A stretch of DNA of 64,000 nucleotides from Phycisphaeraceae bacterium (GTDB taxonomy: Bacteria > Planctomycetota > Phycisphaerae > Phycisphaerales > Phycisphaeraceae). This document shows positions 1 through 64,000 of this stretch, in pieces; within the stretch, counting starts at the first letter, position 1; each line of letters starts with the position of its first letter. The notes beneath the pieces are model-generated. The model did no database searches and was not told the origin of the DNA. It saw only the letters and a program-made list of their open reading frames with translations. The stretch spans positions 1-64,000 of the forward strand of contig JAJDCS010000043.1 of the NCBI GenBank assembly GCA_029260715.1. The letters run 5' to 3'. Position numbers and translations under genes: made by a program.

Positions 1-135
1 AAGCGGGCCGGGATAAGTACGTGTGTGGTGATCGCTCCCTCAGCATCACCGCCTTTGCGCACATAGACCTCTCTCTCATCAATGCGCACTGGTGCCGAAA
101 AACCCCGCGAGCAGCCTCGATTCAAAATAGCGAAG

Positions 136-164
136 TAAAAAAAGCCCGGCACAATGGCCGGGCT
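136..164 (-). terminator. Rho-independent terminator downstream of the SapC-family gene
   Basis: An 8-bp perfect GC-rich stem (143-150 paired with 157-164) with a 6-nt loop is followed, on the minus strand, by a run of seven T. It lies about 145 bp past the stop codon of the minus-strand SapC-family gene, so it is the likely end of that transcript. Confidence 0.75.
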
Positions 165-271
165 CTCGGTTGGTGAATTAGTGTGATACCAATACCAGGC
201 GCAACGCCGCACACTCTCGAACACGGCGGTGGCAATGGCGCACCCTTCGCGTTCGACTGAAATCAAACCTA

Positions 272-302
272 CAAAGCCGGCTAATTGCGGCGCCCGGCTT
301 TG
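272..302 (-). repeat. 9-bp perfect inverted repeat just after the SapC-family stop codon
   Basis: Positions 272-280 pair perfectly with 294-302 around a 13-nt loop, six bases past the stop codon. No T-run follows on the minus strand, so it may be an RNA 3'-end stabilising hairpin rather than a terminator. Confidence 0.45.
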
Positions 303-308
303 ATCTGC

Positions 309-1094
309 CTACGACTTCGAGCTTGTCCCCGCGGCTTCTTTGGCCGGGGCTTTGTCGCCCGCGCCATTTGATTCGCTGTCCCGGACCCACTCGCCCATGG
401 ACGCGAAGTTCCGCATCGATTGCATGTGGATGTACAACAGCTCCAGCTCGTCGGTCTTAGCCAAGTCCGCGAGTTGTTCGCCGTTGAGTTCTTTGAGGCG
501 TTTGCGGCTGACCGCCATGAACCCGCCTAGGTTCAGCTTCTTCCCGTCGGGCATGCCCATCTGGGCTTGCATCGGTTCGAGCAGGTTAAGTTCCTTGAGC
601 TTCTTGCAGAACGCTTGCGTGCGTACAAAGTGTGTTTGGTATTGCTTCAGGAACGTCAGCACGTTTTCGAGGTACTGCGTCTTTTTCCCGTCGGCGTCGA
701 ACAGGTGCTCGCCCCGGCCGTCCTGGTTGCAACCGACGAAATCTTCGTCGATGCACAGGGTAAAGCTCTTGCCCTGGTCGCGGCTGGAGAACACAAACGG
801 GTACCGCCGCACAAACGCGGGGATGTACTTCGCCTTCCACTCGCCGCTTGGCGTCAGGTAGAGGTTCTCTTCGTGACGCACACCCATGATCGCCACGGGC
901 AACACAGCCTCATCCGTCCCTGTGAATACAATTGCGTACTCCACCGCGGCGGCGGGGAACTCCACGGCTGTCAGCGGCACGGCGTTTGTGTTTTTAGCGA
1001 ATGCGTAGTCTTCGCCCGTCTTCACCGACCAGTTCCTGTGTTTCTCGCTGGAAACCGGCACGGTTTTTTCGTAGATCAATAGGTGTTTGCTCAT
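309..1094 (-). CDS. SapC family protein
   Basis: This 261-residue protein resembles the SapC family (PF07277) along most of its length. Typical features are a central stretch around LCIDEDFVG, an ENVLTFLKQYQ helix, and a C-terminal LKELNGEQLADLAKTDELE segment followed by a short Ala/Lys/Ser-rich tail. The name comes from a peptide-resistance locus, but the biochemical role of these stand-alone proteins is not established. There is no signal peptide or membrane segment, so it is predicted to be cytoplasmic. The start is supported by an AGAGG ribosome-binding site about 8 nt upstream. The gene is monocistronic: a terminator follows it and the next gene is divergent. Most SapC relatives I know are proteobacterial and sit near TonB receptors. 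None is here, so horizontal origin is possible. Confidence 0.8.
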   Translation of the reverse strand: MSKHLLIYEKTVPVSSEKHRNWSVKTGEDYAFAKNTNAVPLTAVEFPAAAVEYAIVFTGTDEAVLPVAIMGVRHEENLYLTPSGEWKAKYIPAFVRRYPFVFSSRDQGKSFTLCIDEDFVGCNQDGRGEHLFDADGKKTQYLENVLTFLKQYQTHFVRTQAFCKKLKELNLLEPMQAQMGMPDGKKLNLGGFMAVSRKRLKELNGEQLADLAKTDELELLYIHMQSMRNFASMGEWVRDSESNGAGDKAPAKEAAGTSSKS

Positions 1095-1649
1095 TTTGAA
1101 TACCTCTATTCTTGTGGGTTGATAAAGCTAAATCCCCTTCACGACTCGGTGTGTAGCAGATAGGTATAGTTTAACCATACGTCGCATATTGCGCTTACGC
1201 CACTGAGATCCTCAAAATATTAGCGTGCCTGGGAGGGGTATTATTGGATCAAATTTCAACGATTTTGAAGCCGCGGCGGCGGGGCCGCTTCACTATTTTT
1301 AGCTCATGCCGCCGATTTTGCATGTAAGCATTGCTTTTAAAGTCAGTTAAATTAAACGCTGCCGTTTGCTCGCGCCGCCCAAGGTGGGGCGATATCTGCC
1401 AATGCGGGGGAACACCGCAGCGAACTGGGTGCCGCTGGTTCGCCGGCCTCAGCGAGTAAGCGGTGTGAACCCACCACCGATTAGGCGACGCCCGTGTCAC
1501 TGACGCCTCGCAACATTTTTGGGTTGTAACACGCGTTGAAGTATTTGGTCGTTACCGCACGCCGGGTTACATTGATACCCAAGCAGCCCGCGCGGACGCC
1601 GGGCAAGAACCGTTTGGGGGTTTTCAACCCAAGTCACCGAGGCATTCAC
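1095..1649. other. 555-bp divergent intergenic region
   Basis: This region separates the minus-strand SapC-family gene from the plus-strand lipoprotein gene and should carry both promoters. It is less GC-rich than the flanking genes near 1140-1360, and I see no clear sigma-70 pair. A minus-strand open frame at 1249-1500 lacks family resemblance and a ribosome-binding site. A single TTGTAA nonamer unit (1522-1530) resembles one unit of the arrays at 6.5 and 38.6 kb. Confidence 0.4.
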
Positions 1650-2606
1650 ATGAGCCTGTCCATCAAGACGCCGGCCACCGTATTCAAGCTAATTCTTCTG
1701 CTAGGGCTGGCGCTGTGCTGGGCGTTGATCCTGGCGGGTTGTGTATCAAGCCAGTTGGCCGACCCGATCGACCCGAAGATACACCCGCGTGGGACGACTT
1801 ACCGGTATCAGCCGCTCAACCCGACGACCGTCTGGATCAGAGACCCCACCGAAGAAGAGGTTGCCGACGGGTGGAGCGACGCCGACGAGACGTCGTACGA
1901 GTTCAACAAGGCGTTGCTGCGAGACCTCGACACGGAAACCGTGCGCATCGCGATGGACACACTCGACGGGTCCGCCAGCCTTTCAGCCGGGGTCGTGGGC
2001 GCTTCCGTGAAGGGCCAGAGCTACGTGCTCATCGTTGACTACATCAAATACATTACGAGCAACCAGCCGATTGACACACACTACTTTTCATACGGTGAGG
2101 ATGACCAGGAGCACGAAGAACACTTTAACGGCGCGGTGCCGATCTACACCGGCATCGGTTTGCGCATACGGGCCGAGTTCAAAGCCACCGAGAGCGGGTT
2201 GAACATCTCGGGCCTGCCCGCGCTGGCTATCGCCGCCAGCGTCAACGGGATCAGCGGGCGTCTGACGGTCCAGACGCTTGGCATTACCGGCCCCGAGATC
2301 ACGGCCCTGATGCCGATCCTCTCGGACATCAGCGTCTCAAGCATCCAAAGCGCGGTGCAGGCGGTCGGGGCGATCAAAGCGAAAATCTACGAAGACTCCA
2401 CGACCGTGTACCCCAAGATCGTGGGCTTCGAGTCGCCGCGGGACAACCCCGAGTTGATCAGGGCCATCGCCGGGGCTTTGTATGCGACGGAACTGTGGGT
2501 CTGCCCCGTGGTCATCAAGAACCCTGAAGACCCAGCCAAAAAGATCCACTGGATCAATTGGTTCTCGTCGCCGCCAGAGGACGAAGAGCCCGTGGAAGAA
2601 GAATGA
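1650..2606 (+). CDS. Predicted lipoprotein of unknown function
   Basis: From the ATG at 1650 the product is 318 residues, with a GAGG ribosome-binding site 7 nt upstream. An in-frame start at 1536 would place 38 non-signal residues before the signal peptide and is rejected. The N-terminus has Lys residues, a long hydrophobic stretch (14-28) and a lipobox LAGC with the acylated Cys at 31, so the mature protein should be membrane-anchored. The rest is a soluble domain with alternating strand-like and helix-like stretches, ending in a very acidic tail (PPEDEEPVEEE). I recognise no family. It is convergent with the GT39-like gene, with 45 bp between their stop codons. Confidence 0.75.
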   Translation: MSLSIKTPATVFKLILLLGLALCWALILAGCVSSQLADPIDPKIHPRGTTYRYQPLNPTTVWIRDPTEEEVADGWSDADETSYEFNKALLRDLDTETVRIAMDTLDGSASLSAGVVGASVKGQSYVLIVDYIKYITSNQPIDTHYFSYGEDDQEHEEHFNGAVPIYTGIGLRIRAEFKATESGLNISGLPALAIAASVNGISGRLTVQTLGITGPEITALMPILSDISVSSIQSAVQAVGAIKAKIYEDSTTVYPKIVGFESPRDNPELIRAIAGALYATELWVCPVVIKNPEDPAKKIHWINWFSSPPEDEEPVEEE

Positions 2607-2651
2607 AAGCAGGCGGGGCGATGCGCCGTCAGTTCCGGCGTGCCCACATCA

Positions 2652-3938
2652 TCACGCCGCTTGGACGGTGGGTTGCCTTGTGGCGGCGGGTGTGGTGGGT
2701 GTGGCGGCTAACGCGGGGAACACCGCGCCCAGCAGCTTGGCGACCGCCAGCGACGCGAACGGTAGGAAGGCGGGGGCGCACGAGTCGCGGAACCTGCCCG
2801 ACCCGTAGAACACGATCGCCATCACCACAATGGAGGCCATGGGGATCAGCAGGACCAACGCCGGCCCGCGAGCCTGACGCCACCCCAGGTACAACCCGGC
2901 GATCAAGAACGGCGCTACGGCGATCCAACCCAGAGCGAACGCCCACCGCACCGCGGTGTTGGGTGTGTCCGTCATCGGCCAGACCAACCGGAACAGCTTC
3001 ATCACGCACAGGTACGGCATCTGCGTCGCGTTTTGTTGGATGAATTCAAAGCCGTACCGCCAGGCGGTGGCTTCCATCTCGATTTCGCTGCCGAATAGCG
3101 GGTGTTGTTCGTTGCGCAGCGTGCTGGTTTTGACCCAGCTGCCGGCCAGGTGCGGGGTGTTGAGCACCACCTCGTTGTTGGCGCCCCAAAGCCCGTGGCC
3201 GCCGATGGTCGAAATCGTCGGCTTGCCCAGTGCTACGGCGTTGCGGCCCACCCACGGCAGCAGGACCAGCATGACCAGGCACGCTTGCAAGCCCCAGGTG
3301 AACAGCCGTTCTCGCCGGGTTGTTGCCGTGGCGAACCACGCCGCGACCAGTGACACCGGCAGGAGGAAGATCAGTTGCGGGCGCGTGAGGATAGCCAAGC
3401 CCCAGCACGCGCCGGCTGCGATGTGGGCGGTCTTCGATCTGTTTTTGATACCGGTGATGGTCAACACAAGGGCGGCGCTTAGCCATAAGCCGTAGGGCGT
3501 CTCGCTGAGGAAGTGCATGGTGTAGTAAAAATGCCCTGGGTAGAGCGCCAGCCACACCGCGGCGATCACCCCTGCCACCGCCCCGAAGCATTGGCGCGTC
3601 AGCACGCCGACCAGGACGCACGTCGCAGCCGACATGACGCAGAACCAAACCCGCGCCGCGGCGAACGACCTGCCGAAGGCCAGGTACGCGGGCAGAATGG
3701 CCCAAGAGGTGCCGGGCGGGCGACGAGCGCCGGGTTGACCTGATTTTTCGGTGTACCCTTTGCCCGCAGCCATCTGGCTGGCGTAGAACTCGTAGTCGAT
3801 CTGGTCGGGGTTGGCGTCGTAGTCGGGCGGCGCGCCCAGCCCCACGAACGACGAAGTGACCCCGATGCGCAGAGCCAGCGCGCCGACGAAAACCGCTGTC
3901 AACGCGATCAGGAATGCCCGGTGGGAAATCGGTGTCAT
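2652..3938 (-). CDS. GT39-like membrane glycosyltransferase
   Basis: This 428-residue polytopic protein has about ten hydrophobic segments. It begins with a first transmembrane helix (residues about 8-27), followed by a luminal loop containing DQIDYEFYASQMAAGKGY, which corresponds to the acidic, substrate-binding first loop of dolichyl/undecaprenyl-phosphate-sugar transferases (ArnT/PMT superfamily, PF13231). It probably transfers a sugar from a polyprenyl-phosphate donor on the periplasmic side of the membrane. The start at 3938 was chosen because it has an AGGAG site and overlaps the upstream gene's stop codon in an ATGA, which implies translational coupling. A longer in-frame extension to 4142 would run deep into the upstream gene. 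The acceptor is unknown. Confidence 0.78.
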   Translation of the reverse strand: MTPISHRAFLIALTAVFVGALALRIGVTSSFVGLGAPPDYDANPDQIDYEFYASQMAAGKGYTEKSGQPGARRPPGTSWAILPAYLAFGRSFAAARVWFCVMSAATCVLVGVLTRQCFGAVAGVIAAVWLALYPGHFYYTMHFLSETPYGLWLSAALVLTITGIKNRSKTAHIAAGACWGLAILTRPQLIFLLPVSLVAAWFATATTRRERLFTWGLQACLVMLVLLPWVGRNAVALGKPTISTIGGHGLWGANNEVVLNTPHLAGSWVKTSTLRNEQHPLFGSEIEMEATAWRYGFEFIQQNATQMPYLCVMKLFRLVWPMTDTPNTAVRWAFALGWIAVAPFLIAGLYLGWRQARGPALVLLIPMASIVVMAIVFYGSGRFRDSCAPAFLPFASLAVAKLLGAVFPALAATPTTPAATRQPTVQAA

Positions 3939-5638
3939 CGCCCCGCGCTCCTGGTGGTTTGTATGGGTGGGCGTTGCTTGTTCCTGTAACCGGCGGCGCG
4001 CCGCGTGGTGGGCGGTGCGTACAGGCGGTATTCCTGGGGCGGCTGGCTTTGCTCGGACACGACCATCCACTGCTCGTGCAGTTGTGCCAACAGCGGGCAG
4101 TCTTTGTGCGCCAGCGTAGTCGAGCCGGCTGTCACCGCCCAATCGAATTCGTCGGCGTCGAACCGGGCTTGGAGATTATCTTCCTCGTAATTGGAGGGGT
4201 TGTAGGGTGATACGGTGACGTCGTCTCGCCCCATTTTTAATAGGACGAACCGGACGACAGGCCACGCCTGGGCCAGCACGCGTTCGCCCGGCTCGGCCAT
4301 GCGGCCCAGTTCTTGCGTAACCGCGATAAGCTTGTTGTTCTTCTGGTCGTTGGAGGTGGCGGGCGTTGTTCGGCCGCCAACCACCGCCAGGGTTGCTATC
4401 AAGATCAACGCCGCGGCGATGGCGTGAGGCGCCACTAGCCACGGGACACGCAATTTATTAGGCCGACTGAGCAACCGCTGGCAGTGAGCGCCGACCGTGC
4501 GAACGACCCACTGCCCAGCCAGTGGGCCACCCAGCGCAAGCGGCGGGATCATATACAGGCTGTAGCAAAGCCCCATGATGTGTGCCCCGTGTACCGCTGC
4601 GACGAGCCCGAAGGTGAACACCGCCAGCGTCACAGCCACCGGCTTGCGCTCTTTCCACGCCCACAGCGCGATCAAAACAATCGAGAGAACCATCCCGGCC
4701 AGCAGCAGCGGGTAGCCGTCCCAATACCACCAGGCGTAGGCGTATTTGGGGACGTGTTGATAGATCTCGCCCCGGAAGAAGGCCCGGTGTCCGCCTTGGC
4801 CGTATCGCACCAAAAAGCCGAAGTTCAGCAACACGCTTAAGCGGTACAACCCCGCCGGCCAGACGACCGCGATCCCACCCAGGCACGACCAAAGGGTCAT
4901 CCACACGTGTCGGTGCAGTTTGATAAACGGGAACAGGGGCGAGCACTTCACGTACGGCCACCGCCGTTTGAGCCCCAGCCGGCGCGGTTGCACAATCGCG
5001 ATCGCGACGAGGCTAAGAATGACGACGATCGGCCCGTATTCCATCGAGACGAACTGCCCGGCCAGCGACAGGCCGAAGGCGGCGGCGTTTAGTGCGGTCG
5101 GCTGACGGAGGTAGCGGCACAGCGTCCAGATGTTGAGCAATAAGAAAAGCGCCACAAACGCGTGCGGCCGTGCCACGGTGGTCATGAGCACCGCGGCCGG
5201 CGCGGTAGCCATCAGCGCCCCGCAGATCGTGCCGACCACTAGCTTCGCTTTGCGCGACCCCGAAGCCAGGCTAAACCCAACGAGCACCGCCAACCCCGAA
5301 GACAAAACGCTGGCCGCGATCGCGGGCAGGCGCACCGCCCATTCGTCCATACCGAATAGCGACGTGCTTAGGTGGATGGCGTAGATGGATAGCGGCGCGT
5401 GGCCGTGGCGGGGGCCGAAGTTGATATTGTCCAGGTTCAGCGCGTTGGCAATGAAGCCTTGGTGGGCGGCGTAGGCGTAGTCGGCCTCGTCCCACATGAT
5501 CACGTCGTGCAGCACGCCGCAGTGCAGCAGCGCGGTGGCGGTCATGACCAGGGCGGCCACTACGGCCATCACAAGCACCGTGGGGCCGGTCAGCCTCGGA
5601 GAATCTTGGTCGGTGGGAGTCGTTGTTTTTGCGTTCAT
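3935..5638 (-). CDS. GT39-like membrane glycosyltransferase
   Basis: This 567-residue polytopic protein has a first transmembrane segment at about 20-40, immediately followed by MWDEADYAY, with Asp50/Glu51 in the position of the catalytic acidic pair of ArnT/PMT-type transferases. Numerous further transmembrane helices follow, and then a soluble C-terminal domain (from about residue 440) containing VSPYNPSNYEEDN. It likely uses a polyprenyl-phosphate sugar donor at the outer face of the cytoplasmic membrane. It is the upstream member of a translationally coupled pair with the neighbouring GT39-like gene (4-nt ATGA overlap). A methyltransferase gene precedes it by 76 bp on the same strand. No strong ribosome-binding site is visible at the chosen ATG. 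Confidence 0.78.
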   Translation of the reverse strand: MNAKTTTPTDQDSPRLTGPTVLVMAVVAALVMTATALLHCGVLHDVIMWDEADYAYAAHQGFIANALNLDNINFGPRHGHAPLSIYAIHLSTSLFGMDEWAVRLPAIAASVLSSGLAVLVGFSLASGSRKAKLVVGTICGALMATAPAAVLMTTVARPHAFVALFLLLNIWTLCRYLRQPTALNAAAFGLSLAGQFVSMEYGPIVVILSLVAIAIVQPRRLGLKRRWPYVKCSPLFPFIKLHRHVWMTLWSCLGGIAVVWPAGLYRLSVLLNFGFLVRYGQGGHRAFFRGEIYQHVPKYAYAWWYWDGYPLLLAGMVLSIVLIALWAWKERKPVAVTLAVFTFGLVAAVHGAHIMGLCYSLYMIPPLALGGPLAGQWVVRTVGAHCQRLLSRPNKLRVPWLVAPHAIAAALILIATLAVVGGRTTPATSNDQKNNKLIAVTQELGRMAEPGERVLAQAWPVVRFVLLKMGRDDVTVSPYNPSNYEEDNLQARFDADEFDWAVTAGSTTLAHKDCPLLAQLHEQWMVVSEQSQPPQEYRLYAPPTTRRAAGYRNKQRPPIQTTRSAGR

Positions 5639-5714
5639 AGTGTTGTGGTTGGTGGCCCGCGTGTGCGGCGGATTGTGGCCGGTGCTGCTTTAATCGAAGC
5701 GGTTGTGCCGCGGT

Positions 5715-6500
5715 TTAAGACGGCTTACGTCCGACGCCGATAACGCTTTGCCCGAACGGCGGAGTTACAACGCGCTCCAGCGCGCTCAGTAGCGGCACGA
5801 TCCGATTGAATGATACCGCTTGCTTGGCGGGCACGAGGCGCCTGCGGAGCACCACGCTGTTGAACCACCAGCCAAGCAAGCCGATTGTGTTGCTGTACCG
5901 ACCCGAGACCCATTCCAAGCCGGCGTCTTGGAACACATTTTTTAAAGACCGTTTGGTGTACCGCCGGTAGTGCCCCAGTTCACGGTCGAGCCGGCCCAGC
6001 GCCGCCGGGCCCGCGGGCACGAACGCCACCACCTTCCCGCCGGGGCGCAGTTGGTCAGCCATCAACGCGACCATCTCGCGGTCGTCTTCGATGTGTTCGA
6101 GCACGTTGCTGCTGACCACCGTGTCAAAAGTCTCCGCGTCGTGCGTGGGCCTGGGCAGGCTTTGGAGGTCGGCGTGCATCGCCTTAACGTGAGACGCGTG
6201 GCTAAACCGTTGGTTGAACGACTGCACAAACTGCTCGACCGGGTCGATGCCGACCACCTCGGTCGCACTCATGGACAGAAACCGGGTGATGTTGCCCGTG
6301 CCGCAACCGACTTCCATGACCCGCCCCGCCACGTGCGGGCGAAGCAGGCTGTAAATCCAGTGGTTGTATTCGTACAACTCGGAGATCGTGGCCAGCGAGT
6401 CGTCGATGACGTCCGTCCCCACCGGCGTCGCCGCGTCGAACGCGGGGCCGGGGCTGAGCGTGTCGGGATGGTTCAGTGACAGAGCCGGCTGTGACGCCAT
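5715..6500 (-). CDS. Class I SAM-dependent methyltransferase
   Basis: This 261-residue protein has the glycine-rich SAM-binding motif I EVGCGTGN (residues 63-70), an acidic strand-2 end (VVGIDPVEQF), and a motif-IV region VVSSNVLEHIEDD followed by RPGGKVVAFVPAG. This is the layout of Methyltransf_11/23-type enzymes. The C-terminal part has a hydrophobic stretch (TIGLLGWWFNSVVL). It is the first gene of the minus-strand group that continues into the two GT39-like transferases. That suggests methylation of a lipid-linked sugar or polyprenyl intermediate, but the substrate cannot be read from sequence. TAGGTG serves as a modest ribosome-binding site. Confidence 0.8.
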   Translation of the reverse strand: MASQPALSLNHPDTLSPGPAFDAATPVGTDVIDDSLATISELYEYNHWIYSLLRPHVAGRVMEVGCGTGNITRFLSMSATEVVGIDPVEQFVQSFNQRFSHASHVKAMHADLQSLPRPTHDAETFDTVVSSNVLEHIEDDREMVALMADQLRPGGKVVAFVPAGPAALGRLDRELGHYRRYTKRSLKNVFQDAGLEWVSGRYSNTIGLLGWWFNSVVLRRRLVPAKQAVSFNRIVPLLSALERVVTPPFGQSVIGVGRKPS

Positions 6501-6518
6501 GAAAACACCTACTTATCG

Positions 6519-6572
6519 CGGTTGATGGGCCTGTAGGGCTTGTAGCGTCTGTATCGGTTGTAAGGGTGGGCG
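6519..6572. repeat. Tandem 9-bp repeat array (copy 1)
   Basis: Consecutive 9-bp units read CGGTTGATG, GGCCTGTAG, GGCTTGTAG, CGTCTGTAT, CGGTTGTAA and GGGTGGGCG. The shared pattern is (C/G)GN(C/T)TGTAN, repeated in strict 9-bp register. It lies 19 bp upstream of the minus-strand methyltransferase start. The same pattern recurs at 6701-6745 and 38588-38632. Confidence 0.75.
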
Positions 6573-6700
6573 ACTTAATGGCGGGTGGGTGTCGCGCCCA
6601 AATTAAAGATATATATAAAGATAGGTGTTGAACCGGCGGCGGGGCGGTGCGATTTTTACACTTTTATCGGCCTGGAGCTAAAGAACCTTTCTTAGGATGA

Positions 6701-6745
6701 CGACTATAGGGTCTGTAGGGGTTGTAACGGTTGTATCGCTTTGCC
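6701..6745. repeat. Tandem 9-bp repeat array (copy 2)
   Basis: Units in 9-bp register are CGACTATAG, GGTCTGTAG, GGGTTGTAA, CGGTTGTAT and a degenerate CGCTTTGCC. They share the TTGTA/CTGTA core and register of the array at 6519. It ends about 100 bp upstream of the GT2 start codon. Confidence 0.75.
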
Positions 6746-6843
6746 TCTGATGCTCTAATACGGTGCATGAGGGGCGGGCTTGTCAGCACTACCCGCTCGG
6801 TTGGCTTCTTTATTGATCGCCGGCCGGGCCACGAGGCTTGACC

Positions 6844-7647
6844 ATGATCCAGACCCTCAGCATCGTAATCCCGGTTTACAACGAGTGCGACCTGTTCTTG
6901 GACGTGGTCGAGCGTGTGGAGTCGGCGCCGCTGCCGGCGGGCATGCGCCGGCAGATCGTGATCGTCGACGATTGCTCGACCGACGGCACGACCGAGTTGC
7001 TGCACAGGCTGTCGCGGCGACGCCCGGACCTGACGATCCATTTCCACCCGGTCAACCGCGGCAAAGGCGCCGCGCTACGCACCGGGTTCAGCCTGGCCAC
7101 GGGCGACATTGTTTTGGTCCAAGACGCGGACCTGGAGTACGACCCGAACGAATACCCGCAGTTGCTCAAGCCGATCCTCGACGGCCGGGCCGACGTGGTC
7201 TTCGGCTCGCGCTTCATCGGGCACGCCCACCGCGTGCTGTACTACTGGCACTGCGTGGGCAACCGCTTCTTGACCATGCTCAGCAATATGTTCAGCAACC
7301 TGAACCTCACAGACATGGAGTGCTGCTACAAGGTCTTCCGCCGCGAGGTGGTCCAGCGGGTCTCGATCCAGGAGAACCGCTTCGGCTTCGAGCCGGAAGT
7401 CACCGCGAAGATCGCCAAGATGCACGCTCGCATCTACGAAGTCCCCGTCAGCTACGCAGGACGCACGTACCAGGAAGGCAAGAAGATCACCTGGCGTGAC
7501 GGGTTCTCGGCGTTGCGGTGTATCATGCGATACAACCTCTTCACCGGTCGCGTGGCGCCGCTGCTGATCGCGTCGACACCTACCAACGAATCCGACGCTG
7601 TGGAGCAGCCCATCCCCATCAGCGAAGCCGCCAAGCAAGCGGCGTAA
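6844..7647 (+). CDS. GT2 family glycosyltransferase (DPM1-like)
   Basis: This 267-residue enzyme shows the GT-A fold signatures SIVIPVYNE near the N-terminus, [10 protein letters not shown] (nucleotide binding) and the metal-binding DXD as QDADLEYDP. The region [11 protein letters not shown] followed by [14 protein letters not shown] is typical of dolichol/undecaprenyl-phosphate mannose or glucose synthases. There is no C-terminal membrane domain. It could make the polyprenyl-phosphate sugar donor used by the two GT39-like transferases encoded nearby; this is inference from context. The ATG at 6844 was chosen over an upstream TTG because GAGG lies 7 nt before it. Confidence 0.85.
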
Positions 7648-7830
7648 AGCCGGGGCGGGTTTGGAATCCCAGGCACGCACCAAGCAATCGCCGGCCTGCC
7701 GGGGTATTGGGAAAAACTTTCTACCGCACTTCACCGTCGCGCAGTTTCTTTAAGCATTTTATGTTTGCGCCCGGTTGCCGCATTGGCTGAGCTTACCCAC
7801 GGTTTTAATTGACGGGTGGGCAGCCGTCAT

Positions 7831-8649
7831 ATGCTTGAGTCTTACGGGATTAAACCCGTGGGCGGCCGTGGTGAGGCGAGTCTTATTGTGTTGAATGGCG
7901 GCGCGTTGATGACGGCGTTCTATAAAAGAGGGTTTGAGATCTTAAGGTGGTACAACCGCGATTACGCCGACACACTGCTCGCTTTTATTCCGGCGACTTT
8001 TGGTTTTGAACCCGATTCGTTTTCGGAGCTGTTCCAAGGCCGACGCGCCCCGGTGTATTTTTATGCCCGTGAGCAGCCGAGCCTTGACTTGCTCAGGTCC
8101 GTGAAATTCCCGTGTCCAGCCCAATTCGGCATCGACCACGATATGGCTTTCCACCTCCAAGGCACGCGTTATATTGAGGGTTTGATAAGCAGCCAGCGCA
8201 ACCGCCACGTGCTGATCGTCGAGCGTGCGGACCCGGAAGGCACCACCGGATTGCGCACCGCAGCGATCGGCCCGTCTTTCTTCAAACGATACTTGCCCAA
8301 AGCGATCAAGACGCGCATCAAGCACGCCGTGTGGGAACGCCGGGCGCGAGACCAAACAAAGCTGACGGAGTTTGCCCGCACGGCTCTTCGCGGTGCCTTG
8401 GCGGACAACCCCGGGTGGGAATCCCTGCCCGTGTTTTCTGCGGACATCAGCGCCCAAGAGGTGTGTACCTTTAAGCGATTTTCACAGCTTATCGCCGACG
8501 CGGCTGTGGTCATCACCACAAGGATGCACGTGGGAATTTTAGCGGCGATGCTTGGGAAGCCCGTCTACATCAATCGCGGGTCGCATCACAAAATCCGTGG
8601 TGTCTACGAGCACTCGCTGAAAGACTTAAAGCACGTCCAGCTTATCTAG
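7831..8649 (+). pseudogene. Polysaccharide pyruvyltransferase-like gene, apparently 5'-truncated
   Basis: The 272 residues match the C-terminal two thirds of the polysaccharide pyruvyl transferase family (PF04230). The signature VVITTRMHVGILAAMLGKPV sits near the C-terminus, and PAQFGIDHDMAFHL occurs centrally. The N-terminal glycine-rich segment of the family, which normally precedes the LNGGALM-like strand by 50-90 residues, is absent, and a TGA at 7810-7812 closes the frame just upstream. Starts are possible at GTG 7816 or ATG 7831. No good ribosome-binding site precedes either. Codons are richer in TTT, TAT and TTA than in neighbours, hinting at a different origin. It may be a decayed gene or a divergent short member; I favour a remnant. 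Confidence 0.55.
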
Positions 8650-8692
8650 AGTTTCATCGGGCAGGTAGTTTGCGATTCGAGTTACCCGCTGC

Positions 8693-10822
8693 TTACAACC
8701 CAAGCAGTCGCTTGGCGTCGTAGAAGAGGGTGAGCAGGAAGATGCTGCCGATCATGGCTAGACCGACGACGGTGGCGAAGTTTTGGATGCGGACGCTGAC
8801 GGGCGAGCCCTTGAGTTTTTCGATGACCAGGAAGACCATCAGCCCGCCGTCGACGATCGGGATCGGCAGGAAGTTGATCACCACCAGGTTGATGCTGATT
8901 AGCCCCAAGAAGAACATGAGGTACGACGAGCCCTGCTTGGCGAAGGTGGTGCCGTCGTCGGCGATGCCCAGGGGCCCGCGCAGGTGCGACGGCTTGACCG
9001 TGCCCTGGAACAGGCGCTTCAGGGTGACGTAGGTCTGGCACGTGACCTGGTAGGCTTTCTTGATGCCGAGCTCGGCGGCTTTGACGGGGTTGGTGGCTTT
9101 GAGCGGGATCAGCAGCATTTTGAAGGGCGACATGCCCAGCGGCTGGTGCCAGGTTGCGTCGGCTAGTTGAGTAGCCACCGCCGTATTGATCTGTACCACG
9201 TCTTCAGACGGCGGTGCGTTGGCGATGTTTGGTTGGTAGCCGATCGTCACCGCCGCGGCGGGGGCGTCGGGTGTGGCGGGTTTATCTTTTTCGAGGCCGG
9301 TTTGTGCGGCAGCGACGAGCAGCCGCTGGATTTGGCCGTAGCTTGCCACGGGTTGGCCGTTGATGGACAGGATGCTCGACCCGGCGTTGAGCCGTAGCGT
9401 TGCGGCGGGCGAGTCGGGCAGCGTGCGTGCCACGAGCGGTTTGTCCAACGCTAGGCCGTACAGGATGCCGATCGTGCCGTCGTACCGCGGGCGGATCGGT
9501 TCGAGTTGAATCGTCTTGCCTTCGCGCATCACGGTGATGCGGATCGGGCCGCCCTGGGCTTGCTGGACGTGGTCGACCACTTCGTTCCACGTGGGCCACG
9601 CGGTCGGGCCCACTTGCGCCAGGATGTCGCCTTTGATTAATCCGCCTTTATCCGCAGGTGATTTTTTGACCACGCCTGATAGCTGGATGGGTGGGACCAG
9701 GCCGATCACGTTCGCCGGCTCTTCTTCGTCTTCAGAAAACAAGCCCGGTAGCGCGGTGAGTTGTACCTCGATGGTTTGGTTGTTGGCGGGGTCGACAAAG
9801 CGTACCGGCACGGGCAGCCCCTGCGCTGCGGCGACGGCCTGCGCGAATTGGTCGTAGTACTTGACGGGCGTCCCGGCAACGGACTGGACGACCATGCCCG
9901 GGCGCACGCCCGCTTTATCCAAGACGGGTGCCAGGGACTTGCCTTTTGGCGGTTCTTGCACCTCCAGGGAGATCGGCCGGCCCACGCCCACCGCCAGCAG
10001 CTTGGTGTGCTCGTCTTCGCGCGGGATAATCGGGTACGTCAGCGGCTGGGGTTCGCCCTCGCGCTCGATGACCAATCGCAGCACTTGGCCGGGGCTGGCC
10101 AGAGCGGTTTCGACCGCCACGTCGGCGAAATCGGTGATGCCGTCGTCGTTGATGTGGGTGATGCGGTCGCCGGTTCGCAGGCCTTTGTAGTCGGCGTCTT
10201 TTTCGTGTCCCTGGGCGTAGGCCTCGGACGCGGGGCTGCCCGGTAGCACACTGCCGACAATCGCGGGCGGGAACTCCACGCCGATCATAAAGGCGGCGAC
10301 GAAGAACACGATGCCGAAAATAAGGTTCATGACCACGCCCGCGCTGACGACACAGGCCCTCGCCCAGATGGGCTTGGCGGTGAACGAACGTTCGTCTTGG
10401 CACTGCGACGCATCGGGGTTGAGGTCTTCTTGGCCGAGCATTTTGACATACCCGCCCAGCGGCACCCAGTTAAGCCGGTACTCGGTCTCGCCCAGGCCAA
10501 TCGCGGCCGTGGCTTCGTCGATCTTCTTAGGCGGCACTTTCTCCAGGTCGACTTCTACCTCGCCTGGGTCGGCGTTGTCTTCGAGGTATTTCTTGAGGCG
10601 GCGGTTCAACTCGGGCTCGGTGGACCCGGCCTTGAAACCGATCCCCTTGCGCCAGGCAGCCATGCTGGGCCCGAACCCGATCGCGAACTGAGTGACCTTG
10701 ATCCCCACCCACTTGGCGACAAGGTGGTGCCCCAGTTCGTGGACGAAGATCAAGAAGCTAAAGCCCAGGATTAGGCCCAGGAAAGCCCAGACCGAGTCGA
10801 ATTGTGTTAGCAGTTCCTGCAT
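8693..10822 (-). CDS. rseP: RIP metalloprotease, site-2 protease RseP
   Basis: This 709-residue membrane protease has the zinc motif HELGH (His28, Glu29, His32) in its first transmembrane helix. GGYVKMLG follows at about 123-130, then PDZ-type domains (segments around residues 190-290, 300-350 and 385-480) and the C-terminal NFLPIPIVDGG motif, which carries the third zinc ligand Asp. Such enzymes cleave membrane-anchored anti-sigma factors or signal-peptide remnants. Compared with the roughly 450 residues of the E. coli protein it is long: an extra charged segment of about 65 residues sits between the first helix and the GGYVKM element, and there are additional PDZ-like repeats. It follows dxr by 85 bp, a neighbour pairing common in bacteria. 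It converges on the pyruvyltransferase-like gene. Confidence 0.9.
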   Translation of the reverse strand: MQELLTQFDSVWAFLGLILGFSFLIFVHELGHHLVAKWVGIKVTQFAIGFGPSMAAWRKGIGFKAGSTEPELNRRLKKYLEDNADPGEVEVDLEKVPPKKIDEATAAIGLGETEYRLNWVPLGGYVKMLGQEDLNPDASQCQDERSFTAKPIWARACVVSAGVVMNLIFGIVFFVAAFMIGVEFPPAIVGSVLPGSPASEAYAQGHEKDADYKGLRTGDRITHINDDGITDFADVAVETALASPGQVLRLVIEREGEPQPLTYPIIPREDEHTKLLAVGVGRPISLEVQEPPKGKSLAPVLDKAGVRPGMVVQSVAGTPVKYYDQFAQAVAAAQGLPVPVRFVDPANNQTIEVQLTALPGLFSEDEEEPANVIGLVPPIQLSGVVKKSPADKGGLIKGDILAQVGPTAWPTWNEVVDHVQQAQGGPIRITVMREGKTIQLEPIRPRYDGTIGILYGLALDKPLVARTLPDSPAATLRLNAGSSILSINGQPVASYGQIQRLLVAAAQTGLEKDKPATPDAPAAAVTIGYQPNIANAPPSEDVVQINTAVATQLADATWHQPLGMSPFKMLLIPLKATNPVKAAELGIKKAYQVTCQTYVTLKRLFQGTVKPSHLRGPLGIADDGTTFAKQGSSYLMFFLGLISINLVVINFLPIPIVDGGLMVFLVIEKLKGSPVSVRIQNFATVVGLAMIGSIFLLTLFYDAKRLLGL

Positions 10823-10907
10823 GGGTGAATCTTAGGCGGTGTCAGTGATTCTCAGCCGCGCTTTTTGTTAAGCGGCGGGTCGTGTTGAATGTGTCTTGCG
10901 AGCGTGG

Positions 10908-12131
10908 TTATGCCTTCAGCCGCTCCGTGACGAATGCCCTTGCCTGCCGGTCCGCTTCGAGTACCGATTCTAACGAATCCGCGGGCATAGGCTCGATCCG
11001 CTCCAACGCTTCTGCGACCAGTTCGACGATCCGTCCCAGGCTGACCTTCCGGTCGAGGAACGCCGCGACGGCCGCTTCGTTGGCGGCGTTGAAGATCGCT
11101 CCCGAAGTGCCGCCTGCCTCGATGACGCGGTAGGCGAGCTTGAGCGATCTGAATTTGTCATGGTCGGGCTGCTCGAACTCCAGTGTACTTAATGTCGTCC
11201 AATCCATGGCCCGGCTGCAGCCTTGGGGGCGATCGGGGTACATCAGGGCGTACTGGATGGGGGTTTTCATATCGGGCGGCCCCATCTGGGCCAGGACGGA
11301 GTTATCGGCAAATTCGACAAAACTGTGCACGATGGACTGGGGGTGGATGATGACGTCGATTTTCTCGGGCGGCAGCCCGAACAGCCAGTGGGCCTCGATG
11401 ATCTCCAGGGCTTTGTTCATCATGGTGGCCGAATCGACGGTGATTTTTGGCCCCATGTTCCAGGTGGGGTGGTTCAGAGCCTGCTCGACCGTGGCGTTGT
11501 ACATGGCCTGCTTGTCGGCGGTGCGGAACGGCCCGCCCGAAGCGGTGAGCACGATGCGCTTGACCGCGTCTCCGGTTTTACCGCCGGTCTGTCCGGCCAG
11601 GCACTGGAAGATGGCTGAGTGTTCGCTGTCGACGGGGATGACCTTGGCGTTGTGCTTAGCTAACAGGGGGGTAACGAGGGGGCCGGCGGCGACGAGCGTT
11701 TCTTTGTTGGCTAGGCCGATGGTCATGCCCTTGCGGATCGCGGTGAGCGTGGCGGGCAGGCCGGCGCTACCGACGATGGCGGCGGCGATGTCGGTGGCGT
11801 CGCAGTGCTCGGCTAACTCCAGCGCCGCGTCCGGGCCGACGCAGATGCGGGCTTTGGGTAGTGCTTGCTTTAGCGCCTTGGCCTGATCGGGGTCGGAGAT
11901 GGCGACGGCGGGTGCGTTGAATCGTTTGGCTTGCTCGACAAGTTGCTTGACGGAGCGGCCCGCGGCCAGGCCTACTATTTTTACCTGGGGCTGGCCGTTG
12001 GGGCGGGCGGCGTTGAGGTGTTCAACGACTTTGAGCGTGTTGACGCCGATGCTGCCGGTCGAGCCCATGACCACCAGCCGCCGGGTGGGGGGGGAAGAGG
12101 CGTCCATGGTTGGTGGGGCTGTGGTGTTCAC
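10908..12131 (-). CDS. dxr: 1-deoxy-D-xylulose 5-phosphate reductoisomerase
   Basis: This enzyme catalyses the NADPH- and metal-dependent conversion of 1-deoxy-D-xylulose 5-phosphate to 2-C-methyl-D-erythritol 4-phosphate, the committed step of the MEP isoprenoid pathway in the cytoplasm. The 407 residues carry the Rossmann motif MGSTGSIG near the N-terminus, the metal-binding VDSEHSAIFQ, and the substrate-loop segments TVDSATMMNKALEIIEAHWLF (residues split here by domain) and IHPQSIVHSFVEF. The length is normal apart from about 18 extra N-terminal residues rich in Thr/Pro. The start at 12131 is the first in-frame one, and a later start near the Rossmann strand is possible. It lies upstream of rseP on the same strand. 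Confidence 0.93.
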   Translation of the reverse strand: MNTTAPPTMDASSPPTRRLVVMGSTGSIGVNTLKVVEHLNAARPNGQPQVKIVGLAAGRSVKQLVEQAKRFNAPAVAISDPDQAKALKQALPKARICVGPDAALELAEHCDATDIAAAIVGSAGLPATLTAIRKGMTIGLANKETLVAAGPLVTPLLAKHNAKVIPVDSEHSAIFQCLAGQTGGKTGDAVKRIVLTASGGPFRTADKQAMYNATVEQALNHPTWNMGPKITVDSATMMNKALEIIEAHWLFGLPPEKIDVIIHPQSIVHSFVEFADNSVLAQMGPPDMKTPIQYALMYPDRPQGCSRAMDWTTLSTLEFEQPDHDKFRSLKLAYRVIEAGGTSGAIFNAANEAAVAAFLDRKVSLGRIVELVAEALERIEPMPADSLESVLEADRQARAFVTERLKA

Positions 12132-12381
12132 GGCGTTAAGTGTTCTGTGATCATGTCTATCTTAGCTGTGTGGCGGTCGGGGTGATAGCCAGCCGTCATG
12201 CGCCGGGGTCAGTTTCTTGACGGTGTGGCTTGCGGTGTGGTGGATTCGCTACGAAAAACCTGTGCGAGTTGTTGCGTGCCGTTTGTAGGCTCTATTCAAG
12301 ATCAAACGATGGTGCCATCCGGACCGCTCCCTTATCCGCCTGAGGCGGACGGCTCGTTGTGGGCGTTTTTTTAGACCCGGT
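12132..12381. other. Intergenic region between RNase E/G and dxr
   Basis: The 250 bp hold an interspersed repeat element directly after the RNase stop codon (annotated separately). I see no gene and no obvious dxr promoter. Confidence 0.5.
12321..12372 (-). repeat. Interspersed repeat element, copy 1
   Basis: This segment shares GGACCGCTCCCT and GGCTCGT..TGGGCGTTTT with 41358-41406. Its centre differs and consists of a palindrome TCCGCC-TGA-GGCGGA (12335-12349). Both copies lie within a few bases of the stop codon of a minus-strand gene. On the minus strand the core reads GAGCC...AGGGAGCGGTCC, which I recall as a frequent motif in planctomycete genomes. Confidence 0.6.
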
Positions 12382-14505
12382 CTACGAAGACTGCCCCGTG
12401 GACGACTCGGCAGCCACAGCGGTTTCGGGGGCGGTGTTTCCTGTGGCTTCTTTTTTCGATCGCCCCGAGCCTCTCCTGCGGCGGCGCTTTCTAGACGAGG
12501 GCTTGCTTATTTGGGGCTCCGCGGATTCCGTGTCGTTGGGGGCGGCGTCTGTGGGTTGATCCTGGTTTTGGGGTTGCGACTTTGACGCCTTGGCTCCGCC
12601 TCGCCTGCGCCGGCGTCGCGGGCGCTTGGGCGGTGACTCGGCCTCGCCGTCTGGGTTGGTGTTGCCATCGGCTGATTCGGCATCGGTCGGGTGTGGGGCG
12701 GCAGCTTCTGTGGTTGAGGCGTCTGCCTTAGGCGGATCGTCGTCGCGCGATCCGTTGCTGCTGTCGTTGGCGGACCGTGACCCGCCGCGGCGCCTGCGCC
12801 TTCTACGGCGGCGGGGGGCGGGCTCATCGCCGCTGTCCGTGGTGGGCGGTGGTTGTTGGGCCTGGCCGTCTGAGTCCTCGTCTTCGGATTGTTCGGGGGT
12901 GTCCAGGTCGGTTGGTGTTTCCTTTACAGAGGTCTGGGTGATTTTTGGCGGTGTGGCGCCGATGGCGGACTCGATCGCCTCGAGGTCCAGTGAGCCGCCG
13001 TGCGTGTCGTAGGCGGTCATCTGGATCAAGTCGACCGTCCCGCCGCCCACGCGGACGGTGACGGGTTTGCCGTGACGCTGCTCTAGCGAAACGAGTTTGC
13101 TCCGCTTGGCGTTGAGCAGTTGGTACGCCACGTCCGGGCTGATGGTCAGGTCCACGCGGGTGACTTTTTCGTGGTGGAGCACCAGCGCCAGGCGACGCAT
13201 GACCTCCAGCAGGACGGACTCTGCGCTCTTGACCTGCCCGGCGCCGTGGCAGGCGGGGCAGTCGATGTAGATCGATCTCTTGAGCGACGGGCGCATGCGC
13301 TGGCGCGTCATCTCAAAGATGCCGAACGGGCTGATCGCGGCGGTCTGGGTGCGGGCGCGGTCGTTTTTAAGATGGTTCTTGATGCGCTGCTCGATCTCGC
13401 GGCGGTGCTTGGCTTGACGCATGTCGATCATGTCGATCACGATCACGCCGCCCAGGTCGCGCAGGCGCAACTGGCGGCAGACCTCGTCGGCGGCCTCTTT
13501 GTTGGTCTTGAAGGCGTTGGTCTCGGCGTCGCGCGCCTCGCGGCTCTTGCCGCTGTTCACGTCGATCGCCACGAGGGCTTCGGTCGAGTCGATCACCAGC
13601 GACCCACCCGAGGGCAGGGGCACGACCCGGCTGTGGATGTACTCGATCTGCCGTTCGATGTCGTAGTGGTTGAACAGTGGGATCGGGCTGCTGTAGGTGA
13701 CGACCTGCGAGCTGGAGCGCGGGCTGGCGATGGCCAGGAAGTTTTTCACGCGGCGCGCTGCTTCATCGTGGTCCACCACGATCCGTTCGATGTCGGTTGA
13801 GAACACGTCGCGGATCGTGCGGATGATCAAGTCCGCTTCAGCGTACAACTCGCCGACGCCCGGTGTGGACTTCATCCTGCTGTCGATCATTTTCCAGAGG
13901 CGAAGGAGGTACGCCAGGTCGCGTTTGAGGTCGGCTTTGGTGCGGTCGATCCCAGCGGTGCGGATGATGAAGCCGAACTCCTTGGGCGGGGCTAGCTCGT
14001 CGAGCATGGTGCGGACTTTGTGGCGTGCGTCGTCGTCGTCGACCTTGCGGGACACGCCCAGACGCTCCATGTAAGGCAGCATGACCAGGAACCGGCCGGG
14101 GATCGACAGGTAGCTGGTGAGCGTGGGGCCTTTGGAGCCGATGCCTTCTTTAAGAACCTGGACGAGGACGTCCTGGCCTCTGCGCAGGCAGCTCTGGATG
14201 GGCGGGCGGTGGCGGTGAGGGGTCTTGTGCCCGATGCGTTCGGATTCTTCCTTGGCGTCGCCGCCGAAGTACATCGGGTGCAGGTCGGAGATGTGCAGGA
14301 ACCCGTTGCGTTCTAGGCCGAAGTCCACGAAGGCGGCTTGGATCGACCGCTCGATGTGGACGATCTTGCCTTTGTAGATGTTCCCGACGTGGGATTCGGC
14401 GCTGGCTCGCTCTTGGTAGAGCTCTTCGATCTGGCCGTCTTCGACTACCGCGATGCGGCATTCCTGGCCGGGGTTGTAGTTAATCAACATTTCACGTTTT
14501 GGCAT
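12382..14505 (-). CDS. rng: Ribonuclease E/G family endoribonuclease
   Basis: This 707-residue protein has an N-terminal S1-containing part (VGNIYKGKIVHIERSIQAAF, then VDFGLERNGFLHISDL). The metal-binding catalytic segment follows, with the two Asp-bearing motifs VAIDVNSGK and IVIDMIDM, and then the Zn-link CPACHGAG. These are diagnostic of RNase E/G enzymes, which cleave single-stranded RNA for rRNA maturation and mRNA decay. The last roughly 190 residues are predicted disordered. They alternate acidic Asp/Glu/Thr/Pro stretches with three arginine-rich clusters (runs of up to eight Arg followed by GG), likely RNA-binding or degradosome scaffolding. The symbol rng is used for the family; rne would be equally defensible. 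It starts 71 bp downstream of the enzyme I gene. Confidence 0.9.
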   Translation of the reverse strand: MPKREMLINYNPGQECRIAVVEDGQIEELYQERASAESHVGNIYKGKIVHIERSIQAAFVDFGLERNGFLHISDLHPMYFGGDAKEESERIGHKTPHRHRPPIQSCLRRGQDVLVQVLKEGIGSKGPTLTSYLSIPGRFLVMLPYMERLGVSRKVDDDDARHKVRTMLDELAPPKEFGFIIRTAGIDRTKADLKRDLAYLLRLWKMIDSRMKSTPGVGELYAEADLIIRTIRDVFSTDIERIVVDHDEAARRVKNFLAIASPRSSSQVVTYSSPIPLFNHYDIERQIEYIHSRVVPLPSGGSLVIDSTEALVAIDVNSGKSREARDAETNAFKTNKEAADEVCRQLRLRDLGGVIVIDMIDMRQAKHRREIEQRIKNHLKNDRARTQTAAISPFGIFEMTRQRMRPSLKRSIYIDCPACHGAGQVKSAESVLLEVMRRLALVLHHEKVTRVDLTISPDVAYQLLNAKRSKLVSLEQRHGKPVTVRVGGGTVDLIQMTAYDTHGGSLDLEAIESAIGATPPKITQTSVKETPTDLDTPEQSEDEDSDGQAQQPPPTTDSGDEPAPRRRRRRRRRGGSRSANDSSNGSRDDDPPKADASTTEAAAPHPTDAESADGNTNPDGEAESPPKRPRRRRRRGGAKASKSQPQNQDQPTDAAPNDTESAEPQISKPSSRKRRRRRGSGRSKKEATGNTAPETAVAAESSTGQSS

Positions 14506-14576
14506 GAGTCGTGGTCACAATCAATAAAAGTGTTTGGTTATTGTATGGTCTTGCGACGCCGGGGCCGTGTGGGGCG

Positions 14577-16346
14577 TTAATATTCGCGTGCCCGGCCGTC
14601 CAGGGCGTCCGGCAAGATCTTACAAACTTCGTCCTTAAGGTAATTTAGTACTTCTCTGTCCGAGTCGAACCCGCCTGCTTTGCGGGCCACACGCTTGCAC
14701 TGGTCGATGCTCACCGAGCGGATGACGCGTTTGACTTCGGGTATGGCGTGCGGCGTCATGGAGAGGTTCCGCAGCCCCAGCCCCAGCAGCAGCATGACAA
14801 ACTCGGGGTGCCCGGCCATCTCGCCGCAGATGCTGATGTCGGTGTTGGCGCGTGACGCCACGCGCGTCACGTCGCGCACCAGTTGGATCACCGCCGGGTG
14901 CGCCGCTGAGTACAGGCTGGCGATGCGCTCGTTGCCGCGGTCGACGGCGACGGTGTATTGGATCAGGTCGTTGGTGCCGATGCTGAAAAAATCGACCTCG
15001 TGGGCGAACGTGGCGGCCTGCAGCGCCGCCGAAGGCACCTCGATCATCATCCCCACGGGTATCTTCTCTCTGTACTCGACGCCGTTTTCGTGTAGGTCTT
15101 CACGCACGTCGTTGAGGATCATCTTCGCTTGACGCAGCTCCATGATGTTGCTGATCAGGGGGAACATGATGCGCACGGGCCCTTCGGTGCTGGCCCGGAG
15201 GATCGCGTGGAGCTGCGTCTTGAACAGCTCCAGGTGTTGGAGGCAGAAGCGGATCGACCGGCAGCCCAGGAACGGGTTGCGTTCCACGTGCTCGCCGTTG
15301 GCGCCGTTGCGGCCGATCTTGTCGGCGCCCAGGTCGACCGTGCGGATGGTCAGGGATCGGCCGTCGAGGCCTTGGATGGTTTCCTTGTAAGCCTCGTACT
15401 GAAGCTCTTCGGACGGCTTGCCGTCTTCCGAGGCCAGGTACAGGAACTCGGTGCGGTACAGCCCGATGCCGGTGGCGCCTTTCTCGATGGCGAAACGGGT
15501 TTCGTTGGGGAACTCGATGTTGGCCAGGATTTCGATATCGGTGCCGTCTTTCGTTTGGGCGGGCAGGTGGGCCACCTTGCCCAGTCGGGTTTCGAGTTCG
15601 GCCATGCGCCGGCGCTCTTGGCGGTATTGCAGCAGCGTGGCGGCGTCGGGGTTGATGATGACAAGCCCCTTGTTGCCGTCGATGATGACGGTGTTGCCGG
15701 TCTCGACGTCGGTTGAGGCGTTCTCCAGCCCGACGATGGCGGGGATGCCCAGCGCGTGGGCGAGGATGGCGGTGTGGCTGGTGCTGCCGCCGGCGTCGGT
15801 GGCCAAGGCCTTGATCTTGTTGGTGTCCAGCGCCGCGGTTTGGCTTGGGGTCAGGTCGTGGGCGATGACCACCGCTTCAGTTTTGAGGTGTGCCAGTTCT
15901 TCGTGCGTGCGCCCGATCAGGTGCCCCAGGATGCGACGCTCCAGGTCCCAGACGTCGTTGACGCGCTCGCGGAAGTAGCGGTTGCTCTGCTGGAGCAGCA
16001 TCCGTCCCATGCGGCGCATCACGGTGTACACGGCGTATTCGGCGGTGACGGACTCGGCCTGGATGGTCTGCTTGAACTGGCTGATCAACTGCTCGTCTTG
16101 GAGCATGGCCAGGTGGTAGCCGAAGATCTTACCCAGGTCGGCGCCCACGCGCGCGGTGGCCTGCTCGCTGATTCGGACAATGTCGGCGCAGCTCTTAGCC
16201 ACGGCCTCGTCGAGGCGGGCCAGTTGCTTCGCGACAGCTTCCGCGGGGAGTACGCGCCTGGGGATGGGTTGGTCTTCGGCGTCGATCACGACCGCGCGGC
16301 TGATCGCAACGCCTGGTGAGACCGGGATGCCCTTCTTGGTTTTCAT
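14577..16346 (-). CDS. ptsI: Phosphoenolpyruvate-protein phosphotransferase (PTS enzyme I)
   Basis: This enzyme transfers phosphate from PEP to the carrier HPr. The phosphorylated histidine lies in GGSTSHTAILAHALG (His191, matching His189 of E. coli). The C-terminal PEP-binding barrel shows FFSIGTNDLIQYTVAVDR and the active-site Cys segment SICGEMAGHPE. At 589 residues it has a normal length. The ATG at 16346 is preferred over a TTG two codons earlier; neither has a strong ribosome-binding site. No HPr or sugar-specific EII gene is visible nearby, so it may act in a regulatory PTS, as in many planctomycetes and proteobacteria. The downstream neighbour is the RNase gene. Confidence 0.92.
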   Translation of the reverse strand: MKTKKGIPVSPGVAISRAVVIDAEDQPIPRRVLPAEAVAKQLARLDEAVAKSCADIVRISEQATARVGADLGKIFGYHLAMLQDEQLISQFKQTIQAESVTAEYAVYTVMRRMGRMLLQQSNRYFRERVNDVWDLERRILGHLIGRTHEELAHLKTEAVVIAHDLTPSQTAALDTNKIKALATDAGGSTSHTAILAHALGIPAIVGLENASTDVETGNTVIIDGNKGLVIINPDAATLLQYRQERRRMAELETRLGKVAHLPAQTKDGTDIEILANIEFPNETRFAIEKGATGIGLYRTEFLYLASEDGKPSEELQYEAYKETIQGLDGRSLTIRTVDLGADKIGRNGANGEHVERNPFLGCRSIRFCLQHLELFKTQLHAILRASTEGPVRIMFPLISNIMELRQAKMILNDVREDLHENGVEYREKIPVGMMIEVPSAALQAATFAHEVDFFSIGTNDLIQYTVAVDRGNERIASLYSAAHPAVIQLVRDVTRVASRANTDISICGEMAGHPEFVMLLLGLGLRNLSMTPHAIPEVKRVIRSVSIDQCKRVARKAGGFDSDREVLNYLKDEVCKILPDALDGRAREY

Positions 16347-16465
16347 CTGCAACGTTGGTGAGGTTGGCGGCGCCGGGCGTGTTTTCCGTCACGGGGCCGC
16401 CAACTCTGTCTTTCTGAATAAAGCCTGGGCGGGCTTGGGCTGTTCAACCTCGCTGGTGCGCGGTT

Positions 16466-17656
16466 TTAGCGTGTGCCCGCGGCTTTGGCCAGCTTGGCGG
16501 CCATGTCCGTTTTCTCCCAGGAGAACACCGATCGGCCGAAGTGGCCGTGGCGGGCGGTCTTCTGGTAGATAGGCCGACGCAGCTTGAGGTGTTGGATGAT
16601 GCCTTGGGGCGTGAGGGGGAAGTGATCCCGCACGAGCTTGGTTAGTTTGCGTTCGTTTACTTTCGCGGTGCCCTGGGTGTCTACCAGCACACTGATGGGC
16701 TTTGCCAGGCCGATCGCGTAGGACAACTGCACTTCACAGACGTCCGCGAGCCTGGCCGCGACGATGTTCTTGGCGATATATCGGGCCATGTAGCTAGCTG
16801 ATCGGTCCACTTTGGTCGGGTCTTTACCGGAAAACGCCCCGCCCCCGTGGCAGCCGCGCCCGCCGTAGGTGTCCACAATGATCTTCCGCCCGGTCAGGCC
16901 GGTGTCTCCGTGGGGGCCGCCGATCTCGAATTGCCCGGTCGGGTTGACGTGGATAATGACCTTCTTTTTATCGTACAGCCTCTTAGGCATGCAGGGTTCG
17001 ATAATGTGTTTTAAGACTAGTTTTTTAAGCTTGGCTTGCTCGGATTTGCCGTTCCACTGGGCGGTGTGCTGGGTGGAGATGACCACGGTGTGCACGCGGA
17101 CGGGCTTGTTGCCTTCGTATTCGACGGTGACTTGGCTCTTGGCGTCGGGGCGCAGGCCTTTGATAATGTCGTTCTCGCGCACGAAGGCTTGGCGCTCGAC
17201 GAGCTTGTGGGCCAGGAATATCGGCAGGGGCATGAGGGCGGATGTCTCGCGGCATGCGAAGCCGAACATGAGGCCTTGGTCGCCGGCGCCGTCTTTGTCG
17301 ACGCCCATGGCGATGTCGGCCGACTGGCTGTGGAGCGTGCGGATGACGGCGCAGCTATCGGCGTCGAATTTCATGGCCGGGTCGGTGTAGCCGATCTCGC
17401 GCAGCGTCTTGCGCACCGTCTCTTCAACCTTGTCCAGCGCTTTGATCGCTTTGACGTTGTGGACGGTCACCTCACCAGCCACGACGACTAACCCGGTGGT
17501 GCACAGCGTTTCGCAAGCGCACCGCACATTGGGGTCTGCTCGGATAAGGCTGTCGAGTACGGCGTCTGAAATTTGATCGGAAACCTTATCGGGGTGGCCC
17601 ATCGAGACGGATTCGCTGGTGAATAAATGGCGGCCGTTGTTGTAGTTAGCGGGCAT
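16466..17656 (-). CDS. metK: S-adenosylmethionine synthase
   Basis: This enzyme makes S-adenosylmethionine from methionine and ATP. The 396 residues include [20 protein letters not shown] at the N-terminus, the ATP-binding [12 protein letters not shown], and [20 protein letters not shown] with the glycine-rich loop and catalytic Lys, all hallmarks of MetK. A good AAGGA site lies before the ATG. I looked for a SAM or SAH riboswitch in the 137-bp upstream gap and found none. As the source of SAM it supports the many methyltransferases encoded in this window, although its location simply reflects a housekeeping block. Confidence 0.95.
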
Positions 17657-17793
17657 GTGGCGGTATCCTTTGTCTGTGATGCTCGTCGCGGATAGATATT
17701 AAAGACTCTATTTGTACCGCGCTGGGTTTGAGCGGGCAACAGAAGCGCGGTGGCGTGTAGGCGGGTTTTGGTCTGAACGCGGAAGCGTCCGGA

Positions 17794-19074
17794 TTACGGG
17801 TGGTCCGCTTGTCGCAGGTCCAGCTTGCGGACCAGCGGGCCGACGGTTAGGCCTTGGACGAGGATCGAGAAGACCACCACGCAGTACGTGACGGCGACGA
17901 TCAAGTCGCGCGCGGGTAGGGCGGTGCCGTTTACGATTTTGGGGATCGACAGGGCCAGCGCCACCGAGATGCCCCCGCGCAGGCCGCCCCAGGTGAGCAC
18001 CTTTACCGAGTGTGGGGTGAACTCTCGCCCGGCGAGGCGCAGTACGCCCATGGGCAGGCCCACGGCGAAGAGCCTGGCCGCCAGGACGATGGGGATCGCC
18101 AGCAGCCCGGCGAGCAGGTATTGCTCGGTGAAGCTGAGCACGATCATTTCCAACCCCATGAGCACGAACAGGACGGCGTTGAGGATTTCGTCTATGAGTT
18201 CCCAGAACGTGTCGAGGTGCTCTCGTGTGCGCGCGGACATGGCCAGGGCGCGCCCGTGGTTGCCGATCAGCAGGCCCGCCACGACCATGGCGATCGGGCC
18301 CGACAGGTGCAGGCGCGTGGCCAGGGCGTACCCGCCGGCGACCAGCGCCAGGGAGATTAAGACCTCGACCTGGTAGCTGTCGATGCTCTTGAGCATTTTG
18401 TAAGCGATTAGGCCTAGGGTCATGCCGAACAGCGCGCCGCCGACGGCTTCGGTGAGGAACAGGCGTGCCACGACAGCGGTGGACATGTGGTCGTGTTGCG
18501 GGTCGAGCCCGGCTAGGCCGAAGAAGACCAGGAACACGACCACGCCGATGCCGTCGTTGAAAAGCGACTCGCCGGCGATCTTGGTCTCCAGGCTCTTTGG
18601 CACGCCCAGCGTTTTGAGGATGCCCAACACCGCGATGGGGTCGGTCGGTGAGATCAGCGAGCCGAACAGCAGGCAGTAGATCAGCGGTGTTTCTAGCCCG
18701 ACGAGTCTGAAGGCCTGCCACATGAGGCCGCCGATCACGAATGTTGAGATCAGCACACCGCACGTGGCTAGCAGGGTGATGGTGAGTTTGCGGTCGGCCA
18801 GGTCGTTGATATTGACGTGTAACGCCCCGGCGAAGAGCAGGAACCCCAGCAAGCCGTGCATGACGGTTTCGTTGAAGTCTACGCTGGTCAGGAGTTCTTC
18901 CGCCCAGGTTTGGACGCCCGGCGCGACGGTGCCGGCGGCAATTAGCCCCAGGGAGACGACCAGGCCGATGAGCATGACGCCGATCGTGGTGGGCAGTTTG
19001 AGCCAGCGGTGGTTGGCGTAGCTGAACAGCGCGGCGAGCGTGATTAGCACAGCGATGATTTCGAGCAGGCCCAT
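17794..19074 (-). CDS. CPA1-type cation:proton antiporter
   Basis: This 426-residue integral membrane protein has about 11-12 hydrophobic helices. Its family motifs are FLLFAGALHVN, SPTDPIAVLGIL (which holds the ion-binding Asp region) and ESLFNDGIGVVVFLV with the essential acidic pair, as in NhaP/CPA1 sodium/proton antiporters. It exchanges monovalent cations for protons across the cytoplasmic membrane; ion specificity is not readable. It has no long cytoplasmic C-terminal regulatory domain. It precedes metK on the same strand. A long open frame overlapping it in another phase (to 19180) is Arg/Pro-rich and not coding. Confidence 0.88.
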   Translation of the reverse strand: MGLLEIIAVLITLAALFSYANHRWLKLPTTIGVMLIGLVVSLGLIAAGTVAPGVQTWAEELLTSVDFNETVMHGLLGFLLFAGALHVNINDLADRKLTITLLATCGVLISTFVIGGLMWQAFRLVGLETPLIYCLLFGSLISPTDPIAVLGILKTLGVPKSLETKIAGESLFNDGIGVVVFLVFFGLAGLDPQHDHMSTAVVARLFLTEAVGGALFGMTLGLIAYKMLKSIDSYQVEVLISLALVAGGYALATRLHLSGPIAMVVAGLLIGNHGRALAMSARTREHLDTFWELIDEILNAVLFVLMGLEMIVLSFTEQYLLAGLLAIPIVLAARLFAVGLPMGVLRLAGREFTPHSVKVLTWGGLRGGISVALALSIPKIVNGTALPARDLIVAVTYCVVVFSILVQGLTVGPLVRKLDLRQADHP

Positions 19075-19360
19075 GGGGCAAGATTAGACGGGGGGTGGGG
19101 CAAACACAACCCCTTGCTCTTCTGTGCGTTCGGGGTATGGCTTGGCCGAATGCGGGCCCCGTTTGAGATTGAAATTTCAAAGAATATCACCAAGCTGAGA
19201 TTGGCAGCGGAGGATGAAAAGGTGATTTTTATCTTGCTTTTTTAAGCACAACTGAGTAACATACTCTAAATAGGCTAACCTTTTCCGAAAAGGCCTTGCC
19301 TGGGCGGAGTTGAGAGAGAATCCGTTAGTTAAAAACAAAATTGAACAGGAGTGAGTGGGT
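19075..19360. other. AT-rich divergent promoter region
   Basis: These 286 bp between the antiporter gene and the haloperoxidase-like gene become AT-rich from about 19170 to 19350, in contrast to the surroundings. They should hold promoters for both. No convincing -35/-10 pair with normal spacing was found, and no gene. Confidence 0.45.
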
Positions 19361-21232
19361 ATGGTTCTACGCATCAAGCGGTACCGTTGTGTTTGGGTGC
19401 TAGTGGGAGGGATTGTGGGGACGCTGATTGGTGCCCCTAGTGCGGAAGCTCAAGTATCGACCGCCAGGCAGTGGGATGAATTGATGCTTGACGCGATCCG
19501 GGTGGACACGCCTCGCCCGACCGTGCACGCACGAAACTTGTTCCACACGTCCGTGGCGATGTACGACGCTTGGGCCGCGTACGACCCGACCGCCGTGGGG
19601 TATCTCAACCACGAATCGGCTAGCGCCGCGGACGTCGAAGCGGCCCGCAACGAGGCGATCAGCTTCGCGGCTTACCGTGTGCTGTCGTATCGGTTCGCCG
19701 GCTCGCCCGGGGCCGGGGCCTCGCTGATGTCGTTCGACAGCGCGATGGACACGCTGGGCTACGACCGGCTGTTCACCTCCACCGTGGGCAACTCACCAGC
19801 GGCGGTGGGCAACCGGATCGCTCAAACTATTCTTGATTACGGCACGACCGATGGCGCCGATGAAGCGGGCAACTACGCGGACACCACGGGGTATACCTCG
19901 GTCAACCCGACGCTGACCCCGACCGATACCGGCGCCACGCTGACGGACAAAAACCGCTGGCAGCCGTTGGTCGTCAACGGCAACACGCAAAAATTCCTCA
20001 CGCCGCACTGGGGCGACGTCAAGCCGTTCGCGCTCACACGAAACGACCCGGCTGATCTGTACCACGACCCGGGCGCGCCGCCGCAACTGGGTGGCCCCGA
20101 CGACGCGGAATTCAAAGAATCCATGGTGCGTGTGATCCAGTTCAGCAGTTGGCTGGACCCGGCGGATAACGCCATGATCGACGTCTCGCCTGGGGTGATT
20201 TTCAACAACACGCTTGGCACGAACGACGGCACGGGCCACGCGGTCAACCCCGAGACCGGCTTGTCTTACGCGTCGAACGAGGTGAACCGGGGCGACTACG
20301 GCCGCGTTTTGGCGGAGTTCTGGGCGGACGGCCCCAACTCCGAGACCCCGCCGGGCCACTGGAACGCGATTGCCAACGAGGTCGCCGACAACCCGCTGCT
20401 TGAGAAGCGTATCGGCGGTACGGGCCCGATTGTCAGCGACCTGGAGTGGGACGTGAAGACCTACTTCGCCCTTAATGGGGCGGTCCACGACGCGGCGATC
20501 ACCACGTGGGGTATTAAAGAGGCCTACGACTACGTGCGGCCGATCTCAGCGATCCGTTACATGGGTGGGTTGGGCCAGTCGTCGGACATGAACGGCGACT
20601 CTTACCACGCGGACGGCCTGCCGCTGGTGGCGGACCTCATTGAAATCATTACCGACGCGACCACAGCCATTGGTCAGCGCCACGAACACCTGGCAGGCCA
20701 AGAGGGCAAGGTCGCCATCCGCTCCTGGCGGGGCCACCCGGACGACCCCGACAATGATGTCGGCGGCGTGGACTGGATCCTCGCGGAAGACTGGCTGCCG
20801 TACCAAGCGGAGAACTTTGTCACCCCGCCGTTCGCGGCTTACACATCGGGTCACAGCACATTCAGCCGTTCCGCTGCCGAGGTCCTGGCAGCGATCACCG
20901 GCACGCCGTATTTCCCCGGCGGGCTGGGGGAATTCGAGATTGTCGCTGACGCCCTGAAATTTGAAGGCGGGCCTGATTCGTCCATCACGCTGGAGTGGGC
21001 TACTTACTTCGACGCGTCCGACGAAGCGGGCTTGTCGCGGCTGTACGGGGGCATTCACGTGGACGCCGACGACTTCTTGGGCCGCATCATCGGCTCGCAG
21101 ATCGGCATCGAGGCGTATGGTCTTGCTTCGGGTTACTTTGCGGGAGCGGTTACGGTGCCCGAGCCGGTGAGCCTGCACGCTCTGCTGGGCCTGGGCGGGG
21201 CAATGGCGACCCTTCGCCGTCGCCGCCGGTGA
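19361..21232 (+). CDS. Vanadium-dependent haloperoxidase-like PEP-CTERM protein
   Basis: This 623-residue secreted protein has a signal peptide ending near APSAEAQ. The body matches vanadium chloroperoxidase-like (PAP2 superfamily) proteins: DYVRPISAIRY supplies an anion-binding Arg, YTSGHSTFS contains the vanadate/phosphate-binding loop (His498), and SRLYGGIHVDADDFLG matches the ARLxxGxHWxxD motif with the axial His. Such enzymes oxidise halides with peroxide, or act as acid phosphatases. The C-terminus VPEPVSLHALLGLGG plus a short hydrophobic helix and RRRRR is a PEP-CTERM sorting signal for exosortase processing. AGGAG lies 9 nt before the ATG at 19361. It is followed by a strong terminator, so it is probably monocistronic. 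Confidence 0.82.
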   Translation: MVLRIKRYRCVWVLVGGIVGTLIGAPSAEAQVSTARQWDELMLDAIRVDTPRPTVHARNLFHTSVAMYDAWAAYDPTAVGYLNHESASAADVEAARNEAISFAAYRVLSYRFAGSPGAGASLMSFDSAMDTLGYDRLFTSTVGNSPAAVGNRIAQTILDYGTTDGADEAGNYADTTGYTSVNPTLTPTDTGATLTDKNRWQPLVVNGNTQKFLTPHWGDVKPFALTRNDPADLYHDPGAPPQLGGPDDAEFKESMVRVIQFSSWLDPADNAMIDVSPGVIFNNTLGTNDGTGHAVNPETGLSYASNEVNRGDYGRVLAEFWADGPNSETPPGHWNAIANEVADNPLLEKRIGGTGPIVSDLEWDVKTYFALNGAVHDAAITTWGIKEAYDYVRPISAIRYMGGLGQSSDMNGDSYHADGLPLVADLIEIITDATTAIGQRHEHLAGQEGKVAIRSWRGHPDDPDNDVGGVDWILAEDWLPYQAENFVTPPFAAYTSGHSTFSRSAAEVLAAITGTPYFPGGLGEFEIVADALKFEGGPDSSITLEWATYFDASDEAGLSRLYGGIHVDADDFLGRIIGSQIGIEAYGLASGYFAGAVTVPEPVSLHALLGLGGAMATLRRRRR

Positions 21233-21256
21233 GCGACCGGGACATTGAGAGGTTTG

Positions 21257-21294
21257 AACACGGACACGGGCGCACAAGTGTCCGTGTTTTTTTA
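21257..21294 (+). terminator. Rho-independent terminator after the haloperoxidase-like gene
   Basis: A perfect 10-bp stem (21258-21267 with 21278-21287) is followed directly by seven T. It lies 26 bp past the stop codon. Confidence 0.9.
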
Positions 21295-21403
21295 ACGGCG
21301 GGTGCCGGCTTAAGGAATGGCCGGCGCGCGTTGCATGTATTCCCCGATTGCCCCCGCAGTGCGTATACTGTCGATCCATCCACCAAGTGAAAGGCCAGCG
21401 GCG

Positions 21404-22825
21404 ATGAGCGACAGCGGTTACCGGATTGAAAAAGACTCGATGGGCGAGATGCGTGTGCCCGACTGGGCGTTGTGGGGGGCCAGCACGCAGCGCGCTGTTG
21501 AGAATTTCCCCATCAGCGGGCGGGGCGTGCCGGCGGAGGTGGTGCACGCGTTCGGGCATCTCAAGGCCGCGTGCGCGAAGGTGAATAAGGACTTGGGCAA
21601 GCTGCCCCCGGAATTGGCCAAAGCGATTATTGACGCGGCGGACCAGGTCGCCGCCGGTCAGCACGACAAGCATTTTGTGGTGGACGTATTCCAGACGGGG
21701 TCCGGCACCAGTTCGAACATGAACGCCAACGAGGTGATCGCCAACTTGGCCAACGCGGAGCTTGGGTTCGGCGCCGGTGCCAAGGGGCAGCAAGGGGCGG
21801 TCCACCCGAATGACCACGTGAACATGGGTCAGTCGTCGAACGACACTTTCCCGACGGCGATCCACGTGGCGGCGGCGGTGGCGATTCAGAATAATCTGCT
21901 GGCGGCGCTGAAGCGGCTACACAAAGAATTAGACGCCAAAGCCCAACAGTGGGACAGCGTGATCAAAATCGGGCGCACGCACCTGATGGACGCCACGCCG
22001 ATCCGCGTGGGGCAGGTGTTTAGCGGTTACGCATCGCAAGCGGGGCACGCGATCGACCGGGCGGCGCGCGCGGTCGAGGCGCTGGGCGAGTTAGCGATCG
22101 GCGGGACGGCTGTGGGCACGGGCATCAACACGCACACGGAGTTCGGCGGTCGCGTGGCGGCGGAGCTGGCGACGCGCACGGGCGTGGGGTTTAAGGAAGC
22201 CGTCAACCACCCCGAGGCGCAGGCTGCCAAAGACGGGTTTGTCGAGGCATCGGGGCAACTCAAGACAATCGCGGTGTCGCTATCGAAGATCGCCAACGAC
22301 ATCCGCTGGCTGGGGTCGGGGCCGCGGTGCGGGTTGTTTGAGCTGATGCTGCCGGCGATCCAGCCGGGGTCGTCGATCATGCCGGGGAAGGTGAACCCGG
22401 TGATCTGTGAGTCGGTGGTGCAGGTGGCGGCACGGGTGATCGCCAACGACGCGGCGGTGACGTACGGCGGGTTCGGGGGTGTGGGGTCGATCCTTGAGCT
22501 GAACGTGGCGATGCCCGTGATGGCCGACGCGATGATGGAGTCGATCAAGCTGCTGGCCAACGCATCCAGCGTGTTCGTGGACAAGCTGCTCAAGGGGCTT
22601 GAGGTGAACGCCCAGCGGTGTGAGCAGTTGATCGACCAGTCGCTGATGATGTGTACCTCGCTGGCGCCGGTGATCGGGTACGACAACGCGGCGAAGCTCG
22701 CCAAGCAGGCGTTTAAAGAGGGCAAAACCATCCGCGAATTGGCCCGCGAGCAAAACTTGCTTGACGACGCTAAACTAGACGAGTTGTTGGACCCGGCGGG
22801 CATGACCCGGCCGGGAGAGGCGTAG
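21404..22825 (+). CDS. fumC: Class II fumarate hydratase
   Basis: This enzyme reversibly hydrates fumarate to L-malate in the TCA cycle. The 473 residues contain TGSGTSSNMNANEVIAN, HPNDHVNMGQSSNDTFPTA (substrate binding) and the superfamily signature GSSIMPGKVNPV with the catalytic Ser loop. The HPNDHVN context favours fumarase over the related aspartate ammonia-lyase. The ATG at 21404 is preferred to an upstream in-frame start because homologous sequence begins there; AAGG is about 10 nt upstream. The gene ends before a 238-bp gap that precedes korA. Confidence 0.92.
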   Translation: MSDSGYRIEKDSMGEMRVPDWALWGASTQRAVENFPISGRGVPAEVVHAFGHLKAACAKVNKDLGKLPPELAKAIIDAADQVAAGQHDKHFVVDVFQTGSGTSSNMNANEVIANLANAELGFGAGAKGQQGAVHPNDHVNMGQSSNDTFPTAIHVAAAVAIQNNLLAALKRLHKELDAKAQQWDSVIKIGRTHLMDATPIRVGQVFSGYASQAGHAIDRAARAVEALGELAIGGTAVGTGINTHTEFGGRVAAELATRTGVGFKEAVNHPEAQAAKDGFVEASGQLKTIAVSLSKIANDIRWLGSGPRCGLFELMLPAIQPGSSIMPGKVNPVICESVVQVAARVIANDAAVTYGGFGGVGSILELNVAMPVMADAMMESIKLLANASSVFVDKLLKGLEVNAQRCEQLIDQSLMMCTSLAPVIGYDNAAKLAKQAFKEGKTIRELAREQNLLDDAKLDELLDPAGMTRPGEA

Positions 22826-23063
22826 CGGTTTATAGGAGGTGGGGGGTCTAATAATACCCTAATCGATGGATCATAAGGTGGGCTATGCGGTTGCGAGAGG
22901 GCGGGTGGTATTTCAATAGATTTTGGATGATCCAACCGATAGCAATAACGAGGGATACCTACACCGCCGGCGGGGCCAAACGCTTCGTACTGGATTACAC
23001 GGTGGTGGTGAATAAAATGGTTCTATATAGAGAGTTTTTCTTAAAACAAAGGAGCGTGCTGTA

Positions 23064-25004
23064 ATGGCCGCGGGTTCCGTAGAAGCGAAGGGGAAAGCCC
23101 CACTTAAAGACGTTACATCGGCGGTGGTGAGGTTCGCGGGCGACTCTGGCGACGGCATGCAGCTAGCCGGGACGCAGTTCACCGACACCTCCGCTGTGGT
23201 TGGTAATGACGTGGCGACGCTGCCCGACTTCCCCGCTGAGATCCGCGCCCCAGCGGGCACGGTCGCGGGCGTGTCGGGGTTCCAGATCAACTTCGCCGCC
23301 ACGAACATCCACACCCCAGGCGACGTGGTCAACGCGCTGATCGCGATGAACCCCGCCGCGTTCAAAGCCCACATCGACGACGTGGAGCAGGGCGGCATCG
23401 TCGTGGTCAACGACTCGGAGTTTGAGAAAGTCAACCTCCGCAAAGCCGGCTACAAGGAAGGCTACAACCCGCTCGACGACGAGCAGATCAACCAGAAGTA
23501 CAAGATCTACCGCGTGCCGATCACCCGGCTGAACGAAGAGGCGCTGGCTGAGACGGGCATGGGCGCGAAGGACATCGGCCGGTGCAAGAACATGTTCGCG
23601 CTGGGGCTGATCTACTGGATGTACGACCGGCCGCTCGACACGACGATCGGCTATCTTGAAGACTACTTCGGCAAGAAAAAGAAGAAGCCGGAGGTCGCGG
23701 CGGCGAACGTCAAAGCCCTCAAGAGCGGTTTTTACTTCGGCGAGACAGCCGAGATGTTCCCCGTTCGGTACCACGTGGCCAAGGCGCCGATCTCGCCGGG
23801 CACGTACCGGAAGATCACGGGCAACGAGGCGCTGGCCATGGGACTGGTCACCGGGGCGAAGCTGGCTGAGAAGACGCTGATCTATTGTTCGTACCCGATC
23901 ACACCGGCCAGCGACATCCTGCACAACCTGGCGGCCATGCGCAACCTGGGCGTGAAGACGTTCCAGGCTGAGGACGAGATCGCCGCGGTGTGCTCGGCGA
24001 TCGGCGCGTCGTTCGGCGGGCAGTTGGGCGTCACGGGCACGTCCGGGCCGGGGCTGGCGCTTAAGAGCGAGGCGCTTGGGCTCGCGGTAATCACCGAATT
24101 GCCGATGATTGTCGTGAACGTTCAGCGTGGCGGGCCTTCGACGGGGCTACCGACCAAGACCGAGCAGTCGGACCTGCTCCAAGCGATGTACGGGCGCAAC
24201 GGGGATTGCCCGATCGTGGTGCTGGCGCCCAAGTCGCCGGCTGATTGCTTCGACATCGCGATCGAGGCGGTGCGTATCGCGTTTAGGCACATGCTGCCGG
24301 TGGTAATCCTCTCCGACGGGTACTTGGCCAATGGCGCTGAGCCGTGGCCGATCCCCGACCCTACCTCCTTTGACAAGATCGAGATTCCCGCACCGCCCTC
24401 GCCCGAGTCGTTCCACGCTTACAGTCGCGACGAAAATCTATCGCGTCCGTGGGCGGCGCCGGGGATGGCTGGGCTGGAGCACCGCATCGGCGGGTTGGAG
24501 AAGCAGAACCTAACGGGCAACGTCAGCTACGACCCTGAGAACCACCAGGAAATGACCGACCTGCGTCACGCGAAGATCGACAAGGTCGGCGAGTTCATCC
24601 CGGCTCTTGAGCCATACGGAAGTCCCAGCGGCGATCTTTTGGTGCTGGGCTGGGGCGGGACGTATGGGTCGATACTGACGGCGGTGGACCACGCCCGTCA
24701 AGAAGGGCACAAAGTGTCGGCGGCGCACCTGCGGTACCTCAACCCGTTGCCGAAGAATCTGGGCGAGGTTTTGGGGCGGTTTAAGAAAGTGCTTATCCCC
24801 GAACTGAACGTCGGGCAACTACGGTTGCTGATCCGCGGTAAGTTCCTGATCGACGCGCGTGGGCTTAATAAAGTTCAGGGCAAGCCGTTCCTGATCGAGG
24901 AAATCGAGCAGGCGATTACGCTGATGCTCGACGGCACGTGGGGGCCGAGCGAGTCGTTGACACCGCGTCATCACCAGGTGAGTTCTGAGAGTTGGGGGGG
25001 GTAA
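23064..25004 (+). CDS. korA: 2-oxoglutarate/2-oxoacid:ferredoxin oxidoreductase, alpha (gamma-alpha fused) subunit
   Basis: This 646-residue subunit has an N-terminal gamma-type domain (VVRFAGDSGDGMQLAGTQF, residues about 20-210) fused to an alpha/pyrimidine-type domain (ITGNEALAMGLVTGAKLAEK, CSYPITPASDILH, VTGTSGPGLALKSEALGLA, VQRGGPSTGLPTKTEQSD). This is the KorA layout. With KorB it performs the CoA- and ferredoxin-dependent oxidative decarboxylation of a 2-oxoacid, most likely 2-oxoglutarate, or the reverse reaction. A GGAG site precedes the ATG. korB follows 79 bp downstream, and the two are presumably cotranscribed. Confidence 0.92.
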   Translation: MAAGSVEAKGKAPLKDVTSAVVRFAGDSGDGMQLAGTQFTDTSAVVGNDVATLPDFPAEIRAPAGTVAGVSGFQINFAATNIHTPGDVVNALIAMNPAAFKAHIDDVEQGGIVVVNDSEFEKVNLRKAGYKEGYNPLDDEQINQKYKIYRVPITRLNEEALAETGMGAKDIGRCKNMFALGLIYWMYDRPLDTTIGYLEDYFGKKKKKPEVAAANVKALKSGFYFGETAEMFPVRYHVAKAPISPGTYRKITGNEALAMGLVTGAKLAEKTLIYCSYPITPASDILHNLAAMRNLGVKTFQAEDEIAAVCSAIGASFGGQLGVTGTSGPGLALKSEALGLAVITELPMIVVNVQRGGPSTGLPTKTEQSDLLQAMYGRNGDCPIVVLAPKSPADCFDIAIEAVRIAFRHMLPVVILSDGYLANGAEPWPIPDPTSFDKIEIPAPPSPESFHAYSRDENLSRPWAAPGMAGLEHRIGGLEKQNLTGNVSYDPENHQEMTDLRHAKIDKVGEFIPALEPYGSPSGDLLVLGWGGTYGSILTAVDHARQEGHKVSAAHLRYLNPLPKNLGEVLGRFKKVLIPELNVGQLRLLIRGKFLIDARGLNKVQGKPFLIEEIEQAITLMLDGTWGPSESLTPRHHQVSSESWGG

Positions 25005-25083
25005 AAGCGCGACACACGCGGGAGTGTAAGGAGAGCGGGGAGATCGATACACGCCGTTACTTTTAGTTTAAAGATTGAATGCC

Positions 25084-26115
25084 ATGACAACAGCTACCAC
25101 CAACCTCGACGTGCCGGTACTCACAGCCAAGGATTTCGCGTCCGACCAGGACGTGCGGTGGTGCCCCGGCTGCGGCGATTACGCCATTTTGAACCAGGTC
25201 CGCAAGGTTGTCGCCAAGATGGGCAACCGGAAGGAAAACACGGTGTTCGTGTCGGGGATCGGCTGTTCAAGTCGGTTCCCTTATTACATGGACACCTACG
25301 GGTTTCACTCCATCCACGGGCGGGCGCCGGGGATCGCCACGGGGATCAAGCTTGCCAACCCTGAGTTGGACGTGTGGATCGTCACGGGCGATGGCGACGG
25401 GCTTAGCATCGGCGGCAACCACCTGATGCACGTGCTGCGTCGGAACGTGAACGTGCACATCCTGCTATTCAACAACCGGATTTATGGCTTGACGAAGGGG
25501 CAGTACTCGCCGACCAGCGAGGAGGGCAAGAAGACCAAGTCCAGCCCGATGGGTTCGATCGATATGCCGCTAAGCCCGCTGAGCATCGCGATCGCGTCCG
25601 AGGCCAGCTTTGTGGCCAGGGCGATCGACGTGGACAAGAACCTCGCCGGCGTGCTTGAGCGTGCCGGCAAGCACGAGGGCTCGGCCATCGTTGAGATTTA
25701 TCAGGATTGCAATATTTTCAACCACAAAGCCTTCGACTACGCCACCGCCAAAGACGCCAAGCTCGACAACATCCTTTACCTCGAACACGGCAAGCCGTTG
25801 GTCTTCGGTAAGGACAATCAGAAGGGCATCACGCTCGACCGCACGCGCAAGCCCAAGGTCGTCACGCTGGGCGAGGATGGCGTGACCGAAGACGACCTTC
25901 TGGTCCACGACGAGGGCGACGAAAGCTTGGCGTTCCTGCTTAGCAGGCTGACCTACCCCGACTTCCCCGAGCCCATGGGCGTGTTCTACCGCGTTGAAGA
26001 CGACTGCTACGAAAACCTGCTTGAAAAGCAGGTCGAAGACGCGGTGAAGGCGAAGGGGCCGGGCAACCTCGCCGACCTCTACAGCGCTGGGGATACGTAC
26101 ACGGTCAAAGATTGA
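25084..26115 (+). CDS. korB: 2-oxoglutarate/2-oxoacid:ferredoxin oxidoreductase, beta subunit
   Basis: This 343-residue TPP-binding subunit contains WCPGCGDYAILN near the N-terminus (Cys residues of the beta subunit), GIGCSSRFPYYMDTYGFHSIHGRAPG (split over the family's core), and the TPP/Mg motif GDGDGLSIGGNH followed by LLFNNRIYGLTKGQYSPTS. It partners KorA, whose gene lies directly upstream. The ATG at 25084 fits the family; an upstream TTG adds three residues only. No separate ferredoxin-type delta subunit is encoded nearby, as expected for the two-subunit Kor type. Confidence 0.92.
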   Translation: MTTATTNLDVPVLTAKDFASDQDVRWCPGCGDYAILNQVRKVVAKMGNRKENTVFVSGIGCSSRFPYYMDTYGFHSIHGRAPGIATGIKLANPELDVWIVTGDGDGLSIGGNHLMHVLRRNVNVHILLFNNRIYGLTKGQYSPTSEEGKKTKSSPMGSIDMPLSPLSIAIASEASFVARAIDVDKNLAGVLERAGKHEGSAIVEIYQDCNIFNHKAFDYATAKDAKLDNILYLEHGKPLVFGKDNQKGITLDRTRKPKVVTLGEDGVTEDDLLVHDEGDESLAFLLSRLTYPDFPEPMGVFYRVEDDCYENLLEKQVEDAVKAKGPGNLADLYSAGDTYTVKD

Positions 26116-26268
26116 GCGGCGAGGGTTCTCCTACTCTCCTATTTAAACTGATTATGTGATCGCCGGTGCGTTGGCGAGTGCGTTAATCGCACGGCTAACC
26201 AGCAGCCTACGCTACCGCTTCAGACCGATCTCAATACGCATTAATGCCCAAGCCTTGAAATAAAATAC

Positions 26269-26296
26269 TTGTAAGAATTTCGCTTGGCGTTATACT
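26269..26296 (+). promoter_or_regulatory. Putative sigma-70 promoter
   Basis: TTGTAA (26269-26274), a 16-bp spacer and TATACT (26291-26296) form a good housekeeping-type promoter. It would start transcription near 26303, leaving a leader of about 170 nt before the DNRLRE PEP-CTERM gene. Confidence 0.5.
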
Positions 26297-26418
26297 CACA
26301 ACTATTGGATGGGTGACAGGCCGTTAACGCGGCAACGGATTTTTGAGGAGCCGGAAGAATTGCATGCGGGGTATGGAGTAAGGCAACCCACTCAATTCAG
26401 GTTAGTCATACAAATGGA

Positions 26419-26434
26419 GGCGTAGCGCTACGCC
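26419..26434. promoter_or_regulatory. Perfect 16-bp palindrome in the leader
   Basis: GGCGTAGCGCTACGCC is fully self-complementary and lies 41 bp before the start codon, just upstream of the ribosome-binding site. It could be an operator or a leader hairpin. Confidence 0.45.
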
Positions 26435-26475
26435 GCTGGAGGCAAACCCTTTTGAGACTTATTAAGGAGATCAAC

Positions 26476-27348
26476 ATGTTGAATGGGAACTTTCGCACGC
26501 GGGCTGTTGTTGGCTTGGCTGTGGCGTCTGCGGTGAGTCTTTTTTCGTCAGGGTGGGCGTCGGCTCAGTCTGTCAAGATTCAACCCGATGAGGCGTCCAG
26601 CAAAGACGTGTTCACCTACCAACTGTCGCTGCCCGGTCAGGGTTTTGGGATCCCGACCGCCGCTAACGTGACCAACCTCGACTCGGCTAACCTCGATTCC
26701 CTGCCCAGCCCCATCGGCGCTCTGCTGGGCACGGCGAAGACCAACGTTATCGATCACCAGTCTCTCGATCCGAATATCAATGAGCCGGTCCTTACGGGCA
26801 ACAGCGGCAACACCTGGATCCAGTTCGACCTGCCCAGCGCGGACGCCAACGCCGTCACCAGCGCGACGCTGAACCTCTTTGCCCTCGACGGTGAGGGCGC
26901 TACCGGCGCATTCGCCAACCCGACCGCGGCAAAGTCGGTCACCATCGACGTCCATGAATCGTCCGCGGCTTGGGACGAGCAGACCCTGACTTGGGAAACC
27001 GAGCCCGCAGCGGGGGCCTTGGTCACCACCACGGTGCAAGATTCCGTTGGGGACTGGGTTTCGTTTGATGTCACGGCTTTGGTCAAGGCTTGGCTGGACG
27101 GCAGCAAGGACAACAACGGTGTGGTCCTTTCACAGCGGGACGTTGTCGCATCCGACAACCAGGCCCTGGCCGGTCTTGAGAAGGTTCACGCGTCGCTGTT
27201 CGCTTCATCGGGTTTTGGTGACCCGGCGAGGTTCGGTGACGACCCAACCCTGCGCCCGTTCTTGCAGATCAACGGTGTGCCCGAGCCCGCTTCGGTATCG
27301 ATCCTTGCGATCGGGGCCGGTGTGTTGATGCTCCGCCGCCGGGGTTAA
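26476..27348 (+). CDS. Secreted DNRLRE-domain PEP-CTERM protein
   Basis: This 290-residue protein has a signal peptide (hydrophobic AVVGLAVASAVSLF, cleavage near WASAQ). A central DNRLRE-like beta-sandwich region follows, with the typical pattern of strand pairs, STWIQFDL-type and ESSAAWDEQTLTWETEP segments, then WVSFDVTALVKAWLDG. The C-terminal VPEPASVSILAIGAGVLMLRRRG is a PEP-CTERM signal. It is probably exported, processed by an exosortase and retained at the cell surface or in the extracellular matrix; DNRLRE domains are common in such surface proteins. AAGGAG lies 6 nt before the ATG at 26476. A long leader precedes it and a strong terminator follows, so it is monocistronic. Confidence 0.82.
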   Translation: MLNGNFRTRAVVGLAVASAVSLFSSGWASAQSVKIQPDEASSKDVFTYQLSLPGQGFGIPTAANVTNLDSANLDSLPSPIGALLGTAKTNVIDHQSLDPNINEPVLTGNSGNTWIQFDLPSADANAVTSATLNLFALDGEGATGAFANPTAAKSVTIDVHESSAAWDEQTLTWETEPAAGALVTTTVQDSVGDWVSFDVTALVKAWLDGSKDNNGVVLSQRDVVASDNQALAGLEKVHASLFASSGFGDPARFGDDPTLRPFLQINGVPEPASVSILAIGAGVLMLRRRG

Positions 27349-27380
27349 AAAGTTTCAGGTTCACTAACCGACGGATTATT

Positions 27381-27411
27381 AAAAAGCCCCGCCATTGGCG
27401 GGGCTTTTTTT
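27381..27411. terminator. Bidirectional rho-independent terminator
   Basis: An 8-bp GC stem (27386-27393 with 27397-27404) has a 3-nt loop, an A-run before it and seven T after it. It separates the plus-strand PEP-CTERM gene from the convergent minus-strand dehydrogenase gene and can serve both. Confidence 0.92.
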
Positions 27412-27465
27412 ATGCGGTTGATTCATAATTGAAGTTCGGTTTGTTTGGCCGGTCCCGTGTCGCGA

Positions 27466-28449
27466 TTACGCCGCTTGTGCCAATGGCTCTTCGCCACGCA
27501 GGACGCGCAGGACGTTTTCGGTGGCCATGATCGCTTGGCGTTCGGCGGCTTCGTAGGTTCGCCCGGCGATGTGTGGGGTGAGGATGATGTTGTCGATTTC
27601 CAGGAACGGGTGGCCGGATTTGATGGGTTCGTGTTCGAGCGCGTCAGCGGCGTACCCGGCGAGCTTGCCGCTAATGCAGGCGTCGGCGACGTCGGCCTCA
27701 TCGATCAGCCCGCCGCGCGAGCAGTTGATCAGGATCGCGCTGTCTTTCATCATGTCGATGAACGTTTTGTTCAAGAAGTGGCGGTTGTGCAGGTTTAGAA
27801 GGATGTGCAGTGAGAGGATGTCGGATTTTTTGAATACCTCTTCGACGGACTTGGCTTTGGTGATACCAAACTTTTGCACAAACGCCTCGTCCCAGAAGAT
27901 GTCGTAAGCGACGACGTTCATCTCGAACGCCGCGGCGCGTTGGGCGACGGCCTTGCCCGTGCGTCCCAGGCCGAGGATGCCCAGCGTCTTGCCGGCCAAC
28001 TCGCGTCCGAATGTGCGCTGCCACTGGCCCGATTTCACCAGCTTGATGTGGGCGTAGAGGTCTTTGGTCATGGTGAGCATCAGCCCGAACACGTGCTCGG
28101 CCATGCTGTTGTGGTTGGCTCCGGGCGTGAAGAGCACGGGGATGTTGTGCTCGGCTGCCGCTTCCACGTCGACCCTGTCGAGCCCGACGCCGTACTTGCT
28201 GAGGCACTTGAGACGGGGCAGGGCGTTTTCAATAACCTGGCGCGTGATGGCGTCGTTGCCGTGGAGGATGGCGTCGACGCCGCCTTCGCCATCGAGGTTG
28301 CAGGTGACCAACTCGAGCATCTGGTCTTCGCTCAGCGGCCCGCGCACACGGATGATTTCATAGCCGGACTCTTTGAGCAGTTTTTGGTGCTTGCCGGGTG
28401 CGTCTTGCAACGAGGTGGTGGTGATTAGGATGCGCATGGGTTTGGGCAT
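27466..28449 (-). CDS. D-isomer 2-hydroxyacid dehydrogenase (phosphoglycerate dehydrogenase-like)
   Basis: This 327-residue NAD-dependent dehydrogenase has the Rossmann motif LGILGLGRTGKAVA and the family catalytic triad: Arg in NCSRGGLID, Glu in DALEHEP and His in LTPHIAGRT. The N-terminal substrate domain ends in SKYGVGLDRVDV. The closest subgroup is 3-phosphoglycerate dehydrogenase-like, but it lacks the C-terminal ACT domain of SerA, so the substrate is uncertain. AAGGGAAG precedes the ATG at 28449. It lies 289 bp downstream of the unknown exported pair and probably has its own promoter. Confidence 0.85.
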   Translation of the reverse strand: MPKPMRILITTTSLQDAPGKHQKLLKESGYEIIRVRGPLSEDQMLELVTCNLDGEGGVDAILHGNDAITRQVIENALPRLKCLSKYGVGLDRVDVEAAAEHNIPVLFTPGANHNSMAEHVFGLMLTMTKDLYAHIKLVKSGQWQRTFGRELAGKTLGILGLGRTGKAVAQRAAAFEMNVVAYDIFWDEAFVQKFGITKAKSVEEVFKKSDILSLHILLNLHNRHFLNKTFIDMMKDSAILINCSRGGLIDEADVADACISGKLAGYAADALEHEPIKSGHPFLEIDNIILTPHIAGRTYEAAERQAIMATENVLRVLRGEEPLAQAA

Positions 28450-28738
28450 GGCGTGCTTCCCTTTGGGCGGCGGGCCGCGGTTGGGGCTGGGCGTGCCAAT
28501 CGGGTGGCTGTCCCCGCTGGTAGTGCAAGCGTCCGTGGTTATCGGGCGTGCCCCGTCCGATTATCGAAACACTCTGTCTTTGATTCGATCGGTGGATTGG
28601 GTGCGTGCCTTAAGCAGACCCGGCGTGGCGACGCCTGGAGCTGGTGGGTCTTTCGTGCTGGGGTGGTTTGGTTGGGGTAATAACCGGTCTGGGGCGGCTG
28701 GCGGCGACGTGGGAGGGTTTAAGCCGTATCGCCCCGCC
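28450..28738. other. Gap between the dehydrogenase and the unknown exported pair
   Basis: In 289 bp I see no gene, terminator or recognisable RNA. A plus-strand open frame crossing it overlaps two minus-strand genes and looks like a shadow. Confidence 0.4.
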
Positions 28739-30055
28739 TTACTGTCGCCAGCGGGCGGTGACCCGCTGCTTGGTCGTGGGCATCAATACCTGCCCGCCTG
28801 GGAGCACACGTTTGATCAACTCGCCTTTGGGGTTGTAGTAAGACACCTGCTGTTCTTGGTCGGGGGCGGGTCGGGTGTGGATGGTGAACGAGCCGTCTTG
28901 ATCCCGCTGTGTGGACACGGTGCGGTAGACAATCGTTTGGGCGTTGGGGTAGTAGGCGTAGAAGCCCATCGGCTCGCGGGTTTGTGGGCCTAGCACCTGT
29001 TCGAGCATATGGATTTCCACTTGAGACATGTAACCCTGTGGCGGTTTTTTCCACCGCCTGTTGTCAACGCCGCTGGGGCGTTCGAGGCTAACGGTGATCT
29101 TGTCGTGGCTTCGCACGCCGGTCTCCGCCCATGACTGGGCCTGGGCGCGCGCGGATTTCGCCATCAGCGGTCGCACGGTGGCGCGGATCGACCAGAATTC
29201 GTAATGCCCGTCGTCGGAGAGGAAGAAGCTGCTGATCGAGTCGTAGGCTTGATCGCGCAGGTGGATCCTGGATTGGATATCCACGCGCACGCCGTCGTTT
29301 TTAAGGTGTTTGGCTTTTTGCTGGGTCGTGCGGATGTAGCCGATCTCGGTGTCGTTGTCGATGATACGCAGCCACCGCTCGGGCTGTAGCGAGTCGTGGA
29401 GGCGTTGTGAGTCGAACGCCTCTCGCCACGCTTGGCCGTTTTGGACCGCCTCGGCGCGTTGCTCGTTGAGTTGGTTGGGGTTTTGGACTTCGAGGCTTTT
29501 GAAGACCGCCTCGAAGACTTCCTGGGCGGCGGGGTACTGCTTGGCGTCGGCTTCGAGTTGCAGCATAACCAGCGCTTGGGGGTTGAGCTGGACAAAGGCC
29601 TGGCCCATCACCCACGGGCCTCGGCGCTGGTCGGGGATCCGGAAGTAAATCAAGCCCGCGTCCAGGTCGGCTTGCTTGAGGCGCTGCTCTTTGAGGATGG
29701 CGGCCGAGGGGTACAGCGTGCCCAATTGGTGGATCGCTTTGCTGATCACGCCGTCCATTTCCACGTCCACGGCGCTTTTTTTGATGTAAAGGATGACGCT
29801 GAACCCCTGCGGGTGGTAGACCCGTAGCAGCGCGTCGTCGGCGGTGTATGAGACCAGCTTGGCCCCGAGGGGCGGGCGCAGCGAGACGCCGTACGAGTGC
29901 TCGCGCCAGCGTTCGCCAAGCTCCACGTCACCATCCGCCATGGCGGGGTTGGGCCCAAAGCAACACAGCGCCAGCAGCGCCGCCAGCGCGGTCTGGGTGA
30001 GATAATCACGGCGGCGGTGGCGGGGGAGTTTCGTGTTGACTGGCGCGGTTTTCAT
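28739..30055 (-). CDS. Unknown exported protein, paired with its upstream neighbour
   Basis: From the ATG at 30055 the protein has 438 residues. A Lys/Arg-rich N-terminus precedes a hydrophobic signal sequence (TALAALLALCC) and a likely cleavage site near NPAMA. The first half (YGVSLRPPLGAKLV, then YPAAQEVFEAVFKSLE) resembles the PsbP/DUF1795-like pattern of secreted single-domain proteins. The second half (IDNDTEIGYIRTTQQ, then DDGHYEFWSIRATVR and PMGFYAYYP) lines up by eye with the second half of its upstream neighbour, so the two look like diverged paralogues. The start overlaps the neighbour's stop codon in ATGA, implying coupled translation. Function is unknown. Its position downstream of the exopolysaccharide operon suggests an envelope role, but this is only inference. 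Confidence 0.7.
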   Translation of the reverse strand: MKTAPVNTKLPRHRRRDYLTQTALAALLALCCFGPNPAMADGDVELGERWREHSYGVSLRPPLGAKLVSYTADDALLRVYHPQGFSVILYIKKSAVDVEMDGVISKAIHQLGTLYPSAAILKEQRLKQADLDAGLIYFRIPDQRRGPWVMGQAFVQLNPQALVMLQLEADAKQYPAAQEVFEAVFKSLEVQNPNQLNEQRAEAVQNGQAWREAFDSQRLHDSLQPERWLRIIDNDTEIGYIRTTQQKAKHLKNDGVRVDIQSRIHLRDQAYDSISSFFLSDDGHYEFWSIRATVRPLMAKSARAQAQSWAETGVRSHDKITVSLERPSGVDNRRWKKPPQGYMSQVEIHMLEQVLGPQTREPMGFYAYYPNAQTIVYRTVSTQRDQDGSFTIHTRPAPDQEQQVSYYNPKGELIKRVLPGGQVLMPTTKQRVTARWRQ

Positions 30056-32013
30056 TGGGGCGTCGGGTCCTGTTCCCACTGGGTCAGCTCGGGTTCGATG
30101 TCCGGGAAGGCTTCGATCAGTTCCTCACGGGTCACCCTCCGGGCCACGACGGTGGCGCCGGCGAAGGTGCCGGTGGGCTGCTGTGTTTCGTAGCGTAGCA
30201 TGGCTGCGTTTTCATTGAGGGATAACAGGTCCGCGTCCAGGCTCATCAGCGGGCGGACGCGCACGACGGCGGCGGGCGGGGCGTGGTCAGCCTGGGAGGT
30301 GCCGCCCCATTGAGGTTGTTCGAGTTGGTCCACCCAGTAGGGCTGGGGGGTGTCTTCCCCGTAAGACATCCAGACGAGCGCGCCGTCGGGGTGCCAGCCG
30401 TCTTCGAGTCGGACCGGCCAGACTTCTTCAGCGATCGGCAGGATCAGCGGTTGGGGCGCGTCGACCGTGTTGCGGTGGGTTTGGCCGTTTGCTTTTACCT
30501 GTTCGATTGTGATGCGCTGCCCGTCGACGCGGATTTGGTCTTGCGTGGTGGTTTGCTTACCCGTTTCAGGGCTCAGGATGGTGGTCCGGCTGTCCATGGC
30601 CATGCTCCGCCCGTCGAGGCCGGCTTGCCACGTCCTGGTGAGCGTGGCTAGGTGTGCGCCGATGCGCCAGTTAAGCCAAAACTTGCCTTGGATCGGCATG
30701 GGGTCTCCATTCACACGGGGCAAGACACGCTCAATCTGCCAGCCGATGAGGCGGCTGTCTTCTTCGGTGAGGTAGTAAGACCAACCGGGCGGCATTAACT
30801 GGGACAGGTGCCGGTGTTGCCATTGCGCGATGTGTTCGCCGCGTGCGACCGCGTCTTCGAGAGCGGGCGCGGCTGGTGCGTTCGCGTCGAGGCGTTGCTG
30901 CCAAGTTGTTAGGAGGGGTTCGATCCACGCGCCGCACTGGGCCAGGGCCCGGGGATCGCACACCGCTTCGATCAATACGGCTCGGCCGTGGCCGAGGCTG
31001 GCGTACCAGGTCTGGCGGACGAGCATGGCGCTTTTGAGGACCAGTGTTAGCCGCCACAGTTGGGTATTGCCGATCTGTTGTGACGAGAATTCGTCGGGCC
31101 GTGGGGGCCGCCCCTCTTGGTTTTCGAAGGTTTGGGCCAGCCATGTTTGGGGGGATAGCCCCGTCTGGCTTTCGGTGTCTAGGACGCCGCGCACGCGCAG
31201 CAGGTGCAGCCTCGCTTTGGAATCTTCCGGGATTAACAGGATCGGTCCGTGGCCTCGGTTGTGCGTGGGGACGCGGGCGGTGAGCCCCGCGGGCAGCACG
31301 CCGGGCAGGTCGGTGTCCGCAGTGGGTGTGAGCCACGCCAGGCCGGCGCTGGTGAAATCGGTTGGCGAGGCTTGTCGCAGGTAGCTGCCCGTGGCGCTGC
31401 CGATGATCAGCCTGATCAGGTGGCTGTTCACTTTCATCGCCTCGAAGACCAGCGACGGCTCGTCGACGAAGTGGTTGAGTTGGATCAGCCAGTAGCGGCG
31501 GGCGTCTTGCGTGAGCACCGCGATCAGGTGGAGGTCTTCACCTTGGGGGGTCTGATTAAGCCCTGCGTACCAGGCGCCGGTGAAGCTTCCGATGCGGATC
31601 GGGGCCACCGGCTGCCAGGGTTTGAAGGATCGGCGTTGCGCGTTGGACATGAACACGTTGATCGCTTGATTCAGCGCGGGGAGGGGGGCACGCGGCCGGG
31701 TGTTGCTCAGCAGGCTGACCTTGAGCCTGCGCTGAGGGGTTGAGCGGTCGGTGTAGGCTGTGACACCGGCGGCGGGTGTTGGCGGGTCGGCCGTGATCAC
31801 GGGCTCAAATCGCTCCGGGATTTTCAGCTCAAGCCCTTCGACGGACACGCCACGCGACTGGGCGTCTTCGGTGTAGCCGATGGTCCACGGGACTTGTCGC
31901 GAGACGGTCAGCGCATAAGCCAGCGCCAGAGACCCACCCAACACACACGCCATCGCTGCTGCGATGATGAACGGCTGGCTGGATTGGCCTTGAGGCCACG
32001 GCTTGGGCGACAT
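30052..32013 (-). CDS. Unknown membrane-anchored exported protein
   Basis: This 653-residue protein has one N-terminal transmembrane anchor or uncleaved signal (residues about 15-36), and the rest should lie outside the cytoplasmic membrane. At least two regions (LKIPERFEPVIT to VFEAMKVNSHLIRLIIG, and QLWRLTLVLKSAMLVRQTW to IEPLLTTWQ) look like repeated PsbP-like alpha/beta units. The C-terminal part (RLIGWQIERVL, then DGRSMAMDSRTTI, RITIEQVKANGQ and DGALVWMSYG) parallels the second half of the following gene's product. I recognise no named family. It is translationally coupled to that gene by an ATGA overlap and follows the glycosyltransferase gene by 108 bp. The ribosome-binding site is weak. 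Confidence 0.7.
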   Translation of the reverse strand: MSPKPWPQGQSSQPFIIAAAMACVLGGSLALAYALTVSRQVPWTIGYTEDAQSRGVSVEGLELKIPERFEPVITADPPTPAAGVTAYTDRSTPQRRLKVSLLSNTRPRAPLPALNQAINVFMSNAQRRSFKPWQPVAPIRIGSFTGAWYAGLNQTPQGEDLHLIAVLTQDARRYWLIQLNHFVDEPSLVFEAMKVNSHLIRLIIGSATGSYLRQASPTDFTSAGLAWLTPTADTDLPGVLPAGLTARVPTHNRGHGPILLIPEDSKARLHLLRVRGVLDTESQTGLSPQTWLAQTFENQEGRPPRPDEFSSQQIGNTQLWRLTLVLKSAMLVRQTWYASLGHGRAVLIEAVCDPRALAQCGAWIEPLLTTWQQRLDANAPAAPALEDAVARGEHIAQWQHRHLSQLMPPGWSYYLTEEDSRLIGWQIERVLPRVNGDPMPIQGKFWLNWRIGAHLATLTRTWQAGLDGRSMAMDSRTTILSPETGKQTTTQDQIRVDGQRITIEQVKANGQTHRNTVDAPQPLILPIAEEVWPVRLEDGWHPDGALVWMSYGEDTPQPYWVDQLEQPQWGGTSQADHAPPAAVVRVRPLMSLDADLLSLNENAAMLRYETQQPTGTFAGATVVARRVTREELIEAFPDIEPELTQWEQDPTPQ

Positions 32014-32121
32014 AGTGGAATCTTAAGGCGTCGGGGAGATCGCTTCAAAAAACGGTGGTGTCGTGCGGCTGTGGTGTGACGCGTCGGGCGTAAGCCACCG
32101 GCCATGCTCCCGGCGCCGGGG

Positions 32122-33261
32122 TCAAGCGGCTTTGGGCATGGTTTGGGGGCTGGCTGGGGTGCCTGAGAGCAGGTGCGCCAGCTTCTTGGCGTGGTCTTGC
32201 GTAGCGGGCTGGTGGTCGATCCATTCTCGCGCATTGCGTGACAGGCTCAGGCGCTCGCTGGCCGACCGCAGCAGTTGGAGCGTTACCCGGCTCCAGTCTT
32301 GGGTGCGGTCGACGGACATTATGTGGCGGTTGAGAGCCGGCGCGTTCAACGCACGGTTCGATGCGACGACGGCGCGCTGCATGGCCATCGCCTGGTAAAC
32401 GGGCAGCTTGGCTTGGTGGGAGTTGGGGTCGACGCAGACAACCACGGAGGCGTCGCGGAGTGTTGCCAACGGGTCGAGCGAGCCGGGCATGGTATTGCGG
32501 AGGTAGGCATCCGGCGCGGCGCGGTGTATCTGCGGCCACACGCGCTTGGTGAACCACTTCAACGCGCGGTGGGCGTTGGGTCGCGTCCAGTCGTGGTGGA
32601 CGACCACGTGCAGCCCCGGCGGGGCGTAGCGTTTGGTCAGGCGGTTGGCGTGGGCGTCGGTGAAGAATGCCAGGTCAACCGTGGTGGGCAGTGCCACCGG
32701 CTCGCACGGGCAGTCGCGCCACCGGTGGTGGGGAGCGTTGCGGTCGATGGTCAGCGCGTTGGCTTGGTGGGCGATGATTGCGGTCAGCGGGTCGAGGCGT
32801 CCGTTGTCGGGGCTGCTGCCGGCCTGTGACTCGGGCCCGGTATCGCAGAGGCGCAGCCTCGCGCGGTAGCCCCGGGCGGTCGGCCAGAGCACGGGGTGCG
32901 TGCACCATATGGCGTCGAAGTGGTGCTCGGATTGCCATTGTTCGATCGGTGCGGCCAGGGCTGTGTTGCCGTCGCGGTTTGCGTCGGCTCGGCGGGCGCT
33001 ACGCTGTTTCAATCGTGAGATGTGTCGCGTGGCTCTGTGGTCGATTTCAATCGCGAGTTGCTGTGCGTGTGCGTCTGCGTTGCGCCATTGTGATAGATTG
33101 ACAGGTCCGTCCAGCAGGCAGGCCAGGAAGACGCGGTGCGTGGTGTTGGCCAGCTTCAATAGCTGCCATGCACGGGCCCGGTCGGCGCCGCCTAGGGCGT
33201 CGGGGACGCAGTGGCTGACCATTAACAAAGCCGGTTTATGTTGCGTTAACCTGCGGTCCAT
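32122..33261 (-). CDS. Glycosyltransferase, TIGR03087-like (exosortase/EPS-associated)
   Basis: This 379-residue GT-B-type protein starts with MVSHCVPDALGGADRARAWQ, in the position of the acceptor-side Gly-rich loop. In its second half it has PNAHRALKWFTKRVWPQIH followed by YQAMAMQRAVVASNRALN, the equivalent of the family's EAMAMGKPVV motif. This matches the pattern of TIGR03087 sugar transferases found with PEP-CTERM/exosortase exopolysaccharide loci. GAGGGTT lies just before the ATG. It follows the tyrosine-kinase-like gene by 157 bp on the same strand. Sugar donor and acceptor are unknown, and the family assignment is by pattern only. Confidence 0.65.
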   Translation of the reverse strand: MDRRLTQHKPALLMVSHCVPDALGGADRARAWQLLKLANTTHRVFLACLLDGPVNLSQWRNADAHAQQLAIEIDHRATRHISRLKQRSARRADANRDGNTALAAPIEQWQSEHHFDAIWCTHPVLWPTARGYRARLRLCDTGPESQAGSSPDNGRLDPLTAIIAHQANALTIDRNAPHHRWRDCPCEPVALPTTVDLAFFTDAHANRLTKRYAPPGLHVVVHHDWTRPNAHRALKWFTKRVWPQIHRAAPDAYLRNTMPGSLDPLATLRDASVVVCVDPNSHQAKLPVYQAMAMQRAVVASNRALNAPALNRHIMSVDRTQDWSRVTLQLLRSASERLSLSRNAREWIDHQPATQDHAKKLAHLLSGTPASPQTMPKAA

Positions 33262-33418
33262 CGAACCCTCACATCACGTGTCAATCCGTTGGCGTCTTGG
33301 TCAATTTCCCCTACCGCCCCGTTGTCATAAGGACCGGTCGTCGCCGCTGGGGCGTCTGGTGGCTCCTGTGTGGTGATTCCATGAGGGTGTATCCTTTCTT
33401 AGCGGTTGTGTGTGTTGA

Positions 33419-34450
33419 TTAGGCAGCCTTCTTGTCTTTGTCGGCATGGGCATACTGGTGGTAGCCGTAGCCCTGCTTGTAGCCGTACTTGTAGTAGTAG
33501 TAACGGCGGCGTGCCCGCTTCTGATCGGTGGCGATTAGGCCCCCGACCATGGTGTTGTAGCTGGTGAGCGTGCGGATGGCCTGCTCGACGAGCGGCTTGG
33601 GCGTGCGGTGCATGCGCGCGATCAGCAGCACCTCGTCGCTGAGCGTTCCGAGGATGCCCGCGTCGGCCAGCTCGATCACCGGGGGTGTGTCGATGATCAC
33701 GTGGTCGTAGCTCTTACGCAGCGACTCGATCAGCGAGGCCATGGTCGACCCCGACAGGAGCTGCACGGCGTGCATGTTCCCGACGCGTCTGCCCGCGGGG
33801 ATCACGTGCAGCCGGTCGTTCATCAGCCGGTGAATGGACTCGGTAAGAGTGGCTTTACCCTCAAGCAGCCCGACTAGCCCCGGCGAGCGGGGCAGGCCGA
33901 TCATCTTGTCGAAAAGCGGCAGTCTTAGGTCCGCTTCGAGCACGGCGATGCGGCGGTTGCGCAGCTCCGCGAAGCTGATGCCCAGGTTCAGCGTGGTGAT
34001 GGTCTTGCCTTCCTGGGGCGTGGCGCTGGTGATCGTGTGGACCAGGTGGCGTCTGTGCTCCCACTTGGCCAGCATGCTGGTGCGGATCGAGCGGTACTCT
34101 TCAGCCATGACGCTGCCCGGCTCGGTCAGCGCGACCAGGCGGTCGTCGAACCAGACGGACGCGGTGTCGACGCCGCTGACGTTGGGTGGTGCGTCGAACT
34201 TCAGGGGCTCGGATTCATTCGAGTCCTGGTCGAGTTCGATCTGCCCGAAGCCGGCCGCGGCCGCGGCGGATACCGCGGGCGATACGTCTTCGTCGGCGAA
34301 ACCCTCGTTACGGCCTTGGCTTGAGCCGGTCACGTGCGGCGCCGGTTGGGGCGCCTGCTGGGGGCGTTTGCCTTGGTCGCCGGGTTTGGCGCGGTCGTTG
34401 TGATCGTCGCCACCAGAGAGTCTGTTTAGTGCGTCTGATATGTAGCCCAT
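33419..34450 (-). CDS. BY-kinase/CpsD-like polysaccharide biosynthesis ATPase
   Basis: The 343 residues comprise an N-terminal linker (1-110) and a P-loop kinase domain. Walker A is TPQEGKTITT (about 144-153), Walker A' is VLEADLRLP (170-178; the first Asp of the usual DxDxR is Glu here), and Walker B is HVIIDTPPV. A C-terminal tail carries nine tyrosines within about 17 residues, the autophosphorylation cluster of bacterial tyrosine kinases. These kinases control exopolysaccharide chain length together with a Wzz-like membrane partner, here the GumC-like gene two positions upstream. The ATG at 34450 overlaps the upstream stop codon as TAATG, with GGGGA as ribosome-binding site. A longer start at 34570 would lie inside the upstream gene and is rejected. 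Confidence 0.83.
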   Translation of the reverse strand: MGYISDALNRLSGGDDHNDRAKPGDQGKRPQQAPQPAPHVTGSSQGRNEGFADEDVSPAVSAAAAAGFGQIELDQDSNESEPLKFDAPPNVSGVDTASVWFDDRLVALTEPGSVMAEEYRSIRTSMLAKWEHRRHLVHTITSATPQEGKTITTLNLGISFAELRNRRIAVLEADLRLPLFDKMIGLPRSPGLVGLLEGKATLTESIHRLMNDRLHVIPAGRRVGNMHAVQLLSGSTMASLIESLRKSYDHVIIDTPPVIELADAGILGTLSDEVLLIARMHRTPKPLVEQAIRTLTSYNTMVGGLIATDQKRARRRYYYYKYGYKQGYGYHQYAHADKDKKAA

Positions 34451-35334
34451 TACAGGTTCCCCGCTAAGGTGAGTGTTTGCTGTTGTGCCGCTTGCTCGTT
34501 GGCTTGTGAGTCGTTGAAGCGTGGCACCATGTCCTCGATGACCTGGTGGACCATCTCGGGTGTGATGCACCGGGCTTCACGCACGAAGCCCAGCAGCATG
34601 CAGTTGTCACAAGCCACGTTGATCAACCGGGGCACACCGCCGGTGAGCCGGTGGATCTCGTTTAACGCTTCGTCGCTGAACTGCGCCTGGATGTTCCGTG
34701 GGTCTCTGCTGGCGGCCTTGACACGGTGGCGGATGTATCCGGCGGTTTCTTCTGGTGCAAGCGGCTGGAGCTGCTTGGCCATGACGATCCGCTGGCGCAG
34801 CGCGTCGTACCGGTGTTCGCTGATCCGTTGACGCAACTCGGGCTGACCGATCAAGACGATCTGGATCAGCTTCTGCCTGGCGGTGTCGAGGTTCGATAGC
34901 AGCCGCAGCTCTTCGAGGGCGTCGTCGCTTAGGCTCTGGGCCTCGTCGATAAACAGCACCACCGGTTTGCGGCGTTCCATCTGCGTGTTGAGATACACGG
35001 CCAGGCGGTCGAGCATGCCGGCGTAGCCTTCGTGCGGGTTCGTGGTGATGTGCAGCGTGCGTAGCAACTGCTGCATCAGCTCGATGCCCGTGCAGTGGCG
35101 TGGGACGAGCTGGACGATGTGCGTGCGGTTGCCGCAGGTCTCGCACATCATGCACCCCACGGTGGTCTTGCCCGAGCCGATGTCGCCGGTGATCAGCACC
35201 AGCCCTTTGCGCATCCGGATCGTGTACTCGATGGCGGACAGCGCCTCGCGGTGTTGCTCGCTGGCAAAGAAGAAGCGGGCGTCGGGTGTGTTCTCAAACG
35301 GCAATGAGTGCAGGTGGTAAAAATCTTGATACAT
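34450..35334 (-). CDS. ExeA-like AAA ATPase (XrtA-associated ATPase type)
   Basis: This 294-residue protein begins MYQDFYHLHSLPFENTPD, the diagnostic start of ExeA/TIGR03015-type ATPases. Walker A GDIGSGKTT follows at residues 50-58, then Walker B VVLFIDEAQSL, a sensor region LIGQPELRQR and a C-terminal GGVPRLINVACD helical segment. TIGR03015 members are encoded in exosortase-linked exopolysaccharide loci; their exact job, probably energising assembly or export, is unsettled. Its ribosome-binding site AAGGAG is built from the last codons of the upstream GumC-like gene, and its stop codon overlaps the kinase start, so all three are tightly coupled. Confidence 0.82.
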   Translation of the reverse strand: MYQDFYHLHSLPFENTPDARFFFASEQHREALSAIEYTIRMRKGLVLITGDIGSGKTTVGCMMCETCGNRTHIVQLVPRHCTGIELMQQLLRTLHITTNPHEGYAGMLDRLAVYLNTQMERRKPVVLFIDEAQSLSDDALEELRLLSNLDTARQKLIQIVLIGQPELRQRISEHRYDALRQRIVMAKQLQPLAPEETAGYIRHRVKAASRDPRNIQAQFSDEALNEIHRLTGGVPRLINVACDNCMLLGFVREARCITPEMVHQVIEDMVPRFNDSQANEQAAQQQTLTLAGNL

Positions 35335-35340
35335 GGGTAG

Positions 35341-37011
35341 TTACTCCTTGCCCGTGGTTGGAGGCGTCGTGGCGGGCTGACGGTCGCTGTGGCGGAGGAA
35401 CGACGTGGGGTTTTCCTTGAGCTGCTCCCAGAGCATGGGTTTCTCCAGGTTCAGGTACAGCAGTCCGACCACCATGATCAGGACCGCGGCCATGGCGGAC
35501 GTATTGAGCGGGTAGAGGATCATGTTCCGCACCCGGCGTTCGACACGCTGGCGCCTGGAGATGATCTCGCTGACCGCGCCCAGCAACGGCAGGTTGCAGG
35601 AGTCGGCCACCGTTTCGGCGCTGGTGCACGAGTCGTCTGTGCGGTAGGCGATGAAGACGTTCACACCGCCCGCTGCCATACCCAGCACAACCGCCGCCAT
35701 GAGCACCTGGATCAGGTCAGGCGAAATGGGCTTGTGCAGCACGCCGCAGGGCTTGACAAAGTTAAGCTGGACGCCGCGGTTGCCGGTCTCCGCGGTCAGG
35801 GCCATCTTGACCCGCCTGAGGTTCTCTTCCCAGAACGCGACCTGACGCTGGGCCTTTTCAATCTGACGGGTCAGCTTCCGGTACTCGCTGCGGATCGGGA
35901 AGAGCTGGCTCGAGTGGAGGTTCAACCGAGCGATCTGCTCTTTGAGCGATTCGATCTGCTTGTCCATGGCCTGGAGGTTGCTGACGGCCTGGCTAAGCTG
36001 CAGGTCGAGTTCCTGGCGTTTTAGGTTTACGGTCAGGTGTTTTTGGGAGACGACCTGCTCTTCGGTGTTACCGATTTCCTTCTCAATCCCGGCGATCTGG
36101 TTTTTCAGATCAACCAGATCGGGGTGCTTGTCAGTCATCTTGTACGTGTCGAGGAAATCCTTGAGTTGTCCTTGGAGCTCCGCAAGCTTGGCTTCGAGTT
36201 GGTCGAGGCGTGGGTTGCGCGAGGTGATCACCTGGGGCGTGATCTCGGGGGTGTCTTCGATCGTTTGGCGCAGGGTGTCGATGCGCATCGCCACGGCGGC
36301 GCGCTGCTGCTGGATCTCGCCCAGGTCGTGCTGGCTGTCGTTGAGCCGCAACTGGATGCTGCCCGGGAAATTGGGCAGCAACTCGGCGTGGTCGATCTCA
36401 AAGCTCAGTTTGCGGTTCTCAAGCTGCTCGATGAGCTTACGGTTGCGTTCGACTTCGGAATGAAAGAACCCGGCGGTGTGTTCGAGCCGGCCGTCGATCA
36501 TGTTACGCGTCCGGATAATGTAATTTTCAACAAGCGTGTTGACCACGGCCCTGGCCAGCTCCTGGTCGTGGTGGATGAAGCTGATGCGGATGCGGTCGAA
36601 CTCTTTGGTGCCGATGTCAAACCGGACGGTGATCCGGTTGACCAATTCAGACCGGATGTTTTGCAGGTCTAAGGCACTTTTGCCCTTAAACAGGTGCGAG
36701 TTTTTGTTGGACACTTGGAGCGAGTCGATCATCTCGTCGAGGGCGATCTGGCCTGCGATCTCCTCGACCAGTGAGCCGCGCTGCGAGTCGAGGAAGGACT
36801 TAGAGGCGCCCCGGTCGGTGATCTCGGTCAGCACCATGTCGGTGCGTCGCTCGAAGACGGCCTCGGCTTTGTATTTGCGTGGCAGCAGGAAGCTGCCCAC
36901 GAGCACACCCGCGGTGACGCCGAAGGTGGCCAGGATAAAACGCCACCGGTAGCGTACGACGGCGTCCCACGTTTCAAACAGTGTTCTGGTTCGGTCTTGT
37001 TCTCGGTTCAT
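35341..37011 (-). CDS. Wzz/GumC-like polysaccharide chain-length determinant
   Basis: This 556-residue inner-membrane protein has a first transmembrane helix at about 28-46, right after a short cytoplasmic segment (ETWDAVVRYRWR). A large periplasmic part is rich in predicted coiled coil (about 190-410, many Leu/Gln/Glu heptads, HPDLVDLKNQIAGIEKE). Two hydrophobic segments follow near 435-457 and 508-527. It is expected to set polymer length or form the periplasmic link of the export channel with the Wza-like protein. No kinase domain is fused to it; that is supplied by the separate gene two positions downstream. It ends 6 bp before the ATPase start. Confidence 0.83.
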   Translation of the reverse strand: MNREQDRTRTLFETWDAVVRYRWRFILATFGVTAGVLVGSFLLPRKYKAEAVFERRTDMVLTEITDRGASKSFLDSQRGSLVEEIAGQIALDEMIDSLQVSNKNSHLFKGKSALDLQNIRSELVNRITVRFDIGTKEFDRIRISFIHHDQELARAVVNTLVENYIIRTRNMIDGRLEHTAGFFHSEVERNRKLIEQLENRKLSFEIDHAELLPNFPGSIQLRLNDSQHDLGEIQQQRAAVAMRIDTLRQTIEDTPEITPQVITSRNPRLDQLEAKLAELQGQLKDFLDTYKMTDKHPDLVDLKNQIAGIEKEIGNTEEQVVSQKHLTVNLKRQELDLQLSQAVSNLQAMDKQIESLKEQIARLNLHSSQLFPIRSEYRKLTRQIEKAQRQVAFWEENLRRVKMALTAETGNRGVQLNFVKPCGVLHKPISPDLIQVLMAAVVLGMAAGGVNVFIAYRTDDSCTSAETVADSCNLPLLGAVSEIISRRQRVERRVRNMILYPLNTSAMAAVLIMVVGLLYLNLEKPMLWEQLKENPTSFLRHSDRQPATTPPTTGKE

Positions 37012-37052
37012 GGCTGTACCTGTCCCCGTATTGTTGTGCGAGGTTTAGATGG

Positions 37053-37805
37053 TTAGTTGCCATACGTCCTTGTGTTTGTTGTTTCGTCAAGGTCCACGGG
37101 CTGTTTGATGGTTTGAACGGCGGGCTGAAGCGGCAGCAGCAACTGCTGCAGCGCCAGGCCCACGGCGGCGAACCCGTTCGCCGGGACGTAAACGATGTCG
37201 CCTTCTTCAAGCACCGCGTCGAGAGCGGTCTCGCCCTTCTGGACCATTTTGTTTAGATCAACGGTCATGCGGCTAATCAGCTCGCCGTCTTTGTTAGGCC
37301 GTAACACGTGGATGCGCGACGGGTCGGCCAGCCGTGTGGGTTGGGCGGTTGCCAGGGTTTCGAGCACGGTGTTGGCTCCGTCGTAGACATACGGGCCGGG
37401 CACGCCGACCTCTCCAAACACGTAGATTTTTTTGCTGCGGTACGAGCTCACCCGGACGCTCACGTCGGCGTCTTCGTAGAACTCACGGGCCATCCCCTCT
37501 AGGCCGGCGCTGATGTCCTCGACGGTCATCCCCGCGACGAAGACGCTGCCCAAGAGCGGCAGTGTGAGCTTGCCGTCAGGGCGGATCGTCTCGATGTGGC
37601 CGTTGAGCTCACGCACCCGCTTCGACGAGATCGTGAGCACGTCCGGCGGGGCGACCTTGTACTCGGTGAGCGTCACCAGCGGGCGCGGCTCTGAGATAAA
37701 GGCGCTGTAGTCGGTGTAGTACGAGCAGCCGGCGGCCAGCAGCACGCAAGGCAGCAGCAGGCGGAACGTCAGTCGGGCGGTGTGTGTTTTGTTGGGCATA
37801 AACAT
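37053..37805 (-). CDS. Wza-like polysaccharide export lipoprotein
   Basis: The protein is 250 residues from the ATG at 37805, which has AGGAG 6 nt upstream (a second ATG two codons later is too far from it). A signal peptide ends in the lipobox LAAGC with Cys27 acylated. The Poly_export domain follows (YKVAPPDVLTISS through GVPGPYVYDGANTVLETLA) with an SLBB-like segment (VYVPANGF at its end). It should form the outer-membrane polysaccharide channel with the GumC-like protein. It is shorter than E. coli Wza (379 residues), in line with the EpsE-type export proteins of exosortase-associated loci. It is followed 41 bp later by the GumC-like gene. Confidence 0.85.
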   Translation of the reverse strand: MFMPNKTHTARLTFRLLLPCVLLAAGCSYYTDYSAFISEPRPLVTLTEYKVAPPDVLTISSKRVRELNGHIETIRPDGKLTLPLLGSVFVAGMTVEDISAGLEGMAREFYEDADVSVRVSSYRSKKIYVFGEVGVPGPYVYDGANTVLETLATAQPTRLADPSRIHVLRPNKDGELISRMTVDLNKMVQKGETALDAVLEEGDIVYVPANGFAAVGLALQQLLLPLQPAVQTIKQPVDLDETTNTRTYGN

Positions 37806-37847
37806 TTCAAGCTCCTGCACAGCTCAAGGCCGGGCGTGGCTCAGCCG

Positions 37848-38513
37848 CTACATCGCGGACTGGTCCCAGATTTTTGGGATCGTTGCCAGCAGCAGGCGGA
37901 TCTCCCGCCAGACACTGCGGTGACGCAGATAACGCAAGTCGTAAGCCAGTTTTTTGCGGGCGCCTTGCGCGTCGAAGGTGTACCCGTTGCGGACCTGCGC
38001 CAGGCCGGTCAGCCCCGGCTTGGCGATTAGCCGACGCTCTATCTTGGGCATCGACTTGCGAAGTCTCTCGATAATTTCCGGGCGTTCGGGCCGCGGCCCG
38101 ACCAGGCTCATCTGCCCCTTGAGGATGTTCCACAACTGGGGCAGCTCATCGACGTGGCTCTTGCGCATCCAAGCGCACCCCGGCAGGATCCGTGGGTCGT
38201 TGCCGCTTGCGAACCTGGCTTTGCCGTCGCTTTCGGCGTCGGTGGCCATGGTGCGCAGCTTGTAGAGCCGGAACAGCCAGCCGTCGCGTCCCGTGCGCCA
38301 CTGGCAGTAGAACACCGGCCGGCCGTCGATCAGCATGATCCACGCGGCCGCGATGCCCAGCAACGGCGCTAGCAGGGCAAGGCCGATCGCTGCGCCCACG
38401 ACATCGACGACGCGCTTGGCGTACTCAAACCCCTTGCCGGTGGCATTGCCAGCCGGTGCTTTCGTGAGCGGGCCATCGAGTTGTGACAGTACATGCGACA
38501 TTGGTTGGGCCAT
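37848..38513 (-). CDS. Polyprenyl-phosphate sugar-phosphotransferase (bacterial sugar transferase)
   Basis: The 221 residues have one hydrophobic membrane segment (VVDVVGAAIGLALLAPLLG) after a KRVVDV start. The catalytic core is LYKLRTM and, further on, DELPQLWNILKGQMSLVGPR, the signature of initiating sugar-phosphate transferases. It loads the first sugar onto undecaprenyl phosphate at the inner face of the membrane and so starts repeat-unit synthesis. It has only the C-terminal catalytic module (EpsL/PglC-size), not the four extra helices of WcaJ. Starts at 38513 and 38501 are both possible. An extension to 38750 would translate the repeat array and is rejected. It is the first gene of the export operon. 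Confidence 0.85.
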   Translation of the reverse strand: MAQPMSHVLSQLDGPLTKAPAGNATGKGFEYAKRVVDVVGAAIGLALLAPLLGIAAAWIMLIDGRPVFYCQWRTGRDGWLFRLYKLRTMATDAESDGKARFASGNDPRILPGCAWMRKSHVDELPQLWNILKGQMSLVGPRPERPEIIERLRKSMPKIERRLIAKPGLTGLAQVRNGYTFDAQGARKKLAYDLRYLRHRSVWREIRLLLATIPKIWDQSAM

Positions 38514-38897
38514 CCCTACGGTCGGCGGTATCAGAAGCGATATCGTCGTGATATTTGTGCTACTTAACCGGAATATGAGATTTAGCACGGATATAACGAT
38601 TATCCGGGTTGTAACGGTTGTAGGGGTTGGTGTGGGCTTTTCAGGTCTGGGATTGTCCTTTTGTCTTTTTTTAAAAGGACTTAACAGCGGTGTTCGCGTG
38701 GTGGGGGCGTCCCATAACGCTGCCGTGCCGTCGCCATGAATTGGCGGCATTTTTTAGGCACACGCCAAGCGTTGCGTGGCGCACGGCGTAGCTATATGGA
38801 CACACGCTCCCCGGGTGATGCGCCAGATTGGCTGTTTTCGGCTTGGTTTGCCGATGAAACCTTCGTTGATTCTTTCATTAATAGATGGAGGTAGCCC
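38514..38897. other. Divergent intergenic region between the export operon and the epimerase gene
   Basis: These 384 bp should hold the promoters of the export operon (minus) and of the epimerase gene (plus). They contain the third 9-bp repeat array (38588-38632), about 75 bp upstream of the operon's first start codon, and an AT-rich stretch (38540-38605). No gene is supported. Confidence 0.6.
38588..38632. repeat. Tandem 9-bp repeat array (copy 3)
   Basis: Units in 9-bp register are CGGATATAA, CGATTATCC, GGGTTGTAA, CGGTTGTAG and GGGTTGGTG. The inner units are identical or one base different from those at 6719-6736. All three arrays run in the same orientation on the plus strand and lie upstream of divergent polysaccharide genes. 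Confidence 0.75.
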
Positions 38898-39932
38898 ATG
38901 GCGACACGTGTGCTGGTTACAGGCGCGGGGGGGTTCATCGGACACCACTTGGTCAGCTTCCTTAGAGGAAGGGGGTACTGGGTGCGGGGGGTGGACCTGA
39001 AGCGTCCGGAGTTCGCGCCCACGGCGGCGGACGAATTCGTCGTCGCGGACCTGCGAGACGCGCAGGTGAGCATGTCCACCACGCAGGGCATCGACGAGGT
39101 CTACGCCTTGGCTGCTGACATGGGTGGTATGGGTTTCATCTCCCAGCACCACGCATTGATCCTGCACAACAACTCGCTGATCAACCTGCACACACTCGAA
39201 GCGGCCCGGTGCAACGGCGTGAAGCGGTATTTTTACTCCTCCACGGCGTGCATCTACCCAGAGCACTTGCAGACCGAGGCCGAGATTGAACCCTTAAAGG
39301 AAGAGCAGGCCTACCCCGCGGCGCCTCAAGACGCCTACGGGTGGGAGAAGCTCATCGCCGAGCGTCTGTGCATGCACTACATGGAGGATTACGGGATGCA
39401 GACGCGCGTGGCGCGTTTCCACAATGTGTTCGGGACGCTGGGCACGTGGGACGGCGGGCGCGAGAAGGCGCCGGCGGCGATGTGTCGCAAGATCGCCTAC
39501 GCGAAGCTCACCGGAGGGCGAGAGATCGATATATGGGGCGATGGCGAGCAGACGCGGTCGTTCTGCTACATCGACGACTGCGTGGAGGGCATCTACCGGC
39601 TGATGCGGTCAGACCACGGCGAGCCGATCAACCTCGGGTCGGACCTGATGGTGACCATCAACCAGTTGGCGGACATCGTAGCTCGCGCGGCGGGGGTACG
39701 GATTACCAAGAAGCACATCGAAGGGCCCCAAGGCGTACGCGGGCGAAACTCCGACAACACCAAGCTGCGCCAGGTGCTGCGGTGGGAGCCGAGTGTATCG
39801 CTGGAAGAGGGGTTGTCACGGACGTACACCTGGATCGAGTCTCAGGTAGCTAAGCAGTTGGCCCAACAGGTGGGGCCTGTGATCAACACGTTACAAAGAG
39901 GCTCCGACAAGCCGTTGCGCCGCGCGGTTTAA
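38898..39932 (+). CDS. GDP-mannose 3,5-epimerase-like NAD-dependent sugar epimerase
   Basis: This 344-residue short-chain dehydrogenase/reductase has the NAD motif VTGAGGFIGHHL and the segment ALAADMGGMGFI, which is strikingly like plant GDP-mannose 3,5-epimerase. It also has SSTACIYPE with Cys118 at the catalytic-acid position, and the YxxxK pair Tyr147/Lys151 in AYGWEKL. The family turns GDP-D-mannose into GDP-L-galactose or GDP-L-gulose. It is probably a nucleotide-sugar supplier for the surrounding glycan genes. GGAGG precedes the ATG. It ends tail-to-tail with the UDP-sugar dehydrogenase gene; the two stop codons share a TTAA. Confidence 0.85.
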   Translation: MATRVLVTGAGGFIGHHLVSFLRGRGYWVRGVDLKRPEFAPTAADEFVVADLRDAQVSMSTTQGIDEVYALAADMGGMGFISQHHALILHNNSLINLHTLEAARCNGVKRYFYSSTACIYPEHLQTEAEIEPLKEEQAYPAAPQDAYGWEKLIAERLCMHYMEDYGMQTRVARFHNVFGTLGTWDGGREKAPAAMCRKIAYAKLTGGREIDIWGDGEQTRSFCYIDDCVEGIYRLMRSDHGEPINLGSDLMVTINQLADIVARAAGVRITKKHIEGPQGVRGRNSDNTKLRQVLRWEPSVSLEEGLSRTYTWIESQVAKQLAQQVGPVINTLQRGSDKPLRRAV

Positions 39933-41308
39933 CGAGCGGTAATGCCCAAGCCGGTACGCGGCTTGATCGTGATATCGACCTTCGGGCCCACGCCGCCTGG
40001 GACGTAGTGCACACCGGGGCCGAATGATCTATCCATAAACACACGCCAGGGGTCTATCAGCACGCGGGGCGTCTCGCTGCGGTCGAAGGCGGCGGCGTCT
40101 AGGTCGCAGTATTCCTGCCAGGGGGTGGTCAGCACGGCCACGTCGGCGGCGGCGATGCAGGCGGCGGCGTCCGTGGCGAAGCGTATGCCTTCGGGGGCGG
40201 CGCGTTTGGCGTTGTCTGCGGCGGCAGGGTCGTGGGCGATGACGTTGACACCGTGGTCGGCTAATCGCTGGGCGAGCATGAGCCCTTGGGATTGTTCAAC
40301 CACGTCGCTCTGCGGTTTGTAGGCTAAACCGAGCACTCCCACGGTGCCGTCGGCTGGCAGGTACTGTTTCGCCAGCCCCACCAATCGATCGATCTGAGCG
40401 TGGTTGATGCGGTCGACGGATTGGGGCAGGTCGGCGTTGGCGTGTATTGACTTGGCGAGGCTGGCCAGCGCGCGGTTGTCACGCGGGAAGCACGGTCCGC
40501 CGTATCCCAAACCGCCCTTGAGGTATTTGCCGCCGATGCGGCTGTCCATGCCGATCGCGGCGGTGACGGTGTCCACCTCGGCGCCGGGCAGGTTTTGGCA
40601 GATGGTGGCGAGGGTATTGGCGAAGGTGATTTTGGTGGTGATGTAAGCGTTGACGGCGATTTTGGCGAGCTCGGCGTTGACGAAGCTCATCACGCGCTTG
40701 GGTGGGGGGGATTCGCAGACGCGGTCGTGGACGGAGGCGAGTATTTGCCCGCTGCGGTCGTCGGATTGGCCGATGAGGATGAAGTCCGGGTGGAGGTAGT
40801 CGCGGATGACGCTTCCCAGCGCGACGAACTCGGGGCTGTAGCACAGGCCGAAGTCTTGGCCGCAGCGCTTGGAGCTGGCGCGCTCCAGTGTCTGAAGAAC
40901 GTGGCCGCCGGTGGCGCCGGGCATGACGGTGCTGACAAGCACGACGAGATGGAAGGTGTCTTTGCCGGCCAGCGCCGCGCCGACCTGCTCGCAGGCGGGC
41001 AAGACATACCGCAGCGAAAACCCGCCGTCTGGGTCGCTGGGGGTGGGCACGAGGATGAAGCTGACGTCTGTGGTGCGGATGGCTGCGGCGGTGTCGGTGG
41101 TGGCGGTGAGGCGCGGGCCGGCTTGGTCGATCATGTCTTGCAAGCCGGGCTCGTAGAGCGGGGCTTGCCCTGCGTTGAGCGCGTCGACCCGTCGTGGGTC
41201 GGTGTCCACACCGATGACGTGCAGCCCCTTGGCAGCCATACACGCGGCGATGGGTGCGCCGAGGCGGCCGGTGCCGATGACGCAGATGTGGTCGGGGTGA
41301 GTGTTCAT
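39929..41308 (-). CDS. UDP-glucose 6-dehydrogenase family protein
   Basis: This 459-residue enzyme has an N-terminal NAD fold (CVIGTGRLGAPIAACMAAKG, then VDTDPRRVDALNAG and PLYEPGL), the conserved GKYLKGGLGYGGPCFPRDN with the catalytic Cys, and the C-terminal UDP-binding domain (VGVLGLAYKP). It should oxidise a UDP-hexose, most likely UDP-glucose to UDP-glucuronate. The family's usual NPEF reads SPEF and the Arg after the KP motif is changed, so another NDP-sugar substrate is possible. The ATG at 41308 is preferred to 41335. It is the last gene of the minus-strand glycan cluster and lies 100 bp after the preceding GT-like gene. Confidence 0.87.
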   Translation of the reverse strand: MNTHPDHICVIGTGRLGAPIAACMAAKGLHVIGVDTDPRRVDALNAGQAPLYEPGLQDMIDQAGPRLTATTDTAAAIRTTDVSFILVPTPSDPDGGFSLRYVLPACEQVGAALAGKDTFHLVVLVSTVMPGATGGHVLQTLERASSKRCGQDFGLCYSPEFVALGSVIRDYLHPDFILIGQSDDRSGQILASVHDRVCESPPPKRVMSFVNAELAKIAVNAYITTKITFANTLATICQNLPGAEVDTVTAAIGMDSRIGGKYLKGGLGYGGPCFPRDNRALASLAKSIHANADLPQSVDRINHAQIDRLVGLAKQYLPADGTVGVLGLAYKPQSDVVEQSQGLMLAQRLADHGVNVIAHDPAAADNAKRAAPEGIRFATDAAACIAAADVAVLTTPWQEYCDLDAAAFDRSETPRVLIDPWRVFMDRSFGPGVHYVPGGVGPKVDITIKPRTGLGITAR

Positions 41309-41357
41309 GGTTGTGTGGGTTCTCCGTTTCGTCAAAAAGCGTACGGTTTCTCGGTGC

Positions 41358-41406
41358 GGACCGCTCCCTGACGGTCGCGGCTCGTCTTGGGCGTTTTCGC
41401 CTAATC
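41358..41406 (-). repeat. Interspersed repeat element, copy 2
   Basis: This segment shares GGACCGCTCCCT and GGCTCGT..TGGGCGTTTT with 12321-12372. Its centre ACGGTC can pair with GACCG at the edge, giving a small hairpin. It begins within 3 bp of the stop codon of the preceding minus-strand gene and lies upstream of the UDP-sugar dehydrogenase gene. Confidence 0.6.
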
Positions 41407-41408
41407 TG

Positions 41409-42233
41409 TCACGCCCCGAGCCTTGACGAGCGGCGGTAACTCCAGATGCCCCCGCCCAGGCCCGATTGCTTGCGGGGCTCTAGGCCTCGCTCGGTGAGCA
41501 CATGGGTGCTGTCCCAGATGGTGTAATGGTTTGCCTGCCCGCCCGCAAGCGCTTGGTTGAACTTCGCCTCGGGGCCTCGCCAAATCCAGTTATACCCGCT
41601 GCCTGCGTGGTTGTAGTCGTGGTTTTGGTGGATGGCGGTGACGGCTGCGGTGGCGTCGATGACCGGGGCTTTGAGGCGACGGGCGCGGTAGATCAGCCAG
41701 TTGTCGAAAGCGGTGCGTCCCACGGCAAAAGGCGGGATGTTGCCCCAGAGGCCACGCGTGAAGGCGAAATAATCTATGCCGGTGGGGTTTCGGAGGCTGC
41801 CGGATTGTTGTGCGCGTTGACGGAGGGGCGTTTGCCAGTCTGTGTCGAACTTAATCGGCTGCGTTTGATCGAAATCTAATCGTTGCCCGACCATCAGAAA
41901 CCGCTTTTTCCGGCGGGCGAGCCGGTCCAGTGCCTGTGCGAAGTCGCTCATTAAAATGATGTCCGCGTTGATGTAGCACAGGAGGGGGTCGTGGCTGAGT
42001 TGCTGGGCTTGGCTGAATAGATCGTTGAGTAAGGGTGTTCCGTAGCGGTTGACGGCGACTTGGGGGATGTGAGTAGCCCCGATGGCGGCGGCGGCCTCGG
42101 CGGTGCCCGGTTCATTGCCCATGAGCACCACGCGGTAATTTTCTCCGAGGTATGCCCAGCTACGGATCGCGTTTTCTTGGATCACGGCGATGTGACCTTT
42201 GAACGGCTTGGGGATGGCGAACAGCGTGGGCAT
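41409..42233 (-). CDS. Putative GT-A-type glycosyltransferase
   Basis: This 274-residue protein begins MPTLFAIPKPFKGHIAVIQE. It has a DXD-like site in CYINADIILMSDF and later FDNWLIYRARR and HQNHDYNH. This pattern is shared by a set of bacterial GT-A-like proteins of unassigned donor specificity. No signal peptide or membrane segment is visible, so it probably acts in the cytoplasm on a nucleotide-sugar donor. It follows a methyltransferase gene by 25 bp on the same strand. Function as a transferase is likely but not certain. Confidence 0.6.
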   Translation of the reverse strand: MPTLFAIPKPFKGHIAVIQENAIRSWAYLGENYRVVLMGNEPGTAEAAAAIGATHIPQVAVNRYGTPLLNDLFSQAQQLSHDPLLCYINADIILMSDFAQALDRLARRKKRFLMVGQRLDFDQTQPIKFDTDWQTPLRQRAQQSGSLRNPTGIDYFAFTRGLWGNIPPFAVGRTAFDNWLIYRARRLKAPVIDATAAVTAIHQNHDYNHAGSGYNWIWRGPEAKFNQALAGGQANHYTIWDSTHVLTERGLEPRKQSGLGGGIWSYRRSSRLGA

Positions 42234-42258
42234 GGAGGTCGTCTCGGTGTGATCTCAT

Positions 42259-43098
42259 TTAAGCCTGAGCGGTCAGGCAAAGGTGCCACCCGAACCGCTG
42301 TTCCAACCAGCGGAATACCGCCGGCGGGAACGTCCGGATGTGCAGGCTCTTGACGTATCGGTACTGCTTATAATCCGCGACGCGGTAGGGGAAGATGTGG
42401 TCCACCCATGCCTCGGTGACGCGGAACCCGGACGACTCGATCAGGCGGGCGGCTGTTTTCTTGGAATAGCTGTACGTCACGGGGCAGCCGGTCTGGGCTT
42501 CGGAATAGCGAGCGATCACGCGGTCCAGGTCCCAGAATCGCCCCTTGCCTTGGGTCAACAAAATCCACAGCACCTTCGACGCGTAGCGGTGGTAGAGCAT
42601 GACCTTAAGCGTGGTGTCCGATTTGGTGTATTGGCGGAGTTGGTTGAACGCGTGGGCCGGGTTGGGCGTGTGGTGGAGCACGCCGAAGCTGTAGATCAGG
42701 TCGTAGGGCTCGACGGGGACGGTGTCGGCCAATTGCTCGGCGTTGGCGTGGTGGAAGCGTACGCGGTCCGCTAGGCCGTATACCTTTACGCGTTGCCGGG
42801 CCAGCTCCAGTGATTTGTCTGACAGGTCGACCGCGGTAACGTGCGCGCCGGCTTGTGCGAAGCTGACGGTGTCCGTACCGATGCCGCAGCCGATCTCCAG
42901 CACGCGCTTGCCTGCCCACCGCTCGAACTGGGCAAACCGGGGGATGTGCGGCTCGACGAAATACTTGCGGTCGCGGACTTCGTCGAAATACTCGCGGGAG
43001 CCGACGGGTTTTTGCGAGTGGCGGATGTTGCAGGGGCGGCGGTTCCAGTATGTCTGGACGGCTTGGGTGTTGACTTGTTCGAAAGCGCTAGTTGCCAT
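42259..43098 (-). CDS. Class I SAM-dependent methyltransferase
   Basis: The 279 residues contain motif I VLEIGCGIGTDTVSFA, the acidic strand-2 end VTAVDLSDKSLE, motif IV DLIYSFGVLHHTPN and a helix-strand extension typical of Methyltransf_25/31 enzymes. The N-terminal RRPCNIRHSQKPVGSREYFDEV motif is one I associate with glycan-cluster methyltransferases. The ATG at 43098 has AGGA 8 nt upstream; the longer start at 43173 would enter the neighbouring gene. It probably O-methylates a sugar residue made by this cluster. Confidence 0.82.
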   Translation of the reverse strand: MATSAFEQVNTQAVQTYWNRRPCNIRHSQKPVGSREYFDEVRDRKYFVEPHIPRFAQFERWAGKRVLEIGCGIGTDTVSFAQAGAHVTAVDLSDKSLELARQRVKVYGLADRVRFHHANAEQLADTVPVEPYDLIYSFGVLHHTPNPAHAFNQLRQYTKSDTTLKVMLYHRYASKVLWILLTQGKGRFWDLDRVIARYSEAQTGCPVTYSYSKKTAARLIESSGFRVTEAWVDHIFPYRVADYKQYRYVKSLHIRTFPPAVFRWLEQRFGWHLCLTAQA

Positions 43099-43141
43099 GG
43101 CTTGGTCCTGTCGGTTTGATGGCGGTTTTGTCAGCCGTTGG

Positions 43142-44752
43142 TTAAGCGGCGGCCTCCGTGGGGGTGGGCACAACGAATGAAGCCGCGTGTTTTTTCAGCA
43201 CGAGGCAGCGGATCGTTGCTGGGTTGTGTGTTTCGTTATGGCGAACGGACGGCGGGCGATGTAAGTAATCGGTTTCATATTCAACCCACCGGCTTCGGTT
43301 GTCTTGGACCCAGGTTATTCGCTCGGCGACGTCGAACCCATCGGGAGTGTGTGTAATGGGTTGATCAGCGGAGGGACGAGTGCTGACGAAAGTAAGCAGC
43401 AATATTCCGCCGGGCTTGACCCACGCGCAGCAGCGGTCGAGTGTTTTGTTGGTGAGTGTGTTGTGGGTGGAGCGGTTGATCACAAGGTCGAAGTGCTGGG
43501 GTGGGTGATTGAGTTTATCGATGCCATCACGGGAGAACCGCAACCGTGTGTGTGAGTATGGCCAGGGTGTGTGTTGCGGGGCGGTGGCTAGCACGTCGTA
43601 GCCGCGCATGGCTGTGACGAGGGGCAGGTCGCTTTCTTGGCTTTCGTAGATCAACGCCCGGCCGTGTGAGTGAGCCAAACGGGAAAGCACCCAGTCGCGT
43701 GTGATGGCGTCGGCGCCCGGGGCTGAGGCGTCATGGTTAGCGCTGCGAGACAGAGTTTGCTTGAGTCGGTTGATGAACCACGCACCGGTTTGGCAGGTCA
43801 ATCTGATCGGCGTCCACGCGGCGCGTGCGAGCGGCGGTAGCTTACCGGTGGCTAAGCCTGCATTGACTGTTTGATCCAGAACGCGAGCGACGCGGGCAAG
43901 GTTGGTCGGGTCAGCGGCTAGCGCCCGGGCGGCGTAGGCGAAGATCACACCCCACAGCGGTCCACCGTGGTAAGCGTAGTCGAGCCCACGCAGGTAGGCG
44001 TTGCTGATGGCACGGCGTTTGATGGTTAGTAAAGACACGGGGAGGTTGGGCTGTACGTAGAGTTTTTTTGTGACCTGGACGACGGCCGGCGCCACGCGAC
44101 GCCCATCTTGGGAGATGCCGGGCACGTCGCGTTCGCAAGCGAGCGTGACCGGTAGGTACTGGATCTTACAAGCCAACCCCACGCGGAACCAGAACTCGCG
44201 GTCTTTGGTGAAGATTTGTGTGTCGAGTTCGCCGACGCGGTCGATCACGCGTTTGCGGATGAACGAGGCCGGCTGGGGGATGCAGTGGTCGGAGTATTCG
44301 ACGGCGTAGCGCAGGTCCCAGTTGCGTACGTATGTCCAGCCGATGGGTCTGCCTTGGGTGTCGATGGTGCGGCAGTCGCCGTAGACAACGTCGGTGTCGG
44401 GGTGGTCGTGGAAGAACTTGGCGATGGTGGTGGCGGTTTGTGGTGTGGCGTATATGTCGTCTGCGTTGAGCCAGGCGAGGATTTCGCCGGTGGCCATGCG
44501 CCAGCCTTTGTTGATGGCATCGGCGTGGCCGTCGTCTGGCTCGCTGACCCAGCGGATGCGCTGGCCGTAGCTTTTTAGGATGTCGATGGTGGCGTCGGTG
44601 GAGGCGGCGTCGATCACAATGCACTCGACGTGGGGGTAGTCCTGTTCCAAGACGCTGTCGATGGTGGCGCGCAGGTATTCGGCGCGGTTGTAGGTGGGGA
44701 CCACGACGGAGAGGGTCGGCTGAGGCGGGTTGGCGGTGTTGGGTGCGTTCAT
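43142..44752 (-). CDS. GT2 glycosyltransferase fused to a methyltransferase-like domain
   Basis: The 536-residue protein has an N-terminal GT2 domain (LSVVVPTYNRAEYLRATIDS, IVIDAASTDATIDIL, WLNADDIYA as the DXD site, then FIRKRVIDRVGELD). After a helical linker comes a C-terminal domain from about residue 350 with a Rossmann-like pattern: ALIYESQESDLPL, then FDLVINRSTHNTL and WVKPGGILLLTFVS. The latter resembles class I methyltransferases but lacks the glycine-rich SAM loop, so it may be inactive or bind something else. It lies 21 bp after the Methyltransf_24-type gene. Confidence 0.78.
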   Translation of the reverse strand: MNAPNTANPPQPTLSVVVPTYNRAEYLRATIDSVLEQDYPHVECIVIDAASTDATIDILKSYGQRIRWVSEPDDGHADAINKGWRMATGEILAWLNADDIYATPQTATTIAKFFHDHPDTDVVYGDCRTIDTQGRPIGWTYVRNWDLRYAVEYSDHCIPQPASFIRKRVIDRVGELDTQIFTKDREFWFRVGLACKIQYLPVTLACERDVPGISQDGRRVAPAVVQVTKKLYVQPNLPVSLLTIKRRAISNAYLRGLDYAYHGGPLWGVIFAYAARALAADPTNLARVARVLDQTVNAGLATGKLPPLARAAWTPIRLTCQTGAWFINRLKQTLSRSANHDASAPGADAITRDWVLSRLAHSHGRALIYESQESDLPLVTAMRGYDVLATAPQHTPWPYSHTRLRFSRDGIDKLNHPPQHFDLVINRSTHNTLTNKTLDRCCAWVKPGGILLLTFVSTRPSADQPITHTPDGFDVAERITWVQDNRSRWVEYETDYLHRPPSVRHNETHNPATIRCLVLKKHAASFVVPTPTEAAA

Positions 44753-44773
44753 GTCACGCTTGGGTTGTGCTTT

Positions 44774-45553
44774 TTACGAAGTCCGGGCTTTGATCCCCAC
44801 AAGAATCCAGCTTGGCTTGACCCAGAATAGATCGGCTAATTGTGGCCGGAGGGTGTCGTAGAGGTCGGCGATGGCGGTAACGACGCCGACGGTGCAGGGG
44901 CACTGGCTATTAACGTGTGGGTCGGGGCAGTAGTCGTGCCACATGACCACGCCGCCGGGGCGGACGAGCGGTAGGGTTTTTTGCGTGTCGCTGGTGACGA
45001 TTTCGTGCGCGTGCCCGCCGTCGACCAGGGCGGTGTCGAAGAAGCCGGGCGGGTATTGGGCGGTGTCCCACTGGCGGCTGTCGCAGAGTATCTGGCAGAC
45101 GCGGTGGCTGAAGCCCTTTTTGTGGTAATACAAGCCGACGAGGCCGCGCACATCGGAAGGGGTTTTGCCTAGGCGCGTGGCGAATGGCCCGTCGCGCAGC
45201 CAAGCGGGGCGGTCGTCGGGCGCGATGACGCTCGCGGGGTAGGCGGCGGTGCCGTCGGACCTCGCCTCGCCGTCGGGCAGGTTGATCGTCCAGACGGTGG
45301 CGGGGGATTCTTCGAGGCAATACGTGGCGCCGGTGCCCAGCCAGGTGCCGAACTCGAGGTGGCGGCTAGGTGCGGCGTGGCGGTAGATGTAGCGGAAGAT
45401 CGGCGAGTCGTCGGTTTCCATGTTCCACTGGGTTAGCGGCTTTTTCAGCGACGACGGGGGGTAGGCAAGCGGGGTGTCGAACCCGAGGCGCGTGTGTAGC
45501 TGGTCCACGGGTACGGCGTCGATGTCGGCTTTGGGGAGGGTGTGGGTGGTCAT
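44774..45553 (-). CDS. Methyltransf_24-type class I methyltransferase
   Basis: This 259-residue protein has RHLEFGTWLGTGATYCLE as a SAM-motif variant, DTALVDGGHAHEIVTSDTQK, and RPGGVVMWHDYCPD, the characteristic DGGH...HD arrangement of Methyltransf_24/CmcI-like enzymes found in glycan and antibiotic clusters. Most likely it methylates a sugar or a related small group. No close ribosome-binding site is visible. It is separated from the upstream methyltransferase gene by 111 bp that contain a hairpin. Confidence 0.75.
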   Translation of the reverse strand: MTTHTLPKADIDAVPVDQLHTRLGFDTPLAYPPSSLKKPLTQWNMETDDSPIFRYIYRHAAPSRHLEFGTWLGTGATYCLEESPATVWTINLPDGEARSDGTAAYPASVIAPDDRPAWLRDGPFATRLGKTPSDVRGLVGLYYHKKGFSHRVCQILCDSRQWDTAQYPPGFFDTALVDGGHAHEIVTSDTQKTLPLVRPGGVVMWHDYCPDPHVNSQCPCTVGVVTAIADLYDTLRPQLADLFWVKPSWILVGIKARTS

Positions 45554-45616
45554 GGTCGCGTTGTTTTTGTCATCTGGTGTAATCGTTTGGGTTTGTCGGG
45601 GACAACCAGATCAATA

Positions 45617-45644
45617 TAAAAGTCCGTGTCCGGGCTGGCCCGGA
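45617..45644 (-). terminator. Possible weak terminator between two methyltransferase genes
   Basis: A 6-bp GC stem (45629-45634 with 45639-45644) with a 4-nt loop is followed on the minus strand, after 7 nt, by TTTT and an AT-rich stretch. It could attenuate transcription between the two genes. Confidence 0.35.
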
Positions 45645-45664
45645 TCTACTAAAGCTTCCGGGGG

Positions 45665-46450
45665 TCATGAGCGTCGGATCAGATCGAACCAGTTGAAGTC
45701 GTTGTTGAAAAAATTGAAGTACAGGACCACTTCAAACTCGGCTGGTGCTAGCGCGGCTTGGAGTTTTTCCAGGTCGTACCATTCCATGTAGGGCGTGCCG
45801 GGGCCGTCTGTCTTTTCACCCCATTTTTCGAATGGGAGTGAGCCTTCGCGTTCCCAGCGTTCTTTGGGGTAGGCCAGCTCGATCCACCGCCCGCCGATCT
45901 TGAGGTGCTTGAGTAGCTCCTGGATTTCCTGGCGCACTAGCTCAAACGGGGCGTTGATGAGCGAGCCTTGGCACCAGATCACGTCGTAATCGTCGGGCAG
46001 AGCGGGGAGCGAGGCGGTGTCTTGCATGTAGTGGAACCGCGCGTTGGTCACGCCCATGAGCTTGCACAGGCGTTGGAGCAGTTCTAGGTTCGATTCGACG
46101 ATATCGACGAAGGTCATTTGGGCGCCGGCTTGGGCGAATGTGATCCCGTCGAATCCGAGGCCCGAGCCGACGTCTACCACTTTTTTGCCGCGGAGCACGT
46201 CTTTATAAAGCGCGTGATACCAGCCGCGCGTGGCGAAGCCGTCGGGACCCTGGCGGGTTTCGTCAAGCGAGCGCCGCCATGTTTGGAGCAGCTCGCTGTC
46301 GGTAAGGTGCAGCAGCTCGCTGGTTTTTCTGCGTGTGAGGAGCCCGCCGGGCACCTCGCCCCATTTCTTGCGCAAGATTTCAAACGGCTGGGTTTTCCAA
46401 TCGCCGTTGAGCTTGGTTGGCGGTGGGTTGGAGGCGGTCGATTGGGTCAT
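45665..46450 (-). CDS. Class I SAM-dependent methyltransferase
   Basis: This 261-residue protein has motif I KVVDVGSGLGFDGITFA, the acidic residue in TFVDIVESNLELL, and a motif IV region YDVIWCQGSLINAPF in a Methyltransf_25-like fold. The N-terminal third (EILRKKWGEVPGGLLTRRKTSELL) is unusual and may bind the acceptor. The C-terminus is aromatic (FNFFNNDFNWFDL). The ATG at 46450 has AAAGG at a better distance than the ATG three codons upstream. It lies 53 bp after the radical SAM gene. Confidence 0.8.
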   Translation of the reverse strand: MTQSTASNPPPTKLNGDWKTQPFEILRKKWGEVPGGLLTRRKTSELLHLTDSELLQTWRRSLDETRQGPDGFATRGWYHALYKDVLRGKKVVDVGSGLGFDGITFAQAGAQMTFVDIVESNLELLQRLCKLMGVTNARFHYMQDTASLPALPDDYDVIWCQGSLINAPFELVRQEIQELLKHLKIGGRWIELAYPKERWEREGSLPFEKWGEKTDGPGTPYMEWYDLEKLQAALAPAEFEVVLYFNFFNNDFNWFDLIRRS

Positions 46451-46503
46451 CCGTGACATCCTTTCTCTTGCCGCTTATGAGCGTTGCGGCGGGCGGCTGA
46501 CGG

Positions 46504-47997
46504 TTACGCGGAATTTTTGAGCCCGGTTCGGCCGTAGGTGGCGTGGGCGCGGGCTTCGGACAGCGCTTTATCCGAGTCGTCTTGGGGGGCTTCTGGGGCT
46601 TCGCTCTGGGGCGGTGAGATGCAGCCCCAGGCGGCGCGCGTGGTGATACGTATCTCTTTGTAAGCCAGCCGTTCTGCTTCGGTGAAGAGCGTGCGGAAGC
46701 GGGCGTCGGGCACGTCGGCGTAGACGCGGCACTTGTTCACCTCGCCGATTCGCCGCCACTCTTCGGGGTCGTCGGTGTTGATGACGCCCTCGGCTTTGAG
46801 CTTGTCGTAGTCGGGCGAGCCGGGCAGAGGCACGTACCAGTTGATGCCGATGCTGGGCGGCTGCGTCTTGCGGAGGAACTCGAAGGTCTGCTGGATGTCG
46901 TCCTCTGTTTCGCCGGGGTAGCCCAGGAGCATGGAGGCGTTGTAGGGGAAGCGGAGCTTGTTGTGGAGGTAGGCGGCTTTGTAGTTGGCCTCGAGGCTGA
47001 TGCTCTTGGCCATCTTGTCGAGCATGCGTTGGCTGCCGCTCTCAAACCCGTAGAAGAGGTAGCGACACCCTGCTTCCCACATGAGCTTGAGCACGGTCTC
47101 GTTGACCTGGTTGGGGCGGATGTTGGCGAACCACTCGATTTTTTTGTTTAGGCCTTGCTTGATCATCTCTTCGCAGAAGGCGAGCACGACGCGGCGATTG
47201 TTGCCGATGGTGCTGTCGGTGAAGTACAGGCCGTTGATGGCGAATTTCTCGTACATGTAGCGTGTCTGCTCGACGAGGTATTCTGCTGAGTAATACCGGA
47301 AGGCGGACAGCGCGTTGTAGGCGCAGAAGGCGCATTTGTAGACGCACCCGCGGCTCATGATCAGGTCGAGGCTGCTGGTGGCGCGTAGCTGCATGCGCGC
47401 GAGGGTGGGGTGTGCGTAGAACTTGTAATCACAGAGCGACCAATCGGGGAAGGGCAGGTCGTCGAGGTTTTTGACCTCTTGGCCAGAGTTGCAGGTAAGG
47501 GTGGTGGAGCCGACGACGCCGGGGATGGTGGTCGGCTCTTTGCCGTCGGCCAGGTCGACGATGCCTAGGTCCGCTTCGCCTTTGAATGCGTAGTCGAATC
47601 CTAGCTCTTTGATGGTCTTGTGCGGTTCGGTGGAGGCGTGGATGCCGCCTGCGATGAACATAGGCTTGAGGCCGATTTGATCGCACGCGGCGCGGGCGAC
47701 CTGGACCGCTTTTCGCACCTCGAAGTAGTGGATGGAGAAGAAGCCGAAGCCGATGATGTCCGGCTTGAACGCATGGATGTCGTCGCTGAGCTTGGCCAGG
47801 CAGGCGGGCAGGTCGCCTTTGAGCACGACCAGGTCGCGGATCATGTCGACCAGGACGACGTCGTGGTTGTGCTTGCGCAGTTGTGTTGCCAGCAGCAACA
47901 GGGAGTAAGGCCCGTTGCGCCATTGCTTGGACAGGTCGTGTTCGGCTACGCCTTCGTCGTGGTAGTTCCACGGTTGGACGAGCATGACTCTGGCCAT
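46504..47997 (-). CDS. B12-binding-type radical SAM enzyme
   Basis: The 497 residues show an N-terminal cobalamin-binding-like Rossmann domain (MLVQPWNYHDEG; DIIGFGFFSIHY; MFIAGGIHASTEP) and a radical SAM barrel with the cluster motif CVYKCAFC (Cys218, Cys222, Cys225). YFTDSTIGNNRR, LFYGFESGSQRMLD and MLLGYPGETEDD follow in the usual order. Such enzymes often methylate unactivated carbons or rearrange lipids and sugars. In this cluster, methylation or modification of a glycan is the best guess. The ATG at 47997 has GAAGGA 6 nt upstream. A long hairpin sits directly before that site. Confidence 0.85.
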   Translation of the reverse strand: MARVMLVQPWNYHDEGVAEHDLSKQWRNGPYSLLLLATQLRKHNHDVVLVDMIRDLVVLKGDLPACLAKLSDDIHAFKPDIIGFGFFSIHYFEVRKAVQVARAACDQIGLKPMFIAGGIHASTEPHKTIKELGFDYAFKGEADLGIVDLADGKEPTTIPGVVGSTTLTCNSGQEVKNLDDLPFPDWSLCDYKFYAHPTLARMQLRATSSLDLIMSRGCVYKCAFCAYNALSAFRYYSAEYLVEQTRYMYEKFAINGLYFTDSTIGNNRRVVLAFCEEMIKQGLNKKIEWFANIRPNQVNETVLKLMWEAGCRYLFYGFESGSQRMLDKMAKSISLEANYKAAYLHNKLRFPYNASMLLGYPGETEDDIQQTFEFLRKTQPPSIGINWYVPLPGSPDYDKLKAEGVINTDDPEEWRRIGEVNKCRVYADVPDARFRTLFTEAERLAYKEIRITTRAAWGCISPPQSEAPEAPQDDSDKALSEARAHATYGRTGLKNSA

Positions 47998-48014
47998 GTG
48001 CGGTCCTTCAGTCA

Positions 48015-48052
48015 CGGGTCTGATAAGCGGGTTGAACCCGTTATCAAACCCG
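48015..48052 (-). promoter_or_regulatory. Long hairpin in the leader of the radical SAM gene
   Basis: Positions 48015-48031 pair with 48036-48052 with two small bulges (CGGGT, TGATAA and CGGG on one side against ACCCG, TTATCA and CCCG on the other) around a 5-nt loop. The hairpin ends about 6 nt before the ribosome-binding site of the radical SAM gene, so it may affect its translation or mark an RNA processing site. Confidence 0.45.
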
Positions 48053-48213
48053 GTTTACGATCACACCGTCGGATTGGGGTAGGCGGTAACGCAGTGGGCG
48101 CACATACTCCCTTTGCCGGCGACGGCCTTCTGTCTATAGATATCGGATGGCGGCGTTGATTTACTCCACAGAGGCTGTGGGTTATCCGGCCTCTCTGAAG
48201 GTTTATCCGGGGG

Positions 48214-49437
48214 TTAGCCGGCGACGCGGTAAGCGGGCTGGGGCGGCTGGCGGAGGGTGGTTGCGGGCTCTGCGAGGGCTTGGGGCTGCCAGAGAGTGAG
48301 GATCGGGCCTTGGAATTTATCTTGGAGTTGTGCAAGGCGGGGGCCGACGCGGGCGGGGTTGACGTTTGACAGGACGATGCCCTCGATCGAGGCGTCTAGG
48401 GCGCAGCGGTCGTCCTTGATCCGTATCCCGCGGTAGCGTGTGCCTGCGTAGGCGTGGTTGTTGTCGGAGACGGCGGCGATATTGAGGTCTGCTTTCTGGC
48501 AGGCGCGATACGTGGCGTAAATGTTCTTGCTGAAGTCGGCGATGACCACGCGTCGCACGTTGTGCGTGGCGGCCCAGGCGGCGACGGCCTGGGCTTGGTG
48601 GTCTAACTGTAAGACAGCTTCGATGGCGGCGTCATTGACGGGTCGTCGACCGACGAGCGATTCGTACAGGTTCCGCAAGCGCGCTTCCCACTGCCCGCGA
48701 CGCGCGACGTGTTCGAGGCGCTGGTGTTTGGCCATGGCGGTGTAGCGTTGCGACCAATCTCGCTGGTAGGCTTTGCGCAACGGCGCGGGCAGGTAGCGCG
48801 CGGCGATGACCAGGTTATTGCGCAGGTCCAAACGGTGGACGTAAGCCGCGGCGCGCACGCCGGGCACTTTGTCGTGGCGGTAGACGAGGTCTTCGAAGCG
48901 GTGAATCGTGTAGCCCGCGTCCAGCAGACGGAAGGCTAAGTCGTATTCTTCGGCTTGCCTGAAAAAATGTTTGCAGGGGCGCAGCCCGCGCGCTTGCTCC
49001 AAAGCCGACCGCCGTACACACACGCCACACAACTGCGGGACGGCGGGCAGGGCGCAGGCTTCGCTAGTGCCGTCGGGCAGGAGGATATTGCCGGTGACGG
49101 CTGCGGCTTGGGGGTTGGCGTCTAGGAAGGCGATGGATTTGCTGACCGTGTCGTCCAGTGGGTAGCTGTCGTCGTCGATGAAGCAGATGTATTGGCCTGC
49201 GGCTTGGTCGATGGCGTGTTGCCGCGCCCAGATGCCTTCGTTCTTGTCTCTGCGTATCAGGTTTACTTTGGGGAATGCGCTGGCGACGGCTTGGGGTGTG
49301 CCGTCACGGGAGCCGTTGTCGACCACCCACCGCTCGTACTGATCGGGCGGGAGCGGGTTGCTTGCCTCAATCTGCCCGAGCGTGCGGAGCAGCGCGTCGC
49401 GGCGGTTGTGGGTGAGGATGATGTAGCTAAGCTTCAC
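48214..49437 (-). CDS. GT2 glycosyltransferase with C-terminal Rossmann-like domain
   Basis: This 407-residue protein carries a GT2 domain (KLSYIILTHNRRDALLRTL, VVDNGSRDGTPQAV, FIDDDSYPLD as the DXD site, and GGL-type acceptor segment). A C-terminal extension (from about 285) has VRRVVIADFSKNIYATYRA and IAAVSDNNHAYAG, a nucleotide-binding-like pattern as in the N-terminal domains of sugar acyltransferases (PglD_N). The start is GTG and overlaps the upstream stop codon as GTGA, implying coupled translation with the upstream TPR-glycosyltransferase gene. Confidence 0.8.
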   Translation of the reverse strand: MKLSYIILTHNRRDALLRTLGQIEASNPLPPDQYERWVVDNGSRDGTPQAVASAFPKVNLIRRDKNEGIWARQHAIDQAAGQYICFIDDDSYPLDDTVSKSIAFLDANPQAAAVTGNILLPDGTSEACALPAVPQLCGVCVRRSALEQARGLRPCKHFFRQAEEYDLAFRLLDAGYTIHRFEDLVYRHDKVPGVRAAAYVHRLDLRNNLVIAARYLPAPLRKAYQRDWSQRYTAMAKHQRLEHVARRGQWEARLRNLYESLVGRRPVNDAAIEAVLQLDHQAQAVAAWAATHNVRRVVIADFSKNIYATYRACQKADLNIAAVSDNNHAYAGTRYRGIRIKDDRCALDASIEGIVLSNVNPARVGPRLAQLQDKFQGPILTLWQPQALAEPATTLRQPPQPAYRVAG

Positions 49438-51782
49438 GTGGTTTTATCCCGTGTGTCTTGTTCGGGTTGGTTGGTTTTGGCTGGTTGGGATTCGTTGATC
49501 AGCAAATGGTGGATTTCCTGGATCATCCGCTTCATGCCCGCGACGTAGGTCATACGGTCTTCAACGTATTTTCGTTGAGTGTCGGCGGTGCGTCGGCGGA
49601 GGTCGGGATCGGCGAGGAATTGTTCGACGCGTTTTTGGAAAGTGGCTTCGTCGGTAAACGTGATGTCGTCGAGCAGGGGCAGAGAGGGGCCCGACCGGGC
49701 CAGGGCGCCGATGTTTTGGGCAACGCGCGTGCCTTGGACCATATCGAAATCGACGGCCTGCGTCCGTGTGCAGCGGTTGATCCAGTTTTCAAGTTCCTGG
49801 GCCAGTTCGGGGGCGATGGCGTCTCTTGCTTCTTGGACGGTTTGGGCGTTGTTTACCGCGTGGTCGTGCAGGAAATCCGCGAAGCCTTGAAAGATGGCTT
49901 CTTGCTCGTTGTGGCGGTGCAGGAAAAACCCGCCGGCGATCAGCCCGTCGATCATGCGCTGGTGCGCCAGCGAAGCGTACGGCTCGAGGCGGAGGTTGAT
50001 CTTGGTTTTGCGTGTGATTGATTCGAGGTTTTGGCCGTAGGCTGCGTAACCCCTGGCGTGGGGCGCGAACTGTTCGTTTTCGCTCCAGCCGTTGCCGTAG
50101 ACGGCGAGCTTGAGCCCGAGGCGTTCGGCGACGCTGCTGGCCCAGGCGAGCCCCTGCTGGCGGTAGAGGGCGTCGTTGAGCGGGTGGACCAGACGCATGA
50201 CCAGTGCCTCGCGCGAGCGGTTGTCCGGGAAGGCCATTTGAAGCTCTTGCTCAACGCCTTGGACTAGTTCGAGGATTTGGTGGTGCATCTCGAAACACCC
50301 GCCTGCGTTGTACCGCTGGAGGATCAGGTCGCAGCACCGGCGCACGAAGCGTTTGGGGTCATCTCCGTTCGTGTTGTCAACGAGGCGATTGGCCAGCGTT
50401 TCGCCATGGGCTGATGCGTTGGAGACGTAGACCAAGTCGTCCCCGTCGCAGTCCCATTGTTTGGGCAGGGGTAGCGGCTTCGAGAGCTTGCCCATGTCGA
50501 TCCACTGGCGTTGGGGGTAGTCATAATTTGCGGAGTACACCGGGCGGTTGGGGCCCAGCACATAATCACGAGCGGTGACGGACCGCCCGGCTTGGGGCGT
50601 GGTCAGGTGGGGCATGTTGTCCTGTATCCAGCAGACGTACGGCAGGTTCTTCGGGTAGACGTCTTCTGCTTCGGCGCGGAGGTGGTCGATGGTGAAGACC
50701 AGGTCGGGCTTGAAGTCTCGCAGAACCTTGCGCATGCCCAGGTGCGTGATGCGGTGGTACGGCGAGGGCTCGATGAGTGTTTGGGTTTCCCAGCCGAGCT
50801 TCTTGAAGGCGGCTTCAACGTCGCGCGAGGAGTACTGCAAGACGGTGGTGAACCGGCAGGTGGACACGAGCACGCGCGGCGGGCGCGGCGGGTTTGGGCC
50901 GAACAATTCGACCAATTCTTCGCGCGGCAGCTTGGCGTAATACGCCTCGACCGCGTTGACGACTTGCTCGTGCGGGTCTTGGCGTTTGATGAAGATGGCT
51001 TTAATGGGCTCGATGAGTTCGTCCCCACGAATGCTGTAGCGCAGCACGTCGTTGGGGTGGGGCATGAACCAGTCGTCGTGGACCTCGTCGCGGAGACGCG
51101 TTTCCCAGCCGGGCCCGACGAACAGGCGGAAGTTTTCGCACGCGATGGGGCCGTAGTCGCCGGTGAAGTCGTGGAGCATCATGGCGTTGATCAGCACCTC
51201 GGCGTCTGGTTCGACGACGTAGACCGTGGAGTGAAAATCGCCGCCGGCTTTGGCGAAGCAATCAGAGACAGCGCGGAAAAAATAGCCGTCTCCCACGCCA
51301 GCGAGCAGGAAGGCGTCGTGTTTGTCGATTGCTTTTTGCAATGACTTGATCACGGCGTCGGCGATGCCCTTTGGGTCGCTGCCTTGGCTAAGCAGCACGC
51401 GAGGCCGGTCGGGGACGGTCTGGCCCAGGGTCCACTGCCCCGACGGGAGCAGCACCACCTCGCAGAGGGTCTGGGGCGGTGTCTCTAGTAGCAGCTTGTA
51501 GAGTTGGGGGCGCTTGTCTTGGAGCAGCAAGAGGTTTTTGGCTAAGCGGGTTTGCATCTGACACCCGGCGTCTGGCTTGGCGATGCGGTCGAAGGTGTCG
51601 ATGGCGTCTTGCCAGCGTGACTGACGGACGTATAGCCCGCCGATGGCTGCGTGGATGCGCGGGTCGGCTTGGTCGCCGAGTTGTTCTAAGAGGTCTTGGG
51701 CGCGTGGTGCGTCACCCGCCTGGAGCGCGGCGTTGATCTGTTGAACGATATCACCTAGCGGCAGCGACCGCGTTTGGCCCAT
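49434..51782 (-). CDS. Large TPR-glycosyltransferase-like protein (CgeB-like)
   Basis: The 782 residues begin with a TPR-like helical region (QQINAALQAGDAPRAQDLLEQ; LYVRQSRWQDAIDTFDRI, residues about 10-75). A middle domain (FLLAGVGDGYFFRAV; VYVVEPDAEVLINAM, about 155-220) resembles the nucleotide-fold domain of motility-accessory/glycan proteins. The C-terminal half resembles CgeB/Glyco_trans_1-type transferases (PDLVFTIDHLRAEA; CWIQDNMPHL; KLAVYGNGWSENEQF; SLAHQRMIDGLIAGGFFLHR). It could glycosylate a polymer or a protein. It is the first gene of the minus-strand glycan cluster and has AAGGGTG before its ATG. No membrane segment is seen. Confidence 0.7.
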   Translation of the reverse strand: MGQTRSLPLGDIVQQINAALQAGDAPRAQDLLEQLGDQADPRIHAAIGGLYVRQSRWQDAIDTFDRIAKPDAGCQMQTRLAKNLLLLQDKRPQLYKLLLETPPQTLCEVVLLPSGQWTLGQTVPDRPRVLLSQGSDPKGIADAVIKSLQKAIDKHDAFLLAGVGDGYFFRAVSDCFAKAGGDFHSTVYVVEPDAEVLINAMMLHDFTGDYGPIACENFRLFVGPGWETRLRDEVHDDWFMPHPNDVLRYSIRGDELIEPIKAIFIKRQDPHEQVVNAVEAYYAKLPREELVELFGPNPPRPPRVLVSTCRFTTVLQYSSRDVEAAFKKLGWETQTLIEPSPYHRITHLGMRKVLRDFKPDLVFTIDHLRAEAEDVYPKNLPYVCWIQDNMPHLTTPQAGRSVTARDYVLGPNRPVYSANYDYPQRQWIDMGKLSKPLPLPKQWDCDGDDLVYVSNASAHGETLANRLVDNTNGDDPKRFVRRCCDLILQRYNAGGCFEMHHQILELVQGVEQELQMAFPDNRSREALVMRLVHPLNDALYRQQGLAWASSVAERLGLKLAVYGNGWSENEQFAPHARGYAAYGQNLESITRKTKINLRLEPYASLAHQRMIDGLIAGGFFLHRHNEQEAIFQGFADFLHDHAVNNAQTVQEARDAIAPELAQELENWINRCTRTQAVDFDMVQGTRVAQNIGALARSGPSLPLLDDITFTDEATFQKRVEQFLADPDLRRRTADTQRKYVEDRMTYVAGMKRMIQEIHHLLINESQPAKTNQPEQDTRDKTT

Positions 51783-52186
51783 GCGAACACCCTTGGCTCA
51801 AAGCTTAATCACAGAAATAATCGGCACAAATCGATTCTGATCATGAATTTGCGTGTGGTGTATCGCTGATCGGGCCAGCGAGGCGAGGTGAACGTTGCGA
51901 AATAGAGACGGGGCAGAGCCGCGTGGCCTAGAGGGTGATCTTGGCGGCTGTATGGGGCGGAGATGCTGGCGGGTGTTAGGCTGGGTGGTTTTGGGCGTCT
52001 TGGCTGCCATTTATGGTGGGCATAACGGGAAAGAAAATATCAAAAAAATAATGAAAAGGTATAGGAAATATTGGGGTTTGTTAGTAAAATGTCAGATTGT
52101 CAATCCGTGCCGCATTTTAGGCGGGGGGGTGTGGGAAATGTCGTTTTAAACTGCTGCTGGATCAAGATTTTTTAAAGGGATTTGCC
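51783..52186. other. Divergent intergenic region before the large PEP-CTERM gene
   Basis: These 404 bp contain no supported gene. A short plus-strand open frame (51895-52149) has a hydrophobic patch but no ribosome-binding site or family resemblance. The stretch from 52020 to 52180 is AT-rich and probably holds the promoter of the PEP-CTERM gene. There is a G-run at 52122-52128. The left end should contain the promoter for the minus-strand glycan cluster. Confidence 0.45.
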
Positions 52187-54433
52187 GTGGATAGAAGCAT
52201 CCTGTCTGTGTTGCGCGCTCTGCGTTTGGGCGTATTGAGCATGGCTGTGTTTGTCGCGGGTGTGCCCTGCTACGGCGTGCTCGTTCGGGAACGAGTGAAT
52301 TTCCGCAGCACGATCGGCGGGTCGGGCAAGGTGATTACGCCAAACGGCACGGTGACGGTTCCCGCTGATGACTTCCCGCCCGACACCAATGGCGCGGTCG
52401 GTCCCAACCATATCGTCGAGATTAACAAGAAAGAGATGCGTTTCTACAACAAGTCCGGTCAGTTGGGGTTCGCCACCTCGCTGGACGGCTTCTGGAACTC
52501 GGTGCTGCCGTCGCCGGTGGATGGCGTGGAGCGTGGGCCGGGGCAGAACAAGTCGTTCGATCCGCGCATCCTGTACGACGAGGGGATGGATCGTTGGATC
52601 GCGGTGAGCGTGAGCAGCGAGCATCGCTTCGATCAAAACAACAAGCTGCTCGTGGCGGTCTCCAACACGCCGGACCCACAGGGGACCTGGACTGCCAACG
52701 CGTTCACCTCCGACCCACTTACAGCCGGCATAAACGCCCCTCTGTCACAAAGATACTGGGCCGACTTCCCGCGTCTGGGTATCGACGAGGAAGGCATCAC
52801 CGTGGCCACCACCTTGTTCGATCTGGATCAGGATCAGAACTCCGGCTTGCAGAATATCTACACTTTTTCCAAAGACGCCATAATCAACAACAACGCGATT
52901 CAGGTGATGTCATCGTCCTTCCATCTGAATGACACGCAAGCGCCGGATTTCGCACAGCCTGTGGTTGAGATCCACTCCAACGGCCTGCTCGCTGCCGTGC
53001 CTAACCTGCCCGGCGGCCTCGTGCCGGTCAAGCCGGTCGGTCACACGCTGATCGGCCTGGGGCCGCAGGGCGTGCCCCAGCGTGTGGACATTGTCAACGG
53101 CGTGCCCGAACCGCTGGAGTCGATCAGCCCGAGTCTGGTCGGCGCTTACCAGGCCAACGTGCCGTCGAAGGGTCTGACGCCCAGCAACCCCATTCCTGTG
53201 AACGTCGGGCCGCACCCACAGGCGGTCATCGAAGGCAGCGTCATCTTTAAGAACGGCTATTACTGGGCTGTGCGTGACAAGTACGACAACTCCACCAACG
53301 ACAGCAATGTGATTGAATGGATGAGGATCGACCCGGTCACCAACCAGGTGGTGTCGGGCCTCATCAAGGATAATAACCCCAACGACAGCGCCCGGCAGCA
53401 CTACTACTACCCTTCCATCGCGGTAAACGACAAGGGCTATATCTTCATTGGTTTCAACGGCTCATCGGGTGAGGATTACATCGGCGCGTACGGTGTGGCC
53501 GGGGAAACGGTCAACGGCAACGTGTCGTTCGGTGGGGTCTTCACCATCAAGGAAGGCGAAAGGCCGTATGAGCGGCTGGATTCGCAGGGGCGAAACCGCT
53601 GGGGCGACTACAGCGCCACGGTTGTGGACCCGGCCAATGACAACGTTTTTTGGACGTTTCAGGAGTACGCACAAGCGTCGTTTGCTGACCTCAGCCCGAA
53701 CACCTACGCCACGCGCATCGCCGCTTATGAAGTTAGCCCACTGCTCAATGCGGCCATCTCAAAGACCTACACCCGCATCGGGCTCAAACGATCCACGGCC
53801 CTGGACGAGGCGGCGTTCGACTTCGCCAAGGAGGTCCACCTGGTGGACATTGGGGGCAAGACATACGAGGTGAACGGGCAATCGTTCCGGCTGCCGCTGG
53901 ACGGCGCGGACGGGTCGTTCGATCTGTCATTCCAGGGCGATGCGCAGAATTACTTGGTCAACGCGCAGGGCTTTCTCGGCGGCGCGGGGGTGCCCGATGC
54001 GCTGGCCGGGTGGGGTGTGCCGCCGGTGTTGACCTTTGACCCTTCGACTGGCGAGGCCTTCGCCGAGTTCTTCAACCCGTACGACTTTTTCCTTAACGTT
54101 GACAACGTGCAGCTGTTCATCAACAACGAACTGCGAAATCTGAACCTGCTCGACTTCGCCACCCCGACGGGCGATCTGGTGAGTGGGGTTCCCACATCGT
54201 TCATCCTCTGGCCCGACCAGACGTTCCGCCTGTCGTTCGGCATTCTGCCGTTTAACACGGACACGTATCTGCTGGCGTTGGCGGAGTTCTCGCGTCTGGA
54301 CGACCCGGACGTGAAGTACAGCGTCGCCGCGGCGGGTGTATTCACTGCGCCCGTGCCGGAGCCGGTCACCGCGGCGCTTGGCCTGATGGGTTTCGCCGCG
54401 TTGTGCACGGCCACGCGGCGGCGGGCAATGTAA
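52187..54433 (+). CDS. Large secreted PEP-CTERM protein of unknown function
   Basis: The 748-residue protein has a signal peptide (VLRALRLGVLSMAVFVAGV, cleavage near PCYG) and a long extracellular region with beta-rich, possibly propeller-like repeats. DTNGAVGPNHIVEINK, FDPRILYDEGMDRWIAVSV, DFPRLGIDEEGITVATT, YYYPSIAVNDKGYIFIGF and RWGDYSATVVDP recur at about 80-100 residue intervals. The C-terminus VPEPVTAALGLMGFAALC plus RRR is a PEP-CTERM tail. The repeated motifs resemble secreted proteins of sialidase-like or BNR-like architecture, but no catalytic motif is identified. The start is GTG with AAAGGGA 6 nt upstream. A terminator follows. Confidence 0.75.
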   Translation: MDRSILSVLRALRLGVLSMAVFVAGVPCYGVLVRERVNFRSTIGGSGKVITPNGTVTVPADDFPPDTNGAVGPNHIVEINKKEMRFYNKSGQLGFATSLDGFWNSVLPSPVDGVERGPGQNKSFDPRILYDEGMDRWIAVSVSSEHRFDQNNKLLVAVSNTPDPQGTWTANAFTSDPLTAGINAPLSQRYWADFPRLGIDEEGITVATTLFDLDQDQNSGLQNIYTFSKDAIINNNAIQVMSSSFHLNDTQAPDFAQPVVEIHSNGLLAAVPNLPGGLVPVKPVGHTLIGLGPQGVPQRVDIVNGVPEPLESISPSLVGAYQANVPSKGLTPSNPIPVNVGPHPQAVIEGSVIFKNGYYWAVRDKYDNSTNDSNVIEWMRIDPVTNQVVSGLIKDNNPNDSARQHYYYPSIAVNDKGYIFIGFNGSSGEDYIGAYGVAGETVNGNVSFGGVFTIKEGERPYERLDSQGRNRWGDYSATVVDPANDNVFWTFQEYAQASFADLSPNTYATRIAAYEVSPLLNAAISKTYTRIGLKRSTALDEAAFDFAKEVHLVDIGGKTYEVNGQSFRLPLDGADGSFDLSFQGDAQNYLVNAQGFLGGAGVPDALAGWGVPPVLTFDPSTGEAFAEFFNPYDFFLNVDNVQLFINNELRNLNLLDFATPTGDLVSGVPTSFILWPDQTFRLSFGILPFNTDTYLLALAEFSRLDDPDVKYSVAAAGVFTAPVPEPVTAALGLMGFAALCTATRRRAM

Positions 54434-54476
54434 GAAACGGGCCTCCGCCGCCAACCCCGCACCACTCAACGACTAA

Positions 54477-54511
54477 CCAACCCCCGGTTCATCACGAACC
54501 GGGGGTTGTTG
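54477..54511 (+). terminator. Terminator-like hairpin after the large PEP-CTERM gene
   Basis: A perfect 12-bp stem (54479-54490 with 54496-54507) with a 5-nt loop is followed by a G/T-rich tail without a pure T-run. It lies 46 bp past the stop codon. Confidence 0.7.
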
Positions 54512-54682
54512 GTTATGGCTGGCAGTCATCCAGAACCACGTTTTTTGAAGATTTTAAGGGAAGCGTGTTGAACATACATTGCAGCGTCGGCGATCCCTGG
54601 TAAGCTGAAGGGTTTGGCCTCGACCCGGCGGGGAGTGCAAGCTTTTGTACCGACCACCGTCGCCGTTGCGTGGAGTGTTCGG

Positions 54683-57600
54683 ATGCAGTTACACAAGACA
54701 TGGTCGCCCTATTTTCGTAGCCCGGCGCGGCTTCGCGGCAAGCGGTGCCACGAAGCGGGCGGTGTGAAGCGGCTCAACCCGCAACCTGGGGAGTTGATCC
54801 GCGCAGCGGTTGCGATCGATTCGGCGGCGAGCGAGGTGTCTTTCCGCCACGAAGGGGCCGGGACCACGGCCGCGTGCGACTGCGACGACTTCGGAGGCGG
54901 GTTTTACTGTTCGTGTATCTGGGCGACGCTGCTGGCGATTGAGCAAGAAGACGGGCCGTTCGCAGGGGGCGTGACGGTTAAAGATTTTGCGAACCCCACA
55001 CCGCCCCGCGCCCGCAAGCGGCACGAGAGCAGCCAAGCGTCACGCTCCACGGAGCCGGCGTGGCAGACACGGCTGGACCTGATCCGCTCGCCGCGTGTGG
55101 GGGGCGGCGGCGACACGAAAGGCCTGGCCCTGCCCATCGAGATTTGCTACTTCGTGTGCCCCAAGCGGTCGGTGAGGCACGAGCGGCTTGTGATCGAACT
55201 TAGCTACCGACACCCGACGTCCAAAGGGTACAGCCGGCTCAAGCGGTTCAAGGTAAGCCCGCAACTGCTTGGTGAGATCACCGACCCCGTGGACCGCGAG
55301 CTGTGCGCGCTGCTGCTGGGCGGCGGTTCGGCGCAGGCGGCGGAAGATGAAGACGTGGCTCCGTACATGATGAACCGGTCGGTCTCTACGTTTGTGCTGC
55401 CCGATGCGTCGGGGCGGGGGCTGCTGGAGCGGATGATTCAGGCGGGGCGGTGCTTCCTGAAAACGGACGGGGTCAGTGACGAAGACGCGCCGGCTTCGCT
55501 TCGGTGGGACGGGGGCGATCCTTGGGTGTTGTGGCTGACGGGCGGTATGCAAGAAGAGGAGCTTGTGGTCGCGCTTGAGTTGCGCCGCGACGGGCAAACC
55601 CTGCCGATCAACGGGCCGGACCTTGTGTTGGGCGGGCCCGCTGGGTTCGTGATTAACCAGGGCGTTGTGGCTGCGTTCGACGACCGCGGGGCCTACCCTT
55701 GGGTCAGCCAGTTCCGCGACCAAACTTGGGAAGACAATAATGGTGACGGTCAGCCGCAGATCCGGGTGTTGAAGCCTGATGCGGGTCGTTTTCTTGAGCG
55801 TCTGGTCCGGTTAGAGGCTTTGCCCAAGGTTGACCTGCCCGACGGGTTGGGCTTGGTCGAGGAGCACGCCAAGCCAACCCCGCACCTGGAGTTGTCCTAT
55901 GAGCCGCGTAAGCCGGGGGGGCGTCGCACAGAGGCCGCGTCGTCTCGCCCGTCGGTGACGGCGAGGGTGTGGTTCGAGTACGGCCAATCGCGTGTTGATC
56001 CTTGGCAGCTCGGCAACAGCGTGACGCTGATGCCCGAAGCGACACAGTCCGAAGATATAGCCGCCTCAACCCCCGGCGAGGGTGGCGCGGACACAGCGGT
56101 ATCGCTGGAGGCGGCCCGGCACACGCTGGCGCACCGGGACAAGCGTTACGAAGCCGAGATGCTGGCCTTGTTGTGGTCGTTGGGCTTCCGCCGCAACCCG
56201 TCGGAGGGCCGGTCGCTGCTGCTGCGTGACAGCCACATCCCCGACGCGGTGGGGCGGTTGTTGGACCTGGGTTGGTCGGTCACCGCGGACCAGACGCCGG
56301 TGCACCTGGCGCAGGCGCCGCGGTTGTCGGTGGCTAGCGGGATTGATTGGTTCGAGTTGCGTGGCAGCGTGAGCTATCAGACACAGGGGGGCGACCGGTC
56401 GTTTACGCTGCCGGAGATCCTCCAAGCGGTCCGGTCGGGCAAGACCATGATCCCCCTGGGCGACGGGACACAGGGGATGCTGCCTCACGAGTGGCTGCGT
56501 GAGCAGGGGTTGCTTGTGAGCATCGGGCGGGTTGAGAAAGACTATTTAAAGTTCAAGCCCACGCAGGCGGTGATCCTTGACTCGCTGTTGCGGCGGCAGC
56601 CGGCGGTGGAGGTGGACGATCGGTTCCGTGTGATCCGTGAGCGGCTGCGAGAGTTTCAGAGCGTGACCGAGGCCGACCCCGGCCCGGCGTTCCACGGCAA
56701 GCTGCGGTCGTACCAGCGCGAGGGGCTGGGCTGGCTGGATTGGCTGGGGTCGCTGAGGCTGGGCGGGATTTTGGCAGACGACATGGGCCTGGGCAAAACG
56801 GTGCAGGTGCTGGGCTTGCTGGATCGCTACTACAACGCCGCGGATAACGGCGACGCGCCACAGCAAAGCCAGGCGGGCGACACACAGGCTACAGAAACAG
56901 ACAACGGCAAACCGCTGCCGTCGCTGATCGTGGTGCCGCGGTCGATTGTGTTTAACTGGATCGACGAGGCCGAACGGTTCGCCCCTAAGCTGCGCGTGCA
57001 AGGGTACACCGGGACTGAGCGGCACGGCTTGCGTGCGGACTTCGCCGACCAGCACGTGATTGTGACGTCGTACGGGCTGATGCGCCGCGATATCGCCGCG
57101 TTAAGTGAGCACCGCTTCGCGTACGCGGTGCTCGACGAGGCGCAGGCGATTAAGAACCCCGGCTCGCAGTCCGCCCAGGCTGCGCGGCTGCTGCGCGCGG
57201 AACACCGCTTGGCGTTGACGGGCACGCCGGTGGAAAACCACCTGGGCGATCTGTGGTCCATTTTCGAGTTTCTTAACCCAGGGATGCTCGGCAACAACAG
57301 CCGCTTCGCGAAGCTGGTGCGGTCGGCGAAGGGGCGGCAACGCGTGACGCGGCCACCAGTCGTGGCTGTGGCGGGTGTGCCGGTCGCCAAAGCGGACGAC
57401 GAGGCGCCCCCGGCGGGGGTGGATCAGGCGGCGGGCACCAAGGCGGTGGTTCGCGCGCTTGGGCCGTTTATCCTACGCCGCACCAAGGGGCAGGTGCTCA
57501 AAGAGCTACCCGAAAAGACTGAGCAGACGATCCTGTGCCAGATGGAGCCGCCGCAGCGGAAGATCTACGACGATTTGTTGGCCCACTACCGGGGCACGCT

Positions 57601-58234
57601 GTTGGCCAAGCGGGAGGGCGCGACGCCGCCCGGTGGGTCGGCGATGCAGGTGCTCGAGGCGCTTCTGCGTCTTCGTCAGGCGGCGTGCCACCCCGGGCTG
57701 ATCGACGCGGAGCGGGCGTCGCAGCCCAGCGCCAAGCTGGACGTGCTGATGGACCGACTCGTTGACTTAATCGAAGAAGGCCACAAGACGCTGGTGTTCA
57801 GCCAGTTCACGTCCATGTTGAGCATCGTGCGCCAGCGGCTCGACCAGCGTGGCATCATCTACGAATACCTCGACGGCCAGACGCGCAACCGCAAACAGTG
57901 CGTCGAGCGGTTCCAGAACGACCCGCACTGCCAGTTGTTTTTGATCAGCCTCAAGGCGGGCGGGCTGGGGCTGAACCTGACGGCTGCGGGGTACGTGTTC
58001 ATCCTCGACCCGTGGTGGAACCCCGCGGTGGAGGCCCAGGCGATCGACCGTGCCCACCGGATCGGCCAAACGCAGCACGTCTTCGCCTACCGCTTGATCT
58101 GTGAAGACACGGTCGAGCAGCGCATCGCCGAGTTGCAGCACCGCAAGCGGAAACTCGCCGAGACGATCGTGGCCGGGCAGGAAAACCTGCTTAGCAGCCT
58201 AACGAAGGATGAACTGGAATACCTGCTGACGTGA
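54683..58234 (+). CDS. SNF2-family ATP-dependent helicase with N-terminal zinc-finger-like motif
   Basis: From ATG 54683 the product has 1183 residues (a TTG at 54614 is an alternative; neither has a clear ribosome-binding site). Near the N-terminus, CDCDDFGGGFYCSC resembles a SWIM zinc finger, but the final His of the CxC...CxH pattern is Cys. A long middle region precedes the ATPase core: ILADDMGLGKTVQVLGLL (Walker A), VLDEAQAIKN (DEAQ box), LTGTPVENHLGDLWS, and in the second lobe LVFSQFTSML, YLDGQTRNR, SLKAGGLGLNLTAA and AIDRAHRIGQ. Such proteins translocate on duplex DNA and remodel protein-DNA complexes. The role in bacteria is unclear, perhaps transcription or repair. It stands alone between unrelated genes. 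Confidence 0.9.
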   Translation: MQLHKTWSPYFRSPARLRGKRCHEAGGVKRLNPQPGELIRAAVAIDSAASEVSFRHEGAGTTAACDCDDFGGGFYCSCIWATLLAIEQEDGPFAGGVTVKDFANPTPPRARKRHESSQASRSTEPAWQTRLDLIRSPRVGGGGDTKGLALPIEICYFVCPKRSVRHERLVIELSYRHPTSKGYSRLKRFKVSPQLLGEITDPVDRELCALLLGGGSAQAAEDEDVAPYMMNRSVSTFVLPDASGRGLLERMIQAGRCFLKTDGVSDEDAPASLRWDGGDPWVLWLTGGMQEEELVVALELRRDGQTLPINGPDLVLGGPAGFVINQGVVAAFDDRGAYPWVSQFRDQTWEDNNGDGQPQIRVLKPDAGRFLERLVRLEALPKVDLPDGLGLVEEHAKPTPHLELSYEPRKPGGRRTEAASSRPSVTARVWFEYGQSRVDPWQLGNSVTLMPEATQSEDIAASTPGEGGADTAVSLEAARHTLAHRDKRYEAEMLALLWSLGFRRNPSEGRSLLLRDSHIPDAVGRLLDLGWSVTADQTPVHLAQAPRLSVASGIDWFELRGSVSYQTQGGDRSFTLPEILQAVRSGKTMIPLGDGTQGMLPHEWLREQGLLVSIGRVEKDYLKFKPTQAVILDSLLRRQPAVEVDDRFRVIRERLREFQSVTEADPGPAFHGKLRSYQREGLGWLDWLGSLRLGGILADDMGLGKTVQVLGLLDRYYNAADNGDAPQQSQAGDTQATETDNGKPLPSLIVVPRSIVFNWIDEAERFAPKLRVQGYTGTERHGLRADFADQHVIVTSYGLMRRDIAALSEHRFAYAVLDEAQAIKNPGSQSAQAARLLRAEHRLALTGTPVENHLGDLWSIFEFLNPGMLGNNSRFAKLVRSAKGRQRVTRPPVVAVAGVPVAKADDEAPPAGVDQAAGTKAVVRALGPFILRRTKGQVLKELPEKTEQTILCQMEPPQRKIYDDLLAHYRGTLLAKREGATPPGGSAMQVLEALLRLRQAACHPGLIDAERASQPSAKLDVLMDRLVDLIEEGHKTLVFSQFTSMLSIVRQRLDQRGIIYEYLDGQTRNRKQCVERFQNDPHCQLFLISLKAGGLGLNLTAAGYVFILDPWWNPAVEAQAIDRAHRIGQTQHVFAYRLICEDTVEQRIAELQHRKRKLAETIVAGQENLLSSLTKDELEYLLT

Positions 58235-58277
58235 CGCGGCGGTCGTCTGGGGCGCGCGGCAATGCTACGCTTTTCAT

Positions 58278-59012
58278 ATGGCTGAACTAGGCGTCAATAT
58301 CGATCACGTGGCGACGCTGCGGCAGGCGCGCCGCACGTATGAGCCCGACCCCGTGTGGGCGGCGGTGGAGGCGCAACTGGGCGGCGCCGATGGAATCACG
58401 GTGCACCTGCGTGAGGACCGCAGACACATCCAGGACCACGACGTTGAGCGGATCAAGGCTAGCTGTCATGTGAGGCTGAATCTGGAGATGGCCGCGACGG
58501 ATGAGATGGTGGGGATCGCCTGCCGGGTCAAGCCGCACCAGGCGATGTTGGTCCCCGAAGGGCGGCAAGAGGTCACGACCGAGGGCGGGTTGGACGTTGT
58601 GGGCCAGCTCTCGAGGCTCAAAGCGATCGTGGCGCGGCTGCACGATGCGGGGCTGGTGACCAGCGCGTTTATCGACCCACAACCGGCGCAGGTGGAGGCG
58701 GCTGCGGCGGCTGGGTTTGACGTGTGCGAGATACACACGGGCGCGTACGCGAGGTTTTTCCATGAGGCGGGTGGGGCAGCGGGCAACGGCGACGTGGCCA
58801 GGCAAATAGCGGCGATCACCGAAGCGGGGCGGCGGATCACCGAAGCGGGGATGCGGTTCAACGCGGGCCACGGGCTGAATTACGTGAACGTCGGGCCGAT
58901 CGCGGCGATGGCGGGGTTGGGCGAGCTGCACATCGGCCACGCGATTGTGAGCCGAGCGGTTTTCGTGGGCCTGCGCGAGGCGGTCGCCCAGATGAAGCGG
59001 CTGATCGTCTGA
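58278..59012 (+). CDS. pdxJ: Pyridoxine 5'-phosphate synthase
   Basis: This enzyme condenses 1-deoxy-D-xylulose 5-phosphate with 3-amino-2-oxopropyl phosphate in the DXP-dependent vitamin B6 pathway. The 244 residues contain GVNIDHVATLRQARRT, ADGITVHLREDRRHIQDHD, LNLEMAATDEM, VPEGRQEVTTEGGLDV, EIHTG and NAGHGLNYVN, all characteristic PdxJ segments with the phosphate-binding and catalytic His/Glu residues. Normal length. The substrate DXP is also the substrate of Dxr, encoded at 10.9-12.1 kb. It follows the helicase gene by 43 bp. The ribosome-binding site is weak. Confidence 0.94.
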   Translation: MAELGVNIDHVATLRQARRTYEPDPVWAAVEAQLGGADGITVHLREDRRHIQDHDVERIKASCHVRLNLEMAATDEMVGIACRVKPHQAMLVPEGRQEVTTEGGLDVVGQLSRLKAIVARLHDAGLVTSAFIDPQPAQVEAAAAAGFDVCEIHTGAYARFFHEAGGAAGNGDVARQIAAITEAGRRITEAGMRFNAGHGLNYVNVGPIAAMAGLGELHIGHAIVSRAVFVGLREAVAQMKRLIV

Positions 59013-59156
59013 GCCGATAATCCATGATATGCTCGTATCGGCGTCGGTCGATGAGGCCTGCGCGGCGGGGGCGAATTATTTATGATGTCGAAACCGGGGG
59101 CGCTAGGCGCGCTTGGTAGCGGCTTGTTTAAGGCCGACTCACAATTGAGGACGCGC

Positions 59157-60188
59157 ATGCTTCGATTCTGCTTATTGTTCACTTTGTTCGCGGCGTCTGC
59201 CGCGTTTGGGCAAACGACGGACGGCCCGGCAGACGGGCCCGCGGCGGAAGGGCCGGTGTGGCCCAAGCCGATGCGGCTGGATCGGTTCATACAGCCAGGC
59301 GACCGGGTGTTGTTCGTCGGCGACGAGCTGACCCAGCAGATGTTCTACACGCGCGCGGTGGCGAGCGCCTTGTTGGCCGGGATGCACGACGCGGGCTTGC
59401 GTTTTTTTAACGGCGGGAAAGAAGGGGCGACCGCGGCGAGCATGCTCGGCGAGATCGATGACTTGCTTGATCTGTGTCGACCCACGGTGGTTTTTATGTG
59501 CTTCGGCCTCAACGACGGCAAGCACCGCGACGTGTCGGAGACGGTGACGGCAATATTTGAGCGTAACCTGACGGCTCTGGTCAAGCGGGTCGGGTCTTAC
59601 CGCGGTGTCCGGCAGGTGGTAATCCTTGGGCCGCCGCCGGTGCCCGGTGGGCTTGAGGAAAACGTTATTCCGACCAACTACAACTGGACGCTTTACGACC
59701 TGTCGCTTGTCTGCCACCGGGTGGCCAAGGAGCGGGGCGTGGGCTTTATCGAGTTGTACAGCCACATGAAGGGCGTCTATCTCACGGCCGAGCGCGCGGG
59801 GGGCGACCCGCTGAGCCTGGACGGGAGGCTGCCCACGGAGGCGGGGCACACGCTACTGGCGAGCATTATTTTGTACGGGATCGGTGTCACGCCCAAGCAC
59901 CTTGACAGCATCGGTTGGTCGCCGCTGCCACCGACTCAGATGCGTCGTGTGCGTGGCGCGTTGGCGTTGAAGCTCAAGTCGGTGGACTTGGAGGCCGCTC
60001 ACCGCAGCCACAGGCTGTACGTGGCGATGCAGCCGTTCGACGAAGCATTTTTCAGGCTGTGGCGTCTGACGGACAAGCGGTCTTCGGGGCCGACGCCGGA
60101 GTTGTACCGGTCGCAGATGCAGCAGGCCTGGGCGGATGTGGAGGCGATGGCGAAAGAGCACTACGGCTCGGTGGGGGCGGGAAAATAG
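59157..60188 (+). CDS. SGNH-fold protein lacking catalytic Ser and His
   Basis: The 343-residue protein has a signal peptide (LLFTLFAASAAFG) and an SGNH/GDSL-hydrolase-like fold. Block I is FVGDELTQQ, where Glu57 replaces the nucleophile Ser of GDS. Block II has the Gly in FFNGGKEGATA, block III has Asn119 in FGLNDGKH, and block V is LDGRLPTEAGHTLLA, where Asp222 is kept but Leu225 stands in place of the usual His (DxxH). It is therefore probably not an active serine hydrolase and may be a carbohydrate-binding or regulatory relative. The ATG at 59157 has TTGAGG 6 nt upstream. The C-terminal 90 residues form a basic helical extension. It is convergent with the TPR-protein gene. Confidence 0.75.
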   Translation: MLRFCLLFTLFAASAAFGQTTDGPADGPAAEGPVWPKPMRLDRFIQPGDRVLFVGDELTQQMFYTRAVASALLAGMHDAGLRFFNGGKEGATAASMLGEIDDLLDLCRPTVVFMCFGLNDGKHRDVSETVTAIFERNLTALVKRVGSYRGVRQVVILGPPPVPGGLEENVIPTNYNWTLYDLSLVCHRVAKERGVGFIELYSHMKGVYLTAERAGGDPLSLDGRLPTEAGHTLLASIILYGIGVTPKHLDSIGWSPLPPTQMRRVRGALALKLKSVDLEAAHRSHRLYVAMQPFDEAFFRLWRLTDKRSSGPTPELYRSQMQQAWADVEAMAKEHYGSVGAGK

Positions 60189-60227
60189 CTTTCAGCGGCG
60201 CGGCGGGTCTTGGGGTTACGGGCCCGC

Positions 60228-62744
60228 CTATTCATCAAAGCCATCTAGCGGGTCTGTGTTTTCGCCGTCTTCGTCGGTGGGCGGTTTTAGGCTTTCGCGT
60301 AGCGCCCGGGCGTAAGCGGCGACCCGCGGGTCGGGGTCACGCAGCAGGGTGTTGAGCACGGGCGACTCAGCGTTGTCAACGTTGAGTTGTGTGTAGATCA
60401 GCCGCGTCGTGGGCTGGTCGCTGCGTTGGACCCGTTCGTGTAGGTCCGGAAACAACTCGGCGCTTTTCTCGCCTGTGGGCAGCGACTTTGCCACCCAGGC
60501 CTGCCCGACGGGCGTTAGCCTAATGTAGGCGCGGTTGGCCGCGGCGGCGATTTGCTGGGCCGCTTTCTGCCCGTCTTCGGATTGGTCCATGTTGACGGCG
60601 ATGTACATCATCGCGGCGAGGCTGCGCATCTGCCTAACCGGGTCGACGTCGTGCATCATGTCGATCCACATCTGGATAATCTCCATCGACAGCAGCCAGC
60701 CTTGACGCTCGATCAGGTAGACCGCATCGCTCTCGGCGATGATGCCCGCGGTGTTGATCACGGCGCCGTCTGGCCCGAATCGGGGCGTTAGGACGACGCG
60801 GACGTCCAGGTCGATCGCGGAGGCGGGCGCCGAAGTGAGGTAGTCGCCCAGGTCGGTGCGCGCCAGTGGGACTTCTACGGTCACGGAACCGCTCGCGGGG
60901 ATTCTCAGTTGGCGTTGCAGGTCGACGACTAGCGGCGTGAACTCACCGAGGGTGATGCCGTCTCGGCGCACCTTCGTGTAGAGCAGCGCCTGGGAGGGTA
61001 TGGTCGCGTCGGGCCCCAGGGACAGCGGGAAGTCGGTGTTGTTACGCAGGGTGAGCCTGACGGTGATCGGCTCAAGGTATTGATACTTATTCGGCTCGAC
61101 GCGGGCGTGCAGCAGCGCCCAGGGCCCTTCTCTGAGGTCGAGCATGGCCAGCTTGGTGGGCCACTCGTTGAGCAGCTTGACAAGCTTCGCGCCGTGATCG
61201 GTGGGCTGGGGCTGCTGGTCGGACTCGATCAGGTCAAGCGACGCTAGGAGCCCCGCGAGCGTGTTCGGGGCGGTCTGGACCACAAGCTGCAACTGCCTGA
61301 TGCGTTGGGGGTCGTCGGCGCGGTCGAACGACTGGGCCACGCCGTACGCGGCGAACGGGTCTTGATCAAACGTGGTCACCAGCGTGCGGCGGGCTTCTTC
61401 GGGGTCACCGTTGCGTAGCTGGTTCCAGCCTACCAAGCGTATGACGAAGGGGTCTTGCTCCGAGCGGTCCTGCTTGATTTTTTCGAGTGTTTCGGGCGAC
61501 GGTATTTCTTGGCCGAACAAAAGCCCCAGCCACGCCTGATCCGCCTGGGCTTGGGTGTCGCCAGCCCTGACGCGGTCTTGGAGCAGTTGCTTGAGCCTGT
61601 TGTAGGAGCCGCGGGCACGCGCCGGCTGGCCGGTCTTGTGGAGCACAGCCAACCGCAGCAGCTCGTGGTCCATGGGCAGCCCGGTTTGGGGTGGCAGCGG
61701 GTTTGAGCTGGGCGGGGGGGGTTGTTGCTGATTATTGCCTGTGTTTGTGTTGGCGGGGGGTGGTGTTTGTTGGGCTCTGGCCTGCGCGATCAGGATCGAT
61801 TCGTGGCGAGCGAGCCACTCAATCGCCTGCTCGACTCGGCCTGTGGCGGCTTGGCTGAGAATCAGGTTGTAGTAAAAACGATCGTCCCAGGGCTGGGTGG
61901 TCAGGCGCTGGGCGAGTTGGAGCTGTTGCTGGGCGGCGGCGTAGGCGCCTTGCGACAGGAGCAACTCGGCGAAGCCGCGTCGGATGAACGGGTCGAAGGG
62001 GTCGGCGTAGATCATGTGCATCATGGCCTCCCCGACGCGGTCGGGCCCGGCGGCCTTGCCCACCAGCCAGTCGAATATCAGCCGGGCCGCTTGCTTGTTG
62101 GAGCGGTCGAGGGTCAGCGCTTCTTGGAGCTTGCGCAGTGAGCCTTGAGTGTTGTTCAACTCGAGCATGCCCTGGGCGATAAACGAGCACAGGCGTGATC
62201 GCAGCGCGGGGCTTAGCTTGCCCGCGTCTTGGCTGTCGAGGACTTGCTGGGCCGCTTCGATGCGCTGGTCGATGGTCTGCAGGGACGCGATCGAGCCCAT
62301 GATCAACGCCAACTGCGAGGCGTCGTCGTCTGGGCGGAGCTTGCAGTACCGGGCTAACGCTCGCAGCGCGTTTTCGGGGTCGCCGTCGCGGTGGGCCAGT
62401 TCCGCGGCGAGCAGCCACGACTCGGCGTCGTCGGGCGTCAGTTCCAAGGCCATGTCCAGGAGGATGCGCGCGCGTTTGAACTGATCGGGCCTGGGGTCTT
62501 CGCCGGCGATGAGAACCTGCCGGGTCAGGATGATCAGTTGATCGGCCAATAGCGATTCGGGCGATACCTGGAGCCGGCCGGGTTGAACCTGGGCCCAGGC
62601 GCGCGGCGGCGGCAGCAGCGTCGCGGCCAACAGGCTTAGGACGCTTGCCATGATGAGCGTGCGTGGTGTCGTTTTTCCCGGGCGGTTTGGGGCCGGCTGG
62701 GGGGCGTTGGTGAGAGTAAGTATCCGGAGCATAGTTACAACCAT
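60228..62744 (-). CDS. Secreted TPR-like repeat protein of unknown function
   Basis: The 838-residue protein starts at an ATG with AGGA 5 nt upstream. A signal peptide lies at about residues 28-51 (ASVLSLLAATLLPPPRAWA). Helical repeats typical of TPR/SEL1-like proteins follow: RARILLDMALELTPDDAESWLLAAEL, NALRALARYCKLRPDD, and others up to about residue 310. A Pro/Asn/Gln-rich linker (around 325-345) and further helical segments come next. The C-terminal part from about 560 has beta-rich stretches (PITVRLTLRNNTDFPLSLGPD, a possible Ig-like domain). It is a candidate periplasmic scaffold or envelope assembly factor. I recognise no specific family. It faces the SGNH-like gene with a 39-bp gap. 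Confidence 0.7.
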   Translation of the reverse strand: MVVTMLRILTLTNAPQPAPNRPGKTTPRTLIMASVLSLLAATLLPPPRAWAQVQPGRLQVSPESLLADQLIILTRQVLIAGEDPRPDQFKRARILLDMALELTPDDAESWLLAAELAHRDGDPENALRALARYCKLRPDDDASQLALIMGSIASLQTIDQRIEAAQQVLDSQDAGKLSPALRSRLCSFIAQGMLELNNTQGSLRKLQEALTLDRSNKQAARLIFDWLVGKAAGPDRVGEAMMHMIYADPFDPFIRRGFAELLLSQGAYAAAQQQLQLAQRLTTQPWDDRFYYNLILSQAATGRVEQAIEWLARHESILIAQARAQQTPPPANTNTGNNQQQPPPPSSNPLPPQTGLPMDHELLRLAVLHKTGQPARARGSYNRLKQLLQDRVRAGDTQAQADQAWLGLLFGQEIPSPETLEKIKQDRSEQDPFVIRLVGWNQLRNGDPEEARRTLVTTFDQDPFAAYGVAQSFDRADDPQRIRQLQLVVQTAPNTLAGLLASLDLIESDQQPQPTDHGAKLVKLLNEWPTKLAMLDLREGPWALLHARVEPNKYQYLEPITVRLTLRNNTDFPLSLGPDATIPSQALLYTKVRRDGITLGEFTPLVVDLQRQLRIPASGSVTVEVPLARTDLGDYLTSAPASAIDLDVRVVLTPRFGPDGAVINTAGIIAESDAVYLIERQGWLLSMEIIQMWIDMMHDVDPVRQMRSLAAMMYIAVNMDQSEDGQKAAQQIAAAANRAYIRLTPVGQAWVAKSLPTGEKSAELFPDLHERVQRSDQPTTRLIYTQLNVDNAESPVLNTLLRDPDPRVAAYARALRESLKPPTDEDGENTDPLDGFDE

Positions 62745-62804
62745 ATCAATCCTGTGTTTATAAGTCGCGAGCGATTATACGGGTTCTGGTGAATTCAAGG
62801 CCAA

Positions 62805-63626
62805 TCAGGGGGTGGGCGACGGGTCCGCGGCGGCGCCTTGGGCTAAGTCGGCGACAAATCGGCTGACCTGATCCACCACGGCGTCGGGGCCCTGGTCTCT
62901 GCACTGCGCCACGCGGCGCATGATCGCGGAGCCGACAATAGCCGCGTCTGCGGTCCGGACCACCTGGCGGACTTGTTGGCGGTCGGAGACGCCGAACCCC
63001 ACGGCGATCGGTAGGCTTGTTACTTTTCGCAGCGATTCGACGCGCTGGGGCAGGTCTTGGGCGATTTCGGCCCGCTCGCCCGTAATCCCGGCGCGGGAGA
63101 GCAGGTAGATAAACCCGGTCGACGCTTTGGCGATTTGCTGGGCGCGGTCGGTGGGGGTGGTGGGCGCGATGAGCAGGCTGAAGGTGAGGTTTTGCTTGGC
63201 GGCGGCGGCCCTGGCGGGCGCGGATTCTTCCAGCGGCAGGTCGGGCAGGATCACGCCGTCGACGCCGGCTTCGCGCGATTGGGCCATGAATGAATCAACA
63301 CCCATGCGGTAGACGATCGAGTAGCTGACCATGACCACAAGGGCCATGTCCAGGCTGGGGCGCAGCTTGGCGATCATTTCTAAGACGGCCTTGGGCTGCA
63401 CACCCTGGTTCAGGGCGTGCGTCATGGATGCCTGGATGACCGGCCCGTCGGCGATCGGGTCGGAAAACGGGATGCCGATCTCACAGACGCGCACGCCCGC
63501 TTCTTGGGTCGCGGTCAGCAGGCGGGCGGTGGTTGGCAGGTCCGGGTCGCCGGCGGCTAAGAACGGGATGAGCGTCTTGGAGCCGTCTTGGCGGAGCTGG
63601 TCGAAGATTGCGTCGATCCGGTTCAT
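62805..63626 (-). CDS. trpA: Tryptophan synthase alpha subunit
   Basis: This subunit cleaves indole-3-glycerol phosphate to indole and glyceraldehyde 3-phosphate and channels indole to TrpB. The 273 residues show FLAAGDPDLPTT and VCEIGIPFSDPIADGPVIQ, with Glu49 and Asp60 at the catalytic positions, matching E. coli numbering exactly, and TGFIYLLSRAGITG for phosphate binding. The length is normal. A GGAGG site lies 4 nt before the ATG. The rest of the trp operon is not adjacent: an LptF/LptG-like gene precedes it and a TPR protein follows. Confidence 0.94.
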   Translation of the reverse strand: MNRIDAIFDQLRQDGSKTLIPFLAAGDPDLPTTARLLTATQEAGVRVCEIGIPFSDPIADGPVIQASMTHALNQGVQPKAVLEMIAKLRPSLDMALVVMVSYSIVYRMGVDSFMAQSREAGVDGVILPDLPLEESAPARAAAAKQNLTFSLLIAPTTPTDRAQQIAKASTGFIYLLSRAGITGERAEIAQDLPQRVESLRKVTSLPIAVGFGVSDRQQVRQVVRTADAAIVGSAIMRRVAQCRDQGPDAVVDQVSRFVADLAQGAAADPSPTP

Positions 63627-63699
63627 CCGTCCTCCGAACGGTGTGGGCCTACCCGTTTCGTGGTGTTGGTGATGTTCATAGGGAGGTACATATTAGTCG

Positions 63700-64000
63700 T
63701 CATGTCTGGATCGTTTGGAGCCACGCGGCGCTGAGCGGCAGGAAAACGACGACCGGCAGCCACGCCGACGCCACGGGGTTCATGTAGGCCGACGCGCTCT
63801 CGGGCAGGAACACCCCCGCCGCCCAAACCGCCAGGCACGCGGCGGTGGCCATGATGCCCTGGTGTAGCATATTGGCCGGCTGGCGCATGAGGAAGAAGGG
63901 CAGGCCCACGATCAAGACCAGTACGTTGAGCACGAGCAGGCTGAATCGGCTGTGCATGATCTTCCGGATGGGCCCGTCGTTGACCGCCGGGTTGGCTGCC
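63700..64000 (-). CDS. Partial LptF/LptG-family permease (C-terminal end)
   Basis: An open minus-strand frame enters from the right edge of the window and stops at 63700. About 100 residues are visible: a short hydrophilic lead (VNDGPIRKIMHSRF), then SLLVLNVLVLIVGLPFFLM and two more hydrophobic helices. This is the C-terminal membrane part of YjgP/YjgQ (LptF/LptG) proteins, which lift lipopolysaccharide from the inner membrane for transport. The N-terminal half lies outside the window. Downstream trpA starts 73 bp later. Which of LptF or LptG it is cannot be told from this fragment. Confidence 0.68.
   Translation of the reverse strand, partial: AANPAVNDGPIRKIMHSRFSLLVLNVLVLIVGLPFFLMRQPANMLHQGIMATAACLAVWAAGVFLPESASAYMNPVASAWLPVVVFLPLSAAWLQTIQT

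Follow-up and report, generated by a model that had tools for sequence, protein, structure and literature searches.

Short arrays of 9-bp units, repeated head to tail upstream of genes for surface polysaccharides and related functions, form what appears to be a conserved family of cis-regulatory direct-repeat operators of the Phycisphaerales, for which we infer a regulatory function from sequence comparisons. The most probable reading, to which we give a probability of about 0.6, is that each 9-bp unit binds one subunit of a protein that assembles cooperatively and head to tail, and that this protein controls the genes facing the array. An operator of this kind would comprise three or more head-to-tail units; a sequence-specific DNA-binding protein would occupy them side by side, one subunit per unit and cooperatively, in the manner of BldC; and the bound protein would control the facing genes, which are a methyltransferase/GT2 pair and a sugar-transferase/epimerase pair in the window (the whole 64,000-nucleotide stretch of DNA analysed here). 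Protein binding, the head-to-tail mode and the control of surface polysaccharide, pilus and related genes are three separate elements of this model, all of which we infer. The named relatives nearest to the genome that contains the window are Phycisphaeraceae (Planctomycetota).

Three arrays with an exact 9-bp period

Genes in the window were called with a codon-usage gene finder and Pfam, and all three of its arrays lie in spacers of divergent gene pairs. Two of them share the 343-bp spacer between a methyltransferase (Methyltransf_23/11; 5715-6500, minus strand) and a divergently transcribed GT2 glycosyltransferase (6844-7647, plus strand), neighbors that the earlier note had identified correctly. 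The array distal to GT2, array A (6529-6564, plus strand; units GCCTGTAGG GCTTGTAGC GTCTGTATC GGTTGTAAG), is found about 20-60 bp upstream of the methyltransferase start; reading the sequence directly, its perfect YTGTA words begin at 6531, 6540, 6549, and 6558, that is, in exact 9-bp steps, and a degenerate unit at its edge (6520-6528, GGTTGATGG) has its word start at 6522. Array B, proximal to and upstream of GT2 (6702-6737, plus strand; units GACTATAGG GTCTGTAGG GGTTGTAAC GGTTGTATC), has perfect words at 6713, 6722, and 6731 and a degenerate CTATA at 6704. A shorter third copy, array C (38598-38631, plus strand; GATTATCCG GGTTGTAAC GGTTGTAGG GGTTGGT), occupies the spacer between a bacterial sugar transferase (37848-38501, minus strand) and an NAD-dependent epimerase/dehydratase (38898-39932, plus strand), both of which have their 5' ends toward it. 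The gene at 7816-8649 of the window encodes a 277-aa protein in which a match to polysaccharide pyruvyl transferase spans about 30 residues, and is possibly diverged or broken.

The units follow the consensus G-G-Y-T-G-T-A-n-n, in which nn is most often A/T-C or G-G; the nn positions vary between units while TGTA is kept. YTGTA is asymmetric, has no internal dyad and runs in one direction throughout each array. In the window, six YTGTA-N4-YTGTA pairs were counted (five in arrays A and B and one at 38609) where dinucleotide shuffles gave an expectation of 0.12, and none of 100 shuffles reached six; for the three-unit pattern with up to three mismatches, the count was 6 against 0.01 expected. 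The arrays reported in the earlier note are thus real, although the search pattern that it proposed, with three free positions, describes an 8-bp period whose three-unit form has no match in the genome; four is the right number. Without mismatches, the three-unit N4 pattern has its only matches in the 3.32-Mb genome at arrays A and B, and allowing one mismatch adds one array outside the window, at C42:154806-154838. This additional array is followed, some 50 bp further downstream, by a perfect 26-bp palindrome (GTCGCATTTGTGCGCACAAATGCGAC; L008:4739-4764, contig C42), of which TGCGCACAAATG is retained in a genome of another genus of the same family, G032 (L060, about 1440-1450), and which may be the site of a second regulator.

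We compared periods in 788 kb of the same genome (24%), chosen without regard to arrays, by counting three-unit arrays with a score of at least 14. In intergenic DNA, period 9 yielded nine arrays, compared with 0-2 for each of the periods 7, 8, and 10-14. Intergenic DNA of family loci that had not been chosen for arrays gave a similar picture (nine arrays for period 9, 0-3 for the other periods), but this set includes the GT2 loci L156-L163 and the P0001 loci described below and is therefore not independent of the conservation result. Spacings of 9, 18, and 27 bp made up 7 of the 14 intergenic YTGTA pairs lying between 5 and 40 bp apart. Nine base pairs are also three codons, and repeats of periods 9 and 12 are present in coding DNA, where the two go up together as codon repeats would; this is what a chance or coding origin of the arrays has in its favor. 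We consider such an origin negligibly probable, given that no shuffle reached the observed count, that best profile matches are intergenic in nearly all genomes (see below) and that noncoding footprints are conserved. As for a reading in which TGT encodes a cysteine at every third codon, two arrays were inspected by eye, and in both the TGT frame runs from the last stop into the array without any start codon.

Conservation and location of the arrays in Phycisphaerales

Arrays with a 9-bp period were found upstream of orthologous GT2 genes in seven other genomes, in the same orientation and usually as a distal and a proximal copy, while the remaining intergenic sequence shows no conservation. 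These loci (L155, L156, L157, and L160-L163, eight with the window) were collected by a collection scan with GT2 as query, a profile search and a direct scan. In all eight, the best three-unit array in the 400 bp upstream of GT2 is on the plus strand; among periods 7-12, period 9 scores highest, and no more than 1 of 200 shuffles reaches the best array. The second array is clear in the window, L155, L156, L160, and L163 and weaker in L157 and L161, and it is not significant by the shuffle test in L162. The window and L160-L163 have a methyltransferase as the divergent neighbor of GT2, L156 and L157 have an acyltransferase, and L155 has something else, so that the arrays, which stay, outlast changes of neighbor. 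No array match was found upstream of GT2 homologs from outside this group, which come mostly from other phyla and include a few distant Phycisphaerales.

G032 carries two such arrays. One, at C55:186575 (locus L155), is upstream of the ortholog of the window GT2, and the spacers of the two genomes align at both arrays and hardly elsewhere; the other, at C55:32000, is upstream of the ortholog of P0001, the same place as in the genome of the window. These observations bear on the suggestion, made in the earlier note, that the arrays belong to a small family of repeats with a preference for intergenic DNA. Tandem 9-bp units that recur in many genomes and mostly between genes are what transposition or slippage of a dispersed short repeat without regulatory function might leave. 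However, the arrays upstream of GT2 are held in place across genera whose flanking sequences have diverged, their nn positions differ while TGTA is kept, and almost every intergenic match faces a gene start. Neither non-orthologous insertion nor near-identical copies were found; the arrays instead occupy orthologous positions in genera that have diverged, and their units are degenerate, which leaves a dispersed repeat family very improbable.

For a wider survey, a sequence-only profile (R1) built from seven arrays was run on 81 genomes, along with a control profile (R2) consisting of the R1 columns in reversed order. In 28 other Phycisphaerales genomes, the best R1 match was intergenic in 26 of 28 cases, compared with 3 of 30 for R2 (Fisher p = 1e-10), and 25 of the 26 intergenic matches have at least one gene with its 5' end toward the array. 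The earlier note had held that its proposal would fall if such patterns were no more frequent in intergenic than in coding DNA, and the R1 matches show the opposite distribution. Location alone separates the two profiles: total weak matches to R1 are not above those to R2, and the two-unit pattern with two mismatches, counted genome-wide, is not above its reversed control either (71+82 versus 121+146). Weak single matches therefore mean little, because reversed controls yield as many.

Array A of the window and the arrays of L064 and L139 precede a start codon by 11-60 bp and likely fall within a leader, as would be expected of an RNA element recognized in the 5' leader by an RNA-binding protein or a small RNA. 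On the other hand, with respect to a single facing gene, arrays are in the same orientation in 14 cases and in the opposite orientation in 11, and the distance between array and predicted start ranges from about 14 to 600 bp. Because orientation is mixed, a DNA site fits better than an RNA leader, which we hold to be improbable, if marginally less so than a dispersed repeat family. Of the platform for a stacking regulator envisaged in the earlier note, the cis-element is well supported by orthologous conservation, the intergenic location of R1 relative to R2 matches, the 9-bp period and the mixed orientation, while the stacking protein itself keeps the conditional standing given above.

Two further sequence features were observed in or around arrays. 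In several genomes, TTATCGG is about fivefold denser in intergenic DNA within 300 bp of arrays than in intergenic DNA elsewhere (22 of 15,956 versus 50 of 174,810 positions), and by eye it sometimes looks like an edge unit that keeps the register of the array (GGTTATCGG). In a genome from another family of the order, G038 (L063, about 1500-1570), an array of about nine 9-bp units (GTCTGTAGC, GGCTTGTGC, and similar) lies in an apparently noncoding stretch.

Genes facing the arrays

In the genome of the window, other arrays are located between an FkbM methyltransferase gene and a GT4 gene (C9:163843), before a methyltransferase gene (C16:130883), and before a GDSL hydrolase gene (C9:161663). Genes facing the matches include those for GT2, GT4, GT9, ABC-2 exporters, a sulfotransferase and alginate export, acyltransferases, several methyltransferases, a sulfatase, a GDSL hydrolase, pilus-type ATPases (T2SSE), T2SSF, a flagellin, a GGDEF response regulator, and an HDOD protein, together with genes that have no evident link to these, encoding a dUTPase, CpeT, a nucleoside symporter, and a topoisomerase. 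As a background, 60 promoter-facing genes were drawn at random from the genome of the window; among the matches listed for this one genome, T2SSE had two members and the glycosyltransferase, ABC-2, acyltransferase, and methyltransferase families had at most one each. An enrichment of arrays at surface-function genes is suggested by this rough test against a one-genome background. The link to glycan genes raised in the earlier note applies to the window and to several further loci, but the targets are broader and extend to pilus, flagellin, and c-di-GMP genes.

Related operators and candidate binding proteins

Tandem sites with a strict period other than the helical turn are familiar from ribbon-helix-helix proteins that bind cooperatively: MetJ recognizes palindromic met boxes with a period of 8 bp, and the omega repressor recognizes heptads with a period of 7 bp in mixed orientation. 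The arrays described here share such strict tandem spacing; they differ in having 9-bp asymmetric units rather than 8-bp palindromes. Response regulators of the OmpR/PhoB type bind direct repeats arranged head to tail with a period of about 10-11 bp, one helical turn. Head-to-tail repeats upstream of envelope genes are a feature in common, but here the step is exactly 9 bp.

The closest parallel in spacing is BldC of Streptomyces, a protein with a MerR-like winged helix-turn-helix (HTH) that places one subunit on each 9-bp site of head-to-tail direct repeats (PMC5859096; PMC11963761), a 36-mer with four repeats taking up four subunits and the unit consensus being AATTXXXX(C) (PMC5859096). Period, same-orientation direct repeats and array length all agree with the arrays here, whose GGYTGTAnn units lack the AATT core and belong to another phylum. 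The operator of KfrA from plasmid RA3 is likewise made of 9-bp repeats, five in number and overlapping the promoter, three of which run one way and two the other (PMC7783346). KfrA is a plasmid autoregulator with repeats in both orientations, whereas the present arrays are chromosomal, have a single orientation each and serve many putative targets.

The KfrA operator, with its five 9-bp repeats, lends some weight to the view that the operator is as we describe it but is occupied by symmetric dimers or by response regulators acting in pairs (KfrA-like helical, ribbon-helix-helix, or receiver-domain proteins). A further argument is the presence of HTH_17-receiver fusions of about 195 aa, with a BldC-like HTH_17, in the genome of the window, which has three paralogs, and in its relatives (sampled families f1, f2, f3, f5, and f6; loci L312, L313, L314, L322-L324, L326-L329, and L338). 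Against this view stand the asymmetric units and their single direction within each array, which contrast with the three-versus-two arrangement of KfrA repeats; HTH_17-receiver proteins, moreover, are encoded in array-poor genomes as well. We consider this alternative unlikely, though the most serious of those weighed here, and retain the head-to-tail assembly of single subunits as the preferred reading.

Three kinds of protein were examined as binders. P0001 (L008:4045-4551, minus strand), with P0004 (L060:776-1198, minus strand), is a small protein with two HTH-like modules; the first module of P0001 resembles sigma-70 region 4, and a Pfam search with P0001 returned no family above the cut-off. 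It is encoded in 28 of 51 family genomes. As an autoregulated binder it was rejected, since among the ortholog loci examined an upstream array is present only in the genome of the window (G000) and G032; nor is its presence associated with arrays within the family (p = 0.1-0.26). A small MerR-like protein (alignment A4) correlates significantly with arrays (18/25 versus 7/56), but this association is confounded by lineage, and a weak correlation is seen with the reversed control as well. No ortholog of it was found in G000, G010, G027, G029, and G039, which speaks against it, although the genome of the window is a metagenome-assembled genome (MAG) with a completeness of 96.5%, so that failing to find a gene there is no proof that it is absent. 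The MerR-like protein is 75-100 aa long and lacks the usual C-terminal domain (L355-L362, L350); its gene lies just before that of a large membrane protein and, in some loci, after a prfB-like gene. Families f1 and f6 commonly encode it; in f2, f3, and f5 it was not found, apart from two weak matches in f5. HTH_17 proteins as a whole occur in array-rich and array-poor genomes alike and are therefore not discriminating. None of P0001, the MerR-like protein and the HTH_17 proteins fits every array-bearing genome.

To our knowledge, the regulation of transcription in Phycisphaerales has hardly been explored, and our literature search on planctomycete promoters with such repeats found no linking paper, only chance primer matches. 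It is quite possible, though somewhat less likely than not, that a single protein forming filaments in 9-bp steps coordinates genes for surface polysaccharides, type IV pili, flagella, and c-di-GMP across the order; this regulon would be a hitherto undescribed one, and its binder would come from a family for which no operator has yet been described. The arrays constitute a defined DNA bait for such a regulator of the cell surface and come with a testable list of targets. They may also represent, beside BldC, a second natural case in which the formation of head-to-tail filaments could be studied at an exact 9-bp step.
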